Shown in pieces: positions 1 to 64,000 of a stretch of 64,000 nt of DNA. The stretch lies in NCBI RefSeq assembly GCF_017742995.1, contig NZ_CP072425.1, positions 1,116,001-1,180,000 on the forward strand. Direction: 5' to 3'. The number at the start of each line of letters is the position of its first letter. The stretch's first letter is position 1. The notes beneath the pieces are model-generated. The model had not been told where the DNA came from. It did no database searches and saw nothing but the letters and a program-made list of their open reading frames with translations. The position numbers were made by a program, and so were the translations under genes. The DNA is from Pseudoalteromonas viridis. Its GTDB lineage: Bacteria; Pseudomonadota; Gammaproteobacteria; Enterobacterales; Alteromonadaceae.

Positions 1-280
1 AACCCATTTTCCATTTGAGGTAGATCAACTTAGTGCGCGTTGTTATCGCTTCGAGTGGCAAAGTGGCAAACTTTAAGCATCATTAAGTCTGGATTAAGCC
101 GCTGTTGTATAAGCTTTTCCCTCACAGTGTGGCGCGGGCAGTGCAGCACCGCCTTCAATAATGTCGATGTCTGCAATCGACTTTTCCCATTTGGCATCTG
201 CCGCGTTTTTAGCCACACTAACAATCAATCAGACGCCCCAACTCGCGTCTTCTTTTTTAACCACAGTACAGGAGTAAACG

Positions 281-748
281 ATGAGCAACAGCATTGGATT
301 AGACAGTCAAAAAAGTCAGGCATTAGTAAGCAACCTCAATACCCTGTTAAGTAGTTACCAGATCCAATACATGAATGCCCGCAGTGTCCACTGGAACATC
401 AAGGGCCGTAACTTTTTTGAGTTACACGTTAAATTTGAAGAGATTTACAACCAGCTGTTACTTCAGGTTGATGAAATTGCAGAGCGTATTCTGACCATTG
501 AAGGCACCCCTTTGCACGCCTTCAGCGATTATCTGGAGCACAGCAAAATCAACGAGGCCAAAGGGATCAGCGATGGTCAGGAAGCCGTAAGAAGTTTACT
601 GGATGGCTTTACCACGCTCATTAAAATGCAGCGCGACATTCTGGAACAAGCCGGCGATGCCAGCGATGAAGGTACCGCCGCCATGATGAGCGACTACATC
701 AAAGAGCAGGAAAAGCTGGTGTGGATGCTTAAAGCTTATCTGGCATAA
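281..748 (+). CDS. dps: Dps-family ferritin-like protein
   Basis: DNA-binding protein from starved cells: a cytosolic dodecameric mini-ferritin that oxidises ferrous iron and protects DNA from oxidative damage. The 155-residue length is typical. The ferroxidase ligands are visible: His37 in an H-W-N-x-K-G motif, His49, Glu53, and the Asp64/Glu68 pair in a D-E-I-A-E-R motif. The ATG has an AGGAG ribosome site seven bases upstream (270-274). It stands alone and is followed by a strong hairpin. The 280 bases before it hold no gene. An imperfect FNR/CRP-like dyad lies at 15-28, too far upstream to assign. The family is certain; whether the protein binds DNA or only stores iron cannot be read, because it lacks a long Lys-rich N-terminal tail. 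Confidence 0.95.
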   Translation: MSNSIGLDSQKSQALVSNLNTLLSSYQIQYMNARSVHWNIKGRNFFELHVKFEEIYNQLLLQVDEIAERILTIEGTPLHAFSDYLEHSKINEAKGISDGQEAVRSLLDGFTTLIKMQRDILEQAGDASDEGTAAMMSDYIKEQEKLVWMLKAYLA

Positions 749-780
749 ACCACATCCACCGAACTCAGCGTATATAACAC

Positions 781-812
781 AGTCACCGGTTGAGTGTTAT
801 CAACCGGTGACT
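781..812. terminator. Hairpin terminator between convergent dps and oligopeptidase B
   Basis: Perfect 13-bp inverted repeat (781-793 with 800-812) around a 6-base loop, 32 bases after the dps stop and 10 bases before the convergent gene's stop. The trailing T tract is weak on both strands, so it may act as a shared bidirectional terminator or as an RNA-stabilising 3' hairpin. Confidence 0.75.
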
Positions 813-821
813 GCTTTCGTA

Positions 822-2879
822 TTAGCCCTCAAGTAAGCCAATAAAGAAGGCCATTTCCAGCGCCTTATCGTGCAGGCTCTTAAAGCGACCCGACGCGCCG
901 CCATGTCCGGCATCCATATCGGTTTTAAACAACAGCAGGTTGCTGTCTGTTTTTAACTCGCGCAATTTGGCTACCCATTTCATCGGCTCCCAGTACTGCA
1001 CTTGAGAGTCATGCAGCCCGGTTGTGACCAGAATATTGGGGTAATCTGCTGCACGCAGATTGTCATAAGGCGAGTAGGCCAGGATGGTGTGATAGTCCGC
1101 CTCATCATTGGGATTGCCCCACTCGTCGTATTCATTCGTTGTCAGCGGAATGCTTTCATCCAGCATGGTGGTCAGCACATCCAAAAAGGGCACATGACAA
1201 CCAATACCGCGATATAACTCAGGTGCCTGGTTTACCACCGCGCCCATGAGCAAGCCACCGGCACTGCCGCCCGATGCAAAAATCTTATCCGCTGCGCCAT
1301 AGCCTTGCTCGACCAGAGCACGGGTGACGTCTTCAAAGTCGTTAAAACTGTTTTGCTTGTGCGCTTTTTTGCCTTGTTCATACCAGTTTCGGCCAAGCAT
1401 TTCTGAGCCGCGAATATGGGCAATGGCATAGACAAAACCACGGTCCAGCAGGCTTAGCGTGTTGCTGGAAAAGTTCGGATCTATGGTGATCCCGTACGCA
1501 CCGTAGCCATACTGCAATAAGGGGTTGGTACCGTCTTTATTAAACCTATCTTTGCGATAAACCAGCGACACTGGCACCTCAACGCCATCACGTACACGGA
1601 TGTGTAAACGCTCAGACGCATAATGCTCCGAATTAAACTCACCCAGTACGCGCTGCTGCTTCTTCAGGGTCTTCTTGCCCCCGGCCAGTGCAAAGTCATA
1701 GATGCTGCTTGGCGTGGTCAGACTTGAATAATAAATTCGAACGGTTTCAGCCTCGGGCTCGGGGTTGTAGCCCAGGCCAGCATAGAAACAGGCATCATCA
1801 AATTTAAGCTGATAACTGCTCCCGCTGTAGTCGTGCACCACAAAGCGGATCTGGCCAAGCTCTCGCTCTGTGACTACATAGTGACTGTGGAATAACTCCA
1901 TGCCTTCAAGCAGCACGTGCTCACGGTGCGCGATTAGCTCTTCCCACTGCTCAGGCTCACTCAGCGTCTCTTTGGTGGCACGCAGCAGACGGAAATTTTT
2001 CGCTTCGCGGTTCGATACCAGATAGTAGTACTCGCCCAGCTTATCCAGTCCATATTCGTGGCCGGGTGTACGCGCCAGCAAAGGCGCAAACTCACCCAGC
2101 GGCTCATCAGCCGATAGCGCCAGAATATCGGTGGTTTCGGTCGCAGCCAGGTGGATATAAATCTCGCTTTCATCACGGCTCTTACCCAGACCCATGTAAA
2201 ACTGGCGATCCTGCTCTTCATAAACCAGTTGGTCATCACTTTGCGGTGTGCCCAGAACATGACGATATACCTGATAGCCCAGCAGGGTTTGCAAGTCTTT
2301 ACGGACATAAAACACGGTTTTGCTGTCGTTAGCCCAGACCACTTCCCCTTCGGTTTCGGTCAGTACATCTGGCAGCATCTCGCCGCTTTGCAAGTCTTTA
2401 AAGCGCACCGTATAAATGCGCCGGCCGTCGGTATCTTCACTATAGGCAAGCAAGTTATCGTTGGGGCTCACGGCCATATCACCGAGTTCAAAGAACTCAT
2501 ATGCCTCGGCCAGCTGGTTGACATCCAGCAGCAACTGCTTGTCGCTCAGGGCCTCATCACTACCCCGATAGTGACGCGCATATTCGTCGTCACCACTGAC
2601 CTCGCTCATATACCAAAAACGCCCGTCCTTCACCGGCACCGTGCTGTCATCTTTGACAATGCGCCCTTTCATTTCTTCAAATAACTGGTCCTGCAAGGCT
2701 TTGTGATCGCTCATCATCGCCTCGCAATAGGCGTTCTCAGCGTGTAAATGATCCAGGATTTGAGCGTCCTGACGCTTATCGTCACGCATCCAGTAATAGT
2801 TGTCCGTCCTTTGATGTTGGTGGTGTGTCAGGGTGTGTGGCACTTTCTTAGCCACTGGCGGGGTCAGCGTTTTGGTCAC
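822..2879 (-). CDS. ptrB: Oligopeptidase B (S9A prolyl oligopeptidase family)
   Basis: Serine peptidase that cleaves short peptides after Lys or Arg, probably cytosolic or periplasmic. It is 685 residues, matching the roughly 690 of E. coli protease II. The N-terminal two thirds form a seven-bladed propeller. The C-terminal alpha/beta-hydrolase domain has the nucleophile Ser in G-G-S-A-G-G, the Asp in a T-G-L-H-D-S-Q-V segment and the His in D-A-G-H-G-G. No signal peptide is seen. The start codon is GTG, preceded by AGGA eight bases upstream; no better ATG is available. The gene is monocistronic and convergent to dps. The family is secure; other S9A members are the only realistic alternative. 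Confidence 0.93.
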   Translation of the reverse strand: MTKTLTPPVAKKVPHTLTHHQHQRTDNYYWMRDDKRQDAQILDHLHAENAYCEAMMSDHKALQDQLFEEMKGRIVKDDSTVPVKDGRFWYMSEVSGDDEYARHYRGSDEALSDKQLLLDVNQLAEAYEFFELGDMAVSPNDNLLAYSEDTDGRRIYTVRFKDLQSGEMLPDVLTETEGEVVWANDSKTVFYVRKDLQTLLGYQVYRHVLGTPQSDDQLVYEEQDRQFYMGLGKSRDESEIYIHLAATETTDILALSADEPLGEFAPLLARTPGHEYGLDKLGEYYYLVSNREAKNFRLLRATKETLSEPEQWEELIAHREHVLLEGMELFHSHYVVTERELGQIRFVVHDYSGSSYQLKFDDACFYAGLGYNPEPEAETVRIYYSSLTTPSSIYDFALAGGKKTLKKQQRVLGEFNSEHYASERLHIRVRDGVEVPVSLVYRKDRFNKDGTNPLLQYGYGAYGITIDPNFSSNTLSLLDRGFVYAIAHIRGSEMLGRNWYEQGKKAHKQNSFNDFEDVTRALVEQGYGAADKIFASGGSAGGLLMGAVVNQAPELYRGIGCHVPFLDVLTTMLDESIPLTTNEYDEWGNPNDEADYHTILAYSPYDNLRAADYPNILVTTGLHDSQVQYWEPMKWVAKLRELKTDSNLLLFKTDMDAGHGGASGRFKSLHDKALEMAFFIGLLEG

Positions 2880-2980
2880 TCACGTGTTCCTAATTTGTTA
2901 AAAACTATTGTGACTCTAACATAGCAAATAAACGCCTGAGATGTCATGTAATTCACTGCGAGCAGCACAAGCGGGCCGCA

Positions 2981-3010
2981 TAAAACGAAAAAGGCCAGCA
3001 AATGCTGGCC
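2981..3010 (-). terminator. Rho-independent terminator of the RND operon
   Basis: Perfect 8-bp stem (2993-3000 with 3003-3010) followed on the minus strand by TTTTTCGTTTTA. It lies 28 bases after the stop of the RND pump gene, the classical position. Confidence 0.88.
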
Positions 3011-3037
3011 TCTAAAGATTGCGACTATGGTAAACCG

Positions 3038-6000
3038 TTAACCTTGTTGCTGGCTCACCTTGTTGCGGTTGAACAGCTGCGCGGCTTTACCAAATACACC
3101 GAACACTTTGCCGAATACCTTGCCGAGATCAATTAAAATGATATACAAACAAGGCACCAGTACTAAGGTGATCAGGGTTGCAAACAGCACCGCAAAACCC
3201 AGCGATACCGCCATGGGGATCACAAACTTGGCCTGCAGGCTGGTTTCAAAGATGATTGGCATAACCCCGGCAAAGGTGGTGATAGACGTCAGGGTAATGG
3301 CCCTGAAGCGCGCACAACCAGCTTCGACCACCGCATCTTTGAGCTTCACGCCTTCCTTTCTGACCTGGTTCACATAGTCCGTCATAACCAGGGAGTCATT
3401 AATCACTACACCGGCTGCGGCAATCAGACCATAGGTCGACATCATGCTCATATCCAGGCCAAAGAACCAGTGGCCCCAGATGGCACCAACCAGGCTGAAT
3501 GGGATCACCGACATAATGATTAACGGCTGACCATAGCTCTTCAGCGGCACCGCCAGCAGGATGTACACAATGAACATACCGGCAATAAAGAACATCATTT
3601 GTTCGTTGGCCTGCGCCTGATCTTCTTCGATATCACCGCCCAGCTCAGTCTTCACTTCAGGGAACTGCTCCATTAGTTTGGGCAGCAGGTTGTCTTTGAT
3701 GTTCTCAACGACCTGGTTTGGTTCAATCACCTGCTCATCAATATTGCCGTAGATATACACAGTGCGATAGCCATTTTCACGGCGAATGTAGCTCACGCCC
3801 GGACGCTCCACAAACTCAACCACATCGCCCAGCATCACGTCTTTGCCTTCAGGTGTAGTGATGACGGTGTGTCTCAAAGACGAGAACGCTTCCCTATCCA
3901 GGCGCGGATAACGCACCATAACTTTGATTTCTTCACCGTCGCGGATCACGCGCTGCGCTTCCCCACCGTAAAAACTCATGCCGACCTGATTAGCGATATC
4001 CGACAGGCTCAGGTTCAGGTCATACGCGACCTGCTTGAGCACCAGCTGTACTTCTTTGCTAGCCGGGTCGATACTTGAACTGACATCAAACAGACCCTTT
4101 TCCTGTTGCAGCATGGCAATAAACTGACGACCTGCGGCATTGAGCATATCGATATCCGGACCATACAGCAGATAGCCGAACTCCCCCTGCCCCTGGCCTT
4201 CATCGTTCACGTCGTCAATCACCAGCAGAGACTTCACACCGGCGATGTCCGGCATGTTTTCACGCCAGCGACGCGACAGTTCAAAGGCATCGAACGGACG
4301 CGCGTCTTCATCGACCAGCACTGCCAGCACGTTGCCCTCTGTGCGACCCTCATTCCAGACCATAATATTCTTGATCATGCCCTGTCCGTACTCCTGCTCG
4401 ATTTCCTCCTCCACTTTCAACATCATGTTTTCAATGGTGGTCAGGGCTTCAAGCGTCTGTGAGTCTGAGGCATTGTCGTTCAGGGTCAATTTCACCATCG
4501 GATAGTCATGGGGCACTTTGGGCATAGCAACAAAGCGCACCTGATTAGAGGTGATCAGCGAAACGCTCAGGATCAGCATACCAATAAAGCCACACAGTAC
4601 CGTCCAGCGCCACTGCACACAGGTTTCGACCAGGTTGCGATAAGGCCCATTTACAAAGGCAAAGAAACGCGTATTGAACTTAGCACGCCAGCTGCCCTCA
4701 CGCATTGGCGAAAACTTGGTATGGCCAATATGTGCAGGTAAGATCCACTTAGATTCGATCAGACTGAAGACCAGACACAGCATCACCACAACGGCAATCG
4801 ACTTAAAGAAGGCCGCTTCCGGACCGCTGGACATCACCATAGGGGCAAACACCGCCATGGTGGTCAACACCCCGAATGTGGCCGGGGTCGCCACCCGTTT
4901 GGCACCGATGACCACGTTATTGACGCCGGGCCCTTTGCGCTCAATTTCGGTATAGGCGGCCTCGCCGATGACAATGGCATCATCGACCACGATCCCCAGC
5001 ACCATAATAAAGGCAAATAAAGAAACAATATTCATGCTGATACCAAACACCGGCATCATCATAATGGCGCCCAGGAAACACACCGGCAGACCAAGCATCA
5101 CCCAAAACGCGAGCTTAAAGCGCAAGAAAATGGTCAGCATAATGGCGACCAGGATCGCCCCCTGGAACATGTTCTTTTTCATCATGGCCAGACGTGCTTC
5201 AAGGTAGTACGTCATATCAACGAAAGCCGATAACTCCACACCTTCTGGCAACGATTCATTTTTCGCTTCAATATAAGCGTGAATGGTATTGGCAATCGGC
5301 ACCATGTTTTGGTCATTGGTGGCTTTCACCGACAGATAAGCAGCGTTCACCCCATTGAGTTTGAAGTAGAACTCACCTTCGATAAACGCGTCTTTAATCT
5401 CTGCCACATCCTGCAACAGCACCTTAGCGCCATTCGACCCCACTTTAACCGGGATACGGCGGAATTCATCACCACGATATTTCTGGTTTTCGACGCGCAC
5501 TGAGATCAGGCCCGCATTGGTACGGATCTGACCGGCAGAAACATTGGTTGAATAGCGGCTAATGGCAGCGGATACGTCAGCCATCGACATGTTGTAGCGA
5601 CGCAGTGCATCCGGGTCAACTTCAATGGCAATTTCGTACTCTGGCATATTACGCTCCACCAGAGAAATATTAGACAACTGCAACAGCTCGTCTTCGATTT
5701 CTTTGGCCAACGGCTTAAGCTGTGTCAGCGGCAAGTCCGCGACCAGCGCCATTTGTACAACGTCCTGGGTAAACTCAATTTGCTGTATACGAATGGGCTC
5801 CATTGATGCGGGGAAAGTCGCAATGCCATCAACCCGAGAGCGCACTTTGTCTGCCACATCGGCCAGCTCAGCACTGGTGTCTATCTCCAGTTGCACGCTG
5901 CCACCGTTGCGAAACGCGCGGTACACGGCCTTGTCTATCTCGGTCACATCCTTGAGCGCTTCTTCTACCTTTATCAGGATACTCTCTTCGATTTCCTGTG

Positions 6001-6193
6001 GAGACGCGCCCGGATAGGTTGCATTGACGGAGATCAGGTTCAGCTCAATGGCGGGAAACATCTGCCGTTGGATAGTAAAGTAGCTGATGATACCCATGAT
6101 CAGAATAAAGCCCATCATCAGGTTCGCAGCCACTGAGTTATGTGCAAAGTAGGCTATCAGCCCCGTTTGCCTCGGTGTGTGTTGTTCACTCAT
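3038..6193 (-). CDS. RND-family efflux pump inner-membrane subunit
   Basis: Proton-driven transporter of the AcrB/MexB superfamily that exports drugs, lipophilic compounds or metabolites through a tripartite envelope complex. It is 1051 residues, with the family architecture of a first membrane helix, a large periplasmic loop, six helices, a second loop and five helices. The intramembrane charged pair appears in the V-D-D-A-I-V motif of helix 4. It begins at ATG with AGGGA upstream and lies 15 bases downstream of its periplasmic adaptor, so the two are co-transcribed. No outer-membrane TolC-like factor is present locally, so it must borrow one. The substrate cannot be predicted; this divergent branch is often annotated only as efflux RND permease. 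Confidence 0.93.
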   Translation of the reverse strand: MSEQHTPRQTGLIAYFAHNSVAANLMMGFILIMGIISYFTIQRQMFPAIELNLISVNATYPGASPQEIEESILIKVEEALKDVTEIDKAVYRAFRNGGSVQLEIDTSAELADVADKVRSRVDGIATFPASMEPIRIQQIEFTQDVVQMALVADLPLTQLKPLAKEIEDELLQLSNISLVERNMPEYEIAIEVDPDALRRYNMSMADVSAAISRYSTNVSAGQIRTNAGLISVRVENQKYRGDEFRRIPVKVGSNGAKVLLQDVAEIKDAFIEGEFYFKLNGVNAAYLSVKATNDQNMVPIANTIHAYIEAKNESLPEGVELSAFVDMTYYLEARLAMMKKNMFQGAILVAIMLTIFLRFKLAFWVMLGLPVCFLGAIMMMPVFGISMNIVSLFAFIMVLGIVVDDAIVIGEAAYTEIERKGPGVNNVVIGAKRVATPATFGVLTTMAVFAPMVMSSGPEAAFFKSIAVVVMLCLVFSLIESKWILPAHIGHTKFSPMREGSWRAKFNTRFFAFVNGPYRNLVETCVQWRWTVLCGFIGMLILSVSLITSNQVRFVAMPKVPHDYPMVKLTLNDNASDSQTLEALTTIENMMLKVEEEIEQEYGQGMIKNIMVWNEGRTEGNVLAVLVDEDARPFDAFELSRRWRENMPDIAGVKSLLVIDDVNDEGQGQGEFGYLLYGPDIDMLNAAGRQFIAMLQQEKGLFDVSSSIDPASKEVQLVLKQVAYDLNLSLSDIANQVGMSFYGGEAQRVIRDGEEIKVMVRYPRLDREAFSSLRHTVITTPEGKDVMLGDVVEFVERPGVSYIRRENGYRTVYIYGNIDEQVIEPNQVVENIKDNLLPKLMEQFPEVKTELGGDIEEDQAQANEQMMFFIAGMFIVYILLAVPLKSYGQPLIIMSVIPFSLVGAIWGHWFFGLDMSMMSTYGLIAAAGVVINDSLVMTDYVNQVRKEGVKLKDAVVEAGCARFRAITLTSITTFAGVMPIIFETSLQAKFVIPMAVSLGFAVLFATLITLVLVPCLYIILIDLGKVFGKVFGVFGKAAQLFNRNKVSQQQG

Positions 6194-6208
6194 TGTCGGT
6201 CCCTGCCG

Positions 6209-7375
6209 TTATAGCTTTTCCAGGCTGGCGCCCTGCGTGTTTGACTCATCGGCACCTGCCACTTTCACCGACATGCCACGCTGTGGATACTCAGGCAAAG
6301 TAACAACTACTTTGTCGCTGTTATTCAGGCCAGCGCCAACCAGGAAGTATTCACCTTCTTCACGGACCACTTGTACCTGACGCGGTTCAAGCTCGGCTTT
6401 GTCGTTCAGTAGCCACACGGTTTGATTATTCACCAGCTCTTGCGGCAAGCGGTAGATTTGCTTGAGGGTTTTGCCTAGAAAGCTCACTTGCACATAAGTG
6501 CCAAACTTCACTTTCGGCTGGTCGCTGTTCAGCGCATAAGGGTCATCAATCCGTACCACTAGATTGCTCATGCGCGTCTCGGTATCAACAGTACCCAGAT
6601 CGCGGTGGATCTGTGCTTCGCGGGTAAAGCCATTCACGCCTTTGTTAAACAGGGTCGCTTTGGTCCCGCTGATGGTTTCAGGCAAAAAGACGGAGTCGAA
6701 ACCGGCAATAGGGATCACGATTTCAGCTTGCTCAATGTTGTTCAGCTTGGCAACCACACTGCCTGTTGAGACAAACTGGCCCAAGCCCACATCACGAGAC
6801 ACAATCAGGCCGTTAAATGGCGCAACCACGTCGCAGTTATCCAGGTCGCGCTGGGCACGCATTAATGCCGCTTTAGCCGACTTAACCGCCGCTTTGGCGC
6901 TCATCACTTGTGGTTTACGTAAAAACAGATCGGTGTGTTTTTTGTTTGGGAAGCGTTTGGCTTCATCCGCTGCCACGTCTGCCTGCGCCTGCTCTTCTAT
7001 CAATGCCGCCTGGGCACTGGCCAGCTGAGCTTCGGCCTGCAATACCGCCGCCTCGTAATTGTCCTTCTCGATGCTGAGCAAGATGTCACCTTTAGCAACC
7101 ACACCACCCGCAACAAAGTTGGGATGCCAGTAAACCACTTCTCCGGCAACCTGAACGGATAACTGAGTTGCTTCAAGCGGCATCACTTCGCCATAGCTTT
7201 GGATCAAAACCTGATGATCCTGTGCCTGAACAGACTCGACCTGTACCACGGGGCGCGTATCTACGACCTGCTTTTCTTCCTCGCCCTTTGCGACCGCGTT
7301 GACAGCTGAAAAGCCTGCCACCCCGAGGCCCAAAGCCACAGCGGGAAAGATCCATTTTAGTGCTTGTGCTTTCAT
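6209..7375 (-). CDS. RND efflux periplasmic adaptor subunit (membrane fusion protein)
   Basis: Adaptor of 388 residues that bridges the inner-membrane RND pump to an outer-membrane channel. It has an N-terminal membrane or signal segment (about residues 9-27), then a lipoyl-like half motif, a long alpha-helical hairpin rich in Ala/Gln (about 130-190), the second lipoyl half with an A-P-F-N-G-L-I-V-S segment, and beta-barrel and membrane-proximal domains. The start is ATG with AGGTAAAG upstream. It is the first gene of a two-gene operon with the pump. A small inverted repeat 50-60 bases upstream could be the operator of a local repressor, but no regulator gene is adjacent. Confidence 0.92.
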   Translation of the reverse strand: MKAQALKWIFPAVALGLGVAGFSAVNAVAKGEEEKQVVDTRPVVQVESVQAQDHQVLIQSYGEVMPLEATQLSVQVAGEVVYWHPNFVAGGVVAKGDILLSIEKDNYEAAVLQAEAQLASAQAALIEEQAQADVAADEAKRFPNKKHTDLFLRKPQVMSAKAAVKSAKAALMRAQRDLDNCDVVAPFNGLIVSRDVGLGQFVSTGSVVAKLNNIEQAEIVIPIAGFDSVFLPETISGTKATLFNKGVNGFTREAQIHRDLGTVDTETRMSNLVVRIDDPYALNSDQPKVKFGTYVQVSFLGKTLKQIYRLPQELVNNQTVWLLNDKAELEPRQVQVVREEGEYFLVGAGLNNSDKVVVTLPEYPQRGMSVKVAGADESNTQGASLEKL

Positions 7376-7423
7376 GACTTTACCTATTGATATTTTCCTA
7401 CCGCCTATCTTACCAATATAGAG

Positions 7424-7437
7424 ACGTTCAATAACGT
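7424..7437. promoter_or_regulatory. Inverted repeat upstream of the RND operon
   Basis: ACGTT-CAAT-AACGT: perfect 5-bp arms around a 4-base spacer, about 50 bases before the adaptor's ATG in an 88-base gap between two operons. The position fits an operator near the promoter. No factor can be assigned and a repeat this short can arise by chance. Confidence 0.3.
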
Positions 7438-7463
7438 GACATTTGTAAGAATCTGTTACTGAT

Positions 7464-9857
7464 TTAGCAAAACTCTTTCAGTAGCTTGTTGGTGTGGTAG
7501 CAATCAAGCAATAAAACCATTAAAAACATAAAAGTAACAGCCAACCCGAAGCTAAACAGCACATCCATAAAGGCCAGTTTAAACACCCAACACACGCCTA
7601 AAAGTAACAAAAATGCCACAACAGCAACTGGTAAGACCTTACAAACCCGAATAATCAGGTGCTCTTTTAACAGCGTGCCAGCCTTGGCCCCCAACTGCCA
7701 CTTTATTCGCCATACCGGGGCGGATAACAGCGTCAGGTAGCCAAGTACGCCATACAAGCCGGCTCCCACCAGCAACATCATCAAGCTGCTCAAAGCAATG
7801 CCTGTGTAGGCACTGAGCCTGGCCGATTTACTCATGGCCCCAGCGTGCGCCGTCATACTGGTTAACTGAAATACACTTTGCGTAGTATCTTGTACGCGCA
7901 GCAGCGCATTCAGATCAGGTTTGGTCAATGATTGCCCGGGCGCCAGCCTGATCATCAGGTTAGTGACAAAGAAGTTGTGCGGCAGATAAACAATATCCGG
8001 GGTGCCCAGCGCTGGGGAATACACATCTTCCACAATGGCTTGCAACCTGACCGGACGCTGATTACGCGAATACAGGGTCACGCCAACATCTTGCAGCGTC
8101 AGGCCGAGCTTACTGGCCAGGCTTTGATTAATGATCACCGCTTCGGCGGGAGCATCCAGCGTCATTTGCTCTGCACTGAATTCACTGCCTGCCAGCACGC
8201 GTTGCCCAACGGTGGCAAAGTAGTCCACCCCACTCCACTGGCCAAAGGCTGTCAGCTGCCGGGCACTGTCTGGCACCGCACTGATAGGCTCCACCCAGGA
8301 CATCTCCAGCGGATGATTTGCCGCTAAGCTGACGGCTGCTATCTGGGGCTGAGCCAGTAATGCCTCGATATTGGCTTCACTCAGCTGGCGCCGGGCTTGC
8401 GCTTTTTCTTCACTGCGTTCAAAGTCCAGCTGCTGCATTTGCACTTGCATTAATCCGCTGTCATCAAACCCCTGCGCTTTGCTCATCTGCGCGCCGTAAT
8501 GACTCAACAACCAAAGGCTAAAGCACAATACCACCATGCCAATGACCAGCTGGGCGTTAATAAGCAACTGGCTCAGCCAGCCCGGTAACTGCTTTACCTG
8601 TCCTTTTCCTGAGCCACTGAGTTGTTGCCTGAGGCCGTGCAGCTCGACAAAGGCAAACACACTGCGGGCAAATCCCCATGCCAGTACGAGCGCCACCAGC
8701 CACATGCCCAGATAGGCTTGCCAGGATAAATGCAACCAGGTGATACTGCCCAGAATATCTTCTCCCCAGTATTGCACCAGCGCCAGCAGGCCTGGCGCCA
8801 GCCCCATCGCGACCAACGCGGATAACCCGAACAGTGCTACAGCATGACACAGTACCTGGCGAAACAGCCGGGACGGGCGGGCACCCAGCGCCAGATGCAG
8901 CGCCAGCTGTGCCTGGCGGCTTTTAAAATCCAGCAGATATAACGCAAATAAGTTACACAGGGTCACCACAATCACACCAAGTGCGGCGCCAAGCAACCAG
9001 CTGCCCATTGCCTGCAAAGCACCTTTGAGTTTGCTGTCGAGCGGGCGAAGGGTTAGCCTGAAACTGGTATCGCCAAAGCCATACTGCCTGGATAATTCAT
9101 TAATATCCGCACCCAATTGCAAGGCCTGTGCTTGCAACACGGTATTGGCCCCGGGCAAAGTGCGCCCAACCAGCATCAGGTTGTTGCGGATCGCCATGTG
9201 CGCATACGGGGTGATCTCGGTCGCAGTATGGCTAAAAAAGGGTAAAAACACGTCGCTGTACTGCGCCGCCCGAAACAGCTCCGGTTCGCGACTGTCCGGG
9301 GCTAATATGCCCACGACCTGAAAGCGCCGATCGTCCAGCTGAACAACCTGACCAAGGGCATCTTGCTCTGACAGATAGCGCCGTGCAAAGCGTGCACTGA
9401 CTACAACCTGGGTTGCGCTTTGCGCCTGCTGCCCCTGAAGTGTCGAGGCCGTAAAATAATGGCCACTTTGCAGCGCCATATCAAACAGCGAAAAATAACC
9501 CGGTTCGACCAGGGCCGCCGAAATACGCGGTTGCTGCGGATGATTCACATAAAGCATATCTGTGTAATACACGGGTGAGGCCTGCTCGAACAGCCCTGGG
9601 GTCTGGTGCAAATCCCAGGCTGCGGGCGCCGAGAGTGATTCACTGAGGGTTACCTCACCCTGTTCATTGCGCAACTCGCCATCAACCCAGACCAGCCGCT
9701 CAGCCTGTTCATAGGGCAATGGACCATGTGCCTGCCAGGCAAGCACGCCCGCCACCAAAAGTGCCGCCATGGCGCTGGACAGCAACAAACCAAAACAGAC
9801 TGTCATTCGCCAGCGGCGATACAGCGCACTCAGTGCATCCTGAATATCTGACCACAT
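7464..9857 (-). CDS. ABC exporter permease, FtsX/MacB type
   Basis: Inner-membrane permease of 797 residues with the duplicated layout of large FtsX-family permeases. A membrane helix (about residues 18-42) is followed by a MacB-like periplasmic domain, three helices (about 285-410), another helix (about 430-455), a second periplasmic domain, and three C-terminal helices. It is the third gene of a HlyD-like adaptor / ATPase / permease operon and starts 14 bases after the ATPase. Such systems use mechanotransmission to drive export of peptides, lipoproteins or small molecules. The operon begins at a sigma-54-type promoter, suggesting inducible expression. The substrate is unknown; a role in antimicrobial-peptide defence is only an inference from the family. 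Confidence 0.88.
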   Translation of the reverse strand: MWSDIQDALSALYRRWRMTVCFGLLLSSAMAALLVAGVLAWQAHGPLPYEQAERLVWVDGELRNEQGEVTLSESLSAPAAWDLHQTPGLFEQASPVYYTDMLYVNHPQQPRISAALVEPGYFSLFDMALQSGHYFTASTLQGQQAQSATQVVVSARFARRYLSEQDALGQVVQLDDRRFQVVGILAPDSREPELFRAAQYSDVFLPFFSHTATEITPYAHMAIRNNLMLVGRTLPGANTVLQAQALQLGADINELSRQYGFGDTSFRLTLRPLDSKLKGALQAMGSWLLGAALGVIVVTLCNLFALYLLDFKSRQAQLALHLALGARPSRLFRQVLCHAVALFGLSALVAMGLAPGLLALVQYWGEDILGSITWLHLSWQAYLGMWLVALVLAWGFARSVFAFVELHGLRQQLSGSGKGQVKQLPGWLSQLLINAQLVIGMVVLCFSLWLLSHYGAQMSKAQGFDDSGLMQVQMQQLDFERSEEKAQARRQLSEANIEALLAQPQIAAVSLAANHPLEMSWVEPISAVPDSARQLTAFGQWSGVDYFATVGQRVLAGSEFSAEQMTLDAPAEAVIINQSLASKLGLTLQDVGVTLYSRNQRPVRLQAIVEDVYSPALGTPDIVYLPHNFFVTNLMIRLAPGQSLTKPDLNALLRVQDTTQSVFQLTSMTAHAGAMSKSARLSAYTGIALSSLMMLLVGAGLYGVLGYLTLLSAPVWRIKWQLGAKAGTLLKEHLIIRVCKVLPVAVVAFLLLLGVCWVFKLAFMDVLFSFGLAVTFMFLMVLLLDCYHTNKLLKEFC

Positions 9858-9871
9858 TTAACTCAGCTCCT

Positions 9872-10588
9872 TCAGGCAATCGCACTGCGCGCTGTATCAT
9901 GTGTGTGGCTGCTGCCCACTATTTCACCGTCCAGCAGACGGATCTGCCGCGGCGCCATATCGGCATATCTGGGGTCATGTGTCACCATACAAATGGTGGT
10001 ACCCTGCTGATGTAATTGTGCGATCAGCTGCATCACTGCATCCCCGCTTTTTGAGTCCAGGTTGCCCGTCGGCTCATCCACCAGCAAAATGCTCGGGTTG
10101 GCGACCAGCGCCCGGGCAATGGCAACCCGCTGTTGCTGTCCGCCAGAGAGTTGGTCAGGCTTGTGCGCTGCTCGATGCGACAAGCCCACTTTATCAAGGC
10201 AGCTTTGTACCCGCGCTTGCACCTCATCGCGCGACAACCGGGTGGTGCTATAGCGCAGCGGCAGCGCCACATTATTAAACACCGATAATTCGTCGATCAG
10301 ATTAAATGACTGAAAAATAAACCCGATGTGGCGGTTTCTTAACTCTGCGCGCTGATCGGCGGTTAATGTCCCCACTTCTGTGCCCTGGATCAGGTATTGT
10401 CCACTGCTTGCTTCATCCAGTAATCCCATGATGGACAATAAAGTAGATTTACCACACCCGGACGGACCAGAGACAGACACAAACTCCCCCTGCGCTATGC
10501 TCAGGCTCACCTGTCTCAGCGCGTGCGTTTGCAGTTCTTCGGTTTCGAATACTTTACTGATGTGCTTCATTTCTATTATCTGTGTCAT
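9872..10588 (-). CDS. ABC exporter ATP-binding protein (MacB/LolD type)
   Basis: Cytosolic ATPase of the type VII ABC class, partner of the FtsX-type permease that follows. It has Walker A (G-P-S-G-C-G-K-S-T, about residues 41-49), a Q-loop in I-F-Q-S-F-N-L, the signature L-S-G-G-Q-Q-Q-R, Walker B I-L-L-V-D-E-P, and a switch His in V-T-H-D-P-R. At 238 residues it is the normal length. I chose the ATG at 10588 because GGGGA lies just upstream and homologues begin near this point; an ATG 30 bases earlier has no ribosome site. The gene is translationally close to both neighbours. Confidence 0.92.
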
Positions 10589-10643
10589 ACTTTCCCCGCT
10601 GACAAACCGGCACCCCATTGTGCCATAGTTGACCCTTAAAGTT

Positions 10644-11888
10644 TTAATTCAGCGCGACCTGCGCGCCCTGTTGTGCCAGATTGCTCAAGTCAGAAATAAT
10701 CCAACGCTGATTGCGCTGCGCACCCTGTTCAATCACCACATAGCGCCCAGCCAGTGCACCAAAGTGCACAGTGGCAAGTTCCGTAGAGCCATCCTCGGCA
10801 AGCCGATATAACTGGGTGCTCTGCTGCTCGCGCACATTCGCCGGACGACGGATATACAAGGCCTGCTCCAGCTCAGCGACCGTGATACTGGCATCAATGC
10901 TGAGCATAGGCCGGGCGGCTTTGGGCAATGCCTGAGGCAAAGCCACTTCCACTTTCACGCTGTTATCGACCACCACAGGATCAACCCGCCCCACCGTGCC
11001 TGTGACCTGCTGGTCGCGGATCCGCACCGTCACCGCCTGCCCTGGCTGTACTTTTTGCACCTGAGATTGCGGCACCCTCAGTTCGGCGAGCAAATGCGTC
11101 TGACTGCCGATCAAGGCAGTTTCGTCACCCACACTGAGTCGCTGACCCACAGCCAGCGGCATACGCTCCAAAATACCCGCAACGGGCGCCGTGATCGTCA
11201 GTGCAGCTAACCTAGCACGGCTGCGCGCCAACTCCTGGCGCCGGATAACAATTCGCTGCGACGCCAGCTGCTGCGCACTGGCATGCAGCTTTTTTAGCTG
11301 CTCCAGACGCTGCTGTGCGCTTTGCATTTGACGGGCCAGATTGGTCACTCGCGACTGAGTCTGGGCAAACGCCAGTTGTGAGATAATCCCTTTTTCAGCC
11401 AGTCCCTGCTCGGCCTGCTCCCTGAACCGTGCGGTTGCCAGATCCCCGGTGAGTTTATCCAGTACCGTTTGTTCACTGAGAAACTCCCGCTGCTGATTGA
11501 GTGTCAGCTGCTGCAACGCCATATCGCTGTCTTGCAGTGCCTGCTGTGCCTGCGCAACCGCCAGTGACAGGTCCGGGTTGTCGAGCGTGGCAATCACGTC
11601 ACCCACCTTCACGGCTGCCCCGGCTTTAAGATGAATGTGCTTCACCACCGCATCGCTTTCTGCGCTCAGCAGATGCTGCTCGGCGCTGCGCAATACACCA
11701 AAACTGTCGACCCCAATGGCCAGCGGCCCGTATTCTACGGTTGCGATCAACACATCCTGACGGGCCAACCGGGTGACAGGCTCACCTGCGCCAAATTGCC
11801 AAAGCCCTGCCAGCAAAAAGACGGGCACCAGTGCCCAATACCAGCGACGCCAGTATTTTGTGGGTTCAGGTGGTTTGATTAGATCCAT
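10644..11888 (-). CDS. HlyD-family periplasmic adaptor of the ABC exporter
   Basis: Membrane fusion protein of about 414 residues. After a short cytosolic tail there is one membrane helix (about residues 16-34), a lipoyl half domain, a long Gln/Leu-rich coiled coil (about 110-225), the second lipoyl half and a beta-barrel domain. It is the first gene of the adaptor / ATPase / permease operon. The ATG at 11888 is preferred over one 12 bases upstream because GGAG sits six bases before it and M-D-L-I-K-P-P is a common start in this family. A sigma-54-type promoter lies about 40 bases upstream. MacA-like function is likely; the substrate is unknown. Confidence 0.88.
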   Translation of the reverse strand: MDLIKPPEPTKYWRRWYWALVPVFLLAGLWQFGAGEPVTRLARQDVLIATVEYGPLAIGVDSFGVLRSAEQHLLSAESDAVVKHIHLKAGAAVKVGDVIATLDNPDLSLAVAQAQQALQDSDMALQQLTLNQQREFLSEQTVLDKLTGDLATARFREQAEQGLAEKGIISQLAFAQTQSRVTNLARQMQSAQQRLEQLKKLHASAQQLASQRIVIRRQELARSRARLAALTITAPVAGILERMPLAVGQRLSVGDETALIGSQTHLLAELRVPQSQVQKVQPGQAVTVRIRDQQVTGTVGRVDPVVVDNSVKVEVALPQALPKAARPMLSIDASITVAELEQALYIRRPANVREQQSTQLYRLAEDGSTELATVHFGALAGRYVVIEQGAQRNQRWIISDLSNLAQQGAQVALN

Positions 11889-11924
11889 TTTCAGCTCCAT
11901 TTACATTCACGCTGTTACGCTAGG

Positions 11925-11940
11925 AGCGAGTTTCATGCCA
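11925..11940 (-). promoter_or_regulatory. Sigma-54-type promoter of the ABC exporter operon
   Basis: On the minus strand it reads TGGCATGAAACTCGCT. It keeps the obligatory GG-N10-GC spacing and differs from the RpoN consensus TGGCACG-N4-TTGCW at two positions. The expected start of transcription is about 25 bases before the chosen ATG. A sigma-54 activator gene of the NtrC family is in the same window at 25735-27105. Confidence 0.7.
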
Positions 11941-12000
11941 GATATTTATAGCAATAAAATCATTAGCTTAAATGTTTTTAATCATACAGTTTGGCGGGAG

Positions 12001-12015
12001 CGGACGATTTGTCCG
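12001..12015. promoter_or_regulatory. Candidate activator site upstream of the sigma-54 promoter
   Basis: CGGAC-GATTT-GTCCG, a perfect 5-bp inverted repeat with a 5-base centre, 60 bases upstream of the -24 element. That is a normal distance for an enhancer site of an NtrC-type activator. Only one copy was seen, so the assignment is tentative. Confidence 0.4.
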
Positions 12016-12025
12016 GAATTGGAAC

Positions 12026-12041
12026 TGGCATTTTGGTTGCT
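12026..12041 (+). promoter_or_regulatory. Second sigma-54-like promoter, pointing right
   Basis: TGGCATTTTGGTTGCT has the GG-N10-GC spacing and a perfect TTGCT -12 element, but lacks the C and G of the -24 consensus. No plus-strand gene follows; a hairpin at 12099-12125 would end a transcript of about 75 bases. It could be a small-RNA promoter or a chance match. Confidence 0.35.
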
Positions 12042-12093
12042 TTCTGAGCCTTGCGCTGAGCAGTATAGTGCGGGTTTGCAGTTCACCACTGAG

Positions 12094-12125
12094 ACAAAAA
12101 AGGGGAAGTCACAGACTTCCCCTTT
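12094..12125 (-). terminator. Rho-independent terminator of the RTX gene
   Basis: Perfect 12-bp stem (12099-12110 with 12114-12125) with a 3-base loop, continuing as TTTTTT on the minus strand. It lies 54 bases after the stop codon of the RTX gene. Read on the plus strand it has only TTT, so it would terminate rightward transcription less well. Confidence 0.85.
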
Positions 12126-12178
12126 GCTCGGGACGGATCCTTTAACAGACCCTAAGTTTTTCTAAAGACGCAGTAAAG

Positions 12179-12752
12179 TTACTGTAAGTCGTACACACTC
12201 TTACTACGATTTTTCAGCCAGGCCTCAAAGGTGTCTTCGTCAACCAACTCGGCAATACGGCTTTTAAATTCACGGTAGCCTTTTTCATCGTAAAATTGCT
12301 TCAGTCTGAGCACTTCTTCGTGACGTGATGACATACCACTGCCCGCTTTACGTACCGCACGGTCAAAGTAGCCCGATTTATGCTTGGCGCTGCTTATATA
12401 GCCACTCATATCACTGTCACTCCACTCGTTATAGATAAAGTCGTTACCACTGCCACCGGTGCCAGATGGGATCTCATCACCGCGTACGAACAGAATATCG
12501 CCGCCACCGCCGCCATACAGGCCAATATCCGAGAAAGTAGAAATTGCTGCTAAGAAGTCTTTGCTGCCGCCGCCGCTAAGTTCACAATGGCCGCGTTCAC
12601 AGACCAGAATGTCCTGACCACTGCCACCCCAGGACTTAGCCCGGTTGCCCCAGGAACCACCGCCGGAATCAACGATGATGTCAGCCCCAGAGTTACCGTA
12701 TAAACGGTCTTTGTTACCATCATTACCAAAGATGATGTCTTCCCCGTCCCCC
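12179..12752 (-). pseudogene. Displaced C-terminal part of the RTX protein (out of frame)
   Basis: In the frame shifted by one base from the upstream coding sequence, an open reading frame runs from the G tract at 12748-12753 to a stop at 12179. It continues the protein logically: more G-G-x-G-x-D type repeats, a two-Cys segment C-E-R-G-H-C, then a non-repeat tail of about 75 residues rich in Lys, Arg and Glu. One added G would restore a single protein of about 709 residues. An internal ATG at 12409 could start a 76-residue fragment, but I see no ribosome site for it. The break may be a sequencing error, a true mutation or phase variation. Confidence 0.75.
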
Positions 12753-14307
12753 CTGAGATATTGTCGCCATCCCGGTTACCAAACAGCACGTCGTTGCCAT
12801 TCTCACCTTTAATGTCGTCTGCGCCGTCATTGTTGTAGCCACTGATGCGCACCCGGTGCACCACGCCACGGTGATCGGTGGCAATCTCCGAGCCACCGGC
12901 AACCCAGTCGTTACCGGCGCCTGCGCGGATCTTGTCTTTGCCATCACCGCCAAAGATCAAGTCGTTACCCCGGCCAGTCAAAATTGTGTCGTTACCATTG
13001 AGGCCATACACTGTCATATCGCGACCAACACCGCTTGCCGACAGGGTATCGTTGCCGTTCGACAGCTGCACCTCAACGGCTTCCACCGCATTAGTAAATG
13101 CACAGTGTTGATAGCCTGCGGAGTAAGCAAACACATACTCTTCGTGCTCTTCAACAAACAGGGCCAGATTGCTGTCAAGTGCGCGAAGTTTCCACACCCC
13201 ATTATTCAGCTCACTATCAAAGCTGCCGGTTTGCATATGACAACGCGCGTAGGCCGTTGTCAGGCTGTCTGGTACATTCCCCGCTGGCGTACAGGAATAT
13301 TGCTCAATACCACTGATGTTACTTGGGATACTGCCGCTTGAGCCTTCGGTCAGACAGTCCATACCGGTACCGCCGTCGACTTTTTCGAAGTCGCCGTAGG
13401 TATAAATGGTGTCATCGCCCTTTCCGCCATACACATAGTCCACTTTATTACCGGTTAGGATGGTGTCATTACCATCACCGCCGTATACCAGCTGGTGCCA
13501 GTTCAGTGCCGTGCCGTCATATTCTTCGCCACTGTCAGCCAGGTTAACCTGGAAGCCGTTGTGGTTGCCCACATCGAAGGTTTCACAGCTGCCCGCGTAA
13601 TATACGGTTACCAGGGCATCGTCACCTTCGGCCGTGAGCTTCTCACCGCTCACATTGGGCGACACCGCCAGGTAAGTCATATATGGATTAGAGGAGTTGT
13701 CATCCGCGACGCTGATCTTGCTGCGGTCCAGGCCCTCACACCTTGCAGGGGCATAGTTGGCACAACTGGTTGCTTCTGTATTTTTAATGTTACTTGGGAT
13801 CGCCCCTTCATCGCCCTGCTCAACACAGTCTGCACCAGCGCCACCATCTACACGCTCAAAGTCACCAAACGAGAAGATCTGATCGTTACCGCCATTGCCG
13901 TAAATGTAGTCGACTTTATTACCCGTGCGGATCTCGTCGTTCCCTTCACCACCGAATACCTGCTGGTGAAAATCCAGTTTACTGCCATCGTAAAATTCAC
14001 CGCTGTCTGGCAGGTTCACGTGCAGTCCGTTGTAGTTGCTACCGTTGAGCACTTCACAGCGGCCATTGTACGACACCACAATTGAAGACTGGCTGCCTGA
14101 CACACTCAGCGCGGTGTCGGCCAGCTTGGGGCTCAGTGCCAGATAAGTCATATATTGATTTTCAACATGCTCGCCGACTTCTATCTGGGTCCGGTCCAGA
14201 CCACTACAGAAAGTGCCAGGCGCAGCCAGACGCAGGGCCTGTGCATTGTTTGGCAGCCAGGTCAGCGAGAGCGCCGCTGCCAGGAGTGCCTTTTGATAAA
14301 CCACCAT
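12550..14307 (-). CDS. Secreted RTX-type calcium-binding protein, frameshifted
   Basis: Extracytoplasmic protein with a signal peptide of about 24 residues ending in N-A-Q-A, then two tandem copies of a roughly 150-residue module. Each copy begins C-x-G-L-D-R and ends with nonapeptide-like G-G-x-G-N-D and V-D-Y-x-Y-G repeats that bind calcium in RTX folds. More G-N-D-T-I-L-T-G type repeats follow. The start at 14307 is chosen because GGAG lies seven bases upstream. After about residue 518 the reading frame changes inside a run of six Gs and the last 67 residues lose all repeat character, so this C-terminus is artefactual or mutated. The protein has a Sec signal, so it is not a classical type I secretion substrate. 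Its function is unknown. Confidence 0.8.
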   Translation of the reverse strand: MVVYQKALLAAALSLTWLPNNAQALRLAAPGTFCSGLDRTQIEVGEHVENQYMTYLALSPKLADTALSVSGSQSSIVVSYNGRCEVLNGSNYNGLHVNLPDSGEFYDGSKLDFHQQVFGGEGNDEIRTGNKVDYIYGNGGNDQIFSFGDFERVDGGAGADCVEQGDEGAIPSNIKNTEATSCANYAPARCEGLDRSKISVADDNSSNPYMTYLAVSPNVSGEKLTAEGDDALVTVYYAGSCETFDVGNHNGFQVNLADSGEEYDGTALNWHQLVYGGDGNDTILTGNKVDYVYGGKGDDTIYTYGDFEKVDGGTGMDCLTEGSSGSIPSNISGIEQYSCTPAGNVPDSLTTAYARCHMQTGSFDSELNNGVWKLRALDSNLALFVEEHEEYVFAYSAGYQHCAFTNAVEAVEVQLSNGNDTLSASGVGRDMTVYGLNGNDTILTGRGNDLIFGGDGKDKIRAGAGNDWVAGGSEIATDHRGVVHRVRISGYNNDGADDIKGENGNDVLFGNRDGDNISGGTGKTSSLVMMVTKTVYTVTLGLTSSLIPAVVPGATGLSPGVAVVRTFWSVNAAIVNLAAAAAKTS

Positions 14308-14901
14308 GTTAGTCTCCATGAGTTGAGTTCGGATATGCGCAAAGAAATCTGCATGGTGGAAGTTATAAGCCACAATTGTGCAATGACTATGGACTCAGAC
14401 TGGGTAAAAAGGATGAGTTTTGCTGCCAGCAAAACGGGCAAGCACACAGACCAAACACAACTTTCAGGCCTGCTGAGTGTGGTGGCGCATCAGTAAAACG
14501 AAGCTAACGGCGAAAAAACATCGCTAAAAATGTGGCGTTTTATTTACATTTTGCCAGCTTATACAGGCAGTTGAAAAAGCTTCATGGATTAAAAAACCAC
14601 CATAGTGGGTTACGTTTGTTTACATAATGACGTAAGCGCACTATGAATCGATTCATAAAGTACCCAGGCCTCTTCAAACACTCAGCCAGCCGTGTTGCAT
14701 TATAAAACCCTTTAAAACTCATAACTTTTACTTAAAACCCTGTAAATAAAGCAAACTTTAATGCCAACAGAAAAAAATTTTTCGGGTACAAATCAACACA
14801 TTGAGACTTTACATTTTTTAAACAGCTGTTAAATTACCCAAGTATAATAATAAGAAACAAAATGTAACTTCACTGTTTTAATATTCATATACGGATGTAC
14901 A
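14308..14901. other. Long AT-rich divergent intergenic region
   Basis: 594 bases between the divergently transcribed RTX and XRE genes, clearly more AT-rich than its surroundings. I find no credible gene in it. It holds a perfect 16-bp palindrome (14642-14657), a 10-bp palindrome AACAGCTGTT (14821-14830) and a TATAAT hexamer at 14843-14848 about 55 bases before the XRE start. No good -35 hexamer pairs with that TATAAT. Confidence 0.6.
14642..14657. promoter_or_regulatory. Perfect 16-bp palindrome
   Basis: TATGAATCGATTCATA is fully self-complementary with no spacer, the form of a dimeric repressor or LuxR-type operator. It sits about 245 bases before the XRE gene and 335 bases before the RTX gene. 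The binding factor is unknown; the adjacent XRE protein is one candidate. Confidence 0.45.
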
Positions 14902-15234
14902 ATGAATACACGTCAAAGATTGAACTGGCTAAACAGCGCCCGACGGGACATTCAGGCGTCACTGCGTGGCCTGCGAATACAGCAAAAAATGTCGCAAGCA
15001 GAACTGGCTAAGAAAATGTCCGTCCCGGTTGACCAGTCCACTATCTCAAACTGGGAAAGTGGCAAAACCATTATGGATCTCGAGCAACTGCTGGATATCC
15101 TGATGATCTTCGGGAAAGACTGGAAAAGCTTTTTTGGCTTTTTGGCTGATAACGCTGAAAGAAGAACCACGAAAAAACCGCTACAGAAAGAACCACCAAT
15201 GGAACCAAACGCAGAAGACAAGGGAGAAGACTGA
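14902..15234 (+). CDS. XRE-family helix-turn-helix regulator
   Basis: Small cytosolic DNA-binding protein of 110 residues. Residues about 20-82 form a Cro/CI-type helix-turn-helix, with a G-L-R-x-x-Q-x-M-S-Q-A-E-L-A segment, a recognition helix around S-T-I-S-N-W-E-S-G-K, and an L-x-x-L-L-D-I-L helix after it. The last 25 residues are charged and probably disordered. It has no ligand-binding domain. Its stop codon overlaps the next start by one base (TGATG), so it is translationally coupled to the membrane protein. It is the first gene of the peptide cassette and is the likely regulator of it, possibly autoregulated through palindromes upstream. The ribosome site is weak (GGA). Confidence 0.88.
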   Translation: MNTRQRLNWLNSARRDIQASLRGLRIQQKMSQAELAKKMSVPVDQSTISNWESGKTIMDLEQLLDILMIFGKDWKSFFGFLADNAERRTTKKPLQKEPPMEPNAEDKGED

Positions 15235-15755
15235 TGCATTTTATTGAAATAATGCTTTCCTCTGTCGTTTTTATCGGCCTAATTCTTACTTGGAAAGATT
15301 ACAACGCCAGATGGTTGTTTTCCCTAATGCTTTTATTACAACTCGTCGATACGACAGTTAATCCAATAGCCATTAATTGGACCAGGCATTATTACTTGTG
15401 GTGTTTGATATTAAATTTAATCTTTCTTGTGCTATTTTTCACAAGAGGAGTTCAGGCCGAAGCTGCATATAGAATAACTAAAATTGAATTTTTTAGGAAG
15501 GCTAGAGCGAACTATGCACTCACCATTCCCGAGTGCTGTATTTGCTTGTTGTTATTTGTTTCATCGTTGCTTTGCCTTGCTATTTGGATTGAAATCCAAC
15601 TTTACTTTTATAAAGTCCTTAGTTACCCGTTTATTTATCACCATATATGGTCACCAACTCAATATACTCTTCACATTCTGGAGTCTCTGACCCTTATTAC
15701 ATTTATAGTGCATGTTAGGCGCTCAAAAGGAGAATTAATTTATGAAAACAGTTAA
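15234..15755 (+). CDS. Small integral membrane protein of the peptide cassette
   Basis: Unrecognised 173-residue protein with four or five membrane helices (about residues 3-20, 28-45, 52-70, 100-124 and 143-160). It is AT-rich and uses codons unlike the flanking genes. It is coupled to the XRE gene by a one-base overlap, and its last 14 bases overlap the first double-glycine peptide gene, so the three belong to one operon. It has no motif of an ABC transporter, C39 peptidase, CAAX protease or modifying enzyme. By position it could be an immunity protein, a sensor for the peptides or an export helper; these are guesses. That it is a real gene is supported by length, overlap and hydrophobic pattern. 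Confidence 0.8.
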   Translation: MHFIEIMLSSVVFIGLILTWKDYNARWLFSLMLLLQLVDTTVNPIAINWTRHYYLWCLILNLIFLVLFFTRGVQAEAAYRITKIEFFRKARANYALTIPECCICLLLFVSSLLCLAIWIEIQLYFYKVLSYPFIYHHIWSPTQYTLHILESLTLITFIVHVRRSKGELIYENS

Positions 15756-15873
15756 TTATAGGCTTCTAAGCAAGGTCTTTGGGGGGAGTACAGCTGGCAA
15801 CCCTAATCTACCTCAGTTGCCCCAAGTAGCCCCCATTGACCCAATATTCGATAAAAAGAAAAAAACGTCATAG
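15742..15873 (+). CDS. Double-glycine leader peptide 1
   Basis: A 43-residue peptide with AAGGAG at 15727-15732 giving a nine-base spacing to its ATG. Residues 1-15 form a canonical double-glycine leader: hydrophobic residues at -12 (Val), -7 (Leu) and -4 (Val) and Gly-Gly at -2/-1, ending K-V-F-G-G. Cleavage would release a 28-residue core with L-P-Q-L-P-Q-V-A-P-I-D-P and a basic K-K-K-K tail. The A-P-I-D motif recurs in the two peptides that follow. It overlaps the membrane protein gene by 14 bases. Leaders of this kind direct export and cleavage by C39-peptidase ABC transporters, none of which is in the window. Function (bacteriocin, signal or other) is unknown. Confidence 0.8.
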   Translation: MKTVNYRLLSKVFGGSTAGNPNLPQLPQVAPIDPIFDKKKKTS

Positions 15874-15937
15874 GTCTTTATTTAGTTGTATTTATTAATC
15901 TATTCATAATCAGGAATAATAGAGAAGGAGGTAAACA

Positions 15938-16108
15938 ATGAGAGTTATTGAACCTGTTTTATTGGTCCGAATTATGGGTGGAGGCTTTGGAGATGCAGAT
16001 AGAGCGGCCCTACCCAGAGTAGCTCCGTTAGATCCCCTTTATATGAAAAAGCTCCCCGACGGCTCGAAAACCTGTCAAACGAATAAGCCGATTTATATAA
16101 GCTATTAA
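15938..16108 (+). CDS. Double-glycine leader peptide 2
   Basis: A 56-residue peptide preceded by the strongest ribosome site in the cassette, AAGGAGGT five bases before ATG. The leader again ends at residue 15 with Gly-Gly and keeps the hydrophobic pattern: Ile at -12, Leu at -7, Ile at -4, ending R-I-M-G-G. The 41-residue core starts with another Gly, carries L-P-R-V-A-P-L-D-P matching peptide 1, one Cys, and ends in an aromatic tail (I-Y-I-S-Y). The single Cys allows no internal disulfide. The leader lengths are identical in all three peptides although the cores diverge, which argues for common processing. Confidence 0.82.
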   Translation: MRVIEPVLLVRIMGGGFGDADRAALPRVAPLDPLYMKKLPDGSKTCQTNKPIYISY

Positions 16109-16152
16109 CTTAGTCAGAATCAAAAACAGTAAATACAGAAGGATATCTTCAC

Positions 16153-16290
16153 ATGAAACGAATCAATCGAGACAATCTAGACCAAATTTTTGGCGGTTTA
16201 CCTGCAAGTTCAAAGCTACCAAAGCTACCAAAGCTTCCTAAAAGCGCACCAATAGACAAAACAAAGCTCTCTGAAAGCGCGCAAATCTAA
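16153..16290 (+). CDS. Double-glycine leader peptide 3
   Basis: A 45-residue peptide with AGAAGGAT nine bases upstream of ATG. The 15-residue leader has Ile at -12, Leu at -7, Ile at -4 and ends D-Q-I-F-G-G, the closest of the three to classical bacteriocin leaders. The core of 30 residues has a triple K-L-P repeat, then K-S-A-P-I-D-K matching the A-P-I-D motif of peptides 1 and 2, and ends in a Ser/Ala-rich tail. A rho-independent terminator follows six bases after the stop, closing the cassette. Confidence 0.82.
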   Translation: MKRINRDNLDQIFGGLPASSKLPKLPKLPKSAPIDKTKLSESAQI

Positions 16291-16296
16291 GTAAAG

Positions 16297-16328
16297 GAGT
16301 ACATGCTTTCTGGGCATGTGCTCTTTCT
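16297..16328 (+). terminator. Terminator of the peptide cassette
   Basis: A 10-bp stem with one G-T wobble (16297-16306 with 16314-16323), a 7-base loop and a TTTCTT tail, starting six bases after the third peptide's stop codon. Confidence 0.85.
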
Positions 16329-16561
16329 TACATACTTCTTCCATAGATAACAAGAGAATAACTTAGCGGTCAGAATGCTACTTGCATGTCGAAAACGTGT
16401 GATAGAACATCGTATAGATATCCTTGCAATGTGCGATTCCAATTACAACCCCCCCCATAAACCCGTTGGCAGGTCGCCGGGATAGGTGTAAAGTCGGGTA
16501 AAAATAATAACAAAAACCATGACCATACGGGCACGCTGAATGCGTGTTTCAAGGAGTCTTT

Positions 16562-17725
16562 ATGCCAGTCCGCCTGTGGCTTACTTGCCTGTTTGCCGCG
16601 CTGCTCAGCGCCTGTGCCAATACTAAAAAGCGTCCGGCTACACCGCCGCCCCGTCCTGATATGCCCTTTAATCATGCCCTGTTTAGCCCCGTTGCGGTGA
16701 TTGACGAACAGTCGATTTTTGCCTTGCCAGCGCAAGAGCAGCAGGTTTTTTTGCGCTTTTACCAGCAACAGGTTGCAGCCGGGACGCGTGGCGATAGAGT
16801 GATTTACGACTATCTGCATGGTCAGCTTGACGAGTTTCACTACCGCGGCGAAACCTACAGCGCCAGTGCGTCTTTACAACACGGTGGCGGCAATTGTATT
16901 TCACTGGCAGTGCTCACTCAGGCCTATGCCTTTGTGGCCGGGATAGATACCCGTTATCGCAAAGTGGCCTCGGCACCTGTGTATCAGCAGGTGGCCGATA
17001 CCATACTGATCTCCTCTCATTTTAAAACTAAGCTACTGGCCCCAGAAGAGCCGGAAGACGAGAACTGGATCACCCTGGTGCGACCCGGCACGGTTATAGA
17101 TTACTTCCCCGCTCAGGATGCCATTTTTGTTGCCTCGGCCCAGTATCAGGATCTGGTGGCTAAGTTTTACGCCAACCTGGCAGTCAAGGCCATGCTGGCA
17201 GAGGAGTTTGACCTGGCCGCCGCGCGTATTTTGCGCGCCCGCAGCTATGCACCGGATGACCCGGAGCTGATCAATATTGCTGCGGTATTGCATCGCCGGG
17301 CGGGCGACCGGCGCAGTGCCGAACGCATTTACCAGTATGCACTGGAACATCGCCTGATCAGCCACAATTTGTTATCGAATTACCTGGTGCTGGCCAAAGA
17401 ACAACAGGCCACGGACCTGATAGATAAGCTGGAGCAGCAGCTTCTCAGTGAGGCGAAAACCCCGTTCGATTTTCTGATGAATGCCCGCAGCGCCATTGCC
17501 AAAGGCCACCTGAAAAAAGCCACACGTATTTTGGTAAAAGTGGTGGAACAAACCCCTTATCTGCCCGAGCCGTATTTTGAGCTGGCCAAAATCAGTTACC
17601 TGCAAGGCGACCATGATACAGCCCGTCAACTGCTTGAGCTGGCGATAGAAAAAACCTCAGATCCGGAAAAAAGCCGGGTGTTCACCGCCAAACACAGCAT
17701 GTTGCAGTCACTGACTGAGCGATAG
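16562..17725 (+). CDS. Lipoprotein with transglutaminase-like and TPR regions
   Basis: Envelope lipoprotein of 387 residues. The lipobox L-S-A-C puts the lipidated Cys at residue 18. A region around residues 85-130 has H-G-G-G-N-C-I-S, with the Cys placed like the nucleophile of transglutaminase-like cysteine peptidase folds. From about residue 200 to the end there are tetratricopeptide-like helical repeats (A-A-R-I-L-R-A-R-S-Y-A-P-D-D-P and similar). The ATG at 16562 has AAGGAG seven bases upstream; a GTG 18 bases earlier is less likely. It is separated from the peptide cassette by a terminator, so it is its own unit. Enzyme activity is not certain because I cannot place the His and Asp partners. 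Confidence 0.8.
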   Translation: MPVRLWLTCLFAALLSACANTKKRPATPPPRPDMPFNHALFSPVAVIDEQSIFALPAQEQQVFLRFYQQQVAAGTRGDRVIYDYLHGQLDEFHYRGETYSASASLQHGGGNCISLAVLTQAYAFVAGIDTRYRKVASAPVYQQVADTILISSHFKTKLLAPEEPEDENWITLVRPGTVIDYFPAQDAIFVASAQYQDLVAKFYANLAVKAMLAEEFDLAAARILRARSYAPDDPELINIAAVLHRRAGDRRSAERIYQYALEHRLISHNLLSNYLVLAKEQQATDLIDKLEQQLLSEAKTPFDFLMNARSAIAKGHLKKATRILVKVVEQTPYLPEPYFELAKISYLQGDHDTARQLLELAIEKTSDPEKSRVFTAKHSMLQSLTER

Positions 17726-18183
17726 GCACAACCACGATGGGCAGCGCCATGACAGGCGCTGTGCCAGGACAATTCCCCCAGCATTATTGCCTGACAAGAG
17801 CACACTCCAGGCTCTCCCACTTGAACATGTAAAACCTTCGTTAACTTTGATATTCAACTTCTGAAACACAATCACAGCGACTGACACAACCAGAAAAACA
17901 CAGCGAAGTTGGCAATTTTGACTTAAAATTACCGACCTTCATGGCTTTTAACATATTTTTCAGACCAATTTTATATTAAGCGCCCGCCCGGAATAGAAAT
18001 TTTTCTCCACATTGTGCGATACCACACAGCCTGAAAAGCGAGTGATGATTTACTTATTTAATTTTTTGTTATCACTTTCTTTACAATAACGATTTTTGTG
18101 ATTACCTTTGTACCTGTGCGAAATTTATTCAATAACTTTTTATTCTAAAAAATCATTCAACAACAAGTGAAAAAGGAACAGCA
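17726..18183. other. Intergenic region before the secreted protease
   Basis: 458 bases, AT-rich in the second half. A 7-bp hairpin at 17742-17761 with no T tract follows the lipoprotein gene and may end or stabilise its message. A 7-bp inverted repeat (CAACTTC with GAAGTTG) spans about 17853-17910. I see no gene and no convincing promoter hexamers. Confidence 0.5.
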
Positions 18184-20016
18184 ATGAAACTCACCTATCT
18201 TGTCTCTGCGCTAGGCTTACTCTCTACCGCTGCACTGGCTCAAAACACCGCGCCACTGACAGAAGCACAAATGATGCAATACACCAGTAAGGCCAGCAAG
18301 GCCATCATTGGTGCCCGTGCCGATGCCAATATTTCGCTCGGTCAGGAATTTGCCACGCTGAGCAGCACAGGCAGCACGGTTATCACCCGCACCATCAGCC
18401 ACCCGGATGCCAGCTACATCAAACTACACTTTAAAAATGTCAATCTGGCCAATGGCGGCAAGCTGGTTGTGCGCTCGGTTGATGGCAGTGAGCGTTACGA
18501 GTACACCGAAGCGAATATGCGTGCCGCAACGGTTAACAGTAAGCTGGGCGATGACGGCGTAAGCAGCTTCTCGGCGATGTCTATCTCTGCCGACACCGCA
18601 GTGGTTGAATATACTCCAGGCAGCGCGTCTGGCTCAGAGCAGATTGCAACCCAGGCGATGATGCCAGCCGTTATTGACTTCTACGACCACGGCACAGAAA
18701 ACACGCCGATGATGGAAGCCATGAATGCGTCAACGGATGTGGGCATTGAGTCGACCTGTGGCGTGAACGAACGCCGTGATGTCCAGTGCTGGGCAGGTTC
18801 AAACCCAACAGAATTTGAGCGTACACGCCCGGTTGCCCGCCTGCTGATGAACGGCAGCGGCCTGTGTACCGGCTGGCGTGTTGGCCCGGACAACCGCATG
18901 TTCACCAACGAACACTGCGTAGGTTCAGCGTCTGAGCTGGCCAATACCGAGGTGTGGTTCAACTATCAGCACACCAGCTGTAATGGCTCAAACCTTGAAA
19001 CAGTCGTGAAAGTCACAGGTAAAGACTTCCTGTCTTCTGACTACACGCTCGACTACACGCTGTTCACCATCAACGAGTTCAACAAAGCCCAGCCGTTTGG
19101 CTACTTCGGCCTGGATGTTCGCGATGCCACTCAGGGCGAGCGCATCTACATTCCTCAGCACGGCGCAGGTAATCCTAAAGAGCTAGCGATTGAATCGGAT
19201 CAGAACAACAATGGCCTGTGTCAGGCTGACGTAGTAACAGCGAACGGTCGTGGCACCGGCACAGACATGGGCTACTACTGCGACACCATCGGCGGCTCTT
19301 CTGGTTCACCGGTACTGGCAGCGGCAAGCAACAAGGTCATTGCACTGCACCACTTTGGTGGCTGTACTAACCAGGGCGTTAAGATCAGCAAGATCTGGCC
19401 ACAAGTATCTAGCCACTTCAATGGTATTCCGGATGGCGACAACAACAGCGAGCCAACCCCTACCGCAGACTTCACCGCTAGCTGTACTGAACTGGCGTGT
19501 AGCTTTGACGGCAGCGCTTCAAGCTCACCAAACGGCGCTATCTCTCAGTATGAGTGGAGCTATGGTGACAGCGGCACTGGATTCGGTGCAACCGTCAACC
19601 ACACGTATGCTACAGCGGGTAACTACACAGTCTCACTGACCATCACAGACAACACGGGCGCAACCGCAACCACGACTAAAGAAGTGCCTGTGTATGGCCC
19701 GGGTGGTGAAGATCAACTACAGAAAGGCGTTGCTAAAACAGATCTATCGGCGGCACGCGGTGAGATGACTTACTTCTACTTCGATGTACCGGCTGGTGCT
19801 ACCAACATCACCTTTGATATCTCAGGTGGCAGCGGTGATGCAGATTTGTACGTACGTAAAGGTGAGCAACCTACTACCAGCACTTATGACTGCCGTCCTT
19901 ACCGCTGGGGTAACACGGAAAACTGTACACGAAACGATGGTGCAGGCCGTTACTGGGTGGGTATTCGTGCCTATAACGCTTATTCAGGCCTGAGCCTGGT
20001 TGCGAATTACCAGTAA
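18184..20016 (+). CDS. Secreted trypsin-like serine protease with PKD and PPC domains
   Basis: Extracellular S1-family protease of 610 residues, resembling lysyl-endopeptidase-type enzymes. A signal peptide is cleaved after A-L-A (about residue 19). A propeptide-like region reaches about residue 190. The catalytic domain follows with His244 in T-N-E-H-C, Asp290 in T-L-D-Y-T-L-F and Ser373 in G-S-S-G-S-P, with several Cys for disulfides. A PKD domain (about 425-505) and a C-terminal pre-peptidase domain (about 515-610, with D-A-D-L-Y-V-R) come last; PPC domains are usually removed on maturation. AAGGA lies before the ATG and a strong terminator follows. It is monocistronic. The PKD domain closely resembles that of the subtilase at 61578. 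Confidence 0.93.
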   Translation: MKLTYLVSALGLLSTAALAQNTAPLTEAQMMQYTSKASKAIIGARADANISLGQEFATLSSTGSTVITRTISHPDASYIKLHFKNVNLANGGKLVVRSVDGSERYEYTEANMRAATVNSKLGDDGVSSFSAMSISADTAVVEYTPGSASGSEQIATQAMMPAVIDFYDHGTENTPMMEAMNASTDVGIESTCGVNERRDVQCWAGSNPTEFERTRPVARLLMNGSGLCTGWRVGPDNRMFTNEHCVGSASELANTEVWFNYQHTSCNGSNLETVVKVTGKDFLSSDYTLDYTLFTINEFNKAQPFGYFGLDVRDATQGERIYIPQHGAGNPKELAIESDQNNNGLCQADVVTANGRGTGTDMGYYCDTIGGSSGSPVLAAASNKVIALHHFGGCTNQGVKISKIWPQVSSHFNGIPDGDNNSEPTPTADFTASCTELACSFDGSASSSPNGAISQYEWSYGDSGTGFGATVNHTYATAGNYTVSLTITDNTGATATTTKEVPVYGPGGEDQLQKGVAKTDLSAARGEMTYFYFDVPAGATNITFDISGGSGDADLYVRKGEQPTTSTYDCRPYRWGNTENCTRNDGAGRYWVGIRAYNAYSGLSLVANYQ

Positions 20017-20040
20017 TACTGAGTTAAACTTTTCTCCCCA

Positions 20041-20070
20041 AAAGGCAGCCTTCGCTGCCTTTTTCTTTTT
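20041..20070 (+). terminator. Rho-independent terminator of the protease gene
   Basis: Perfect 9-bp stem (20041-20049 with 20054-20062), a CTTC tetraloop and a T-rich tail (TTCTTTTT), 25 bases after the stop. Confidence 0.93.
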
Positions 20071-20099
20071 CCGTCACACTAAATCACATGCCACACAAT

Positions 20100-21020
20100 T
20101 TAAGGCTGAGCTCGGATCAGACTGGCCACATGTGCAATCGACTCTCTGGCCGCCGCACTAATCGCAGACAATTGAAAGAAGCCATGGATCACCCCCAGGT
20201 AGCGCCGACACTGTACAGGCACACCGACTTCCAGCAATGTACGATAGAGCTGCTCTCCTTCATCGACCAGGGGATCAAACTGGGCTGTAATAATGTGCGT
20301 TTCTGGCAGCCCGGCAAGATCAGATCTGAGTATTGGGCTCGCTTCTGGGTGTGTACGTGGCACCTGATCAAAGTACAGCTCGTAACCCGATTCGAGTGCC
20401 TCTCTGGTGATAATATAATGCGTGCCATGCTCCTGATAACTTCGACTCGAGGCTGTGGCATCCAGCATAGGATAAATCAAAATCTGCCTGGCTGGCAGCC
20501 AGTCTGTTTTTTCTTTCAACCGTAAGGCGGTAACTAAGCTCAAATGCCCACCCGCACTGTCACCAACCAGGCTAATGTTGTCAGGGTCACCGCCCCATTG
20601 CGCACATTGCTGACGGATCAGCTGCGTCGCATTGAATGCGTCATCATGTGCAGCCGGATATCCATACTCGGGCGCGAGCCGGTATCTGATGGCGATCACC
20701 ATAGCACCAGAAAGGTTAGCCAGCTTTCTCAGTTGCTGCTCATGGGTCTCAAACCCGCCACTGACAAAACAACCGCCATGAAAGTAAACAGCCACCGGAA
20801 GTTTGGCCTGCGCAGACGGCCGATAAATACGAAGTATCAAACCATTTATCTCCAGATCAGTGATCTGGTAAACAGGCTCACACTCTCCGGCCAGCCCGAC
20901 ACTGTCCAGATAGCCCTGACGTCGCTCGTCAATTGACTGCGCCCGGGCCGAAGGACAGCCCGCTTCAATAAACTCACTGACGATCTTTTCGATACCCGAT
21001 TCCAGGCTCACATTGACCAT
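20100..21020 (-). CDS. Alpha/beta-hydrolase, hormone-sensitive-lipase-like esterase
   Basis: Cytosolic carboxylesterase of 306 residues that hydrolyses short acyl esters. It has the family's oxyanion-hole motif H-G-G-C (about residues 80-83), the nucleophile in G-D-S-A-G-G, the Asp in Q-F-D-P-L-V-D-E and the His in V-I-H-G-F-F. The ATG at 21020 is chosen because GGGAG lies seven bases upstream; an ATG eight codons earlier lacks a site. The promoter is strong and overlapped by a LexA-type box, which is unusual for an esterase and suggests DNA-damage induction. It is convergent to the protease gene and shares its terminator region. Confidence 0.9.
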   Translation of the reverse strand: MVNVSLESGIEKIVSEFIEAGCPSARAQSIDERRQGYLDSVGLAGECEPVYQITDLEINGLILRIYRPSAQAKLPVAVYFHGGCFVSGGFETHEQQLRKLANLSGAMVIAIRYRLAPEYGYPAAHDDAFNATQLIRQQCAQWGGDPDNISLVGDSAGGHLSLVTALRLKEKTDWLPARQILIYPMLDATASSRSYQEHGTHYIITREALESGYELYFDQVPRTHPEASPILRSDLAGLPETHIITAQFDPLVDEGEQLYRTLLEVGVPVQCRRYLGVIHGFFQLSAISAAARESIAHVASLIRAQP

Positions 21021-21053
21021 AGAAGTACTCCCACTGTACTGCACACATTAAAA

Positions 21054-21069
21054 CTGTACGTATATACAG
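21054..21069. promoter_or_regulatory. LexA (SOS) box
   Basis: On the minus strand it reads CTGTATATACGTACAG, matching CTGT-N8-ACAG with an alternating AT-rich centre, two bases away from the classical CTGTATATATATACAG. It overlaps the -10 element of the esterase promoter, where LexA would block RNA polymerase. Confidence 0.7.
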
Positions 21070-21089
21070 ACTGCGATTTAGAGTGTCAA
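21061..21089 (-). promoter_or_regulatory. Sigma-70 promoter of the esterase gene
   Basis: TTGACA (perfect -35, 21084-21089), a 17-base spacer and TATATA (-10, 21061-21066) on the minus strand. The expected start is about 21054, giving a leader of roughly 34 bases. Confidence 0.75.
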
Positions 21090-21137
21090 TTTAAATCAAT
21101 GAGTTACCACCATAGTCAAATCAGTCAACCAGATAAC

Positions 21138-23996
21138 TTACAAGGCATACCACAGTCCCAGCCAGGCGCGTAAGGTATCGTCGGCCAGGTCGCTTTCTAC
21201 GCGGGCAATGCCCAAATCAAAACGCAGATCGGTCACCCCGGCAGGCGCAAACCAGTTTGCCCACCCCAGCGCCTGCTGACTCAAATCGAGCTGCCATTTC
21301 ACGCCGTAGCTTTTGGCAATGCGCTGACCATCAAAACGGTGATGTTTAATAAACACTCTGGGCTGCCCGAGCTTCCAGCTGGATGCCAGTTCATAGCCAT
21401 AATAATGTCGACCCGTTGCAAACTGGAACGGCAATTCAGGACTTAACACCAGATCGCTGCGGGTACGCCCGCTCAGCAGGTTGTTATCAAATCCGCCCAG
21501 CCGCATGGTCTGCGAGGTACGATACTGAGATTGCACACCCACAAACCAGGGCCAGTCCCAGGCTTTGCCAAACCCCTGCCAGTCATAACCATGCCCTGTG
21601 ACGTCGCCACTGAGCAAAGCGCCCTTAACCCGATACCCCAGCGCAAAATCCTGGCGGTAGCTATACCACCCGTGATCTAACCCGGCCCACTGCGTAGTGA
21701 TGGCCTGCTGGCCGTCATCATCGTAGTGGGCGATCGCGGCAAAAGGTGCAATAGTCAAGGTATCAAAGCGCCATTCATGACTCAGACGGGTACTCATCCC
21801 CGTGCCATTTAATCTTGCCAGCTGCGCCTCACCGTGCTGGCGGTGGCTATCAAAACGATAGTCGCTCAGATGGGCATCAAAACGCCAGTCTCCCGAACGG
21901 TAGCGCAGGGCCGCAAAGCTGCCATTAAGCACATTATCGCTGCTCTGGACCAGCCCCAACTGCCAGGACAATTGTTGCAGCAGGTCACTGCCTTTAAGGC
22001 CGACGCTCAGCAGCTCACTGCTGGCCGTACTGGCCTGGGCTGACAGGGCTGCCGACGCGTTTTGCGCCAGCCACTGATAGTCACTGTGCGTCACGGCCGT
22101 ATCATCGGGGTCATAGATCTGCGCATCGGGTAGCACCACCGGATCGGTCTTACCCAGCGGCACAGCAAAGTCCTCGCTGAGCGCGGTCACTCGCTGCTCA
22201 CTGACCTGGCTATCCAGTGCATGTAATCGGGTACCCAAAGGCGTAGAATGGGCATAAAGCAGCGGCTGCGCGGCACGCACTACCAGCTGCTCAAAAACGG
22301 CTTGCCCGGAGGTCACCTGATAGAGGCGATTGTGTGTTAAATCGTAACGATAGATACCCAGCTGAGCGTTCAGCCCGGCGATAAAGTAGATCCCCTGCCC
22401 GTCTTGCTGCCAGGCAGGCGCGGTCAGATACTGATATCCCTCAGGCATTGGTACGCGGCGTATTTTGGCCGATTGCAAGTCTTGTATATACAACTGCCAG
22501 TTGCCATTGAGCGCGGTTTTGAGATAGGCCAGCTGGCGTCCATCCGGGGCAAGCTGCGGATAGTCGTAGACGGTGCCCAAATCACGCTCGCTCAGGGGCG
22601 TCACAGTCTGACTGCCTAGCTCAACGCGTACCAGCTCAGAAAAGCCATCGCGCACCTGTTCAGCATACAGAGTATCACCATCAAGCAAGGTAAATCGGCG
22701 GATCCCCAGCTCCCTGGTGAGCCGGGTAACCTCGCCTGTCGGGATGTGCCAGCGATAGAGATCGTTAACCCGGTTATCCCGCGCTTCATTCACCCGGGCA
22801 CGGGCCACAAAATACAAGGTCTCTTTATTGTGCCACTGCGGATACTGTGCGCCGGCAAAATCAATAGCAGCCAGCTCCGCCACCAGTTCTCGCTTAAACA
22901 CAGCCGGCGGCTTATCTTTTATGTCTTGCGGATCGGCATCTATAATCGCTTGCTGTGCGCTCTCAAAGGCTTTTTTTGCTGCGCTATTGTCTTCGGTTTT
23001 ATACACTCTGAGCCAGCGTTCGCCGTCCTGATTGCGCTCAGTGACTGCCATTTGCGCCCCATCGGGGGATAACACGGGATCGCTCGCCGCGTAGTCAAAT
23101 TCGAGCCATAATGGGCTGTTCAGCGCAGCCAACGAGCGTTCTTCGGTCATCGCCAGATAGGTGTATTCGGCGATAAAACGACGATACAACTGCGCGGCAC
23201 TTTGCCCAAATACGCCTTTAAAAGCACTTTCAAAGCTGCGTTTGTGCACCCCGTGTACACGCGTCCAGACGCCGTCCAGTGTTTCTTTTCCTTGGTTATC
23301 CTCCAGCCAGGCCAAAAAGCGTACGCCCAGCAAATAAGCCATGGCACTGGAGCGATAACTGCCATCCCCATTGCTCAGCGCGCCGTAAGACAACAGCGCC
23401 CCCTGGCGGGCAAAGGCGCGCAACAGGGCCTCGCTGTAGTTATCGTAAAGGCGACCACGCCCCGTCAGTCGTGATTCCAGCAAAGTAGCATAGCCCTCGG
23501 CCACCCAGCGGGGCAACACGGCACTGGACAAATCGTAGATATCGAACCAGTCACGCAAGTGCTGACGCCAGCCACTGCGACTGGGCTGAGACAAATGCAC
23601 CAGGTGGATATATTCATGGAGGATCAGCAATTGCTGCCAGCCCGGGCTATTCGAAATGACGGAGTCTGACTGAGGCGGCGTGGTAAACAGCGCCATTAAA
23701 GGGCTGTCGGTACTTGGCAGGGCAAACCCGTTGGCGCCATTGATGGGATCAAACACTATCACGTCGGCAATGCTATCCAGCGCCCGCCCTTGCTGCTGCA
23801 GCACCAGCGTTCTGATCAGCTCCAGCTCTGTGGCGGCAGAGCGCGCCCAGGCCTGCTGAGCCGGAGTATAGTGTACTCTGAAATGCTCAGTATGAAGTGT
23901 TTGCCAGTCACTGGCACGTGTGTGGGTCGTGAATATCAGTAGCAATAATGCAGCGCACCATGCCATGAAGTGGGTCGTTGCCAAACGCACAGCCAT
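21138..23996 (-). CDS. Envelope zinc metallopeptidase-like protein with propeller and C-terminal barrel-like region
   Basis: Protein of 952 residues with a signal peptide (about 1-28). An N-terminal gluzincin-like domain has H-E-Y-I-H-L-V-H at about residue 127, and the downstream Glu sits in W-V-A-E-G-Y-A-T, as in peptidase MA-type families. Residues about 290-640 carry TolB-like beta-propeller repeats (L-S-P-D-G-A-Q, L-A-P-D-G-R-Q). The last 280 residues have alternating polar and aromatic strands and may form an outer-membrane barrel. The ATG at 23996 (with AGGA upstream) is preferred over one six bases earlier. It is probably a single gene. I recognise the fold classes but no named family member; the substrate is unknown. 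Confidence 0.78.
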   Translation of the reverse strand: MAVRLATTHFMAWCAALLLLIFTTHTRASDWQTLHTEHFRVHYTPAQQAWARSAATELELIRTLVLQQQGRALDSIADVIVFDPINGANGFALPSTDSPLMALFTTPPQSDSVISNSPGWQQLLILHEYIHLVHLSQPSRSGWRQHLRDWFDIYDLSSAVLPRWVAEGYATLLESRLTGRGRLYDNYSEALLRAFARQGALLSYGALSNGDGSYRSSAMAYLLGVRFLAWLEDNQGKETLDGVWTRVHGVHKRSFESAFKGVFGQSAAQLYRRFIAEYTYLAMTEERSLAALNSPLWLEFDYAASDPVLSPDGAQMAVTERNQDGERWLRVYKTEDNSAAKKAFESAQQAIIDADPQDIKDKPPAVFKRELVAELAAIDFAGAQYPQWHNKETLYFVARARVNEARDNRVNDLYRWHIPTGEVTRLTRELGIRRFTLLDGDTLYAEQVRDGFSELVRVELGSQTVTPLSERDLGTVYDYPQLAPDGRQLAYLKTALNGNWQLYIQDLQSAKIRRVPMPEGYQYLTAPAWQQDGQGIYFIAGLNAQLGIYRYDLTHNRLYQVTSGQAVFEQLVVRAAQPLLYAHSTPLGTRLHALDSQVSEQRVTALSEDFAVPLGKTDPVVLPDAQIYDPDDTAVTHSDYQWLAQNASAALSAQASTASSELLSVGLKGSDLLQQLSWQLGLVQSSDNVLNGSFAALRYRSGDWRFDAHLSDYRFDSHRQHGEAQLARLNGTGMSTRLSHEWRFDTLTIAPFAAIAHYDDDGQQAITTQWAGLDHGWYSYRQDFALGYRVKGALLSGDVTGHGYDWQGFGKAWDWPWFVGVQSQYRTSQTMRLGGFDNNLLSGRTRSDLVLSPELPFQFATGRHYYGYELASSWKLGQPRVFIKHHRFDGQRIAKSYGVKWQLDLSQQALGWANWFAPAGVTDLRFDLGIARVESDLADDTLRAWLGLWYAL

Positions 23997-24112
23997 GCTC
24001 ATCCTCGATTGAGTGATCCTAAACAGGCATTAGTATGGCAAACAATGTGCTTGAAAATCAGTAGGTATTTATCTTTTGAAACACTTTAAAACAACTTGGG
24101 TTAGGCCTTCGA

Positions 24113-24352
24113 TCAGGCATCAGTGTGCTTGTCCGGCGACCCTATCATCTGCAATATGCCACCTGCCACAACAAACACCGCCAGTGCGGCGGGTAGGCTC
24201 AGCCCGGCATACACCTTAGCCAGCGCCAGAATGCCTGCACTGCTCCAGGCGAGCAACATCCTGAGTTTGGCCGTTATCAGGCGGGCCAGCCTGAGCTGAC
24301 TGACACACGCAGTCGCGATAATAAATAAGATTAAAGGAATTAAAACCAACAC
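24113..24352 (-). CDS. Small Fur-regulated membrane protein
   Basis: A 79-residue protein with two membrane helices at the ends (about residues 1-18 and 47-70) and a possible third, amphipathic helix between them (about 32-46), which is preceded by basic residues. The start is GTG with GGGAG six bases upstream; there is no ATG alternative. It has its own consensus promoter with an embedded Fur box about 70-100 bases upstream, so it should be induced by iron starvation. Small proteins of this kind accompany siderophore and TonB systems in related bacteria, but I cannot place it in a family and no iron transporter is adjacent. Confidence 0.7.
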   Translation of the reverse strand: MLVLIPLILFIIATACVSQLRLARLITAKLRMLLAWSSAGILALAKVYAGLSLPAALAVFVVAGGILQMIGSPDKHTDA

Positions 24353-24425
24353 AGTCCACTCCCGGGTCAGGGTTTGCTGGCCTTATAGTACGGCGTCAGC
24401 GCAGGTTAAGATCAGTCTGAGCTTC

Positions 24426-24453
24426 ATTATACGCAAATGATAACTATTATCAA
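24426..24453 (-). promoter_or_regulatory. Fur-controlled sigma-70 promoter
   Basis: On the minus strand TTGATA (24448-24453), a 16-base spacer and a perfect TATAAT (24426-24431). The spacer holds TGATAATAGTTATCA (24438-24452), which matches 13 of 14 defined positions of the 7-1-7 Fur motif. It drives the small membrane protein gene; the -35 overlaps the stop of the histidine kinase. Confidence 0.72.
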
Positions 24454-25745
24454 CTCGGTAAGGTCATCTTGATCATCGCGCCTGGTTGCTCACCTTCGTT
24501 GACATTGGCCACCTCGAAGTGGCCATCATGGCATTCGATCACGTGCTGGCTGAACGTCAAGCCTATGCCCTGACCATCGACTTTGGTGGAATAAAATGGT
24601 GTCAGGACATTGTCGAGGTTGGCAAATCCGCCCCCTTCATCTGCAACTTCAATCACCACCGCCGGGCTGAGATAGTAGCTGCGTATGCTCACCCTTTGAC
24701 CCGCCGGACTGGCCGACTGATTGGCCTCAATAGCATTTTTAACCAGGTTGATCAGTACCTGTTCAACTAAGTGAGGATCGCAGTGACACTGGTGGGCCTG
24801 ACAGTCCAGATCAATCTGCTGTGTGGGATGTTGCGATGTAAACAAGTCGCGGACCGACTCAAACAAGGGCCCCAGCTGGATCTTTTGGATCTGCGGCTCT
24901 ATGGCTTTGCTGATCTCACCATAACGCGCCACAAAGTGCTGTAAATGCAGGCAACGCTGCTCTATCACACTCAGTGCCTGTTGCTCTCTGGTGGATGTTG
25001 CACGCTCTGCCAGGCTCTGCGCCAGCGAACTGACCGGCGTCAGTGAATTACGAATTTCATGGCTGATCACCCGGATCAGCTGTTGCCAGGCCGCCAGCTC
25101 TTTCTGCCGTAACGCCTTGGTGATATCGAGCGCCACCAGCAGACTGTGACGGGCCCCCTGCTCGTAAAAGTAGCTGCTGTGGAGCTGCCAGCGGGCCGCC
25201 TGGGCATGGCTGATAAACTGCCAGCCATGCTGTGCTTCTTCCAGCCCAAGCGAGGTGGCCGTGGTGCCTTTATAGTGCTGCCAAGGTTGTCTATACAAGC
25301 TTTCAAACGCTTGATTTGCATAGCTTAACCGCGAATCCTCGGTAAACACCAAAATCGGCGCGTTGAGCTTGTCGATAAGCTGATAAATCACAAAAATCTG
25401 CGAGTTATAACGCGATTTCTGCTGATGTAACTGCTCGCCCAGGGCAATCAGTTGCTGTTCAAATGCCGCCACCTGACCGGATTCAAAATGTGGCCGCAGC
25501 TGCTGGCTAAAATCCGCCTGCAACATGGCTTCGAGCTGCCAGTGTGCGCGGGAAAAAATCCGCTTCAGCTGTGCCAGCCGCCGTTTATGCAGACGCCACA
25601 ATACCCCGCTGACTGCGCCACTGACGAGCACAATCTGCCACCAGGGCAGCGCCTGTTGCCACAACACCCCGGACAGCAAGGCCACCACTGCCAGCCCCAG
25701 CAAGGCCAGATACCAGTGCAAACTGCGCTCAAAGTTAGCTTTCAC
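24450..25745 (-). CDS. NtrY-like sensor histidine kinase
   Basis: Inner-membrane kinase of 431 residues, partner of the sigma-54 response regulator upstream of it. Two membrane helices (about residues 10-30 and 34-50) are followed by a coiled linker, a PAS-like domain (about 105-215), a HisKA domain with the phospho-His in S-H-E-I-R-N-S-L-T-P (about residue 231), and a HATPase domain with N-L-V-K-N-A-I-E-A, D-E-G-G-G-F and G-Q-G-I-G-L-T. The periplasmic loop is only a few residues, so sensing is probably intramembrane or cytosolic. The GTG start overlaps the regulator's end by 11 bases. The probable target is the sigma-54 ABC exporter operon at 7.5-12 kb. Confidence 0.92.
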   Translation of the reverse strand: MKANFERSLHWYLALLGLAVVALLSGVLWQQALPWWQIVLVSGAVSGVLWRLHKRRLAQLKRIFSRAHWQLEAMLQADFSQQLRPHFESGQVAAFEQQLIALGEQLHQQKSRYNSQIFVIYQLIDKLNAPILVFTEDSRLSYANQAFESLYRQPWQHYKGTTATSLGLEEAQHGWQFISHAQAARWQLHSSYFYEQGARHSLLVALDITKALRQKELAAWQQLIRVISHEIRNSLTPVSSLAQSLAERATSTREQQALSVIEQRCLHLQHFVARYGEISKAIEPQIQKIQLGPLFESVRDLFTSQHPTQQIDLDCQAHQCHCDPHLVEQVLINLVKNAIEANQSASPAGQRVSIRSYYLSPAVVIEVADEGGGFANLDNVLTPFYSTKVDGQGIGLTFSQHVIECHDGHFEVANVNEGEQPGAMIKMTLPS

Positions 25746-27105
25746 TGCGTAATCCGTATTTGTCCAGACGACGATACAAAGACGACTTGGTCAGCCCAAG
25801 TGCTTTCGCCGCCTCGCTGACCTGCCCCTGATGGAGCGCCAGTGTTTGCTCAATTAATGCCTTCTCGACCTCGGCCAGCGTAGCGCCTGGCGCGGGTGAC
25901 ACCGGATTGTGCACTTGCTCAGGCTTGGGGTTGGGGTTGGCTAAGCGCAACTGACAGTCGGCAGCACAGATCTGCGCCCCTTCGCTGAGCAATAAAGCCC
26001 GCTCCATCACATGACTGAGCTCACGAATATTGCCGGGCCAGCGATACGCCAGCAGTGCGGCCTGCGCCTCGTTGTCGAGTGACTTAGTAGCCAGCTTATA
26101 ACGCGCCGCATGACGCGCCAGCAGATGCTCTGCCAGAGGCACAATATCATCCAGCCGGGCACGCAATGGCGGCAGTTCAAAGGTAAAGGTATTGATCCGA
26201 TAAAACAGATCGCTGCGAAAACGCCCTTGTGCCACATCCTGCTCTAGATCGCTGTTTGTCGCACAGATAAGGCGAATATCGGCACGTTCGGTACGGCTGC
26301 TCCCGACCCGTTCATATTCACCGCTTTCCAATACCCGCAACAGTTTCGCTTGCTGGGTCAGGGGAATGGTCGCGACCTCGTCGAGGAATAAGGTGCCACC
26401 ACTGGCCAGCTCAAAACGGCCACTACGCTGTGACTTGGCGTCGGTAAAGGCCCCTTTGGTGTGACCAAACATTTCACTTTCGAATAAGCTTTCAGGGATC
26501 GCGCCCATATTGACGCTGATCAGCGGCCCGCCACTGCGTGCCGACTGTTGATGGAGCGTTTCCACCAGATGGCTTTTACCACAGCCACTTTCGCCACACA
26601 GCAACACACTGGCATCTGTGGCCGCGATCCGCTCAAGCTTACCAAGCAGCGTTTGCATTGCTGCAGAGCGCCATGAATAAGTGGGCAACGCTACCTCAGC
26701 ATCCGCACTCTCACTGCGCTTTGCCTGCAATACACTGAGTTTACTCTGCTTGCGGATGGCATCCAGCAGTTGCGGGTTTTGCCAGGGCTTTTCAATGAAA
26801 TCAGCAGCTCCCAGACGCATTGCCTCGACGGCCAGTGTCACACTGCCCCAGCCGGTCAGGCAGATCACCGCCGGTGCCCGGGGCTGAGTCTGTAGCCAGC
26901 TCAGAAAGGCCAGCCCCTCATTGCCGGATGTGGTGTCCCGGGTGAAGTTCATATCCAGCAAAATGAGCGTTATCTGTTTACAGCTCAGAAATTGCTTAGC
27001 GACCTCCGGATGCTCGGCTTCAAACACTTCAAAACCATGATCTTCAAGCAAAAATGCGGCGCTTAACCGCACCTCTGGGTTGTCATCAACAATCAGTACC
27101 GCCAT
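25735..27105 (-). CDS. Sigma-54-dependent response regulator, NtrC family
   Basis: Activator of RNA polymerase-sigma-54, 456 residues. The receiver domain (1-125) has phospho-acceptor Asp51 in L-L-D-M-N-F. The AAA+ domain (about 155-385) has Walker A G-E-S-G-C-G-K-S-H and Walker B G-G-T-L-F-L-D-E. The sigma-54 contact loop reads G-A-F-T-D-A instead of G-A-F-T-G-A, a variant found in active members. A Fis-type helix-turn-helix closes the protein (about 415-456). The ATG at 27105 with AGGGAA upstream is preferred to one 63 bases earlier. It is the first gene of a two-gene operon with its kinase. Two RpoN-type promoters occur near 12 kb, upstream of an ABC exporter. Confidence 0.93.
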   Translation of the reverse strand: MAVLIVDDNPEVRLSAAFLLEDHGFEVFEAEHPEVAKQFLSCKQITLILLDMNFTRDTTSGNEGLAFLSWLQTQPRAPAVICLTGWGSVTLAVEAMRLGAADFIEKPWQNPQLLDAIRKQSKLSVLQAKRSESADAEVALPTYSWRSAAMQTLLGKLERIAATDASVLLCGESGCGKSHLVETLHQQSARSGGPLISVNMGAIPESLFESEMFGHTKGAFTDAKSQRSGRFELASGGTLFLDEVATIPLTQQAKLLRVLESGEYERVGSSRTERADIRLICATNSDLEQDVAQGRFRSDLFYRINTFTFELPPLRARLDDIVPLAEHLLARHAARYKLATKSLDNEAQAALLAYRWPGNIRELSHVMERALLLSEGAQICAADCQLRLANPNPKPEQVHNPVSPAPGATLAEVEKALIEQTLALHQGQVSEAAKALGLTKSSLYRRLDKYGLRSES

Positions 27106-27207
27106 CGTATTCCCTGTTCGTCTATCACTGTGTGCAGAATACGGGAAATTGGCAAAGACGAAAAGCACCTGACAGGCGCTTGTCTTATCTGTGGCTTGTA
27201 TTAGTAA

Positions 27208-27271
27208 GTTGGGGACGCCGAGTTGGGGACGCCGAGTTGGGGACGCCGAGCTGGGGGGGCCGAGTTGGGCA
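27208..27271. repeat. Tandem 14-bp repeat
   Basis: GTTGGGGACGCCGA occurs three times exactly (27208-27249), then once with changes (27250-27263), then as a partial copy. It lies about 100 bases upstream of the response-regulator start. It looks like a small variable-number repeat. Confidence 0.85.
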
Positions 27272-27324
27272 CTGCTGACTGACCAGTTTGCTGAGTATTC
27301 AAACAGCTATATGACTTTAAGTAG

Positions 27325-27507
27325 TTCCCGTGTCGAGCACGGGATGACGAAGTGTCGAGTGTAAGATAGCAGTGTGGGGCTTCATCGTGAACGACGCAGC
27401 ACTTGCTAAAGACGCCCATTTCATCTCGTGCAAAGGCCGCGTAAAAACATGATTTTACAAGGTATCTGCGAAGCACACTGTCATCCCGGCCCACGAGCCG
27501 GGATCTG
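27325..27507. repeat. Inverted pair of REP-like palindromic units
   Basis: Unit 1 (27325-27350) has TCCCGTG paired with CACGGGA and then GGGATGACG. Unit 2 (27478-27507) is the same kind of unit in the opposite direction, with ATCCCGGC paired with GCCGGGAT. The paired, inverted layout resembles bacterial interspersed mosaic elements. Confidence 0.6.
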
Positions 27508-27807
27508 CTCACCCACAACTTAGATGGTCATTCAACCTAAATACTGAAGTCATTTCAAACTCGGGGTGGTAAATATCGTTCATGCTGAGTGGCGCAGCGT
27601 TCCAATGTGGTATCCACAAAGACGTGTCATATAGCGACGAGTGGATGCACATCCATGTGGGAGGCGTCCGGTTCGGTCATCCGCGGCCTCACGTTTGCAA
27701 CTAATCTTGCTGCGCGCACTCACAAGATTCGAGACGTTGCTCACCCTTGCGCAAAGGCCGCGCTAAAGCACGGCTTTGCACGATAGCTGAGAAACGTTGC
27801 TTCGGTC

Positions 27808-28662
27808 TTACTGAATCCAACGGATTTTGGTGGTTAGGGTGTGGGATTCACCCGGGGCCAGGGTGACGGCGTCGTCCATCACATTAGCCGCTTCAAGGCA
27901 CAGCATAGTGTGGTATTCGTCATCACGGAAGTTGCTCAGACGTTTCGACTTTTCTATCCATGGGTTCCACAACACGCAAGAGCTTGAGTGCTCGCGGCCA
28001 ACTTCAATCTTGCCGTTCGGCGTATCAATGATTTGTACTTCAGGTGCCTGGGTATAGACCATATCGGTTTCGCGGGCAAAAGTGACCACGTCATCCTGAG
28101 TAAAAGGTCCTTCACCAAACTCGATATACTTTGCGCCTTGCAGCCCCTCCACACGAGTTTGCGCTATTGCCGGAGTTGGAAAGTAAGTATGCAACGCCTG
28201 AGTCAATGAGAAGGTTTCGCAGCCGGTGTTGGTATTGGTGAGTTTGACTTCAAGCTGATCGCTGAGCACAAACTCGACCGTCAAACTGGATTCATGGGGC
28301 CAGAAAGTGCGATCTATGCTGGCCATTGGCAAAGACAAGACAATACGAATAGCCGACTCGTCTTCTTCAACCCGCTCTGCACGCCAAACCTGCTTACGCG
28401 CAAAACCGTGTGCCGGCCAGTCGGGTTCAGCATGTACGCCAAACCAGGGCCAGCAAATCGGGATACCGCCGCGGATAGACTGACCTTCGAGATACGTTTC
28501 GTCCTCGGAGACCCACAGCAGGTTTTTCTGCCCTGCTGGAATGAATTCGGCGATCTGTGCACCCTGAAGATAAATTTTGGCCTGACACAGCGGTCCGTTA
28601 ACGTCAAAATACTCCAGGCCGGACTCGGTACGTGCCAATTTTACTGAGGCAGAAAGTTCCAT
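27808..28662 (-). CDS. D-hexose-6-phosphate mutarotase (YeaD type)
   Basis: Cytosolic aldose-1-epimerase-like enzyme that interconverts alpha and beta anomers of glucose 6-phosphate. It is 284 residues, close to E. coli YeaD. It shows the family's R-G-G-I-P-I-C-W-P-W-F-G segment (about residues 64-75), the substrate-binding P-A-H-G-F-A-R (83-89), the catalytic His in L-H-T-Y-F and the catalytic Glu in C-L-E-A-A-N. AGGTG lies before the ATG. A CRP-like site about 85 bases upstream fits control by carbon status. It is codirectional with the chemoreceptor gene but separated by 107 bases. Confidence 0.92.
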   Translation of the reverse strand: MELSASVKLARTESGLEYFDVNGPLCQAKIYLQGAQIAEFIPAGQKNLLWVSEDETYLEGQSIRGGIPICWPWFGVHAEPDWPAHGFARKQVWRAERVEEDESAIRIVLSLPMASIDRTFWPHESSLTVEFVLSDQLEVKLTNTNTGCETFSLTQALHTYFPTPAIAQTRVEGLQGAKYIEFGEGPFTQDDVVTFARETDMVYTQAPEVQIIDTPNGKIEVGREHSSSCVLWNPWIEKSKRLSNFRDDEYHTMLCLEAANVMDDAVTLAPGESHTLTTKIRWIQ

Positions 28663-28742
28663 ATAACACCTATTTTTAAACTAAAACTGGCACTACCTTA
28701 CCTAAAATGTCTGAGCGGCGTAAGAGCCTCCCGGCGAATATG

Positions 28743-28758
28743 AGTGATATTCATCACG
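28743..28758. promoter_or_regulatory. CRP-like site upstream of the mutarotase gene
   Basis: AGTGA-TATTCA-TCACG matches 8 of 10 bases of TGTGA-N6-TCACA and is a perfect dyad in its GTGAT...ATCAC core. It lies between the chemoreceptor stop and the mutarotase start. A single-site prediction. Confidence 0.4.
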
Positions 28759-28769
28759 CGGTGCTGCTA

Positions 28770-30728
28770 TCACACTTTAAACTGGCCAACCAGCCGGGTT
28801 AATTGCTCGGATAAACGCTGCATTTTATCGCCATTTTCGCTGGTGTTATTTGCCACATCGCTCACGCTGTCTGCGGCATTTTTTATTTCAATTACATTGC
28901 GGTTAATGTCTTCTGCAACGTGCTGTTGCTCCTCCGCTGCGGTGGCAATTTGCGTGTTGAGATCGCTGATGGTCTGAATAGACTGAGTGATTTCGCTAAA
29001 CTGACTTTGCGCAGAGCCGGTCAGCTCGACCGTTTTGTCTGTGCGGGTCAAACTGCTGCGCATATCCTGCGATACCCCTTCTGTCATTTTTCTCAACTTG
29101 TCGAGCTGCGAGGCAATTTCTTCGGTCGACTCTGAGGTGCGCTGCGACAACGCCCTGACTTCGTCGGCAACCACCGCAAAGCCGCGACCATGCTCACCCG
29201 CCCGGGCAGCCTCAATGGCCGCATTCAACGCCAGTAAATTGGTTTGCTCGGCAATCCCTCGGATCACGCTCAGGATCGACATAATGTTCTCACTTTCACT
29301 GTCCAGTTGGTTAATGTCTGACGTGGCCCGTTTGATCACATCCGACAGCGCCGCCACACTGTCTACCGCTTCCGACATCACAGACTGGCCCAGCTCCGAG
29401 GCTTGCTGGGTTTGCGTCGCCAGCTCAGCGGCATTGGCACAGCTGGACGCCACTTCGTTAGCGGTAGCCGCCATCTGGTTAATGGCCGTTGCTGCCATTT
29501 CCAGCGCCTGTTGCTGCTGAGCGGTGGAGCTGGTCAGCTCTTCCGACTCCGTCGCCGTCGCTCGCGCGGTTTGATTGAGCTGCTGGGCACAGGCGTTAAT
29601 GTCAATCACCAGTTGTGCTATCAGGTTAAGAAAGCTGTTAAAGCTATCGGCCAGCTTGCCGGTTTCATCTTTGCTGTCGACTTGCAGGCGCTGGGTCAAG
29701 TCGCCCCCGCCCTGAGAAATGATGGTCAGGCCATCGCTGACTTCTACGATGGGGCCGGATAACACATGCGCAATGTAATTCGCCAGCACCACAAACAAGG
29801 CCACCAGCACCACGCTGAGGATCACCAGCGTCCAGGTCATGGCATTGGCTGCGGCCATCACTTCGCTTTGCTCCACAAAGGCAATGAACTTCCAGCCCAG
29901 TTTCTTTGAGGTATAAATGCTAGCAAAGTAGTCGGTGCCTTCAATCTGGATTTCATATAAACCAGACTGATTGGCGGCAAGGGTCTTGTACAAACCGTTT
30001 TCGACCTGCTTTACGTCTTTAAAACGGTAGTCGCTGTGTTTGGCATCAACCAGTATTTTACCTGTGTCTTCCACCAGCATCAGGTAGCCCGTTTCGCCCA
30101 GTTTAACCTCCCGAATGATCTTGGTCAGACCCTGTAAAGACACATCCATGCCGGTCACGCCAATCTCCCGGCCATTCGATCTAACCGAGCGCACCGTTGA
30201 TACAATGGCCATGTCATCGGGGGCCCAATAATATGCATCGGTCATGGTGGTTTTACCACCGGCCGCTTGCCCGCTGCGATACCAGGGCCTTGGCCGTGGA
30301 TCATAGTTTGCACTTACCTCGCCCTGCGGCCACTGAATATAGCCGCCTTCGGTGTTACCAAAATAGATATACGCAATGCCCGGATGGGTATCGCCAAAGC
30401 GCTCAAATAGGTCATAGACGGCCTGCTCAACCTCACTGCCTGCGCGGGAGTTAAGCTGACTGGCGGTGCTTTTATTGGTGTAAACCTGCACCTCGCTTTG
30501 TGCCCGGGTAAGCTTTGGATTAGTGGCCAAAAACTCCACATTTTTGGCTATCTCATCGAAAAACATGCCAATCCCGTTATCAACCTGCAAGGCTTCCCGG
30601 CCACTCATTTCAACAAATTTATCGAGCGCCAGTTGTCGGGTTTGGGTCACTATCAAAACGGCAATAATTAAAATAGGCGAGACGATGGCAACGATAAAAG
30701 CCAGCCTGAGCTTTTGCGAAATGGTCAT
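28770..30728 (-). CDS. Methyl-accepting chemotaxis protein with dCache sensor
   Basis: Inner-membrane chemoreceptor of 652 residues. A first helix (about 9-30) is followed by a periplasmic double-Cache domain (about 38-290) with the W-Y-R-S-G and T-D-A-Y-Y-W-A-P-D ligand-region motifs, typical of amino-acid or related small-molecule sensing. Then come a second helix (about 298-320), a HAMP domain, and a cytoplasmic signalling domain with the highly conserved hairpin tip [19 protein letters not shown]. There is no C-terminal CheR-docking pentapeptide. It is divergent from a porin gene across a region with an 8-bp inverted repeat, which may hint at a shared nutrient signal. Confidence 0.94.
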
Positions 30729-30831
30729 AGGGTGGATTCCTCACAGGGCTAATTAACTGCGCCAGCGCGCTGAAAACGCGCATACCGACTGTTGCTAATT
30801 AAAGCGCACGATACTAGTCAAAAATATAGTT

Positions 30832-30849
30832 GATAGTTGTGCAACTATC
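30832..30849. promoter_or_regulatory. Inverted repeat between chemoreceptor and porin genes
   Basis: GATAGTTG-TG-CAACTATC, perfect 8-bp arms with a 2-base centre, in the divergent region. It is placed about 100 bases from each start, so it could control either gene. The factor is unknown. Confidence 0.5.
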
Positions 30850-30967
30850 CAAAGATTCAGGAAATTTCCCTTCGCTCACGGCCAATTACTTGGAACCTGA
30901 GCGCGGATAGTCTAGGCTATTTAGAGATAATTTATTCTCACTAACTCAAACAAACGGGTGTTCTCCC

Positions 30968-32239
30968 ATGCTAAAACTCTCTCGACTCATGACGGCTCTG
31001 TGCGGCGCTATGATGTTGTCTTCTGGCCCTGCCATTGCCAGCGAAGATGAACTGGCACAGCTAAAGAAGCAGCTAGAACTGCTCCAGCAGAAAGTTCATA
31101 AAATGGAACGTGAGCAAGCACGTGAAAAAGCACAAGCAAAGGCCGATAAAAAGGCACAGCAGGCGGTGCCTGCCAAACCCAGTATTAAAGTGGGCGGGGC
31201 AGTTCGGACTAACCTCAGCCACACCTCCTACGATGACGACAACAAAAATCGTGGCGGTGACTTTGACTTCGATATTTTTCGGCTTAACTTTTCGGGCAAC
31301 GTAGGCGGCTTTGGCCTCAATGCCGAGATCCGCTTTTTCGACTACATGACCGCGGTCAAGTATGCCTATTTGCACTATGATTTTGCCAAAGACTGGCAGG
31401 CTCAGGTGGGCATGACCAAAGTGCCCTTTGGTAACTGGCCTTATAATTCTCACAATTACTTTTTTAACACCACTTACTATGTCGGGTTAGAAGACGACCA
31501 CGATATGGGTGTACTGTTTAAGCGCAAAGTTGCCGACAACTGGCAGCTGGATCTAGGCTTTTTTAAGAATGACGAACTCGGTGGCGTGGATGGCTATGTC
31601 GAAGATCGCAGCGATCGCTACTCCTACGACATCGTAGGCTTTCGCAAAACAGGAGACGGCGTATACGACGATCCTACGCAGCCGCTGGGCGAATACAACA
31701 CCTTTGCGGGTCGTTATGCCTATCACTTTAAACACAAAGGGGGCACCACAGAGGTGGGTGTATCCGGCCTGAGTGGCGGCCTGCATGATGGCACCGACAG
31801 CGCCGGTGATTACATGGCCTGGGCCATTCACCTGAACGGTAACTATGGCCCCTGGAACTTACAATTGCAGCATGGCGAATACGAGTATGATGTCGACACA
31901 CCAGCCACACGCATGGCGGTTGGTGCATATGCATTTTTCGATTCTATTGCAGCCGAAGCCACCATGAGCAATGCCAACCTAGCCTACAGCTTGCCTGTGA
32001 AGTTTGGGCCCATCACAGGCCTGCAATTCTACAATGACTACGGCATTATCTATGATAAGTCGGACGACAGCGAAGACACCTGGATGAACGTGACTGGCGT
32101 GTCACTCTCTGCCGGTGCCTTCTTTACTTATATAGATTACGTACTTGCGAAGAATCAGCCGTTCGTGGGCGGCTCTATCGCGGGTAACAGCGATGAAACG
32201 GAGCGTCGTTTTAATATCAATATTGGCTATTACTTCTAA
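30968..32239 (+). CDS. Outer-membrane porin, OprP/OprO-like
   Basis: Outer-membrane channel of 423 residues. A signal peptide ends at A-I-A-S (about residue 24), then comes a periplasmic coiled coil (about 27-60, rich in Lys, Glu and Gln), then a 16-stranded-type barrel with amphipathic strands and a C-terminal aromatic residue (G-Y-Y-F). The K-V-P-F-G-N-W motif near residue 155 is typical of the phosphate-selective porin O/P family. No PhoB box is visible upstream, so phosphate specificity is not supported; many members of the family are general porins. Divergent from the chemoreceptor gene. Confidence 0.88.
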   Translation: MLKLSRLMTALCGAMMLSSGPAIASEDELAQLKKQLELLQQKVHKMEREQAREKAQAKADKKAQQAVPAKPSIKVGGAVRTNLSHTSYDDDNKNRGGDFDFDIFRLNFSGNVGGFGLNAEIRFFDYMTAVKYAYLHYDFAKDWQAQVGMTKVPFGNWPYNSHNYFFNTTYYVGLEDDHDMGVLFKRKVADNWQLDLGFFKNDELGGVDGYVEDRSDRYSYDIVGFRKTGDGVYDDPTQPLGEYNTFAGRYAYHFKHKGGTTEVGVSGLSGGLHDGTDSAGDYMAWAIHLNGNYGPWNLQLQHGEYEYDVDTPATRMAVGAYAFFDSIAAEATMSNANLAYSLPVKFGPITGLQFYNDYGIIYDKSDDSEDTWMNVTGVSLSAGAFFTYIDYVLAKNQPFVGGSIAGNSDETERRFNINIGYYF

Positions 32240-32251
32240 AAAACCCACATG

Positions 32252-32273
32252 GCAGCAGCCCATCGGCTGCTGC
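32252..32273 (+). terminator. Hairpin after the porin gene
   Basis: Perfect 9-bp GC-rich stem (32252-32260 with 32265-32273) with a 4-base loop, 13 bases after the stop. The T tract is poor (TTCTGCC). Confidence 0.6.
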
Positions 32274-32474
32274 TTCTGCCGGCTCCGCGACATCAGCGGG
32301 TGTCACCGCGTCGATACCGTCCTGAAATACCGCCCTGTTCACTCATCACTAAACTGGCTAAATATTACACGCAACGCAGAAATATTACAGCGGCTACTCG
32401 TGCGTGTATTTTTGGCTATAATGGAAAAGGTAACAGCGAGATAAACCCATGGGATAAAACCGGGAAGGACAGCG

Positions 32475-32873
32475 ATGAAAAAACACGCACAAAAACTCTT
32501 TAACCGTTGCTTCTGGTTGCATCTTGCCGGGATCTTATGCGTCGCACTGGGCTTTATTGGCATGGCCCTGCCAGTCATGCCAACCACCATTTTTTTTATT
32601 CTGGCGCTGGCCTGCTTTACCCGCTCGAACCCTAAATTAGCCAATTGGCTGCTGGCTCACCCTAAATTTGGCCCCACACTGCATGCCTGGCACACCCATC
32701 AGGTGGTACCGGTCAAAGGCAAATGGGGCGCAGGCCTAGGGATGTTGCTCGGGTTCATACTCTTGTGTATGACGACCGCACCTTGGTATGTATTGCTTGG
32801 TGTGGCACTGACCGAGCTGCTGGTCATGGCCTATCTGCTTAGCAAACCTTCCGAGTTACCCGTCAGCCAATAG
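32475..32873 (+). CDS. YbaN/DUF454-family inner-membrane protein
   Basis: Small membrane protein of 132 residues with three or four helices (about 15-33, 36-50, 84-104 and 107-122). It has the family's signature: L-G-x-I-G-M-A-L-P-V-M-P-T-T-I-F-F near residues 25-42 and C-F-T-R-S-N-P at about 50. A good AAGGA ribosome site precedes the ATG. The function of the family is unknown. It is convergent to lspA with only 26 bases between stops. Confidence 0.9.
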   Translation: MKKHAQKLFNRCFWLHLAGILCVALGFIGMALPVMPTTIFFILALACFTRSNPKLANWLLAHPKFGPTLHAWHTHQVVPVKGKWGAGLGMLLGFILLCMTTAPWYVLLGVALTELLVMAYLLSKPSELPVSQ

Positions 32874-32899
32874 CACGCTGATGAAGCAGGCAGCTGATG

Positions 32900-33406
32900 T
32901 CAGGTTTTCTGCGTGGCCACATGGTGATTGTGGCTGGTAAAGAGGATCACCATCACAGCGCCACACAGGATAGCAACATCGGCAATATTGAACACCCCTG
33001 TGCGAAACTCACCAAGACCCAGATTAAGAAAGTCGATCACGGCACCATTGTTCAGTACCCGATCAATTAAGTTACTCACCCCGCCTGACAACACCAAAGA
33101 CAGGCCCGTGACTTGATTACGGTTTAGCTCAGCACCTTTTAGCGTGTACATGAGTATCGCGACAAGAAGCAAACCTATCACCCCAATAAACAAGACGCTG
33201 CGCAGTAGCGGCGGTAACTCACTGCCCAAGCTCAGAAACACCCCGCTGTTTTCCCGATATCCCAGGCGCACCAGATCAAACCAGTAGCTGGTCATCTGCC
33301 AGCCATTGAGGTAATAGCTGGCAAACCACTTGCTAAGTTGATCCAGGCACAGACCCGCTCCGGCTATCAGTGATACCCAATATATACGCTGTTTTGTTGT
33401 CATCAT
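32900..33406 (-). CDS. lspA: Lipoprotein signal peptidase (signal peptidase II)
   Basis: Inner-membrane aspartyl protease of 168 residues that removes signal peptides from diacylglyceryl-modified prolipoproteins. Four membrane helices are evident. Conserved motifs are D-Q-L-S-K-W (about residue 22), E-N-S-G-V-F, and the two catalytic Asp residues in N-L-I-D-R and F-N-I-A-D. The start was placed at 33406 (M-M-T-T-K-Q) because this gives the family length; the in-frame codons further upstream encode no recognisable sequence. No ribosome site is clear. It is not next to ileS, the usual partner, so it may be a second copy in this genome. Confidence 0.9.
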   Translation of the reverse strand: MMTTKQRIYWVSLIAGAGLCLDQLSKWFASYYLNGWQMTSYWFDLVRLGYRENSGVFLSLGSELPPLLRSVLFIGVIGLLLVAILMYTLKGAELNRNQVTGLSLVLSGGVSNLIDRVLNNGAVIDFLNLGLGEFRTGVFNIADVAILCGAVMVILFTSHNHHVATQKT

Positions 33407-33600
33407 GTGTTGTCTTTGTTTGTTGGCCATAAGCCAATATAAAACGCCCATTGTGACATCGGCATGACGGGCAAAGTGAAATCTACATTGTTTAGCAGAT
33501 CCGAAACACAAGATTACAATTACGCGTAATGCTTGCCAGTGCATATCAATTGAGGCAATTTCAGCTACACTCAAATCAGTCTGTCAGTAGAGAGGTTGTT

Positions 33601-34362
33601 GTGCGCAAGTTGATGTTCATGGCACTGTTTTTAGGCCTGCTTAACGCCTTCCCGCTCGTTGCAAAACCTATGCTGCTGGGGAGTCATAGCGTGTGGCCAC
33701 CGTATGTGCACAGCGATGATAGCGGCCTCAGCTATGAGATTGTTGCCGCAGCCTTTGCGCGCAGCGGCGAAACCTTTGCCCTGGAGGTTGCCCCGTTCAG
33801 CAGGGCAATGCGGCTAGCGTTAAACGGCGAAATAGACCTGATCCCGGCGCTTTGGTATACCCGCGAAAGATCAAAGCACTTCCTGTTCAGCGATGCCTAC
33901 TTACACAATGAACTGATATTTATTTCCCGCGCCGATCAGGCTCTGTCTTTTTCCGGATTAAGCTCTCTGGCTGGCAGACGGGTATGCATGATCCGTGGCT
34001 TTGCCTATCAAAACCTGCTTAGCGGACACCCGGATATCAGTGTTATCACACAACTGCATTTAACTGAATGCCTGCGCCAGCTGGACCTTGGTCGTGTCGA
34101 CGGTTTACTCGCCGATCGCATTGCAGCAGCCTATGCCATCAGCCATCACTTTCAGCGTGACACCTTTAGCTTACACACTCAGGTGGTAGCATCCTGGCCA
34201 CTGCATATTGGCATTGTTAAAAGCCACCCCCGCGCACGTCAGCTTATTGCACAGTTCAATCAGGGCCTCAGCGATATCATCGCCGATGGCACCTACCAGC
34301 AGCTACGCGCACACTTCCCTTTAATCGACCCAGGTCAACCAAACAGCACCCAGCCTCAATAA
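33601..34362 (+). CDS. Periplasmic solute-binding protein, family 3-like
   Basis: Extracytoplasmic binding protein of 253 residues with a signal peptide (about 1-20, ending L-V-A-K-P). The rest has the two-lobe layout of the amino-acid-binding family 3, with S-H-S-V-W-P-P-Y-V near the start of lobe 1, D-L-I-P-A-L-W-Y-T-R-E-R in the hinge region and a G-R-V-D-G-L-L-A-D segment in lobe 2. I chose a GTG start at 33601, with GAGAGG upstream, because it leads directly into the signal peptide; an ATG 72 bases earlier would add a non-signal N-terminus. No permease or ATPase is adjacent. Such orphans often serve as sensors or are simply uncharacterised. Confidence 0.85.
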   Translation: MRKLMFMALFLGLLNAFPLVAKPMLLGSHSVWPPYVHSDDSGLSYEIVAAAFARSGETFALEVAPFSRAMRLALNGEIDLIPALWYTRERSKHFLFSDAYLHNELIFISRADQALSFSGLSSLAGRRVCMIRGFAYQNLLSGHPDISVITQLHLTECLRQLDLGRVDGLLADRIAAAYAISHHFQRDTFSLHTQVVASWPLHIGIVKSHPRARQLIAQFNQGLSDIIADGTYQQLRAHFPLIDPGQPNSTQPQ

Positions 34363-34465
34363 ACTCAGATCATCAAACAAACATGATTTGTACCCGTAAC
34401 TTCGAGTGAATTATTGCAAGCACTGTCTATAATTTAATCACACTCTCTTGGTCCGTTAACTTAAA

Positions 34466-34500
34466 ACTGATAGAGATTAGACAGTTATGTCTTTATCAGT
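34466..34500. other. Two-tier hairpin upstream of the envelope-signalling operon
   Basis: ACTGATA (34466-34472) pairs with TATCAGT (34494-34500), and inside it AGACA (34479-34483) pairs with TGTCT (34488-34492) around a GTTA loop. It lies in the 275-base gap before the TPR/barrel gene. I see no known riboswitch consensus here. Confidence 0.35.
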
Positions 34501-34637
34501 GATACTGTGGGTATTGTCGGTGGCTTTATAAATGGCAATCTAAGGTCGCCGCTGTACTGTACCTGAGTATTAAATAACGCTTACAAACAAAGTTGACCGG
34601 CAGTACCAGAGAATAATCGAACCTTGGGTGATCTGTT

Positions 34638-35951
34638 ATGCAGCTATTACTTCATCGCGCGTTTATTCCGGTCGTTTTACTGGTTGGACTGCACAATAGT
34701 GCCGCTCTGGCCGCAGCGACACCGCTCACACAACTAAAATCAGCACTGGATCAGGGCCAGTTTGAACAAGCCTACGCGCTGGCGCAGTCACAATTCGAAA
34801 CCGCCGCGGGCGATGCTGAATTCGACTTTTTGTACGCCAGAGCCGCGCTCGAAACAGGCCATTATAACGAGGCCGTTTTTGCACTTGAGCGCGTGCTTGC
34901 AGTCAAGCCCAACCACCAGTCTAGCCTGTATTTGCTTGGCTTAACCTATAACAAGCAGAAGAACTACCCACAAGCTGCCAGCACTCTTAATAGCCTGCTG
35001 GCCACCTCACTCAGCGATGAATTTAGACAAAGAGTTGAGCGCGCGCTGGATGCCATTGAAGACAATCAGGCAAGTATGGCGCAGCAGCTTAAGCATCGGG
35101 TATCACTGGCGCTGGGTCACGACAGTAACGTTAACAGTGGGACCACCGATGACCGTATTGTAATTGGCGGCCTGCCTATTTTGCTCGATGACAGCAGCCG
35201 CGAAGCCTCAGATGCCTTTGCCCGCACCAGCTACCGCTTTGATGGCCGCTGGCAACAAACCCAGCACCAGGCATGGCAGGCCAATATTCAGCTGTCGGAT
35301 CAACGCCATCAGGACAGCGATGAGTTCGACAGAACTCAGCTCAGCACCAATGTGAGCTATGTTCAGGATATCGATGACCTGCAACTTCATGTCGGTGCGC
35401 AGTTGGGCGTAATGTCACTCGATTCAGAAACTTACCAGCAAGATGCTGGCGTGTTTGGCGCACTCAGATACACCATTGATGAACACTGGGCAGCCACACT
35501 GAACATCAGCGCGTTTAACCTCAATAACGTCAGAGACAGCGAGCTCGACAGTCGCCTGTATACCTCCGGGTTCGCCATCAGCCGTGCGGCCCGCAACTGG
35601 TTAGTCCGTGTCAGCGCAGGATATACCTGGCAGCCAGCAGAAGAGCCGGCTGCAGAGCACTATGCGCGCGATTACGCTCATTTAAGCGCCGCTTTGGTAT
35701 ACCGACTCAATGATGCACACCGCCTTAACGCCAGGATTCAGTACCGTGATATAGAGCATCGCGCTGCACACCCCTTCTTTTTGCAGGTGCGCGACGAAAC
35801 GCTCCACATCGCGCACCTGGGCTGGGTGTACCAGATCACCCCAGCCTGGGGCCTGGAAACCAAGCTGGCTTACTACGACAAAGACAGCTCACTGCAACTG
35901 TACAGTTATGATCGTACTGAATGGTCTTTAGGAGTACATTATGATTTCTAA
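34638..35951 (+). CDS. TPR protein with C-terminal outer-membrane beta-barrel
   Basis: Predicted outer-membrane protein of 437 residues. It has a signal peptide (about 1-25, ending A-L-A-A), tetratricopeptide repeats (about 30-145: A-R-A-A-L-E-T-G-H-Y-N-E-A and L-G-L-T-Y-N-K-Q-K-N-Y), then about 280 residues of amphipathic strands ending in the C-terminal Phe of barrel proteins. The layout resembles surface lipoprotein assembly modifier (Slam-like) and related DUF560 proteins, although I cannot prove homology. It is the first gene of a six-gene run and overlaps the FecR-domain gene by 11 bases. The downstream giant lipoprotein may be what it assembles or exports. Confidence 0.8.
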   Translation: MQLLLHRAFIPVVLLVGLHNSAALAAATPLTQLKSALDQGQFEQAYALAQSQFETAAGDAEFDFLYARAALETGHYNEAVFALERVLAVKPNHQSSLYLLGLTYNKQKNYPQAASTLNSLLATSLSDEFRQRVERALDAIEDNQASMAQQLKHRVSLALGHDSNVNSGTTDDRIVIGGLPILLDDSSREASDAFARTSYRFDGRWQQTQHQAWQANIQLSDQRHQDSDEFDRTQLSTNVSYVQDIDDLQLHVGAQLGVMSLDSETYQQDAGVFGALRYTIDEHWAATLNISAFNLNNVRDSELDSRLYTSGFAISRAARNWLVRVSAGYTWQPAEEPAAEHYARDYAHLSAALVYRLNDAHRLNARIQYRDIEHRAAHPFFLQVRDETLHIAHLGWVYQITPAWGLETKLAYYDKDSSLQLYSYDRTEWSLGVHYDF

Positions 35952-37203
35952 TCCTCGCACCCGCTGGCAGCCACTCAGACACGGCACACATATAGTTTTG
36001 CTGCTGTCCAGCTTGCTAATAACCCATACCAGTATCGCAGCTCCGGCGGGCAAAACCCTGATGTCACGGGGGCAGGTGGTAGCAACCGCCAGCGACAGTG
36101 CCGCACAGCGGACGCTCAAACGCCGCAGCCCGGTATTTGATGTTGATGTGGTCAATACTGGCCAACAAAGCAATGCGCAGCTGCGTATGCAAGATGGTGC
36201 CCTGATCGCGCTGAAAGAAAACACGCAGCTCATTATCAATGAATACACCGGCGCCTCTGAAGAGGATGGCTCGGTGGTGATGGAGCTGGTAACGGGTGGG
36301 TTGCGCACTATCACGGGCAAAATAAAAGGCAATAAAGACAATTACCAGCTTCGCACCCCAGTGGGCAGTATCGGGATCCGTGGCACCCACTATGAAGTGG
36401 AATGGCAGGGTGATACCTTACTGCTGGCCGTCTGGGATGGCACCATTGAAGTGGATATCAATGACGAACCGCTACTGCTGGGCCAGGAAGGTAATTTTTC
36501 CTTTGCCACGGTCAGCCAAAGTGGCGAAGTCACTCCACTGCTTGCACCACCACAACAACTGTCACGCCTGACACCCAGCGCTCAGGCAGCCACCAGCGGC
36601 AGCGATCCGGATGCACAAGACGATGCCGCTAATACTTCAGACACCAGCGAGTTGGATGACGCCCCTGGCGTGGCAACCACATTGGCCATCGCACAAGCTC
36701 CGGTTGCCACGGCGCCCGCCACTGAAGCAGCCTTTGAAGCCGCCTTACCGGATGTTGGCCGTGATATCTCAGAAAACAGCTTTATCACTGAAGAAAACCT
36801 CGACACCGTGGGGATTGACCCACTCGAAGATCTGCTGGCCGAGCGCACCGGAACTGCACTGTATTCACAGCTGGAGCGCGCCGAGTTTAGCTCTTCCGCA
36901 GGTGCCGTCAGCAATATTCAGATGCAAATCAACGTCGACTTTGACAACGGCACCGTGCCACAAGGCGTTTTGTCTTTTAACGATCAACAGGGCGAGTGGT
37001 TCGCCGCCTTTAATGGCCTGATAGATGCCAACGGCATGACCTTAGGGGTGAACTTTGCGTCACACGGGCAAAACCTCGCTGAAGGCACGATCGATACCCA
37101 GTTTAGCGATGAGCTGAACAAGTTACGTGGCAACTTTAATTTGAATGAAATTGATGAGCCGAGTGTCACCGCTTCGGGCTTGTTTATTTTGAGTCAACCT
37201 TAG
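35941..37203 (+). CDS. FecR-domain periplasmic protein
   Basis: Protein of 420 residues with a signal peptide (about 1-34, ending S-I-A-A). A FecR-type beta-helical domain (about 45-185) has the characteristic G-A-L-I-A-L-K-E-N-T and R-T-P-V-G-S-I-G-I-R-G-T-H-Y-E segments. A low-complexity Ala/Asp/Thr linker and a C-terminal beta-rich domain (about 320-420) follow. AGGAG precedes the ATG. Unlike classical FecR there is no anti-sigma region or membrane helix, so it is not a sigma regulator here. Such FecR proteins recur beside CHASE2 cyclases and big repeat proteins, suggesting an envelope scaffold or sensor role. Confidence 0.85.
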   Translation: MISNPRTRWQPLRHGTHIVLLLSSLLITHTSIAAPAGKTLMSRGQVVATASDSAAQRTLKRRSPVFDVDVVNTGQQSNAQLRMQDGALIALKENTQLIINEYTGASEEDGSVVMELVTGGLRTITGKIKGNKDNYQLRTPVGSIGIRGTHYEVEWQGDTLLLAVWDGTIEVDINDEPLLLGQEGNFSFATVSQSGEVTPLLAPPQQLSRLTPSAQAATSGSDPDAQDDAANTSDTSELDDAPGVATTLAIAQAPVATAPATEAAFEAALPDVGRDISENSFITEENLDTVGIDPLEDLLAERTGTALYSQLERAEFSSSAGAVSNIQMQINVDFDNGTVPQGVLSFNDQQGEWFAAFNGLIDANGMTLGVNFASHGQNLAEGTIDTQFSDELNKLRGNFNLNEIDEPSVTASGLFILSQP

Positions 37204-37214
37204 GGGGACGGGGG

Positions 37215-40200
37215 ATGAAGCGCTCGCAATTACACCAACTGGGCATTCTGACGCTACTTTGCACCGGGCTGTTATCGGGTTGTTCAGGCGATGGTGACAA
37301 GACAACCACCACATCAGCAAACCCTGATACAGGCACACCCGCAGCACAAGATCACAACGAACCGCAGCCGGATGCGCCATCAGGCCAGGCCAATCTGATC
37401 CCTTTTGACTATCAGGCCAGATTTGCTAACCGTAATCTGGCCGCCCGTCAGGTGGTCAATACGCAATTCGTCAATGGCACCGGCACTGTGCTTTTCCCCG
37501 AAAATCAGCGCACCTACCGGGGCAACCTGACCGTCTCTCTGGATGCCATTACCGATCCCGATGGGGTAAGCCGGGTGCTACTTGGCTTTGAAAACGCGCA
37601 ACAGGCACAGGTTTTGTGCGATGGTAATTGCAGCGATCCATTCGCATTTACTGAAACAGGGGTCAACCCGGCCAACTTCTCACAACAGCCCGGCAGTCTG
37701 CAATTGCAGGTCTGGGTAGAAGACAATGGCGGCAATCTGAGCACCGTTGCCACCCAGCAAATCACCTGGTTACCACGCAGCATCGCATTTAACAGCACCC
37801 CACGCAGCGACGGCAACGCAGCGCTCGACTGGCAGCCATTGCCCAGCTTGTTGCGCTATAACGCATATCTGGCAGAGTCGCCCATTGATGATGTACGCGC
37901 TATCACCACCTTGCCGGGCGCTCAGCGGGTCATAGCCCTGACTGACTCCTCCCATACCTTTAGCGGCCTGGATCCACAAAAACACTACTACACCCGCATC
38001 ACCGGCATCGATGGCAGCGGTGAAAGCGCTTTTAGCGAATCACGGATGCTGGCAGCCACCAATCTAATCACCCCGGTGGCCGTTGCTGACAGCTTTAGCG
38101 GTGTACAATTTGAGTCTATTTCAGGCAACCTGCTTAGCAACGATAACGCCAATGGCCTTACGCCACTGACACTGGTCACCACACCGGTACGAGCTCCGCA
38201 AAACGGCACCGTGACGCTGTTTGCCGACGGCCGCTTTACCTATGTACCCCGGGAGGCCTTTTTTGGCACAGACAGCTTTCGCTATCGCATCAATAACAGC
38301 CAGGGGGTGACTGCCGAGGCCGAAGTCAGTTTACTGATTGAACGCGTCAATCAGGACCCCATCGCCTTTGACAATCACTATGCACTGGCACAAAACAGCG
38401 TGCTGACCATCAGCGGCACAGGGTTACTGGTCAATGACTTCGACTTCGATGGTGATACACTCACGGTGAACACCACCCCAGTGACGGACGTGCAGCATGG
38501 TACACTGACACTCAACTCGGATGGCAGCTTTAGCTACCAACCCGACCCGGATTTTACTGGCACAGACAGCTTTGAATACCAGGTAGAGGATGGCAATGGC
38601 GGCTCGAACACGGCCACCATCACATTGCTTATCGAAACCGAAGTCAGCAACTTCCCCCCGGTTGCTGTGAATGACACCTACCAGACCAACGAAGATGAGC
38701 AGCTGTTTGTCGAGATCCCCGGTGTGCTGGAAAACGACAGCGACGCCGATGAAGATCCGCTTACTTTATCAATTATTGAACAGCCCAACATGGGCGCGCT
38801 GGAACTCAGCGAAACGGGCAGTTTTCGTTATACCCCACAGCAGAACAGTTACGGACAAGACTATTTTGTGTATCAGATAGACGATGGTACAGCCAGCGTA
38901 CAAGCATTTGTGATAATTGAAGTTATTGCCGTAAATGACGCGCCGCTGGCCAGCGACGACAGTGTGACAGTGGCACAGGGACAAACCATCAGCGTTTTGG
39001 TGGCAGCCAATGACCAGGATATTGACGGTAGCCTGGACCTGACCAGCCTGACCCTGGTTGAAGGGCCCAGCCATGGCAACGTCAGCCTGAGCAGTGACAA
39101 TACCCATTTTATCTACCAAAGTGACGCCGACTATCGCGGCAGTGACAGCTTTACCTACCAAATTAAGGACGATCTGGGTGCCGTTTCTAATATCGCGAAT
39201 GTGTTTATTGAAGTAGCAGGAGACAATATCGCCCCGGTCGCCGCAGATGACAGCGCAACAACACAGCAAGAAAGTCCAGTCACCATAGATGTACTGGCCA
39301 ACGACAGCGACAGCGATGGCAGCCTGAACTACAACAGCCTGAACGTGGTGACGGCACCAGAAAACGGCAGTGTGGCACTCGATACGGTAAGCCTGGGTGG
39401 CTTTATTTACACCCCAAATAGTGGCTTCTCGGGCAGTGATACTTTCACTTATCAGGTACAGGACAATGAAGGCAGTGTATCTAACGCGGCAACGGTGACT
39501 ATCACGGTTGAGCGACTGAATATGGCCCCCGTAGCCAGCAACGATAGCGCCTCCGTCGAAGTTGCCCAATCCGTCACGATTGCAGTGTTGGATAATGACA
39601 GTGACACCGATGGCACAGTGCAAGCTGGCACCGTTGAGATAGTGCAAAGCCCGCTGATGGGTAGCACAGAGGTCAGTAGCAACGGGACAATTACCTATAT
39701 TCATACCGGTACTTCTGAAGGGGAAGACACCTTTACCTATCGTGTTCAGGACGACCAGGGGGCATTCTCTAACACCGCCACCGTGACCATCACCATCACG
39801 GCCCCAGATACCACCCCGGTGGCCGTGAATGACAGTGCGCAAACCGACAAAAATGTCGCCGTGGATATCACCATACTGAATAATGATCAGGCCCAGGGGC
39901 GCGACCTGCTGATCAGCAGCATTGCAATAGTGACAGCGCCCAGCCATGGCAGCGTGTCAATCGATAGCAGCAGCGGCGCGGCACAGTACAATCCTCAGTT
40001 TAACTTTGTCGGTGATGATAGTTTTAGCTACACAGTGAGTAACGATCTGGCCGAAACATCCAATGTTGCCACCGTGACTGTTACCGTCAATAACAAAAAC
40101 TACGCGCCTTCTGTGGCGCCCGGCTCGGCAGAAATAGAGACCAATATCAGCAACGGCGCGCTGGTTTTGCAGATCAGTGCCTCAGATCCGGATGGCGACA

Positions 40201-43016
40201 CCCTCAGCTATCAGCTGTCTGGTACTAATGCAGCGCTGTTCTCAGTTGATAGCGCGGGTAAAGTCACCGTGGCCGATGCCGAACAACTTGCCAGCAATGG
40301 CACACAAACCTATGTGCTGACGGTCACCGTCTGTGACTCCGGCACACCCCAGCTCTGCGCCGAAAGCGAGATCAGTATTTTTGTTACCCAGTCCGCGCCG
40401 CGTTACATTGCGACTAAGCGCAGTGCATTTGGCAATGATGGCAGCTTAACATTAGCGCTAAATGCCAGCCTTGAGTTCCATAGCCCGGGGCAGACAATTT
40501 TACAAAGCGATGGCAAACTAGTCAGTGTCGGAGCCGTAGGTCATTATAATGACACGGCCAAGCGCAATATCCATCGTGCGTACGTCAGCAGACAGCTCAG
40601 TAATGGCCAGCCGGATAATGGCTTTGCCGTATCGGGTAACTTCGATAGTGACTTCGGTATCGTCATTGACGGCATACCTCATGATGTTTGGGCAAAAGTT
40701 GCAACCATCGACGATCAAGGGCGTATTTATGTCGCTGGGTATGTCAGCTTCGCAGAACCAAATGAAACGGCCAGTTCGCAGCAGTTATTGCTGTTCCGTT
40801 TACTGGGTAATGGTACTTTGGATACCAGTTATGCCAATGGTAATGGCTATATAACGCTACCGCTGGGCAGCAATGTCTTTGTGACCCCGGTTGCCATTGC
40901 CCTGGAAGACAATGAAACAGTCACTGTCCTGAGTAATATCAGCGCCACAAGCACTGCCACCTCAGGTACAGTCACTCTGTCCAGGATCACGGCACAAGGC
41001 GAAGTCTCTGTAACCCAAAGTCTGGCAGAAACACCCACCAAATATGCACGCGGCATGGTTACCTTACCATCCAGTGATTACCTGGTATACGGCGAGATCA
41101 CGTCGACCGAAACAGGTGAGGATGTGATGCTAATGCGCCTCACACGCAGCACTCTGGCACCGGATACCAGCTTCCAGGAGGGTGGCTTGTTACAAATCAA
41201 CATTACCGATGTACCAGATAGCGTACCAGATGGCAGTGCATTTAATGACACTACCCGCCATGTACTAGTGAAGGACAGTAACACGCTGCTGGTCACAGGG
41301 CTGACAACACTTGATGAATCCGGTGAAGTGCGCTCTGCATATTTGCTGCAATTAACCATGGACGGTGTGCTGGATAGCGCATTCGCGGGCACTGGCAAGC
41401 GCGTCTATCAGCTCAGCGAGCTTCCGGCAGATTCAGCCAACGACATATCAGACTATAGCGCTTCCGGTATCGGTATAGTTGCAGACAGTGACACCTATTA
41501 CCTCGGCCTTCAGCGCAGCATCTTTGGTAATGATCAGGTTGTGCAAGTGGTCAAGGTGGGACTTAATGGTGAGATAGACACCAACTGGCTGCCGGGCAGC
41601 AATGGTTTCAGCATCTACCACGGTACCGGGCTGAAGGCATTCAATTTACTCGAAACACAAGGTGGACTGTTGTTCGGTGGCCAGAAGTTTACCTACCTGG
41701 GTAACAATTACCTGTCAGAACACTGGCTGAGTGAAGTGACTACAGCAGCAGAGCTGAACCAGAACTTTGGGTCTTTTGGTCAGCGCACTGTCAGTGTTGG
41801 GCGTCGTGATGAGGAATTTGTCGCTGGACAATCCTCCACATTTAGTGGGTCGCTGGATCATCTTCTACTCAGCGGTCAGGCCAACAACTGGCAAAGCCCC
41901 CCACAGGCCGTGCCCTATGTACTGAAATTGGATAATATCGGGCAAAGGAGCAATTCCTTTGCCAACCTAGGCCTAGTATCCACAGTGCCGTTAACCACCA
42001 TGGGTCTCATGTCCAGTTCCACTGTTGGCGCACTTAACGAAAACAGCGATGGGTCGGTTTTACTCAGCGCTTCGGGCACCGTATCTGTATCGCCAGGTGA
42101 TGAACAGGCGATGGCTACGCTAGTCAAGTTCAGTAACTTAGGGGCGCTCGATAGTAGCTTTGCCAGCAGCGGCGTGTTGAGCCTGAAAGCCAGCGACTAC
42201 CAGGCTGAAGCCACAGCTTTAGACCTCACTCAACTGACGATACTACCAAGTGAGGATATTCTGGCCCTTGGCCAGGCCATAGAGAGCTGCCACACCCACA
42301 GCAAGGCCTTTATCATTTCCAGCTCAGGAACTTTATCGAATTTCTTTGAGTACAGCGTCCCCGCGATGCACAGTTGCAGCGCCAATGCACACAAAGTATC
42401 TATGATCCATACTGTAGGGAGCGCCCTGGTTGGCGTTGGTCAGAGCCAGCCGGGATCCACACCGCCGCAGCTGCTGCTAGCCAAGGCCAGTGTGACAGGT
42501 ACGCCCGATACCAGCTTTGGTACAGATGGCCTGGCCTTGCTGGATATTGGCCTGAGCGCGGGTGATGACATCACCCTGAAAGGATCTGTGGTCGATGCCA
42601 GCCAGGGCTTTATTGTCTTTGGCTACGCGGGGAGCAGCAACTTTATAGTGCGGGTGACCAGCTCGGGGGCACTCGATACCAGCTTTGCCGATGGCGGTGT
42701 GCTCAAGTTTGAGCAACTGTCAGGTGAAACAGTACGACTGCACCAGGCCTGGATAGATAGCAATGGTAAGTTATTGTTGTTCGCCCAGGCCAGCGGCTCT
42801 AACGCTTTATATGTTGGACAGTTACTTCTGAGCGAATCACCAGGTAGCTGGGATACCAGCTTTGATGAGGATGGCGCCCAGTTGTTCAGTAGCGCAGTCA
42901 GCGGCCAGCTGAAAACTGTACTACAACAAAGCAGCAGTACAGAGTTTGTCTTTATAATACAGCAGTCGTCTCCCGCCAGGGTGAGTTTACAAGCCGGCCA
43001 GGTAGTTCAACAGTGA
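37215..43016 (+). CDS. Giant repeat lipoprotein with cadherin-like and delta-60-type repeats
   Basis: Surface or envelope lipoprotein of 1933 residues. The lipobox L-S-G-C places the lipidated Cys at residue 23. A low-complexity linker is followed by beta domains including a fibronectin-III-like one (about 190-280). Seven tandem domains of about 97 residues (283-962), each starting P-V-A-x-N/D-D-S and containing D-x-D-x-D-G calcium-type motifs, come next. One cadherin-like domain (about 962-1060) precedes about 850 residues with the D-T-S-F-x-x-D-G motifs of delta-60 repeats. It starts 11 bases after the FecR gene. It is likely an adhesin-like or matrix protein, calcium-stabilised. Low similarity between repeats argues for old expansion. 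Confidence 0.85.
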   Translation: MKRSQLHQLGILTLLCTGLLSGCSGDGDKTTTTSANPDTGTPAAQDHNEPQPDAPSGQANLIPFDYQARFANRNLAARQVVNTQFVNGTGTVLFPENQRTYRGNLTVSLDAITDPDGVSRVLLGFENAQQAQVLCDGNCSDPFAFTETGVNPANFSQQPGSLQLQVWVEDNGGNLSTVATQQITWLPRSIAFNSTPRSDGNAALDWQPLPSLLRYNAYLAESPIDDVRAITTLPGAQRVIALTDSSHTFSGLDPQKHYYTRITGIDGSGESAFSESRMLAATNLITPVAVADSFSGVQFESISGNLLSNDNANGLTPLTLVTTPVRAPQNGTVTLFADGRFTYVPREAFFGTDSFRYRINNSQGVTAEAEVSLLIERVNQDPIAFDNHYALAQNSVLTISGTGLLVNDFDFDGDTLTVNTTPVTDVQHGTLTLNSDGSFSYQPDPDFTGTDSFEYQVEDGNGGSNTATITLLIETEVSNFPPVAVNDTYQTNEDEQLFVEIPGVLENDSDADEDPLTLSIIEQPNMGALELSETGSFRYTPQQNSYGQDYFVYQIDDGTASVQAFVIIEVIAVNDAPLASDDSVTVAQGQTISVLVAANDQDIDGSLDLTSLTLVEGPSHGNVSLSSDNTHFIYQSDADYRGSDSFTYQIKDDLGAVSNIANVFIEVAGDNIAPVAADDSATTQQESPVTIDVLANDSDSDGSLNYNSLNVVTAPENGSVALDTVSLGGFIYTPNSGFSGSDTFTYQVQDNEGSVSNAATVTITVERLNMAPVASNDSASVEVAQSVTIAVLDNDSDTDGTVQAGTVEIVQSPLMGSTEVSSNGTITYIHTGTSEGEDTFTYRVQDDQGAFSNTATVTITITAPDTTPVAVNDSAQTDKNVAVDITILNNDQAQGRDLLISSIAIVTAPSHGSVSIDSSSGAAQYNPQFNFVGDDSFSYTVSNDLAETSNVATVTVTVNNKNYAPSVAPGSAEIETNISNGALVLQISASDPDGDTLSYQLSGTNAALFSVDSAGKVTVADAEQLASNGTQTYVLTVTVCDSGTPQLCAESEISIFVTQSAPRYIATKRSAFGNDGSLTLALNASLEFHSPGQTILQSDGKLVSVGAVGHYNDTAKRNIHRAYVSRQLSNGQPDNGFAVSGNFDSDFGIVIDGIPHDVWAKVATIDDQGRIYVAGYVSFAEPNETASSQQLLLFRLLGNGTLDTSYANGNGYITLPLGSNVFVTPVAIALEDNETVTVLSNISATSTATSGTVTLSRITAQGEVSVTQSLAETPTKYARGMVTLPSSDYLVYGEITSTETGEDVMLMRLTRSTLAPDTSFQEGGLLQINITDVPDSVPDGSAFNDTTRHVLVKDSNTLLVTGLTTLDESGEVRSAYLLQLTMDGVLDSAFAGTGKRVYQLSELPADSANDISDYSASGIGIVADSDTYYLGLQRSIFGNDQVVQVVKVGLNGEIDTNWLPGSNGFSIYHGTGLKAFNLLETQGGLLFGGQKFTYLGNNYLSEHWLSEVTTAAELNQNFGSFGQRTVSVGRRDEEFVAGQSSTFSGSLDHLLLSGQANNWQSPPQAVPYVLKLDNIGQRSNSFANLGLVSTVPLTTMGLMSSSTVGALNENSDGSVLLSASGTVSVSPGDEQAMATLVKFSNLGALDSSFASSGVLSLKASDYQAEATALDLTQLTILPSEDILALGQAIESCHTHSKAFIISSSGTLSNFFEYSVPAMHSCSANAHKVSMIHTVGSALVGVGQSQPGSTPPQLLLAKASVTGTPDTSFGTDGLALLDIGLSAGDDITLKGSVVDASQGFIVFGYAGSSNFIVRVTSSGALDTSFADGGVLKFEQLSGETVRLHQAWIDSNGKLLLFAQASGSNALYVGQLLLSESPGSWDTSFDEDGAQLFSSAVSGQLKTVLQQSSSTEFVFIIQQSSPARVSLQAGQVVQQ
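38065..40100 (+). repeat. Seven tandem coding repeats of about 293 bp
   Basis: Repeat units begin near 38065, 38353, 38650, 38932, 39228, 39520 and 39811 and encode the cadherin-like domains of the giant lipoprotein. The units are diverged at DNA level, so slippage or recombination between them should be limited. Confidence 0.75.
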
Positions 43017-43049
43017 CGAAATAAGTTAAACGTCACCAAAGGGTTAGGT

Positions 43050-43868
43050 ATGAAAATAAAGTTTTATGGTGTGCGGGGGTCAACCCCCACACCAGGCCCA
43101 ACAACCGTGCACTATGGCGGTAACACAGTGTGTGTCACCCTTGAAAGCGACGCCGGTAAGCGCATCATTCTGGATGCCGGCACCGGGCTGAGGGTGCTGG
43201 GCCAGGAGTTGATGCATGTCCGCCAGCCTTTCTATATTTTATTGAGCCACAATCACTGGGATCACATTCAGGGCTTTCCCTTTTTTATTCCTGCATACAT
43301 TGCCAAGCGGCAGATCACCATAGTGCCCGGTGTCACCGAAGAGCACGCCCCGGACGCCATCTTAAAACAAATGCTGGGGAGCTACTTTCCCGTGCCGCAC
43401 ACTACTTTAGCGGCTGACATTCAAGTTGTGCCGCAGGCTCAGGACCACTGGCAGTACGAGTGCTTTGATATCCAACGCTGCGCAATGAACCACCCAGGCG
43501 GTGGCAGCGCCTATCGAATTGCTGCTGATGGCATCGACGTGGTCTATGCTACCGACAATGAACTCAATCCGCCCGGCCTGCCTGTTACTTCATTTCAGCA
43601 ATGGGTAGACTTTGTCAAAGGCGCAGATTATTTGATCCACGATGGTCAATTTGTACCCGATGACTATCCACTCAAACATGGCTGGGGACATTCACTCATC
43701 AAAGATGCCCTGCTGCTGGCCGAGCAAGGTGCGGTGAAGCACCTTGTGTTGATCAGCCACGACCCGGACCGCAGTGACACAGCCTTGGATCAGATAGCGG
43801 CGGACATTAAGCGTCAGAACAGGCCCTTTATCACGATTCTGGCACGCGAGGGACTGACTCTGCCATGA
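43050..43868 (+). CDS. Metallo-beta-lactamase-fold hydrolase
   Basis: Cytosolic hydrolase of 272 residues. It begins with G-V-R-G-S-T-P-T-P-G, the mark of the PhnP/RNase Z-like branch that cuts phosphodiesters. The metal motif is S-H-N-H-W-D-H (His67, His69, Asp71, His72). Further ligands are likely His in M-N-H-P-G-G and Asp in Y-A-T-D-N-E, and the last His in L-I-S-H-D-P-D. Its stop overlaps the cyclase start in ATGA, so the two are translationally coupled. The coupling to a nucleotide cyclase suggests that it could hydrolyse a cyclic nucleotide; that is inference only. Confidence 0.87.
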   Translation: MKIKFYGVRGSTPTPGPTTVHYGGNTVCVTLESDAGKRIILDAGTGLRVLGQELMHVRQPFYILLSHNHWDHIQGFPFFIPAYIAKRQITIVPGVTEEHAPDAILKQMLGSYFPVPHTTLAADIQVVPQAQDHWQYECFDIQRCAMNHPGGGSAYRIAADGIDVVYATDNELNPPGLPVTSFQQWVDFVKGADYLIHDGQFVPDDYPLKHGWGHSLIKDALLLAEQGAVKHLVLISHDPDRSDTALDQIAADIKRQNRPFITILAREGLTLP

Positions 43869-46093
43869 ACCTCCCGCGATTGTGGCGCAAGTACTATCAG
43901 CAATGGCTGTGCGGCATTTGTCTTATCGCCCTTTTTATCCTGCTGCAATTACTGACACTGTCTCCTGCCTCACCTTATGGTGAAGCACTGAAACGTCTGG
44001 AAGGTCTGGGTTATGATCTGCGCCTTAAATCAACCCTGTCTATGCAGTCACGCTCTTTCTTACCGATCGTCATTGTCGATATTGACGAGCCCAGCCTGAA
44101 ACAAGTTGGCCGTTTTCCCTGGAGCCGTCATGTGATGGCGCGCTTGCAATCTCAGCTGGCCGATGCTGGCGTTGCTGTAATTGCCTACGATATCTTGTTT
44201 TCCGAACCGGAATTGAACCCGGCACAACAAGTGCTCGACCACCTCAGCAATACCGCTACGCCAGACGTTGTACAAGCATTAAACGCCCTGGCACCGAGCA
44301 TTGACGCCGATGAGGCATTTGCCAGCCGCCTTCAGGATACAGATACCGTACTTGGTCTGCTGTTTGAACATCAGCCAGAGATCCGGGTGGGCACTTTGCC
44401 TGAATCCATTTTTTTCAGCAGCATTTCTGCCACCGCCTTGCCCGTTCCGGCCTTTGCCGGACATGTCGCGAATGTCACAGAATTACAGCAAAACAGTCCG
44501 GGGAGTGGTTTTATTAACAGCGCACCCGACAGCGATGGGTTCATTCGCAATTCTATGCTGCTGGCCAAGCACCAGGGACAGCTCTATCCGGCACTGGCAC
44601 TGGAAGCTGCACGACTTTATACCATGGCCGAGCAGGTTCAAGTGGTCACTAAGCCCTTTGGTGCTGGGTACAGTGTAGAAGGGATCCGGCTGGGTACAGC
44701 CCTGATACCGACGGATGATTATGGCCGGGTAAATGTGCCTTATCGCGGCCCGGCTTTTAGCTTTCCCTATGTCTCCGCCGCAGACGTGCTGAGTGGTGAA
44801 ATAGACAGCGCCTTGTTTGATCAGGCGATTGTGTTTGTCGGTACGTCTGCCGTTGGTCATGCCGACCTGCGAACAACCCCGGTGGGGGTGCAATACCCAG
44901 GCGTGGAAGTGCATGCAAATGTTCTTGAAGGTCTGGTGTTTCCGGAGCTGTTACCAAGCAGACCAAACTGGATGGATGGCGCCATCATTATGCTATTGTT
45001 ATTGCTGGGCTTCCTGTGCGTTCTAGTGTTACCCAGGCTCGAGGTGCTCGGGATAGCGGTCTTTACACTCTGCCTGAGCGCCTTATTCGTTGCGCTGAGT
45101 ACTTACTTATGGGTTGTCCTCAGGCTGGATTTACCTCAGGTTGCTGTTTTGGCCATGTTAGTCAGCCAGGCAATGATCCTCGGCAGCCTGGGTTTTGTCC
45201 GGGAGCATAAAGAGCGGCTCCAGATCAAATCAATCTTTGACCAATACGTGCCACCGGCCCATATTCAGGCCATGCTGGATAACCCGGACAGCGTTTCTAT
45301 GGAAGGTGAAAAACGCGATATTACCGTGCTGTTCGCCGATATTCGCTCCTTTACCACCATCTCAGAATCCCTCGATGCCGGACGGCTCAAGTCTTATCTC
45401 AATCAGTACTTTTCGCCTATTACGCGGATCATTTTCGAGCATCAGGGCACCATAGACAAATATGTCGGTGATATGGTGATGGCCTTTTGGAATGCTCCCC
45501 TGCCTGTGGCACAACATCCGGAGCTGGCTGTACGCTGTGCCATGGCCATGCAAGAACAGGTGGAGGCACTCCAGGCACCGATGCGCGAGCAGTCTTTGCC
45601 TCCTTTTAAGATTGGCATTGGACTCAATACCGGAGATATGAACGTGGGCGATATGGGCTCTGAGTATCGTCGCGCCTATACGGTACTGGGCGATGCCGTT
45701 AATCTGGGCTCTCGCCTTGAGGGCCTGACCAAGTTCTATGGCGTCGGGATCCTGATCAATGAAACCACCTATGCCCAGTGCCCGGGCCTGATATGTCGCC
45801 CCATTGACAAGGTCAAGGTAAAAGGCAAAAACCAGGCAGTAACCGTGTATGAACCCATTTGTAGCCATGATGCGATATCTCCTGAAATAAGCGATGAGCT
45901 GGAGGCGCATAAGCAGGCCTGGTCACTTTATTTATCACAACAATGGCAGCAGGCACTGTCAGCTTTTACTAAACTTAAAGAGCGCGCACCAGAGCGAAAA
46001 ATTTATACGCTAATGAGCGAGCGGATCTTGATATTACAAGCTGATCCGCCCGGTGCGCAGTGGGATGGCAGTTACACCCATACGTCGAAATAG
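43865..46093 (+). CDS. CHASE2-domain class III adenylate/guanylate cyclase
   Basis: Membrane cyclase of 742 residues. After one N-terminal helix (about 14-34) there is an extracytoplasmic CHASE2 sensor (about 40-365), then three helices (about 375-445), then a class III catalytic domain (about 475-660). Metal-binding Asp is in L-F-A-D-I-R-S-F (about residue 491), with a second Asp in Y-V-G-D-M-V-M-A-F, and the transition-state Asn/Arg region is V-N-L-G-S-R-L-E-G-L. The substrate-specifying Lys/Asp pair can be read as K in T-I-D-K-Y and D in L-G-D-A-V-N, favouring ATP. It would turn an envelope signal into cAMP. Coupled to the hydrolase before it. Confidence 0.93.
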   Translation: MNLPRLWRKYYQQWLCGICLIALFILLQLLTLSPASPYGEALKRLEGLGYDLRLKSTLSMQSRSFLPIVIVDIDEPSLKQVGRFPWSRHVMARLQSQLADAGVAVIAYDILFSEPELNPAQQVLDHLSNTATPDVVQALNALAPSIDADEAFASRLQDTDTVLGLLFEHQPEIRVGTLPESIFFSSISATALPVPAFAGHVANVTELQQNSPGSGFINSAPDSDGFIRNSMLLAKHQGQLYPALALEAARLYTMAEQVQVVTKPFGAGYSVEGIRLGTALIPTDDYGRVNVPYRGPAFSFPYVSAADVLSGEIDSALFDQAIVFVGTSAVGHADLRTTPVGVQYPGVEVHANVLEGLVFPELLPSRPNWMDGAIIMLLLLLGFLCVLVLPRLEVLGIAVFTLCLSALFVALSTYLWVVLRLDLPQVAVLAMLVSQAMILGSLGFVREHKERLQIKSIFDQYVPPAHIQAMLDNPDSVSMEGEKRDITVLFADIRSFTTISESLDAGRLKSYLNQYFSPITRIIFEHQGTIDKYVGDMVMAFWNAPLPVAQHPELAVRCAMAMQEQVEALQAPMREQSLPPFKIGIGLNTGDMNVGDMGSEYRRAYTVLGDAVNLGSRLEGLTKFYGVGILINETTYAQCPGLICRPIDKVKVKGKNQAVTVYEPICSHDAISPEISDELEAHKQAWSLYLSQQWQQALSAFTKLKERAPERKIYTLMSERILILQADPPGAQWDGSYTHTSK

Positions 46094-46103
46094 CAGGTGA
46101 GTT

Positions 46104-47762
46104 ATGGAACAGCATATTCGAAACATCGCAAATAAGATTGAGCAGGCAGGCTCACAAGTCGCATTGCAACATCTGCTCAAACTGGCCATTGAGCTGGCAT
46201 CAGAGCACGATACCGACCGGTTGCTGGAAAACATCCTGCTCTCTGCGATGGAGCTCAGCGCGACCGATGGCGGTACGGTCTATTCCGTATCAGATGACAT
46301 GCAATTGCAGTTTGCCACGCTGATAAACGGGCCTCTGGATCTGCACATGGGCGGTACTTCCAAGCAACCGATCCCCTTCCCTCCCATCCCCATTTATCTG
46401 GAAAATGGTCAGTGTAATGAAAGTGCACTGGTCGCACTGGCTGCGGCAAAACGCGAGGTAATCAAAATAGATGACGTCTATCAATGTGAAGAATATGACC
46501 TTTCGGCGGCGCGGGCAATGGACGCCAAGACCGGGTACCACACTCAGTCTGTACTGACGATCCCATTACTCAATCATGAGCAAGAGCTCAACGGCGTATT
46601 ACAGCTGATTAACCCGCACAGTAAAGGCAAAATAGTCCCGTTTTCTCAGCAGCAAACGGAAATGATTTGCTCTATTGGCGCTCTGGCCGCTGTGGCACTG
46701 ACTAACCGCCAGCTGATTGATGGTATGGAAACGCTGTTTCAAGCCTTTACCCGTTTGATAGCAAAAGCCATTGACGAAAAGTCCCCCTATACCGGAGGCC
46801 ACTGCCGCCGGGTACCAGAGCTCACTATGATGATTGCCGAAGCGGTGCACGAGGCGCAATCTGGCCCCATGGCCGACTTCTCAATGAGCGAAGCCGACAG
46901 GGCCGAGTTGTCGTTAGCGGGCTGGCTACACGACTGTGGCAAGATTGCCATCCCCGAGTATGTGATGGATAAAGCCACTAAGCTGGAGTCGGTGAACGAC
47001 AGAATCGCCCTGATCGACGCCAGAATTGAACTGGCAAAACGGGATCTAGAACTTGACTACACCAAGCGCATACTCCGTTTTGAGCGAGATGATGAACAAG
47101 CACAGGTCAACCAACTAAGTGCGGAGTTAGAAGAAAAACTCACCCAGTTAGAGCAAGATCGACAATTTTTGCGTCATGCCAACATTGGGGGTGAGTTTAT
47201 GCGAGAAGAAGACCAGCAGCGCGTTAAGCGTATTGCCGAGCAAACGTCGGTCCGCATCGGCACAGAGGAACACCCCTTACTGACCGACAATGAAGTCTAT
47301 AATCTGAGTATTGCACGCGGCACATTAACCGCAGAAGAGCGTCAGATCATCAACCGGCACATGGACATCACGCTGGAAATGCTTGAAGCACTCCCTTTTC
47401 CTAAACATTTACGTCGCGTGCCGGAATTTGCTGGCGGTCATCATGAAAAAATGGACGGCACAGGCTACCCAAGAGGACTGACACGCGAGCAGATGTCCAT
47501 ACCCGCCAGGATCATGGCCATAGCAGATATTTTCGAAGCGCTGACAGCAGCAGATCGGCCCTATAAAGATGCCAAAAAGCTCAGCGAGTGCCTATTTATC
47601 ATGGGAAAAATGAAATTGGGTGACCACATAGACCCGGATCTGTTTGACGTCTTTGTTGAATCAAAAGTGTATCTGAAGTATGCCGAGCAGTTTCTGAAGC
47701 CCGCTCAGATTGATGAGGTGATCCACGAAAAGATCCCAGGTTATGAGAAAAAACAGGGCTGA
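46104..47762 (+). CDS. GAF and HD-GYP domain phosphodiesterase
   Basis: Cytosolic signalling protein of 552 residues. A GAF domain (about 20-205) binds an unknown small ligand or a cyclic nucleotide. The HD-GYP domain (about 215-530) has the H-D-C-G-K metal motif (about 276) and G-T-G-Y-P (about 453), where T-G-Y-P stands for the GYP element, plus H-H-E-K-M-D-G. A coiled helical insert of about 100 residues (310-410) lies between the two. HD-GYP enzymes degrade cyclic di-GMP. AGGTGAG precedes the start, 10 bases after the cyclase. A cAMP-binding GAF would let the upstream cyclase control cyclic di-GMP, an attractive but unproven link. Confidence 0.92.
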   Translation: MEQHIRNIANKIEQAGSQVALQHLLKLAIELASEHDTDRLLENILLSAMELSATDGGTVYSVSDDMQLQFATLINGPLDLHMGGTSKQPIPFPPIPIYLENGQCNESALVALAAAKREVIKIDDVYQCEEYDLSAARAMDAKTGYHTQSVLTIPLLNHEQELNGVLQLINPHSKGKIVPFSQQQTEMICSIGALAAVALTNRQLIDGMETLFQAFTRLIAKAIDEKSPYTGGHCRRVPELTMMIAEAVHEAQSGPMADFSMSEADRAELSLAGWLHDCGKIAIPEYVMDKATKLESVNDRIALIDARIELAKRDLELDYTKRILRFERDDEQAQVNQLSAELEEKLTQLEQDRQFLRHANIGGEFMREEDQQRVKRIAEQTSVRIGTEEHPLLTDNEVYNLSIARGTLTAEERQIINRHMDITLEMLEALPFPKHLRRVPEFAGGHHEKMDGTGYPRGLTREQMSIPARIMAIADIFEALTAADRPYKDAKKLSECLFIMGKMKLGDHIDPDLFDVFVESKVYLKYAEQFLKPAQIDEVIHEKIPGYEKKQG

Positions 47763-47831
47763 CAAACGAACGTCAATCAGGGTGTATTGACGAATAGCTG
47801 TGACGACTTGTTGTTTGACAACCCTATATTT

Positions 47832-48004
47832 ATACCAATTTCACTTAATACCTGTTCAATTTGACGGAGCAAATATGACGCTAACTGTGTTAAAAATTTC
47901 TCATTTAGCACCTTTACCTAAGGTATGAGTTCGCAAATTTTTGCCTGGTTATCGAACATATTTTCTCGCCTCAAAATAGAACACTCAATTAATCAAATTG
48001 GTAT
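47832..48004. mobile_element. MITE-like element, copy 1
   Basis: A 173-bp element with terminal inverted repeats ATACCAATTT / AAATTGGTAT flanked by TA-rich bases. It shares almost its whole length with the element at 53753-53914 but has an 11-base longer centre. It encodes no transposase. It sits 70 bases after the HD-GYP gene. Such elements are moved by a transposase encoded elsewhere. Confidence 0.8.
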
Positions 48005-48591
48005 TAGTGGTGAGATTATTATTGTTATTTTAGTTCGGAATACAATTTTCCTGTTACAGCAAGCATAACCTGTGAATGCGATTGATGAATCGGACCAGCG
48101 ACGCAGTGGCAGTAGGACCACTGCATCGCCGGTAATCACTCCCTGACGCTCATCGACCTATCCTTGTAAAAAATCCCAGAGCACTGATACTGCGTGTAGC
48201 AGGCATTCACTCAGTGCGCCCAACACTATTCCTGTTGCTCTCCCTGTGTTGGTCTGGACATTGTTGTTATTATTATTATTTCGCCTGCAAGTTGCATAAA
48301 ACGCAACATAAAACCCCAAAAAAGACAGCAAACCAATTTTGTGGTTTTCATTGAGCTAACACCAGGCACTGCATTTTCGTTCCCTGTGAGCTTGGTACTT
48401 GCTTCTTCCAGTCCTTGCAAGAAACATTGTTGCATGTCGTCCGTCTTACCTGACAGTGCTGGCAAATTGCGCCAGAATGCAAACTCAGTAACAACCTTTC
48501 ATCAATCCCTGTCCGGTTGTTGCTAACTCGGTTGAAAATATAAAAACTTATCTCACTTTTCTAAACAACTGTTACATCTCTTTTTTATAAC
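48005..48591. other. Intergenic region between the MITE copy and the small peptide gene
   Basis: About 590 bases. A 12-bp stem with one mismatch (48098-48109 with 48118-48129) lies here without a T tract. A minus-strand open frame at 48226-48351 (41 codons, M-K-T-T-K-L start) has no ribosome site, so I do not call it a gene. Nothing else was recognised. Confidence 0.45.
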
Positions 48592-48623
48592 TAAAAAAAT
48601 AAGCCTTTATATCAAAGGCTTAT
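48592..48623 (-). terminator. Rho-independent terminator of the small secreted peptide gene
   Basis: Perfect 10-bp stem (48599-48608 with 48614-48623) followed on the minus strand by seven Ts. It begins 31 bases after the stop of the 50-residue peptide gene. Confidence 0.88.
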
Positions 48624-48653
48624 TTATAAAAAAGTAGCTTGGTTAATTATCCA

Positions 48654-48806
48654 TTAAATTTCAGTGTTGTTTTTCATAGGTTTATTGCAATCCTTTCCAA
48701 CACAGATCCAAATAGGAGTGACGGGACTGCTACTTTCTGCATAAGCAGAAAATGGTCCAACGATAGCGAAAAGGGAAATGATGGCTGTACAGATTATTTT
48801 TTTCAC
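48654..48806 (-). CDS. Small secreted two-cysteine peptide
   Basis: A 50-residue precursor starting at GTG with AAAAGGA eight bases upstream and followed by a strong terminator. Residues 1-23 are a classical Sec signal peptide: K-K, a hydrophobic core, and cleavage after A-Y-A. The mature part is only 27 residues, with the compact motif C-V-G-K-D-C (residues 35-40) that could form a disulfide loop, preceded by T-P-I-W-I. The gene lies 94 bases after the stop of the CadC-like regulator on the same strand. I recognise no family. It may be exported as a peptide signal or toxin, or be a periplasmic partner of the regulator's sensor domain. Confidence 0.72.
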   Translation of the reverse strand: MKKIICTAIISLFAIVGPFSAYAESSSPVTPIWICVGKDCNKPMKNNTEI

Positions 48807-48900
48807 ACGAATGATCCTTTTGTTTTTTTAGTAGAGCTAACAAGAAGGCGAGTGCGAGGGTATGTTACCCAAAACATTCGGCCCTCTTTCAGGTATCATC

Positions 48901-51081
48901 TTAGTGGTCTATTTTAATCGTTGCAATAGAGGTGTCGTTTAATTGTACTGACAGAGCAAGTACCTTTTCTCCTGCCTGATCGACAGCGACACTGGGGAAA
49001 AGAGAGTAAAAGCGATCTGCAGAGACGTGATGAGCGCCGGTCCGCCAGTTAAGTTTATGCAGATAAGTGTTGCGATCATCAAATGCCGTCCAGACAATAT
49101 GATCGCCACGAACGTACCAGCGACAAATGTATCTGAAGTCAATCGGGTAATTCAATGGCTTTGCCGGGCCAGTCAGATCGGATAAATAGAACAGTTGTGC
49201 ATCTATCGGCTCTGCAACAATATAGCCACTCCCTGCCGGGCGGATAGAGCGATAGCCAGATATCAGCAGATTGCTGACTTTAGAAGTAATGTCATAGCTC
49301 TGTATTTCCCACTCACCTGCCACATTTACGCCATAATAGATAGCGCCGCCATCTGCACTGAATGCGGCATCACTACTGGTCTCCATCGATGAGGTAATAT
49401 ACTGAACCTGACTGTGTTCAAACGAGTAAAAAGCCAGTTTAGGGCCTTCTTTAAACAAAAAACCGCCAGCCTGGTACGAAACATCCAGTAACTCGATATT
49501 CTCATCAGAGCTATAGTAGGACTCCGTCTCCCGGGTGCTCATCGCCATCCGCCCGATGGTCGTGATCCCACCTTGTAAGTGCATAACCCAGCGATGCTCA
49601 GCGGATTGTTCATCATACAACATCGCGACCACCTGAGGTGCGGTGTTAACTATTTGACTCACTTCAATTTGCTCAGTGAGTTGGTGTTCTATATAGAGGC
49701 GCTTCGCCCGGCTGAATTCTTTTTGTAGCAAGACAATATCTTTGCCATCGTGGGTATCAAAGCCGCGCAGTACATCACCGCGGTCCTCAATCACTTTCGT
49801 ATAGGACCCGGCCAGAGTGTCAATCCGGAAAATCTCTCCCTGACCAATGATCAACAGAGCGGTATTGTCCTGCCATTTGACACCGAACAAGGCACTTTTA
49901 CTGCTGTACATCAGGGTTTCTTCTTTTGTTGCTAAATCAAACAACAAAGCATGGAACTGACCTTTAATCTTTTTAATCAACGCCAGCTTTTGTTTGTCAG
50001 GTGACAAGCCGACATCAAACAGTATTTCGCTTGCATCACTGGGGGCGAGCATACGTATGTACTCACGCGTCTGCAGGTCAAGCGCGTATAGCGTCATCTC
50101 ACTTTCCAGGTCAACTAAAATAGGTAATAGCAACTCTGAAGCATGACGACCACGAGAAGGGTCGCCTACCGTAACCACACCGTCTATCAGCGTGATCCGG
50201 CCAGACTCAGGCTCGGACAAAGTTAACGGCAATAGCTGTACAGAGGTTTTATTACCAACTAAGTCGCTGTATATGATGACCTTATCATTCTGAGCAAACT
50301 GAATAAAAGCGGCATTATTGGCATGATAAGTAAGTTGTCTGATTTTGTTATTTTGCCTGTCGAGCAAATATACCTGCCTGTCTTCATCTATAGACGTACG
50401 ACCCGTAAAGGCGACATATCGACCATCCATAGACACAGATAAGTCATATTTTTCTCCATTGAACTCAGTGAGTTGTTCAAACTCACTGACACTAGCCACC
50501 TGACTGTCCAGCACAAACTGGGTAATGGCGTCGTATTTCGTCCAGCCAATGACAACAGCAATCAGCGTAACCAATATAGTCAATACGTTAAAAAGCTTCC
50601 CTTGTGCATGAGGCGCAGCCTCAGGTTGCTCGACCTGAACCGGTCCGGCAGAAGGGAGGGGCTCAGGCTCAGGGTCGGGCACTGTTTCTGATAACATGTC
50701 ACTCGCGGGAGCGTTGCCGGCTGGCTGTGTGTTTGTTTCAAGCGTATCAACTGGGGTAATCTCACAGACGAGTTTATAACCCCGTTTTGAGACAGACTTC
50801 ACATAACGGGCATTGGCGATATCATCGTCGCCTAAGATCAACCTGAGCTTCTTGACCGCGCTACGTACCGCAGTGTCAGATACAATGCGATCTGACCAGA
50901 CTTCCCGGTGCAGCTCTTCGATATTCACGTATCTGTCGCGATTTTTATATAAATACAGTAACAATGCCATGACCTTAGGTTCAATGGCGACCTCATCGGC
51001 ATCGCGATATAAAACCTGATCGCTCAGATCCAGAACAAATGCTCCGAGTTTTGTCAGTTTAATATCTTTTAACGAAGGCAT
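48901..51081 (-). CDS. CadC/ToxR-like transmembrane regulator with propeller sensor
   Basis: One-component membrane regulator of 726 residues. A cytosolic OmpR-type winged helix (about 8-110, with A-V-R-S-A-V-K-K-L-R and K-R-G-Y-K-L motifs) is followed by a Pro/Glu-rich linker, one membrane helix (about 162-184), then about 530 periplasmic residues forming TolB/WD40-like propeller repeats. It reads an envelope signal and binds DNA without phosphorylation. The ATG at 51081 is preferred over a TTG nine bases upstream. The next gene on the strand encodes a small secreted peptide, so the regulator may sense or control it. Confidence 0.88.
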   Translation of the reverse strand: MPSLKDIKLTKLGAFVLDLSDQVLYRDADEVAIEPKVMALLLYLYKNRDRYVNIEELHREVWSDRIVSDTAVRSAVKKLRLILGDDDIANARYVKSVSKRGYKLVCEITPVDTLETNTQPAGNAPASDMLSETVPDPEPEPLPSAGPVQVEQPEAAPHAQGKLFNVLTILVTLIAVVIGWTKYDAITQFVLDSQVASVSEFEQLTEFNGEKYDLSVSMDGRYVAFTGRTSIDEDRQVYLLDRQNNKIRQLTYHANNAAFIQFAQNDKVIIYSDLVGNKTSVQLLPLTLSEPESGRITLIDGVVTVGDPSRGRHASELLLPILVDLESEMTLYALDLQTREYIRMLAPSDASEILFDVGLSPDKQKLALIKKIKGQFHALLFDLATKEETLMYSSKSALFGVKWQDNTALLIIGQGEIFRIDTLAGSYTKVIEDRGDVLRGFDTHDGKDIVLLQKEFSRAKRLYIEHQLTEQIEVSQIVNTAPQVVAMLYDEQSAEHRWVMHLQGGITTIGRMAMSTRETESYYSSDENIELLDVSYQAGGFLFKEGPKLAFYSFEHSQVQYITSSMETSSDAAFSADGGAIYYGVNVAGEWEIQSYDITSKVSNLLISGYRSIRPAGSGYIVAEPIDAQLFYLSDLTGPAKPLNYPIDFRYICRWYVRGDHIVWTAFDDRNTYLHKLNWRTGAHHVSADRFYSLFPSVAVDQAGEKVLALSVQLNDTSIATIKIDH

Positions 51082-51401
51082 GGCATCCAATCAAAGCGGT
51101 TCACTTTCCAATAATTGACAGACGATAAACGAGCCCAACCAAGTGTCTACTCAGGGCCAATGAAGTCACCTCAGGCAAGGTATTATTTCAATAAAAAAGA
51201 GTATTTTATAATTTCAAATCATCACAGTGCACTAGACTAACAGGGAAAAGAAACGAAGTTCAACAAAAACCCGACAATATCGGCTCCCTAAGCGTTAAAA
51301 GCTGTTACAAACATGACAAATTATTTCAAAAATAGAAATTTTATGCTGTTGCCAGCCATATTTCATTAATTTATGTTCAGCGCCTGAAAGGCAACGCTTG
51401 T
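51082..51401. other. Intergenic region before the CadC-like gene
   Basis: About 320 AT-rich bases upstream of the regulator. An imperfect hairpin near 51377-51397 may terminate the propeller lipoprotein gene. No gene or strong consensus promoter was found. Confidence 0.5.
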
Positions 51402-52613
51402 TTATTGTTCGCCACGTTGGTGAGTGCATACATTGGCGTAGATATGCAGTGCATCACTTTTGGCAAAACTGACCACCACCTGAGTGGGGGAGAAAAAAGC
51501 CGCTGAGGTTGGCGATTGTGCCCCCGCGACATTGATCAGCTCAGAAAACCCCCAGCGCCCATTTGACTGGAGAGCAAACACATTGACCTGATCGCTCGAC
51601 TCAGACAGTGCCAGCATACAGTGTCCGTCAGGTGAAAAGACTATGCGCGTTACACCTGACAGCGGCTGGGGATTTGCAACGCTAAGCTGCTCGAGCAGTA
51701 TAAAGCGCCCGGCGGGGTTCTGCTGGTAATGATAAACACCTGATTGCGTTGTCACCATCAAGCCGCCGGCCTCTGGTACAAAAGTCACAAACACGGGTTC
51801 AGTCAGTGTTGTATGTGGTTTATCCGGTAAGATGTGTTGCAAAGCAAGAGGTTGCAACATCCCCGCTTTGAATATGGCGACCTGGTTGGCCTGCATACCA
51901 GCTACCGCGACCAGGCTTTCATCTGGTGACATAGCAACCGACACGGCCCCTGCCAGCGCTTTAACCTGACTGGCGCGAAGGATCTGTTTCACACTCAGCT
52001 TATCCTGCGTTGATGTCACTTTGACCAGGGCCTGTGACATATTGGACGCCACGTAGCTGCTCCCACTTCGACTACCGGCAATGGCATAAGGGCCAAGGAG
52101 CGCCAGCGTATCTTCCTGTGCTGAAATGGGTTTACTTTGCTTAAATACCCGCTGAATATCGATTCGATCGGTTAAATAAGACAATAAACGTAGTGATGTA
52201 TTGTCCTGCAAACGAAACTGCGCAACCGCACCACTATAAAAGCTGACCACCTGGATATCCCGATTGGCACCAGAAAATGTCATATCCGATGCCCCCACCA
52301 AAGCACCGTGCGCCTCATTGCCCGACATGATGTCCAGCATAGTCAGTGATAAATCCTCAGCTACACGATAAACAGCCAGGGCATCGTCATCCGCACTGAC
52401 CGCAAACAACACCCTGCGGGTCTCATCGAATAGCAGGCGGCGCACATTGTCCAGTCCATCTATGCCGTTTTGATTATCTGTGTAGCGATGCACCAAAGAT
52501 ACATCAGCTACTTGCTCATCAGTCGTTACGCATCCAGCAATCAGGCCTGTGTTACCAAGCGCGAACAGCAGACCTGAAAGACAGAGCCTTAAGTTTCGGT
52601 TCTTAAAAAGCAT
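51402..52613 (-). CDS. Beta-propeller lipoprotein
   Basis: Envelope lipoprotein of 403 residues. The lipobox I-A-G-C gives the lipidated Cys at residue 28. The remainder forms a seven-bladed propeller of the lactonase/WD40 type, seen as repeated blocks such as R-R-L-L-F-D-E-T-R-R-V-L-F-A-V, V-A-M-S-P-D-E-S-L-V-A-V and I-V-F-S-P-D-G-H-C-M-L-A-L. No catalytic residues can be identified. AAGGTG precedes the ATG. Gluconolactonase-like enzymes share this fold, but a binding or scaffold role is as likely. It is upstream of the CadC-like gene, with its own transcription unit. Confidence 0.8.
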   Translation of the reverse strand: MLFKNRNLRLCLSGLLFALGNTGLIAGCVTTDEQVADVSLVHRYTDNQNGIDGLDNVRRLLFDETRRVLFAVSADDDALAVYRVAEDLSLTMLDIMSGNEAHGALVGASDMTFSGANRDIQVVSFYSGAVAQFRLQDNTSLRLLSYLTDRIDIQRVFKQSKPISAQEDTLALLGPYAIAGSRSGSSYVASNMSQALVKVTSTQDKLSVKQILRASQVKALAGAVSVAMSPDESLVAVAGMQANQVAIFKAGMLQPLALQHILPDKPHTTLTEPVFVTFVPEAGGLMVTTQSGVYHYQQNPAGRFILLEQLSVANPQPLSGVTRIVFSPDGHCMLALSESSDQVNVFALQSNGRWGFSELINVAGAQSPTSAAFFSPTQVVVSFAKSDALHIYANVCTHQRGEQ

Positions 52614-52664
52614 AATGCACCTTCAGATCAGATAGGTAAGTATTTGTTCTATATTTAAATAGTA

Positions 52665-52691
52665 TAAGGTCATGCCAAAGGCATGACCTTA
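52665..52691 (-). terminator. Hairpin terminator of rsgA
   Basis: Perfect 12-bp stem (52665-52676 with 52680-52691) with a 3-base loop, nine bases after the rsgA stop. The tail on the minus strand is AT-rich rather than a T run. Confidence 0.75.
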
Positions 52692-52699
52692 ACCCCGAA

Positions 52700-53740
52700 C
52701 TAGCCGTCTCTCAAGCGGGCTTTGTTTTTCACTGTCTGCTTCACCATCTTACCAAACGACTTCTCTTTGGCACGCCGTTGCGCCAAGCTGGCTGTGTTAA
52801 ACGCATTTTCCCTATTCAGCTTGAGATAGTTGTTAAGCCGCCTTTGGCTGAGTGCACCAGAGTCAATCGCGCCTTGTACTGCACAACCTGGCTCCTGCCC
52901 ATGCCGACAATCATTAAACCGGCATTGCTCACCAAGCAGTTCAATGTCAGCAAATGCCGAACTGATCCCTGCCTCACAACCACCTAGCTGGAGCTCGCGC
53001 ATCCCGGGCGTATCGAGTAACAACCCGCCCGATGGCAGCGTCACCAGCTCACGATGCGTGGTGGTATGGCGCCCTTTGCCGTCGTCCTCACGGATCCGGC
53101 CGGTGCGCTGATGCTGTGTGTTCATCAGGGTATTTGTAAGCGTTGACTTTCCAACCCCAGAGGAACCAAGTAATACCACCGTCTGGCCTTCGCTAAGCCA
53201 GGGCGATAAACGTTCAGCGCACTCGGGGGCGTGCGTATTCACAGCCAACACATCCAAAGTGGCGTCAAGCTGATGTACCACACTAAGTGCCTGCTCAGCA
53301 TGCTCTACCTGGTCAGATTTAGTTAACAGTACCACAGCTTGTGCGCTCGAACTGTGCACCAGGGCCAGGTAACGCTCCAGGCGGCTGAGGTTAAAGTCTT
53401 CATTCAGTGCACACAAAATAAAGGCGGTATCAACGTTCGCCGAGATTAACTGCCACGCCAGATGCGCACCCGGCGCCCTGCGCTTGAAGCAACTTTTGCG
53501 CTCCAGCAGCCTGATATATCGCTGCTCGCTATCAATCAGGATCCAATCGCCCACCACAAGCGCATCCATTGCCGGTGTTAATGGTAAAGAATAGGTCCTT
53601 GCTTCGCCTTGGACTGAAATGCAGGACCTGTGCTGCGAGACGATCCGTACCGGGTGAGCATCACTCCACTCTTCCAGTGTCAGTTGCTGTTGAAAATAAG
53701 GTGTCCAGCCTAATTTGGCCAAATTCTGAAAATTGGTCAT
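52700..53740 (-). CDS. rsgA: Ribosome small-subunit maturation GTPase RsgA
   Basis: Circularly permuted GTPase of 346 residues that proofreads late 30S ribosome assembly. An N-terminal OB-fold (about 20-100) is followed by the permuted G domain: G4-type T-K-S-D, then G1 G-S-S-G-V-G-K-S-T, then G3 D-T-P-G-M. A zinc-binding C-terminal knuckle has C-x-F-N-D-C-R-H-x-x-E-P-G-C. The length is normal. The ATG is preceded by GGGGG. A MITE copy lies 12 bases upstream of the ATG, so the native leader or promoter may be altered. It is not in its frequent place next to orn or psd. Confidence 0.92.
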   Translation of the reverse strand: MTNFQNLAKLGWTPYFQQQLTLEEWSDAHPVRIVSQHRSCISVQGEARTYSLPLTPAMDALVVGDWILIDSEQRYIRLLERKSCFKRRAPGAHLAWQLISANVDTAFILCALNEDFNLSRLERYLALVHSSSAQAVVLLTKSDQVEHAEQALSVVHQLDATLDVLAVNTHAPECAERLSPWLSEGQTVVLLGSSGVGKSTLTNTLMNTQHQRTGRIREDDGKGRHTTTHRELVTLPSGGLLLDTPGMRELQLGGCEAGISSAFADIELLGEQCRFNDCRHGQEPGCAVQGAIDSGALSQRRLNNYLKLNRENAFNTASLAQRRAKEKSFGKMVKQTVKNKARLRDG

Positions 53741-53752
53741 GACGACCCCCTA

Positions 53753-53914
53753 ATACCAATTTCACTTACTACCTGTTCAATTTGACGGAGCAAATATGAC
53801 GCTAACTGTGTTAAAAATTTCTCATTTAGAACAACTAAATAGCGAAATTTTTGCCTGGTTATCGAACATATTTGCTCGCCTCAAAATGGAACACTTAATT
53901 AAGCAAATTGGTAT
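53753..53914. mobile_element. MITE-like element, copy 2
   Basis: A 162-bp element with ATACCAATTT / AAATTGGTAT termini, near-identical to copy 1 except for the central segment. It sits immediately upstream of rsgA. An ATG at 53796 opens a frame that runs through and beyond the element, but the matching frame is broken in copy 1, so it is probably not a gene. Confidence 0.8.
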
Positions 53915-53939
53915 AACAATAATGTTAATAACTGAGAAA

Positions 53940-53967
53940 GGGGCTATTTGCCCCGGCAGATACCGGG
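53940..53967 (-). terminator. Two overlapping, mutually exclusive hairpins
   Basis: On the minus strand CCCGG...CCGGG (53952-53956 with 53963-53967) comes first, then GGGGC...GCCCC (53940-53944 with 53950-53954) followed by TTTCT. They share bases 53952-53954 and cannot form together, the geometry of an attenuator or of a two-step terminator. They lie downstream of the 13-codon open frame. Confidence 0.45.
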
Positions 53968-54010
53968 CGAAAAGGAGTGCTGGCTAGACTATATTCGGTT
54001 TTAAGTTAGA

Positions 54011-54052
54011 TTAGTTTAGGCCAGTCTGCCCGGTCGGTTTGGTTACTATCAT
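54011..54052 (-). CDS. 13-residue open frame with its own promoter (leader peptide?)
   Basis: ATG at 54052 encodes M-I-V-T-K-P-T-G-Q-T-G-L-N and a stop. AGGAGGA (54058-54064) sits five bases upstream, one of the strongest ribosome sites in the window. A sigma-70 promoter lies about 50 bases before it. A second ATG directly upstream would add one Met. The product is too short for a folded protein; it could be a leader peptide for attenuation at the hairpins downstream, or a signal peptide precursor. It resembles no leader that I know. Confidence 0.5.
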   Translation of the reverse strand: MIVTKPTGQTGLN

Positions 54053-54091
54053 CATCGTCCTCCTGGGTGTTTTTCCGTCAATGCTGAGCAC

Positions 54092-54119
54092 ATGATATCT
54101 AAATGCGGCGCAGAGTCAA
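54092..54119 (-). promoter_or_regulatory. Promoter of the 13-codon open frame
   Basis: TTGACT (54114-54119), a 16-base spacer and TATCAT (54092-54097) on the minus strand; each hexamer differs from consensus at one position. It is in the gap after the response-regulator gene. Confidence 0.55.
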
Positions 54120-54139
54120 CGTATCTGCACACGGCGGTA

Positions 54140-55039
54140 TCACAATCCAACGATCAGCATTTTACCCTGCGCCATGCCTTCACGCTCGCAACTTAAGTCG
54201 AGCCGGCTATCGAGTGGGTACTGGTATAAGCGCTCAAGTTTAGGGTGGCTTTGATATAAAACAGTGCAGCTTCTGACGAACAAGCTCATTTTGCTTTGTT
54301 TATCGAGGAATGCGTACGTGGTTTTTGCCAGCGCTTCTTTACACGCCGCCATAATCTCTGGGTTTACCTCATTTAAATGTATGGCTTTGTGGGCTTCTTC
54401 TTGCGGGATCACTTGCAGGCTGCTGGCCAGCACACAAACCGCATACACATCTAACACGCCAATTACCCGCGGTTTCTGACTGCCGCGCTCAGCGTACACC
54501 ACCATCACACAAGGCACTTTGCTTTCATCTAACTGCTGTGCCTGGATCGGTTTTAATACCAATGAGTCGCTGATGTTTTTCTGCATCAGACGTTCCAGCA
54601 TGTCAGTTTTGGGCAAAGCCAGCTCTTCTCGAAGCGGTACCGCGTCATCTTCACCAATCATTTCGTTGGCTTCTAGCTCCAACACCAACGGCATAATGGC
54701 GCTGCGCAGTGCATCATCGCTGAAAGGCTTGGACAGAAAAAATGCGCACCCCAGCGATGTGGCATACTCAACCTGCGCTGTATCGTCCACCGTCGAGATC
54801 ATCGCCACCGGCAGCTCGGGGTGACTGACACGGAGGGTCTCCAGCAATTCAATGCCGGTTTTATCGGGCATGTGCCAGTCAGTCAGAATGATCTGCGGCT
54901 GCCAATCGGCTATCAGCGTCATTGCCTCATCAACACGGCTGGCGCAACGCAACAGCAACTTGCGATACTCAAACTGTTGCAGGGCGCGCCGGATGATCTC
55001 ACAGGTTGCATGGCTGTCATCAACGATCAGAACTTTCAT
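54140..55039 (-). CDS. Orphan response regulator with C-terminal non-DNA-binding domain
   Basis: Cytosolic protein of 299 residues. The receiver domain (about 1-122) has D-D near residues 7-8, the phospho-Asp in I-L-T-D-W-H-M-P (about residue 54) and K in S-K-P-F. The C-terminal 170 residues have alternating helices and strands of a type seen in CheC/CheX-like phosphatase domains, including a cluster N-P-E-I-M-A-A-C-K-E-A; the match is weak. There is no DNA-binding motif. AGGGTAAAG precedes the ATG. It is divergent from a coiled-coil protein and a giant sensor kinase, which may be its partner. Confidence 0.82.
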   Translation of the reverse strand: MKVLIVDDSHATCEIIRRALQQFEYRKLLLRCASRVDEAMTLIADWQPQIILTDWHMPDKTGIELLETLRVSHPELPVAMISTVDDTAQVEYATSLGCAFFLSKPFSDDALRSAIMPLVLELEANEMIGEDDAVPLREELALPKTDMLERLMQKNISDSLVLKPIQAQQLDESKVPCVMVVYAERGSQKPRVIGVLDVYAVCVLASSLQVIPQEEAHKAIHLNEVNPEIMAACKEALAKTTYAFLDKQSKMSLFVRSCTVLYQSHPKLERLYQYPLDSRLDLSCEREGMAQGKMLIVGL

Positions 55040-55138
55040 TCTTTACCCTAATGCAATTATTCTTCTTCAGTATAGGCAGAATTCTGAACGAAAACTAAAC
55101 TTATCTTATTGATAAACAAACGCGGCATATCTCAGCGC

Positions 55139-55909
55139 ATGGTTCCTCTTGAAGTTTACCAATATCTGGCAGTGAATGTGGGGCTGTTGATCCTGGCGGC
55201 CTGGTTTTATATTTTATTGTTGATTTTAAGAGAGTTTCGCCACTTTGCCGGGACTTTTTTAAACCACAAACAAAGTACACCAGAGCACGACGAATTGCTG
55301 GCGCAGTGTCGCGAATCGGTCGCGCGGGCCAGCCAGTTTACTCAGCAGCACAGCAAAACCATTTCAGAGCTGTTGCAGGTACAGATGACGCTGGAAAATC
55401 AGCTCTCGCAGATCCGGGCATCCACCGCCGACCACATCACCAAAGAAGAGCAAAGCTCCATAAACGAACTCAACAAAAAACTGATCCGCTCCCATAAACT
55501 CATTAAACGCCTTAAAGGCGAACTTGATAATAGTGGCAAGAAACTACGTCATGTCAGCTCCAAACTGGAACATCAGTTTCAGTCCACCGACACACTGCGC
55601 CAGGCCAATACCCAGTTGCAAGAAGAGATCGAACAACTCCGGCAGGACAAAGCAGGGGCATCAGCCAATGCGATGAGCGACCAGCAAACACAAACCCTGC
55701 TTAACCAGTACAAACGCCAGATAGAGGAGCAAAATCAGCTGATAGATCAACTCTCTGTAGAACACGAGGGCGACGGCAGCAGCGCAGAAGTCGCGGCCCT
55801 CAAAGCTGAGCTGGAACAAACCCGGCAAAAGCTAACCCATCTGAGTAAAGAGAAAAACTTTGTTGAGAGCCGCTACCTTGAAGCCATCAAGCAAAATAAG
55901 CCGCAATAA
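55139..55909 (+). CDS. Membrane-anchored coiled-coil protein
   Basis: Protein of 256 residues. One membrane helix near the N-terminus (about 10-32) is followed by long heptad-rich coiled coils (about 60-185 and 195-245) rich in Gln, Glu, Lys and Leu. No enzymatic motif is visible. I chose the ATG at 55139; a TTG 30 bases upstream is possible but neither has a clear ribosome site. It lies 84 bases before the giant sensor kinase on the same strand, so they may be co-transcribed. The function is unknown; single-helix coiled-coil proteins often act as scaffolds. Confidence 0.75.
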   Translation: MVPLEVYQYLAVNVGLLILAAWFYILLLILREFRHFAGTFLNHKQSTPEHDELLAQCRESVARASQFTQQHSKTISELLQVQMTLENQLSQIRASTADHITKEEQSSINELNKKLIRSHKLIKRLKGELDNSGKKLRHVSSKLEHQFQSTDTLRQANTQLQEEIEQLRQDKAGASANAMSDQQTQTLLNQYKRQIEEQNQLIDQLSVEHEGDGSSAEVAALKAELEQTRQKLTHLSKEKNFVESRYLEAIKQNKPQ

Positions 55910-55993
55910 ACACGGCGCGTACCGCGTCGGGTTATCTATACTGGATAGGCATATACCGGTATTACCTCAGCGCACTCAATCTGGGGGGCACAA

Positions 55994-58900
55994 GTGATAC
56001 GATTACCAGGCCTGCGGCGCGTAGCGGCTTTATTATTACTGCTCTGTATTTATCTGCTGCCTGCTCAGCCCTTTGCAGCAGTTGCAGCAACTGAGACAAG
56101 CGCACAACCGGCGACCGGCCACTCTTTTTTCGATATGGGCGAATTGATTTTTCAGACCATAGGCGACAACGAACAAATTCCCAAGGGGGTGGTCACCGCA
56201 CTGGCGCAGGACCGGGACGGGTTTATCTGGATCGGCACCCAGTTTGGTCTGCTGCGCTTCGATGGCTACCGCTTTGTGACTTTTCTGCATGATCCTAAGG
56301 ATGATACCAGCCTGTCCGGCAGCTTTATCAGGTCATTATGGGTGGCGCCGGACGGCCTGATCTGGGTAGGGACCTTTACGGACGGGATATCCGTCTATAA
56401 CCCCGCAACAGGACACTTTAAACGTTTTGAACATAACCGCTCCGATAACAATAGCCTGTATAACAACACAGTACGTGCGCTGACCGGGGATGATCAGGGT
56501 AACATTTACGCCGCAACGGATAACGGCCTGAATCACATCCAGGCCACCACAGGTCAAGTCTCACGACTGAAGATCTCCGGCTGCGACCAACCGCTTGTAC
56601 AACCGCGCCTGCGCTCGCTGTTACTCAGGGGTTCAGACACACTGTGGGTGGGCAGTAAAACAGGACTCTGCCGCGTCACCTTACCAAACGGGCACGCCTC
56701 CGGGGAAGCCAATTGGCAGCAACCTCTGCGTGGTGAAACCCTGGCAGCATTTAATCAGCAAAATGTGTTTCGCCTGTTTCAGGACGCCAGTCACGCTATC
56801 TGGGTTGGCACCACAGATCATGGCGCTGCTTTTTTCATGCCGGGCTCGGATCAGGTGACGCGTATTCTCCATCGCCCTGGCGATCCAACCAGCCTCAGCC
56901 ATCACTGGGTGAATGGCATTATACAGCCAGATCCCGATCATATCTGGCTCAGCACCTCCGGAGGCGGGATCACTGTGGTTAATGCCAACAACGGTGCGGT
57001 GATCCGACATATTCGCCATGATCCGCTGAACCCCTATAGTATCAATCTCGACTCTATGGGTGCCCTGCTTGTGGATGCCTCCGGGCTGATCTGGGCGGGC
57101 ACCTGGGGCAACGGGCTGAACCGCCATAACCCGCACAATGGCGCGTTCAGAACGTTTGTCCGGCGACTGTCCTACCCCCACTCGCTCAGTCATGAAGATG
57201 TCCGCAGTATCACGGAGCTGGACAATGGTCAGATCTGGGTTGGCAATGCGCAAACGGGGATCGACATCATAGATCCCAGCATTGGCGTTATAGCCGGCCA
57301 CCGGCCTGATCCTAACGATCCAAACAAGCTCGCCGACGGCTATGTCCGGGTGATCCGGCAAACCTTTGATGGCAGCGTCTGGACCGGCTCGGCCAATACC
57401 GGATTGCACCATTTCGATCCTCTGAGTCAGCAGTTTACACGTTACAGCAAAGCTGATGGCCTGCCCGGTTATCAGGTTGTGATGTTACAGGAAACCGCCA
57501 ATGGACAGCTGTGGGTTGGCACCGACGAAGGGTTGGCGCTGATGGACATTCAAACCCGTCAGCTACAGCCACTGAGTGTCTTTAAAAATCATACTCTGCT
57601 GTCAGGCAAGCCGGTCCTGACAATGGCCTATATGACCCCGGACCTGCTGTGGGTCGGCACCCGCATTGGTTTATTTGTGCTTGATCTGAAAACGAAAACC
57701 GTGACCGAGATCAGTGCCCGGGCACAAACCTCTGACACACTCTCAGACAATTATATTAAAAGCTTGCTGGTTGATAGTCAGGGACGCCTGCTGGTCGCCA
57801 CCCCGCACGGGCTCGACAGACTGGTTCACTTTGATGGCCATCACGCAAAGTTCGAGTCACTGGATCAATTGGCGGGCAGACCCACAGGTACCGCTGGCAA
57901 CCTGATGGAAGATGCGCAGGGACGGATCTGGAATGGCTATGGCTGGCTGGACCCGTCGGCGCAAACCTTTGAAGACCTGGGTGTTGCCGATGACTGGGAC
58001 ACCGGGACCATGTGGACGGGTTCCTACACCAAACTGCGAGATGGCACGCTGGTGTTTGGTGGCACCAAAGGGATCCTGTTGCTGCGCCCCGAGCGCTGGA
58101 GGCATTGGTCCTATCACCCGCCACTGGTGATAAGCGAGCTTGCTGTCAATAATCAGCCCGTCACAGTACCCAAGCAACTGGTGCTGCCTCCCAGCACCCG
58201 CAGCTTTTCGGTCGAATTTGCCGCGCTGGACTATACTGCGCCACACAGCAATCGTTACGCCTATCAGCTGGTCGGTTACGACGAGCAATGGATCCCGGTC
58301 GATGCCAGTAAACGCCATATTACCTACACCCGCTTGCCGCCCGGTCACTATCAACTCAAGATCAAAGGCAGCAACCGCAAGGGACAGTGGAGCAAGCACC
58401 AGTTGAACCTGGCAGTAACCCAGTTACCGGCCTGGTATGAAACCTGGTGGTTTCGCCTGGGGCTACTGCTGCTGATCACCACTTTGCTGTACCTGGCGTA
58501 TTTATGGCGCATTAAAGAACTCAAACAGCAACAGGTTGCCCTCGACAACCTAGTGCAATCACGCACCGCCAATATCTCGATGCTGGGCACCATAGGCAAA
58601 GATATTACCTCCACGCTAGATCTGTCGTCGGTGCTGGAGCGTGTCTATAAACACGTTAATGAGCTGATGGGTGCAGACGTCTTTGTAGTTGGGATCCTCG
58701 ACCGTGAAAATCAGCGCATTTCCTGTCGGCTGGCGATTGAAAAAGGGCAAAAGCTGCCCGAATTTGAATATGCCTTGTCCGACACCCAGCGCCCTGCGGT
58801 GTGGTGCGTCACCCAGCAAAAAGAGCTCAGGGTCAATCAGATCAGTGAGCTGACGCAGTACGTCAACCACATTGCAGCGCCGGTCAGCGGCGCCGAGAGT

Positions 58901-59878
58901 GAGTCGCTGGTTTATCTGCCGCTGATTATTGATACCCGGATCATTGGCTGCTTAACCGTGCAAAGTTTTCAGCCGCATGCATTTAGCGACAACGATGTAC
59001 AAATGCTGCGTACGATCGCTAACTATACCGCCATTGCACTGGCCAACGCCGATGCCGTGGCGCAGCTTGAAAGCACCTTTAACCAGTTGCAAACCGCCCA
59101 TGAAGACCTCAAAGTGACTCAACAACAACTGGTACAGCAGGAAAAAATGGCCGGCCTTGGCCGCTTAGTCTCCGGCGTTGCCCATGAGATTAACACTCCG
59201 CTGGGCATTGGCATAACCGCAGGCTCATACGCCAGCAAAGCACTGGCAGAGTGTGAGCAGAAACTGGCCAGTGGCAAGCTCAGCAAAGACCATCTGGAGC
59301 AGTTTTTTGCCACCTTACAAGAAAGCCTGCAACTGCTTGAGTCGAATCTGGGTCGTGCAGCCCAGCTGGTGAAAAACTTTAAGCAAGTGGCGGTTGATCA
59401 GTCAATAGAAGAACTCAGCACCATCAACCTGCCGGATTATCTCAATGATGTGTTAACCAGCTTGCACCCCAAGTGGAAGCACACTCAGGTCACAGTGAAA
59501 ACCGACTTTCCGCCGGAGGCTCGCCTATCAACCTACCCCGGCGCAATTGCCCAGATCCTCACAAACCTGGTCGACAACGCCATTAAACACGCCTTTGATG
59601 AAGGAACACAGCCCGGCACCATCCGCATTACCATAGAGGACACACCAGAGCAGCTCACCTGGATTGTTGCTGACGACGGCGCCGGTATGAGCGAAGAAAC
59701 ACGGGATAAAGTTTTTGAACCCTTTTACACCACCCGACGCAGCCACGGTGGCACCGGGCTCGGGATGCACATTGTATTTAATATTGTGACGCAAAAGCTC
59801 AAGGGCACCATAGAATGCCACAGCGAGCCGGATCAGGGCTGCCGCTTTACGCTGGTGCTGCCCAAATCAAACAGTTAA
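55994..59878 (+). CDS. Propeller-type sensor histidine kinase (Reg_prop / Y_Y_Y / GAF / HisKA)
   Basis: Large membrane sensor kinase of 1294 residues. A signal peptide or helix (about 10-32) leads into about 14 two-component-regulator propeller repeats (about 50-700, W-V-G-T, G-L-x-R motifs), a Y_Y_Y domain (about 735-810), one membrane helix (about 818-840), a GAF-like domain (about 870-1020), then the HisKA domain with the phospho-His in H-E-I-N-T-P-L-G (about 1063) and a HATPase with N-L-V-D-N-A-I-K-H, D-D-G-A-G-M and G-G-T-G-L-G-M. There is no attached receiver or AraC domain, unlike the Bacteroidetes hybrids, so a separate regulator is needed; the orphan regulator at 54140 is a candidate. 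The GTG start has GGGGG upstream. Confidence 0.92.
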   Translation: MIRLPGLRRVAALLLLLCIYLLPAQPFAAVAATETSAQPATGHSFFDMGELIFQTIGDNEQIPKGVVTALAQDRDGFIWIGTQFGLLRFDGYRFVTFLHDPKDDTSLSGSFIRSLWVAPDGLIWVGTFTDGISVYNPATGHFKRFEHNRSDNNSLYNNTVRALTGDDQGNIYAATDNGLNHIQATTGQVSRLKISGCDQPLVQPRLRSLLLRGSDTLWVGSKTGLCRVTLPNGHASGEANWQQPLRGETLAAFNQQNVFRLFQDASHAIWVGTTDHGAAFFMPGSDQVTRILHRPGDPTSLSHHWVNGIIQPDPDHIWLSTSGGGITVVNANNGAVIRHIRHDPLNPYSINLDSMGALLVDASGLIWAGTWGNGLNRHNPHNGAFRTFVRRLSYPHSLSHEDVRSITELDNGQIWVGNAQTGIDIIDPSIGVIAGHRPDPNDPNKLADGYVRVIRQTFDGSVWTGSANTGLHHFDPLSQQFTRYSKADGLPGYQVVMLQETANGQLWVGTDEGLALMDIQTRQLQPLSVFKNHTLLSGKPVLTMAYMTPDLLWVGTRIGLFVLDLKTKTVTEISARAQTSDTLSDNYIKSLLVDSQGRLLVATPHGLDRLVHFDGHHAKFESLDQLAGRPTGTAGNLMEDAQGRIWNGYGWLDPSAQTFEDLGVADDWDTGTMWTGSYTKLRDGTLVFGGTKGILLLRPERWRHWSYHPPLVISELAVNNQPVTVPKQLVLPPSTRSFSVEFAALDYTAPHSNRYAYQLVGYDEQWIPVDASKRHITYTRLPPGHYQLKIKGSNRKGQWSKHQLNLAVTQLPAWYETWWFRLGLLLLITTLLYLAYLWRIKELKQQQVALDNLVQSRTANISMLGTIGKDITSTLDLSSVLERVYKHVNELMGADVFVVGILDRENQRISCRLAIEKGQKLPEFEYALSDTQRPAVWCVTQQKELRVNQISELTQYVNHIAAPVSGAESESLVYLPLIIDTRIIGCLTVQSFQPHAFSDNDVQMLRTIANYTAIALANADAVAQLESTFNQLQTAHEDLKVTQQQLVQQEKMAGLGRLVSGVAHEINTPLGIGITAGSYASKALAECEQKLASGKLSKDHLEQFFATLQESLQLLESNLGRAAQLVKNFKQVAVDQSIEELSTINLPDYLNDVLTSLHPKWKHTQVTVKTDFPPEARLSTYPGAIAQILTNLVDNAIKHAFDEGTQPGTIRITIEDTPEQLTWIVADDGAGMSEETRDKVFEPFYTTRRSHGGTGLGMHIVFNIVTQKLKGTIECHSEPDQGCRFTLVLPKSNS

Positions 59879-60126
59879 AGCCGGTAATGACAAAGGTTTA
59901 TTAAATGATCCAGCCTTCACCGCCAGGCGACTCCATTGCCAAGGCCTGCGCTTGACGACATTAAAACTGATTAAATTTTAGTGCCTGATTATTGCCCACG
60001 GGTTCTGTTCAGGGTACATTCTCACTCTAAAACAATAAAAACAAGCAGCCTTCGCGACAACATCCCTTCAGTCTTCACTGTCATCTGCGCAGGTTGTCAT
60101 GCCACTCACAGATTTAGGTAGGTACT

Positions 60127-60828
60127 ATGAGCACGGAGCAAGCACAGCCGGTCCGGTCAATCAAACTGGCCGCATTTTTCGACATTCTTCCCTTATCCAT
60201 TGCCGTGATCCCCTGGGGGATTTTATGTGGTTCACTGGCCATTCAAGTGGGGTTGAGTCCGCTGCAATCACAACTGATGTCACTGCTGGTCTTTGCCGGC
60301 GCGGCGCAACTGTCTGCGGTGACCCTGACAGGGGCCGGTGGCGGTATCGCGACCATTTTAGGCAGTACAGCCGTGATCAGCTCACGCCACTTGCTCTACT
60401 CTGCCACTTTTCGCAGTCATGCCATGGGCTTACCTTTACATCACAAAATGCTGATGGCTTTTTTGCTGACCGATGAAATGTTTGCCGTAACGGAGAATAA
60501 GCGTAAGGAGCTGGGCTACTTTCCGCTCGACTATGCCTTGATCTCAGGTGCCACGTTTTATGCCATCTGGAACCTGTCGACACTGGCTGGCATTGTGGCG
60601 GGTACCAGTATTCCAAACCTTGAAAGCCTGGGGCTCGAATTTGCTATTGCCGCCACTTTTATTGCCATGGTGGTCCCGAATATACAATCCTCACCGGTGT
60701 TAGTCGCGGTGCTGGTCTCAGCCTGTTGCGCTGTTTTGTTTCATAAGCTCGAGGTCCCCAATGACCTGTTGCTCTCTGCGCTGGTCGGTATGGTTGTCGG
60801 TTATTGTTTAGATAAAGAAAGCGATTAG
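60127..60828 (+). CDS. azlC: Branched-chain amino-acid exporter large subunit (AzlC family)
   Basis: Inner-membrane protein of 233 residues with about five to seven helices. It carries the family's early P-W-G-I-L-C-G-S-L-A and F-A-G-A-A-Q-L motifs (about residues 29-70) and S-S-R-H-L-L-Y-S (about 95). AzlC and AzlD together export branched-chain amino acids or analogues. AzlD follows after 10 bases. The ATG at 60127 is preceded by a TAGGTAGG segment. The 248 bases upstream hold no gene, and no Lrp-like site was recognised. Confidence 0.92.
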   Translation: MSTEQAQPVRSIKLAAFFDILPLSIAVIPWGILCGSLAIQVGLSPLQSQLMSLLVFAGAAQLSAVTLTGAGGGIATILGSTAVISSRHLLYSATFRSHAMGLPLHHKMLMAFLLTDEMFAVTENKRKELGYFPLDYALISGATFYAIWNLSTLAGIVAGTSIPNLESLGLEFAIAATFIAMVVPNIQSSPVLVAVLVSACCAVLFHKLEVPNDLLLSALVGMVVGYCLDKESD

Positions 60829-60838
60829 GAGGCATGCT

Positions 60839-61150
60839 ATGAGTTATGATCTGATCTTTTTAATGGCGTTGATCACCTTTTTTATGCGCTATGCCTTTTT
60901 CATGGAAAAGCTGCCCGTCAAACTCGATATGAGAGTGCAGCGGTTTTTAAGTTTTACCGCACCGTGTATTTTAACCGCGATGGCTGCCCCCATTGTATTT
61001 GGCGAAGTAACTTTCAATACGCATGATCTCACCAACCCCTTTTTGCTGGGGGGCATATTGGCTATCGTATTAAGCCTGCTGGTAAAAAACACGCTGATTG
61101 TGGTGTTGGCCAGCATGGGCGCGTTCTTTTTACTCAAGACCCTGCTCTGA
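60839..61150 (+). CDS. azlD: Branched-chain amino-acid exporter small subunit (AzlD family)
   Basis: Small membrane protein of 103 residues with three or four helices, the partner of AzlC. It shows F-F-M-R-Y-A-F near residue 16, the R-V-Q-R-F-L-S-F-T-A-P-C-I-L segment and T-L-I-V-V-L typical of the family. AGGAGG six bases before the ATG. It is the last gene of a two-gene operon. Confidence 0.92.
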   Translation: MSYDLIFLMALITFFMRYAFFMEKLPVKLDMRVQRFLSFTAPCILTAMAAPIVFGEVTFNTHDLTNPFLLGGILAIVLSLLVKNTLIVVLASMGAFFLLKTLL

Positions 61151-61577
61151 GTGCCTGTAGCACCACATCAGCCGGTATAAACAACAACGAGCACAGCACG
61201 TGCTCGACTTTATAAGCCAATTACAGTCGCGAGATTTTCCGTACATGCCCGACGGGTAACCTAACCACCGTGCTGATCTGTACTCGAATTTTGTATTTTT
61301 TATCTGCCAGATCAGGCGTATAGGCCAGCAGGTACATTTCAGCACCATACAGCCCAACTCTGAGCCCTTATAAAAATACCTCAGCATGATCACGTACCTC
61401 AATTAGTCACCTTTTTTACTTATTTGTGTAATTTTAATTAACGATGGGTTGCAAACAAAAACTTCTGAGGGTAGTTTGATCCTCGATGGGGTACAAAATA
61501 GACAACAAATCAAACCTCATTGCATTGGATGCAGCAAAAATAACAAGTAGCAACAACAAGAATCAGTAGGAAGTAAC
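61151..61577. other. Intergenic region before the subtilase gene
   Basis: 427 bases. A 7-bp hairpin (CGAGCAC with GTGCTCG, about 61178-61196) follows azlD and may end its message. The last 150 bases are AT-rich and should hold the subtilase promoter, although no clear -35/-10 pair is visible. A minus-strand open frame of 90 codons here has no support. Confidence 0.5.
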
Positions 61578-63575
61578 ATGACCAACACATTCAGACTTAC
61601 CTCGTTAGCCCTTGCGCTATCAGCACTGTCATCAACCGCCGTCAACGCACAGGAAACCAAGCAATACATTCTTAAGCAAAGCGATTTAGCGATTTTTGCG
61701 CCACAAACCAGCCGCTTTGAGCGCGCCGCCATCAGCGAAGACTTTGCCTCTGAGCCGGTGGCAGAAGTGCTGTCAAATGATGACAATGGCACTGTGCTTA
61801 CCATGGAACTGACTGCGCAGCAGGTTGCTCAGTTAAAAGCCTCTGGCCAGTACGCCTACATTGAAGAAGATTATGAGTACGTGCCCTTCACATCGACCAC
61901 CAGCGCGGAAGTAGCACCTTATGGTCTGGCCGAAGTACAAGCACAGTTGCTGCAAGACACCAATGCCGATCTGTTTAAGGTCTGTGTGATTGATTCTGGC
62001 TATGATCTGGGTCACCCGGACCTGCCACAAAACGCCACTGGCTTTACCGATCTGCCGGGCGGCCTGACCTGGTATCAGGATGGCTCTGGTCACGGTACTC
62101 ACGTTGCCGGCACCATAGTGGCACTGAAAAATGGCCAGGGTGTGGTGGGTGTGCTGCCGAATGACAAAATTGGCGTGCATAACGTGCGCGTATTCGACAA
62201 TGACGGCAAACAAGGGTTAACAACACGAATTGCCCGTGCTGTCGACAACTGTGTCGAAAATGGCGCTAAAGTCATTAATATGAGCTTAGGTGGTGGCAAT
62301 CGCAGCCAGTATTTTGAAGAGCGCCTGCAAGCGGCCTATGACAAGGGCGTATTGCTGATCGCCGCAGCCGGTAACGGCGGCGACGCCACGCTGAGTTACC
62401 CGGCCAGCTACGATACGGTGGTATCGGTGGCCAACATTGATGAAAACCGCGTTAAAAACAGCTCATCTCAGTACAATGCGCAGGTCGAGATTGCCGCACC
62501 AGGTACCAACATTTTATCAACGGTACCGCGTGGCACCGGGGTTGCAGCTGGCGTGACCGCTAACGGCGTGTTTGTGAAAGGGGGTGGCATGACCAACTCG
62601 GTAGAGGGTAAGGTCAGTGCCGAGCTGGTTGATTGTGGTCAGGGCCTGAGTGCCTGCGCCGCAACCCAAAGCGTGTGTTTAATTGAGCGTGGTGGCGCGT
62701 CCTTTAAAGATAAAGCCGCCAACTGCCAGGCAGGTGGCGGTGTCGCAGCCATAGTGTACAATAATGCGCCGGGTTCATTTGGTGGCACTTTAGGGGATGG
62801 CGTACATGGCGTGACCATTCCGGTGATTTCTCTGTCGCAGGAAGACGGCACAGCCCTTCTGTCATCCGTGGGTAGCACGGTCGAGGTGCAGCTTGAAGCC
62901 ATTCTGGACTATGATGAAAAGTCGGGTACATCCATGGCCAGCCCACACGTAGCTGGTGTTGCCGCACTGGTCTGGAGCCAGCACCCAAGCTGTAGCAATG
63001 TCGACATTCGTAACGCCCTGAACGCCACTGCCATCGACTTAGGTGCTGCCGGTCGAGACCATGAATACGGCCATGGCTTAGTGCAGGCCAAGGCTGCGTC
63101 AGATTATATTGCCACCAACGGCTGTAGCGGTGCGCAAGACAACCAATTGCCGGTTGCCAGCTTTACCGCAAGCTGTACCGACCTTGCCTGCAGTTTTGAT
63201 GCCGCTGCCAGCCGTGACCCGGATGGTCAGGTTGTTGCTTACGACTGGAATATTGACGGCTTCGCAACCACAGGGGCAAACGTAAACCATGCATTTGCTA
63301 ATGCGGGTAGCTACCAGGTATCTCTGACCGTGACCGATGATGCAGGCGCGACGCATACCGTGACTCAGTCAGTCTCCGTCACAGATGGTAGTAATACTGG
63401 TTGCAGCGGCCTGGAAACCTGGTCGGCCAGTAAGATTTACCGCTCAGGTAATGAAGTTGCCTACAATGGCCACAAATACCACAGCAACTGGTGGCACCGT
63501 GGCAAAAACCCGGCGCAAAACGCCAATGTGGGCAATGCCTGGAATTACTGGACAGACTTAGGTGCCTGTAACTAA
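61578..63575 (+). CDS. Secreted subtilisin-like protease with PA, PKD and chitin-binding domains
   Basis: Extracellular S8 protease of 665 residues. A signal peptide (1-24, A-V-N-A) and an I9-like propeptide (to about 105) precede the catalytic domain: Asp139 in C-V-I-D-S-G, His172 in G-H-G-T-H and Ser452 in S-G-T-S-M-A-S-P. A protease-associated domain is inserted at about 335-440. A PKD domain (about 520-600) and a C-terminal carbohydrate-binding module of family 5/12 (about 612-665, aromatic-rich: Y-N-G-H-K-Y, N-W-W, N-Y-W) follow, the latter likely to bind chitin. AGGAAG precedes the ATG and a strong terminator follows. It would help degrade marine protein-chitin particles. Confidence 0.94.
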   Translation: MTNTFRLTSLALALSALSSTAVNAQETKQYILKQSDLAIFAPQTSRFERAAISEDFASEPVAEVLSNDDNGTVLTMELTAQQVAQLKASGQYAYIEEDYEYVPFTSTTSAEVAPYGLAEVQAQLLQDTNADLFKVCVIDSGYDLGHPDLPQNATGFTDLPGGLTWYQDGSGHGTHVAGTIVALKNGQGVVGVLPNDKIGVHNVRVFDNDGKQGLTTRIARAVDNCVENGAKVINMSLGGGNRSQYFEERLQAAYDKGVLLIAAAGNGGDATLSYPASYDTVVSVANIDENRVKNSSSQYNAQVEIAAPGTNILSTVPRGTGVAAGVTANGVFVKGGGMTNSVEGKVSAELVDCGQGLSACAATQSVCLIERGGASFKDKAANCQAGGGVAAIVYNNAPGSFGGTLGDGVHGVTIPVISLSQEDGTALLSSVGSTVEVQLEAILDYDEKSGTSMASPHVAGVAALVWSQHPSCSNVDIRNALNATAIDLGAAGRDHEYGHGLVQAKAASDYIATNGCSGAQDNQLPVASFTASCTDLACSFDAAASRDPDGQVVAYDWNIDGFATTGANVNHAFANAGSYQVSLTVTDDAGATHTVTQSVSVTDGSNTGCSGLETWSASKIYRSGNEVAYNGHKYHSNWWHRGKNPAQNANVGNAWNYWTDLGACN

Positions 63576-63608
63576 GCACCCAACAGAGTAATACCGAGAG
63601 TAAGATAT

Positions 63609-63636
63609 AAGGCGACACTTGGGTGTCGCCTTTTTT
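63609..63636. terminator. Rho-independent terminator of the subtilase gene
   Basis: Perfect 10-bp stem (63609-63618 with 63623-63632), a TTGG loop and a run of Ts on the plus strand, 34 bases after the stop. The convergent gene ends 20 bases further on and may use it in the other direction. Confidence 0.93.
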
Positions 63637-63655
63637 CATAAACGAATCAATGACG

Positions 63656-64000
63656 CTACTGAGTGAGATGCAATTCTGTCAGCAATGGAAAATGATCAGA
63701 TCCGATATGCTCCAGACGTTTAATATCAATGATATGAAAGTGATGAGAATGGAACAGGTGGTCAAGCGGCCACCGCGCGCACACATAGTCAGCGTGAAAT
63801 GTATTAAAAAAGCCTCGCCCTATTCTTGGGTCAAGTAAACCGCTCCGTGCGCGAAAAGCACGCGTTGTTGGTGACCAGGCGACATCATTCAAATCGCCAG
63901 TCACAATAGTGGGGTAGAGATCTGGCCTAACTTGCCTGGCAATACATAATAATTCTTTATCTCTGGGCTTTGCACTGGTGTTCTCGGTAGGACTTGGCGG
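63656..64000 (-). CDS. Endonuclease/exonuclease/phosphatase-family protein, 3' part only
   Basis: The last 114 codons of a gene whose start lies beyond the right window edge. The frame reads P-P-S-P at the edge and then I-V-T-G-D-L-N-D-V-A-W-S (metal-binding Asp and Asn), W-P-L-D-H-L-F and G-S-D-H-F-P, with the catalytic Asp/His pair. These are the conserved C-terminal motifs of the DNase I-like metal-dependent phosphohydrolases. The exact substrate, DNA, lipid or nucleotide, cannot be told. It is convergent to the subtilase gene. Confidence 0.88.
   Translation of the reverse strand, partial: PPSPTENTSAKPRDKELLCIARQVRPDLYPTIVTGDLNDVAWSPTTRAFRARSGLLDPRIGRGFFNTFHADYVCARWPLDHLFHSHHFHIIDIKRLEHIGSDHFPLLTELHLTQ

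Follow-up and report, generated by a model that had tools for sequence, protein, structure and literature searches.

Gram-positive bacteria are well known for peptide signalling whose specificity can be swapped, and their peptide pheromone systems include ComC/CSP, EntF-type induction factors and agr; the agr-type pheromone groups, in which specificity modules are exchanged as a unit, provide the analogy used below. To our knowledge, signalling of this sort is scarcely known in Gram-negative bacteria. Class II microcins, which carry a double-glycine (GG) leader and depend on a C39 exporter with its HlyD-type partner, are known for longer, hydrophobic cores. For their immunity proteins, the available part of PMC9746304 gives a length of 51–216 aa, a mostly inner-membrane location and a gene near that of the peptide, and uses a nearby protein of 30–250 aa, usually a membrane protein, as a search criterion. 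The nearest functional parallel that we have seen is the nap island of Neisseria gonorrhoeae, which in the available text of PMC11798529 combines a regulator, several GG peptides, a membrane protein and C39 processing in a Gram-negative host, and whose peptides are reported there not to kill competitors.

The locus described here lies in a 64 kb stretch of Pseudoalteromonas viridis DNA (the window, by which we mean the whole stretch analysed) and encodes three small peptides, P1–P3, as the last genes of a compact cluster, XRE–MEM–P1–P2–P3. On sequence features P1–P3 are members of the known GG/C39 kind, with a 15-residue leader, hydrophobic residues at −12, −7 and −4, GG before the core, and an intact C39 exporter with a HlyD partner in the genome; they differ in that the exporter is unlinked and common to cassettes scattered over the genome, in the short proline-rich P-x-[LIV]-P core, and in the weakness of the NCBIfam matches of 47 relatives. 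The GG leader, C39 exporter and membrane fusion protein typical of class II microcins occur in the genome, and MEM, an adjacent membrane protein of 173 aa, is what the published immunity search looks for, whereas the cores here are hydrophilic and of 12–43 aa, the XRE regulator goes with recurring palindromes, several peptides often accompany one MEM, and peptides persist after MEM loss. As in the Gram-positive pheromone systems, a short (and here putatively exported) peptide is linked to an adjacent polytopic membrane protein, the receptor candidate, and to a conserved regulator combined with an exchangeable block, and the cassette peptides show weak profile resemblance to EntF and ComC; the host, in contrast, is Gram-negative, the regulator is of XRE type, no histidine kinase receptor or response regulator of the agr/ComCD kind is found in the locus, and no cyclisation enzyme is seen in the cassette. 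The nap island, likened by description only, has its C39 gene at the island end and cationic peptides (PMC11798529, available text), whereas here the C39 gene is unlinked and the cassette reaches eight copies per genome.

RESULTS

P1–P3 belong to a regulator–membrane protein–peptide cassette

The sequence-only reading had described three small genes with good ribosome sites, and the ORFs, ATG starts and ribosome-binding sites bear this out (Table 1). Its leader rule is exact in P1, P2 and P3, whose 15-residue leaders carry V/I/I at −12, L/L/L at −7, V/I/I at −4 and GG at −2/−1, and its shared core L-P-x-[VS]-A-P-[IL]-D is literally correct (LPQVAPID, LPRVAPLD and LPKSAPID, respectively). Cleavage behind the GG would leave 28, 41 and 30 residues of P1, P2 and P3. 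The same reading treated the peptides as free-standing, having overlooked the overlapping XRE and MEM genes directly upstream; they are in fact part of a regulator–membrane protein–peptide cassette. The P3 core contains LPK repeats, and a close relative of P3 is present at the same locus of genome G052.

Table 1. Genes and candidate regulatory sites of the cassette, in window coordinates
Feature	Position	Strand	Remarks
Candidate XRE operator 1, CTATGAATCGATTCATAA	14641–14658		Exact ATGAA-N4-TTCAT (motif at 14643), 259 nt before XRE start
Conserved promoter block, locus-specific palindrome TTTAAACAGCTGTTAAA	14817–14833	+	Near promoter-like hexamers
XRE/HTH_3 transcription regulator, 110 aa	14902–15234	+	Pfam HTH_3, E 2.7e-11
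MEM, membrane protein, 173 aa	15234–15755	+	Start overlaps XRE stop
P1, 43 aa	15742–15873	+	ATG; AGGAG upstream; leader MKTVNYRLLSKVFGG; start overlaps MEM stop by 14 nt
Candidate XRE operator 2, TTATTAATCTATTCATAA	15892–15909		One mismatch to ATGAA-N4-TTCAT (motif at 15894), 44 nt before P2
P2, 56 aa	15938–16108	+	ATG; GGAGG upstream; leader MRVIEPVLLVRIMGG; 64 nt after P1
P3, 45 aa	16153–16290	+	ATG; AGGA upstream; leader MKRINRDNLDQIFGG; 44 nt after P2

A strict scan (ATG, a Shine–Dalgarno-like 4-mer, hydrophobic −12/−7/−4 and G followed by G, A or S; blind to GTG/TTG starts and to longer leaders) of both strands of the whole window returned P1–P3 as its sole matches, and without the ribosome-site condition it added three further matches with cores unlike those of P1–P3. 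The peptides matched no NCBIfam family at E up to 1 and met no family in Pfam, where a single below-cut-off match (DUF7662, for P3) appeared; in those two libraries, then, the statement that no described family fits holds. Window peptides and MEM likewise gave no above-cut-off match in those of Pfam, NCBIfam, PADLOC and PHROGs with which each was compared, and searches of the open-access literature brought up no paper whose title or opening of the abstract describes the cassette or the core.

XRE is conserved and MEM is an undescribed membrane protein family

XRE is 93–97% identical in amino acids to its eight orthologues (dN/dS about 0.03–0.09). None of 25 MEM family members matched Pfam at E 0.01, and we regard MEM, from these searches, as an undescribed family; neither XRE nor MEM matches a kinase or response-regulator family, and MEM (same 25 members) has no other known signalling domain in Pfam. 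The AlphaFold2 model of MEM (pLDDT 89.8, pTM 0.81) has helices consistent with five TM segments. It gave no clear fold match in a structural search, and no single face of it is enriched in conserved residues; Y54, R71, E100 and E120 are invariant (25/25), all of them polar and situated in or close to helices. A histidine kinase and an NtrC-type regulator are encoded 8 kb away on the other strand (24450–27168), not adjacent to the cassette.

Comparison of 108 Pseudoalteromonas genomes places MEM homologues in 29, with up to eight matches per genome. The 117 MEM ORFs collected include three locus-edge fragments that repeat others and two pieces of one broken gene (L107); of the 116 copies with context, 86 have an XRE gene next to them and a further 12 have one within 1.2 kb; for the remaining 18 none was found. 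The usual order is MEM followed by peptides, often several per MEM, with the peptide first in loci of the L034 and L126 type. XRE–MEM–peptide is thus, as judged by genome comparison, a repeated, multicopy cassette in Pseudoalteromonas. Searches beyond the genus, in overlapping samples of 395 genomes of the family, 394 of the order and 369 of the class, gave one good match, G126, where XRE, MEM and a GG-peptide-like ORF are consecutive, the last having a weaker ribosome site, and a weak one, G813, at which no GG peptide was found.

A selected peptide family follows MEM

Within 1 kb downstream of the MEM homologues (115 regions, two of the 117 ORFs having too little downstream sequence), the strict scan found 87 GG peptides on the sense strand in 61 regions, and none in the other 54; the same scan returned nothing on the antisense strand or from dinucleotide-shuffled sequence (20 rounds). 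The density of 0.73 peptides per kb compares with 0.03 per kb when the same rule was applied to 15 C39 loci (15 peptides per 480 kb of strand), most of these control matches forming an array of another GG peptide. Exactly 15 leader residues precede the core in 69 of the 87. Of the 82 distinct peptides, 75 have a leader that reaches 15 residues or more, and in these −4 is invariably V or I and −7 is L in 68; the −12/−7/−4 and GG/A/S positions were conditions of the scan, which would have accepted any of L, I, V, M, F and Y at −4, so that the restriction to V or I was not imposed.

The family comprises 82 distinct peptides in the strict scan. P-x-[LIV]-P is the commonest core motif (51/82 distinct cores), followed in 38 by x-[RQK], and the first P stands at core position 5–8, soon after GG, in 45 of the 52 that carry P-x-[LIVTY]-P. 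Core lengths run from about 12 to 43 residues (median 27 aa; 13/82 at no more than 17 aa), GRAVY is −0.14 or lower throughout and 16.7% of residues are Pro. Conservation in relatives, a check that the sequence-only reading had proposed, proved uneven: the leader is strongly kept, whereas the APID core is confined to a few alleles ([AV]P[ILF][DNV] in 8/82 distinct peptides), among them a peptide with FAPIDPAF in a paralogous cassette of the same genome (L034) whose MEM is much diverged (23% identity).

Pooled dN/dS was 0.26 for the leader and 0.16 for the core (22 close pairs, non-independent), both far below the value near 1 that had been named as counting against the family. The low core value argues that the mature part is translated and under selection, and we conclude from these ratios that the cores are under purifying selection. 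We therefore see next to no chance that P1–P3 are chance ORFs that merely contain Gly-Gly. Short ORFs are common in the window, in which 176 of at least 30 aa overlap 18 kb; that explanation is nevertheless refuted by the uniqueness of P1–P3 in the strict scan, the empty antisense and shuffled controls, the leader statistics and the purifying selection.

A profile of the peptides matched 38 of the 108 genomes, including all 29 with MEM; in the nine without MEM the matches are weak (best E 2.6e-6 to 0.0091). Weak NCBIfam resemblances among 47 relatives were most frequently to EntF bacteriocin induction factor (8/47, best E 0.0014), with the best single E-value (0.00079) going to the ‘bacteriocin’ signal model TIGR01847 (3/47); the ComC profile was also weakly resembled, and one relative is annotated ‘bacteriocin’ by a source.

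MEM and the peptides are exchanged as a linked block

The locus was compared in nine genomes (our own and eight relatives). XRE is 88–98% identical in DNA (12 computed pairs across the nine orthologous loci). Between G062 and G053, nucleotide identity is 98% in XRE, 59% in MEM and 46% in P1 (the G062 P1 being frameshifted after the leader), while between G053 and G007 XRE is 88% identical, yet MEM reaches 94% and P1 92%. Our genome and G051 agree at 92–97% in the upstream gene, the spacer, XRE, part of the downstream spacer and the downstream gene, in contrast to 70% in MEM and a peptide stretch that could not be aligned; for four of the eight relatives (G062, G054, G095 and G053) the downstream flank stayed unaligned within the fetched stretch. 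Over 47 loci, divergence of the first core tracks MEM above XRE (partial Mantel 0.32, p 0.001, versus 0.11), in a test that does not remove shared ancestry. These comparisons indicate that MEM and peptides are replaced as a linked block between near relatives, XRE staying conserved.

Peptides are also found where MEM is lost. In G007 about 0.4 kb has been deleted, which interrupts MEM and leaves XRE and the peptide intact, and at another locus of our own genome, where the XRE–MEM part is gone, one peptide persists while another is disrupted. Both loci may be in decay, and the loss might be covered by further MEM copies in these genomes.

Palindromic candidate operators precede XRE and peptide genes

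The window contains one exact and one single-mismatch ATGAA-N4-TTCAT site (gap exactly 4). The former, operator 1, lies between XRE and a divergent gene, which it could, from its position, also serve, and its motif is kept in 9/9 orthologous loci. With at most one mismatch the motif occurs upstream of 25 of 37 non-redundant cassette XREs (eight exact; shuffle mean 0.8). The better test is that of the gaps before peptide genes, where 15 of 29 non-redundant gaps carry it (shuffle mean 0.42; reversed-pattern control 2), although the window's own gap site had been seen beforehand. The whole genome has eight sites that match TTATGAA-N4-TTCATAA exactly or with a single mismatch, and four of them belong to cassette or family-peptide loci; one of these four is at L144, a peptide gene near which neither XRE nor MEM was found.

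Four points were counted against an operator: the motif had been noticed in the same XRE promoters in which it was later counted, so that this count is not independent; it is also raised in downstream control stretches (10/37), where we read it as belonging to peptide promoters; operator 1 is farther from XRE than most paralogues' sites (about 100–117 nt before the start); and the palindrome also occurs at genome sites without a cassette. We infer that XRE binds the palindrome; if it does, this would explain why XRE is constant while MEM and peptides vary. The separate TTTAAACAGCTGTTAAA block is invariant in the nine orthologous loci and is the only exact match in the genome; its palindrome is not shared by paralogous cassettes, and promoter-like hexamers near it are no more numerous than expected by chance.

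A single unlinked C39 exporter probably serves the cassettes

That no C39 exporter lies beside the peptides was rightly observed in the sequence-only reading, which had also advised looking elsewhere in the genome (5.55 Mb, two contigs). The one Peptidase_C39 match there is a 714-aa C39-ABC exporter 82 kb from the peptides, outside the window; the lack of any C39-type exporter, which that reading had named as refuting, thus does not apply. Its triad is intact (C31/H104/D120; the CvaB reference positions given in the available part of PMC9746304 are C32, H105 and D121), and its neighbours are a HlyD-type protein, glmU, and LanC and LanB genes (named from Pfam). An exporter orthologue (at least 78% identity) is present in 29/29 MEM genomes versus 21/79 others, and in 38/38 peptide-positive genomes versus 12/70 others, shared ancestry again not being removed. 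Such co-occurrence makes it probable that the glmU-linked exporter handles P1–P3.

The neighbouring enzymes (Lant_dehydr_N and C domains in LanB, and LANC_like) raise the question of whether P1–P3 are RiPP precursors modified in trans by LanB/LanC, the more so as LanB occurs in 29/29 MEM genomes and a Pseudoalteromonas citrea lanthipeptide has, according to the available part of PMC9993889, been produced and modified in E. coli. LanB tracks the exporter, however (both in 49 genomes, exporter only in one, LanB only in two), and its presence therefore says little about the peptides; it is also found in 22/79 genomes without MEM. Cys is absent from 73 of the 82 distinct cores, and only one of the nine that contain it has two or more, which makes lanthionine rings impossible in most (P1 and P3 have no Cys and P2 has one). 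The candidate precursor near LanB/LanC has a 30-residue leader and two Cys in its core, in contrast to the mostly 15-residue leaders here. The class I lanthipeptide cluster found in Pseudoalteromonas (pci type) occurs in the same genome as the cassettes and probably uses the same C39 exporter, and differs from them in that the window peptides are mostly without Cys and without a long leader, with no modifying enzyme in the cassette. Modification by LanB/LanC is accordingly the least favoured function, and a very improbable one.

MEM might instead be an export accessory or maturation protease, the peptides acting elsewhere. Its usual position directly upstream of the peptides and its invariant polar residues would suit such a role; against this, the single C39 exporter already accounts for cleavage, peptide genes persist without MEM, and MEM diverges by allele, which a general processing factor need not do. 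We consider this improbable, if less so than modification by LanB/LanC.

DISCUSSION

The analyses presented here suggest that the cassette family encodes secreted, allele-specific peptide signals, which is the most likely reading and one to which we would give an even chance. XRE would bind ATGAA-N4-TTCAT operators in front of both its own operon and the peptide genes further down; the shared C39 ABC exporter (of the HlyD–C39 pair by glmU) would remove the 15-residue GG leader during export and so release hydrophilic, proline-rich peptides of about 12–43 residues; and the five-helix MEM would be the cognate receptor, passing the signal to the translationally coupled XRE. Exchanged together as a specificity module, MEM and the peptides would let strains hear their own type. 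The receptor role of MEM, its contact with XRE, the direction in which XRE regulates and the behaviour controlled are what we infer from the cassette. A signal is favoured because the cores are short and hydrophilic, because palindromes lie on peptide genes and because MEM can be lost while the peptide is kept, and the weak EntF resemblance, the most frequent of the NCBIfam matches, was counted on the same side. Counted on the other side were MEM, with neither a kinase or known signalling domain nor a clear fold match or conserved face; the need for peptides of 1.2–4 kDa to cross the recipient's outer membrane; the 54 of 115 MEM regions in which the strict scan found no peptide within 1 kb, which also fit orphan immunity genes; and the TIGR01847 match with its best single E-value.

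The main rival, which we think rather unlikely, is that the GG peptides are microcin-like narrow-spectrum bacteriocins that inhibit close relatives, with MEM as immunity protein, XRE controlling production and an arms race driving the exchange. MEM has the size and position expected of a class II microcin immunity protein, and the linked MEM–peptide exchange, the multiple copies and the many MEM genes without a detected peptide would all suit toxin–immunity pairs, as would the ‘bacteriocin’ name given to one relative and the three resemblances to TIGR01847; the nap island, moreover, combines its regulator and GG peptides with an immunity-like protein (PMC11798529, available text). The cores, however, being short and hydrophilic, appear unlike the longer, hydrophobic ones of known class II microcins, and the peptide remains intact where MEM is cut (G007) or where XRE–MEM is gone. 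Since selection should act against a toxin gene that has lost its immunity partner, MEM loss speaks against bacteriocins, unless a paralogous MEM protects the cell, as paralogous MEMs might. A regulatory circuit would account at least as well for the palindromes before peptide genes and for the single XRE with its high conservation. Among the three functions offered in the sequence-only reading, then, a signal fits best, a bacteriocin comes behind it and a lanthipeptide-type RiPP is unlikely.

Somewhat more tentatively than the signal reading itself, and a little short of an even chance, we propose a form of Gram-negative peptide communication not described before, in which an orphan MEM receptor and XRE would replace the two-component pair and short P-x-L-P peptides would leave through one shared C39 exporter. 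Up to eight cassettes per genome with one type of operator would make cross-talk possible, and the swapped receptor–peptide blocks would define recognition groups.

Finally, should the peptides be bacteriocins instead, they would form a large family (82 distinct members in the strict scan) that is absent from the searched libraries and has an undescribed type of membrane partner. In either case a compact, repeated cassette of a marine genus brings together a candidate regulator, operator, membrane partner, peptide and exporter, and makes Gram-negative kin recognition by GG peptides a testable question. The cassette may serve recognition or competition among related bacteria, and the chance that it represents a new kind of peptide communication in Gram-negative bacteria is a real one.

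Genes around the cassette

The 607-aa ORF with RTX repeats is divergent from the XRE regulator gene, and the exact palindrome lies between the two. We saw no link to the cassette for the histidine kinase/NtrC-type pair.

Features around the cassette in the window and at other loci
Feature	Position	Strand	Remarks
RTX-repeat ORF, 607 aa	window 12550-14373	-	calcium-binding repeats, HemolysinCabind
TPR protein	window 16565-17725		weak transglutaminase-like match; downstream of cassette
Trypsin-like protease	window 18184-20016		secreted-looking; PKD and PPC domains; downstream of cassette
Histidine kinase/NtrC-type response regulator pair	window 24450-27168	-	~8 kb from cassette
Paralogous cassette	L034:6064-7588		gene order XRE, peptide, MEM; second, divergent XRE
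Small ORF, GG leader	L033:11354-11500 (G000:C1 near 1219353)		leader of 30 residues; two Cys in core
Array of GG peptide genes	L134 (G062:C2 about 4449300-4450700)	minus	eleven near-identical 36-aa genes, 134 nt spacing

Peptide genes at other loci

The small ORF in the genome of P. viridis itself lies past glmU relative to the HlyD, C39, LanC and LanB genes, on the opposite strand, and is a candidate lanthipeptide precursor. In the genome of a relative (G062), two additional C39 exporters are found near the array of GG peptide genes.

Paralogous cassette and homologues of the membrane protein

The peptide of the paralogous cassette has APIDP in common with the window peptides. At two further loci (L145 and L146) a peptide gene is intact although the gene for the five-helix membrane protein (MEM) is deleted or cut, and the one in L145 has an ORF for an integrase-core transposase next to it. 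MEM homologues also occur in tandem arrays (L095, L098, L114 and L123), where no peptide was detected for most copies; such copies may be orphan immunity genes or ligand-less receptors.
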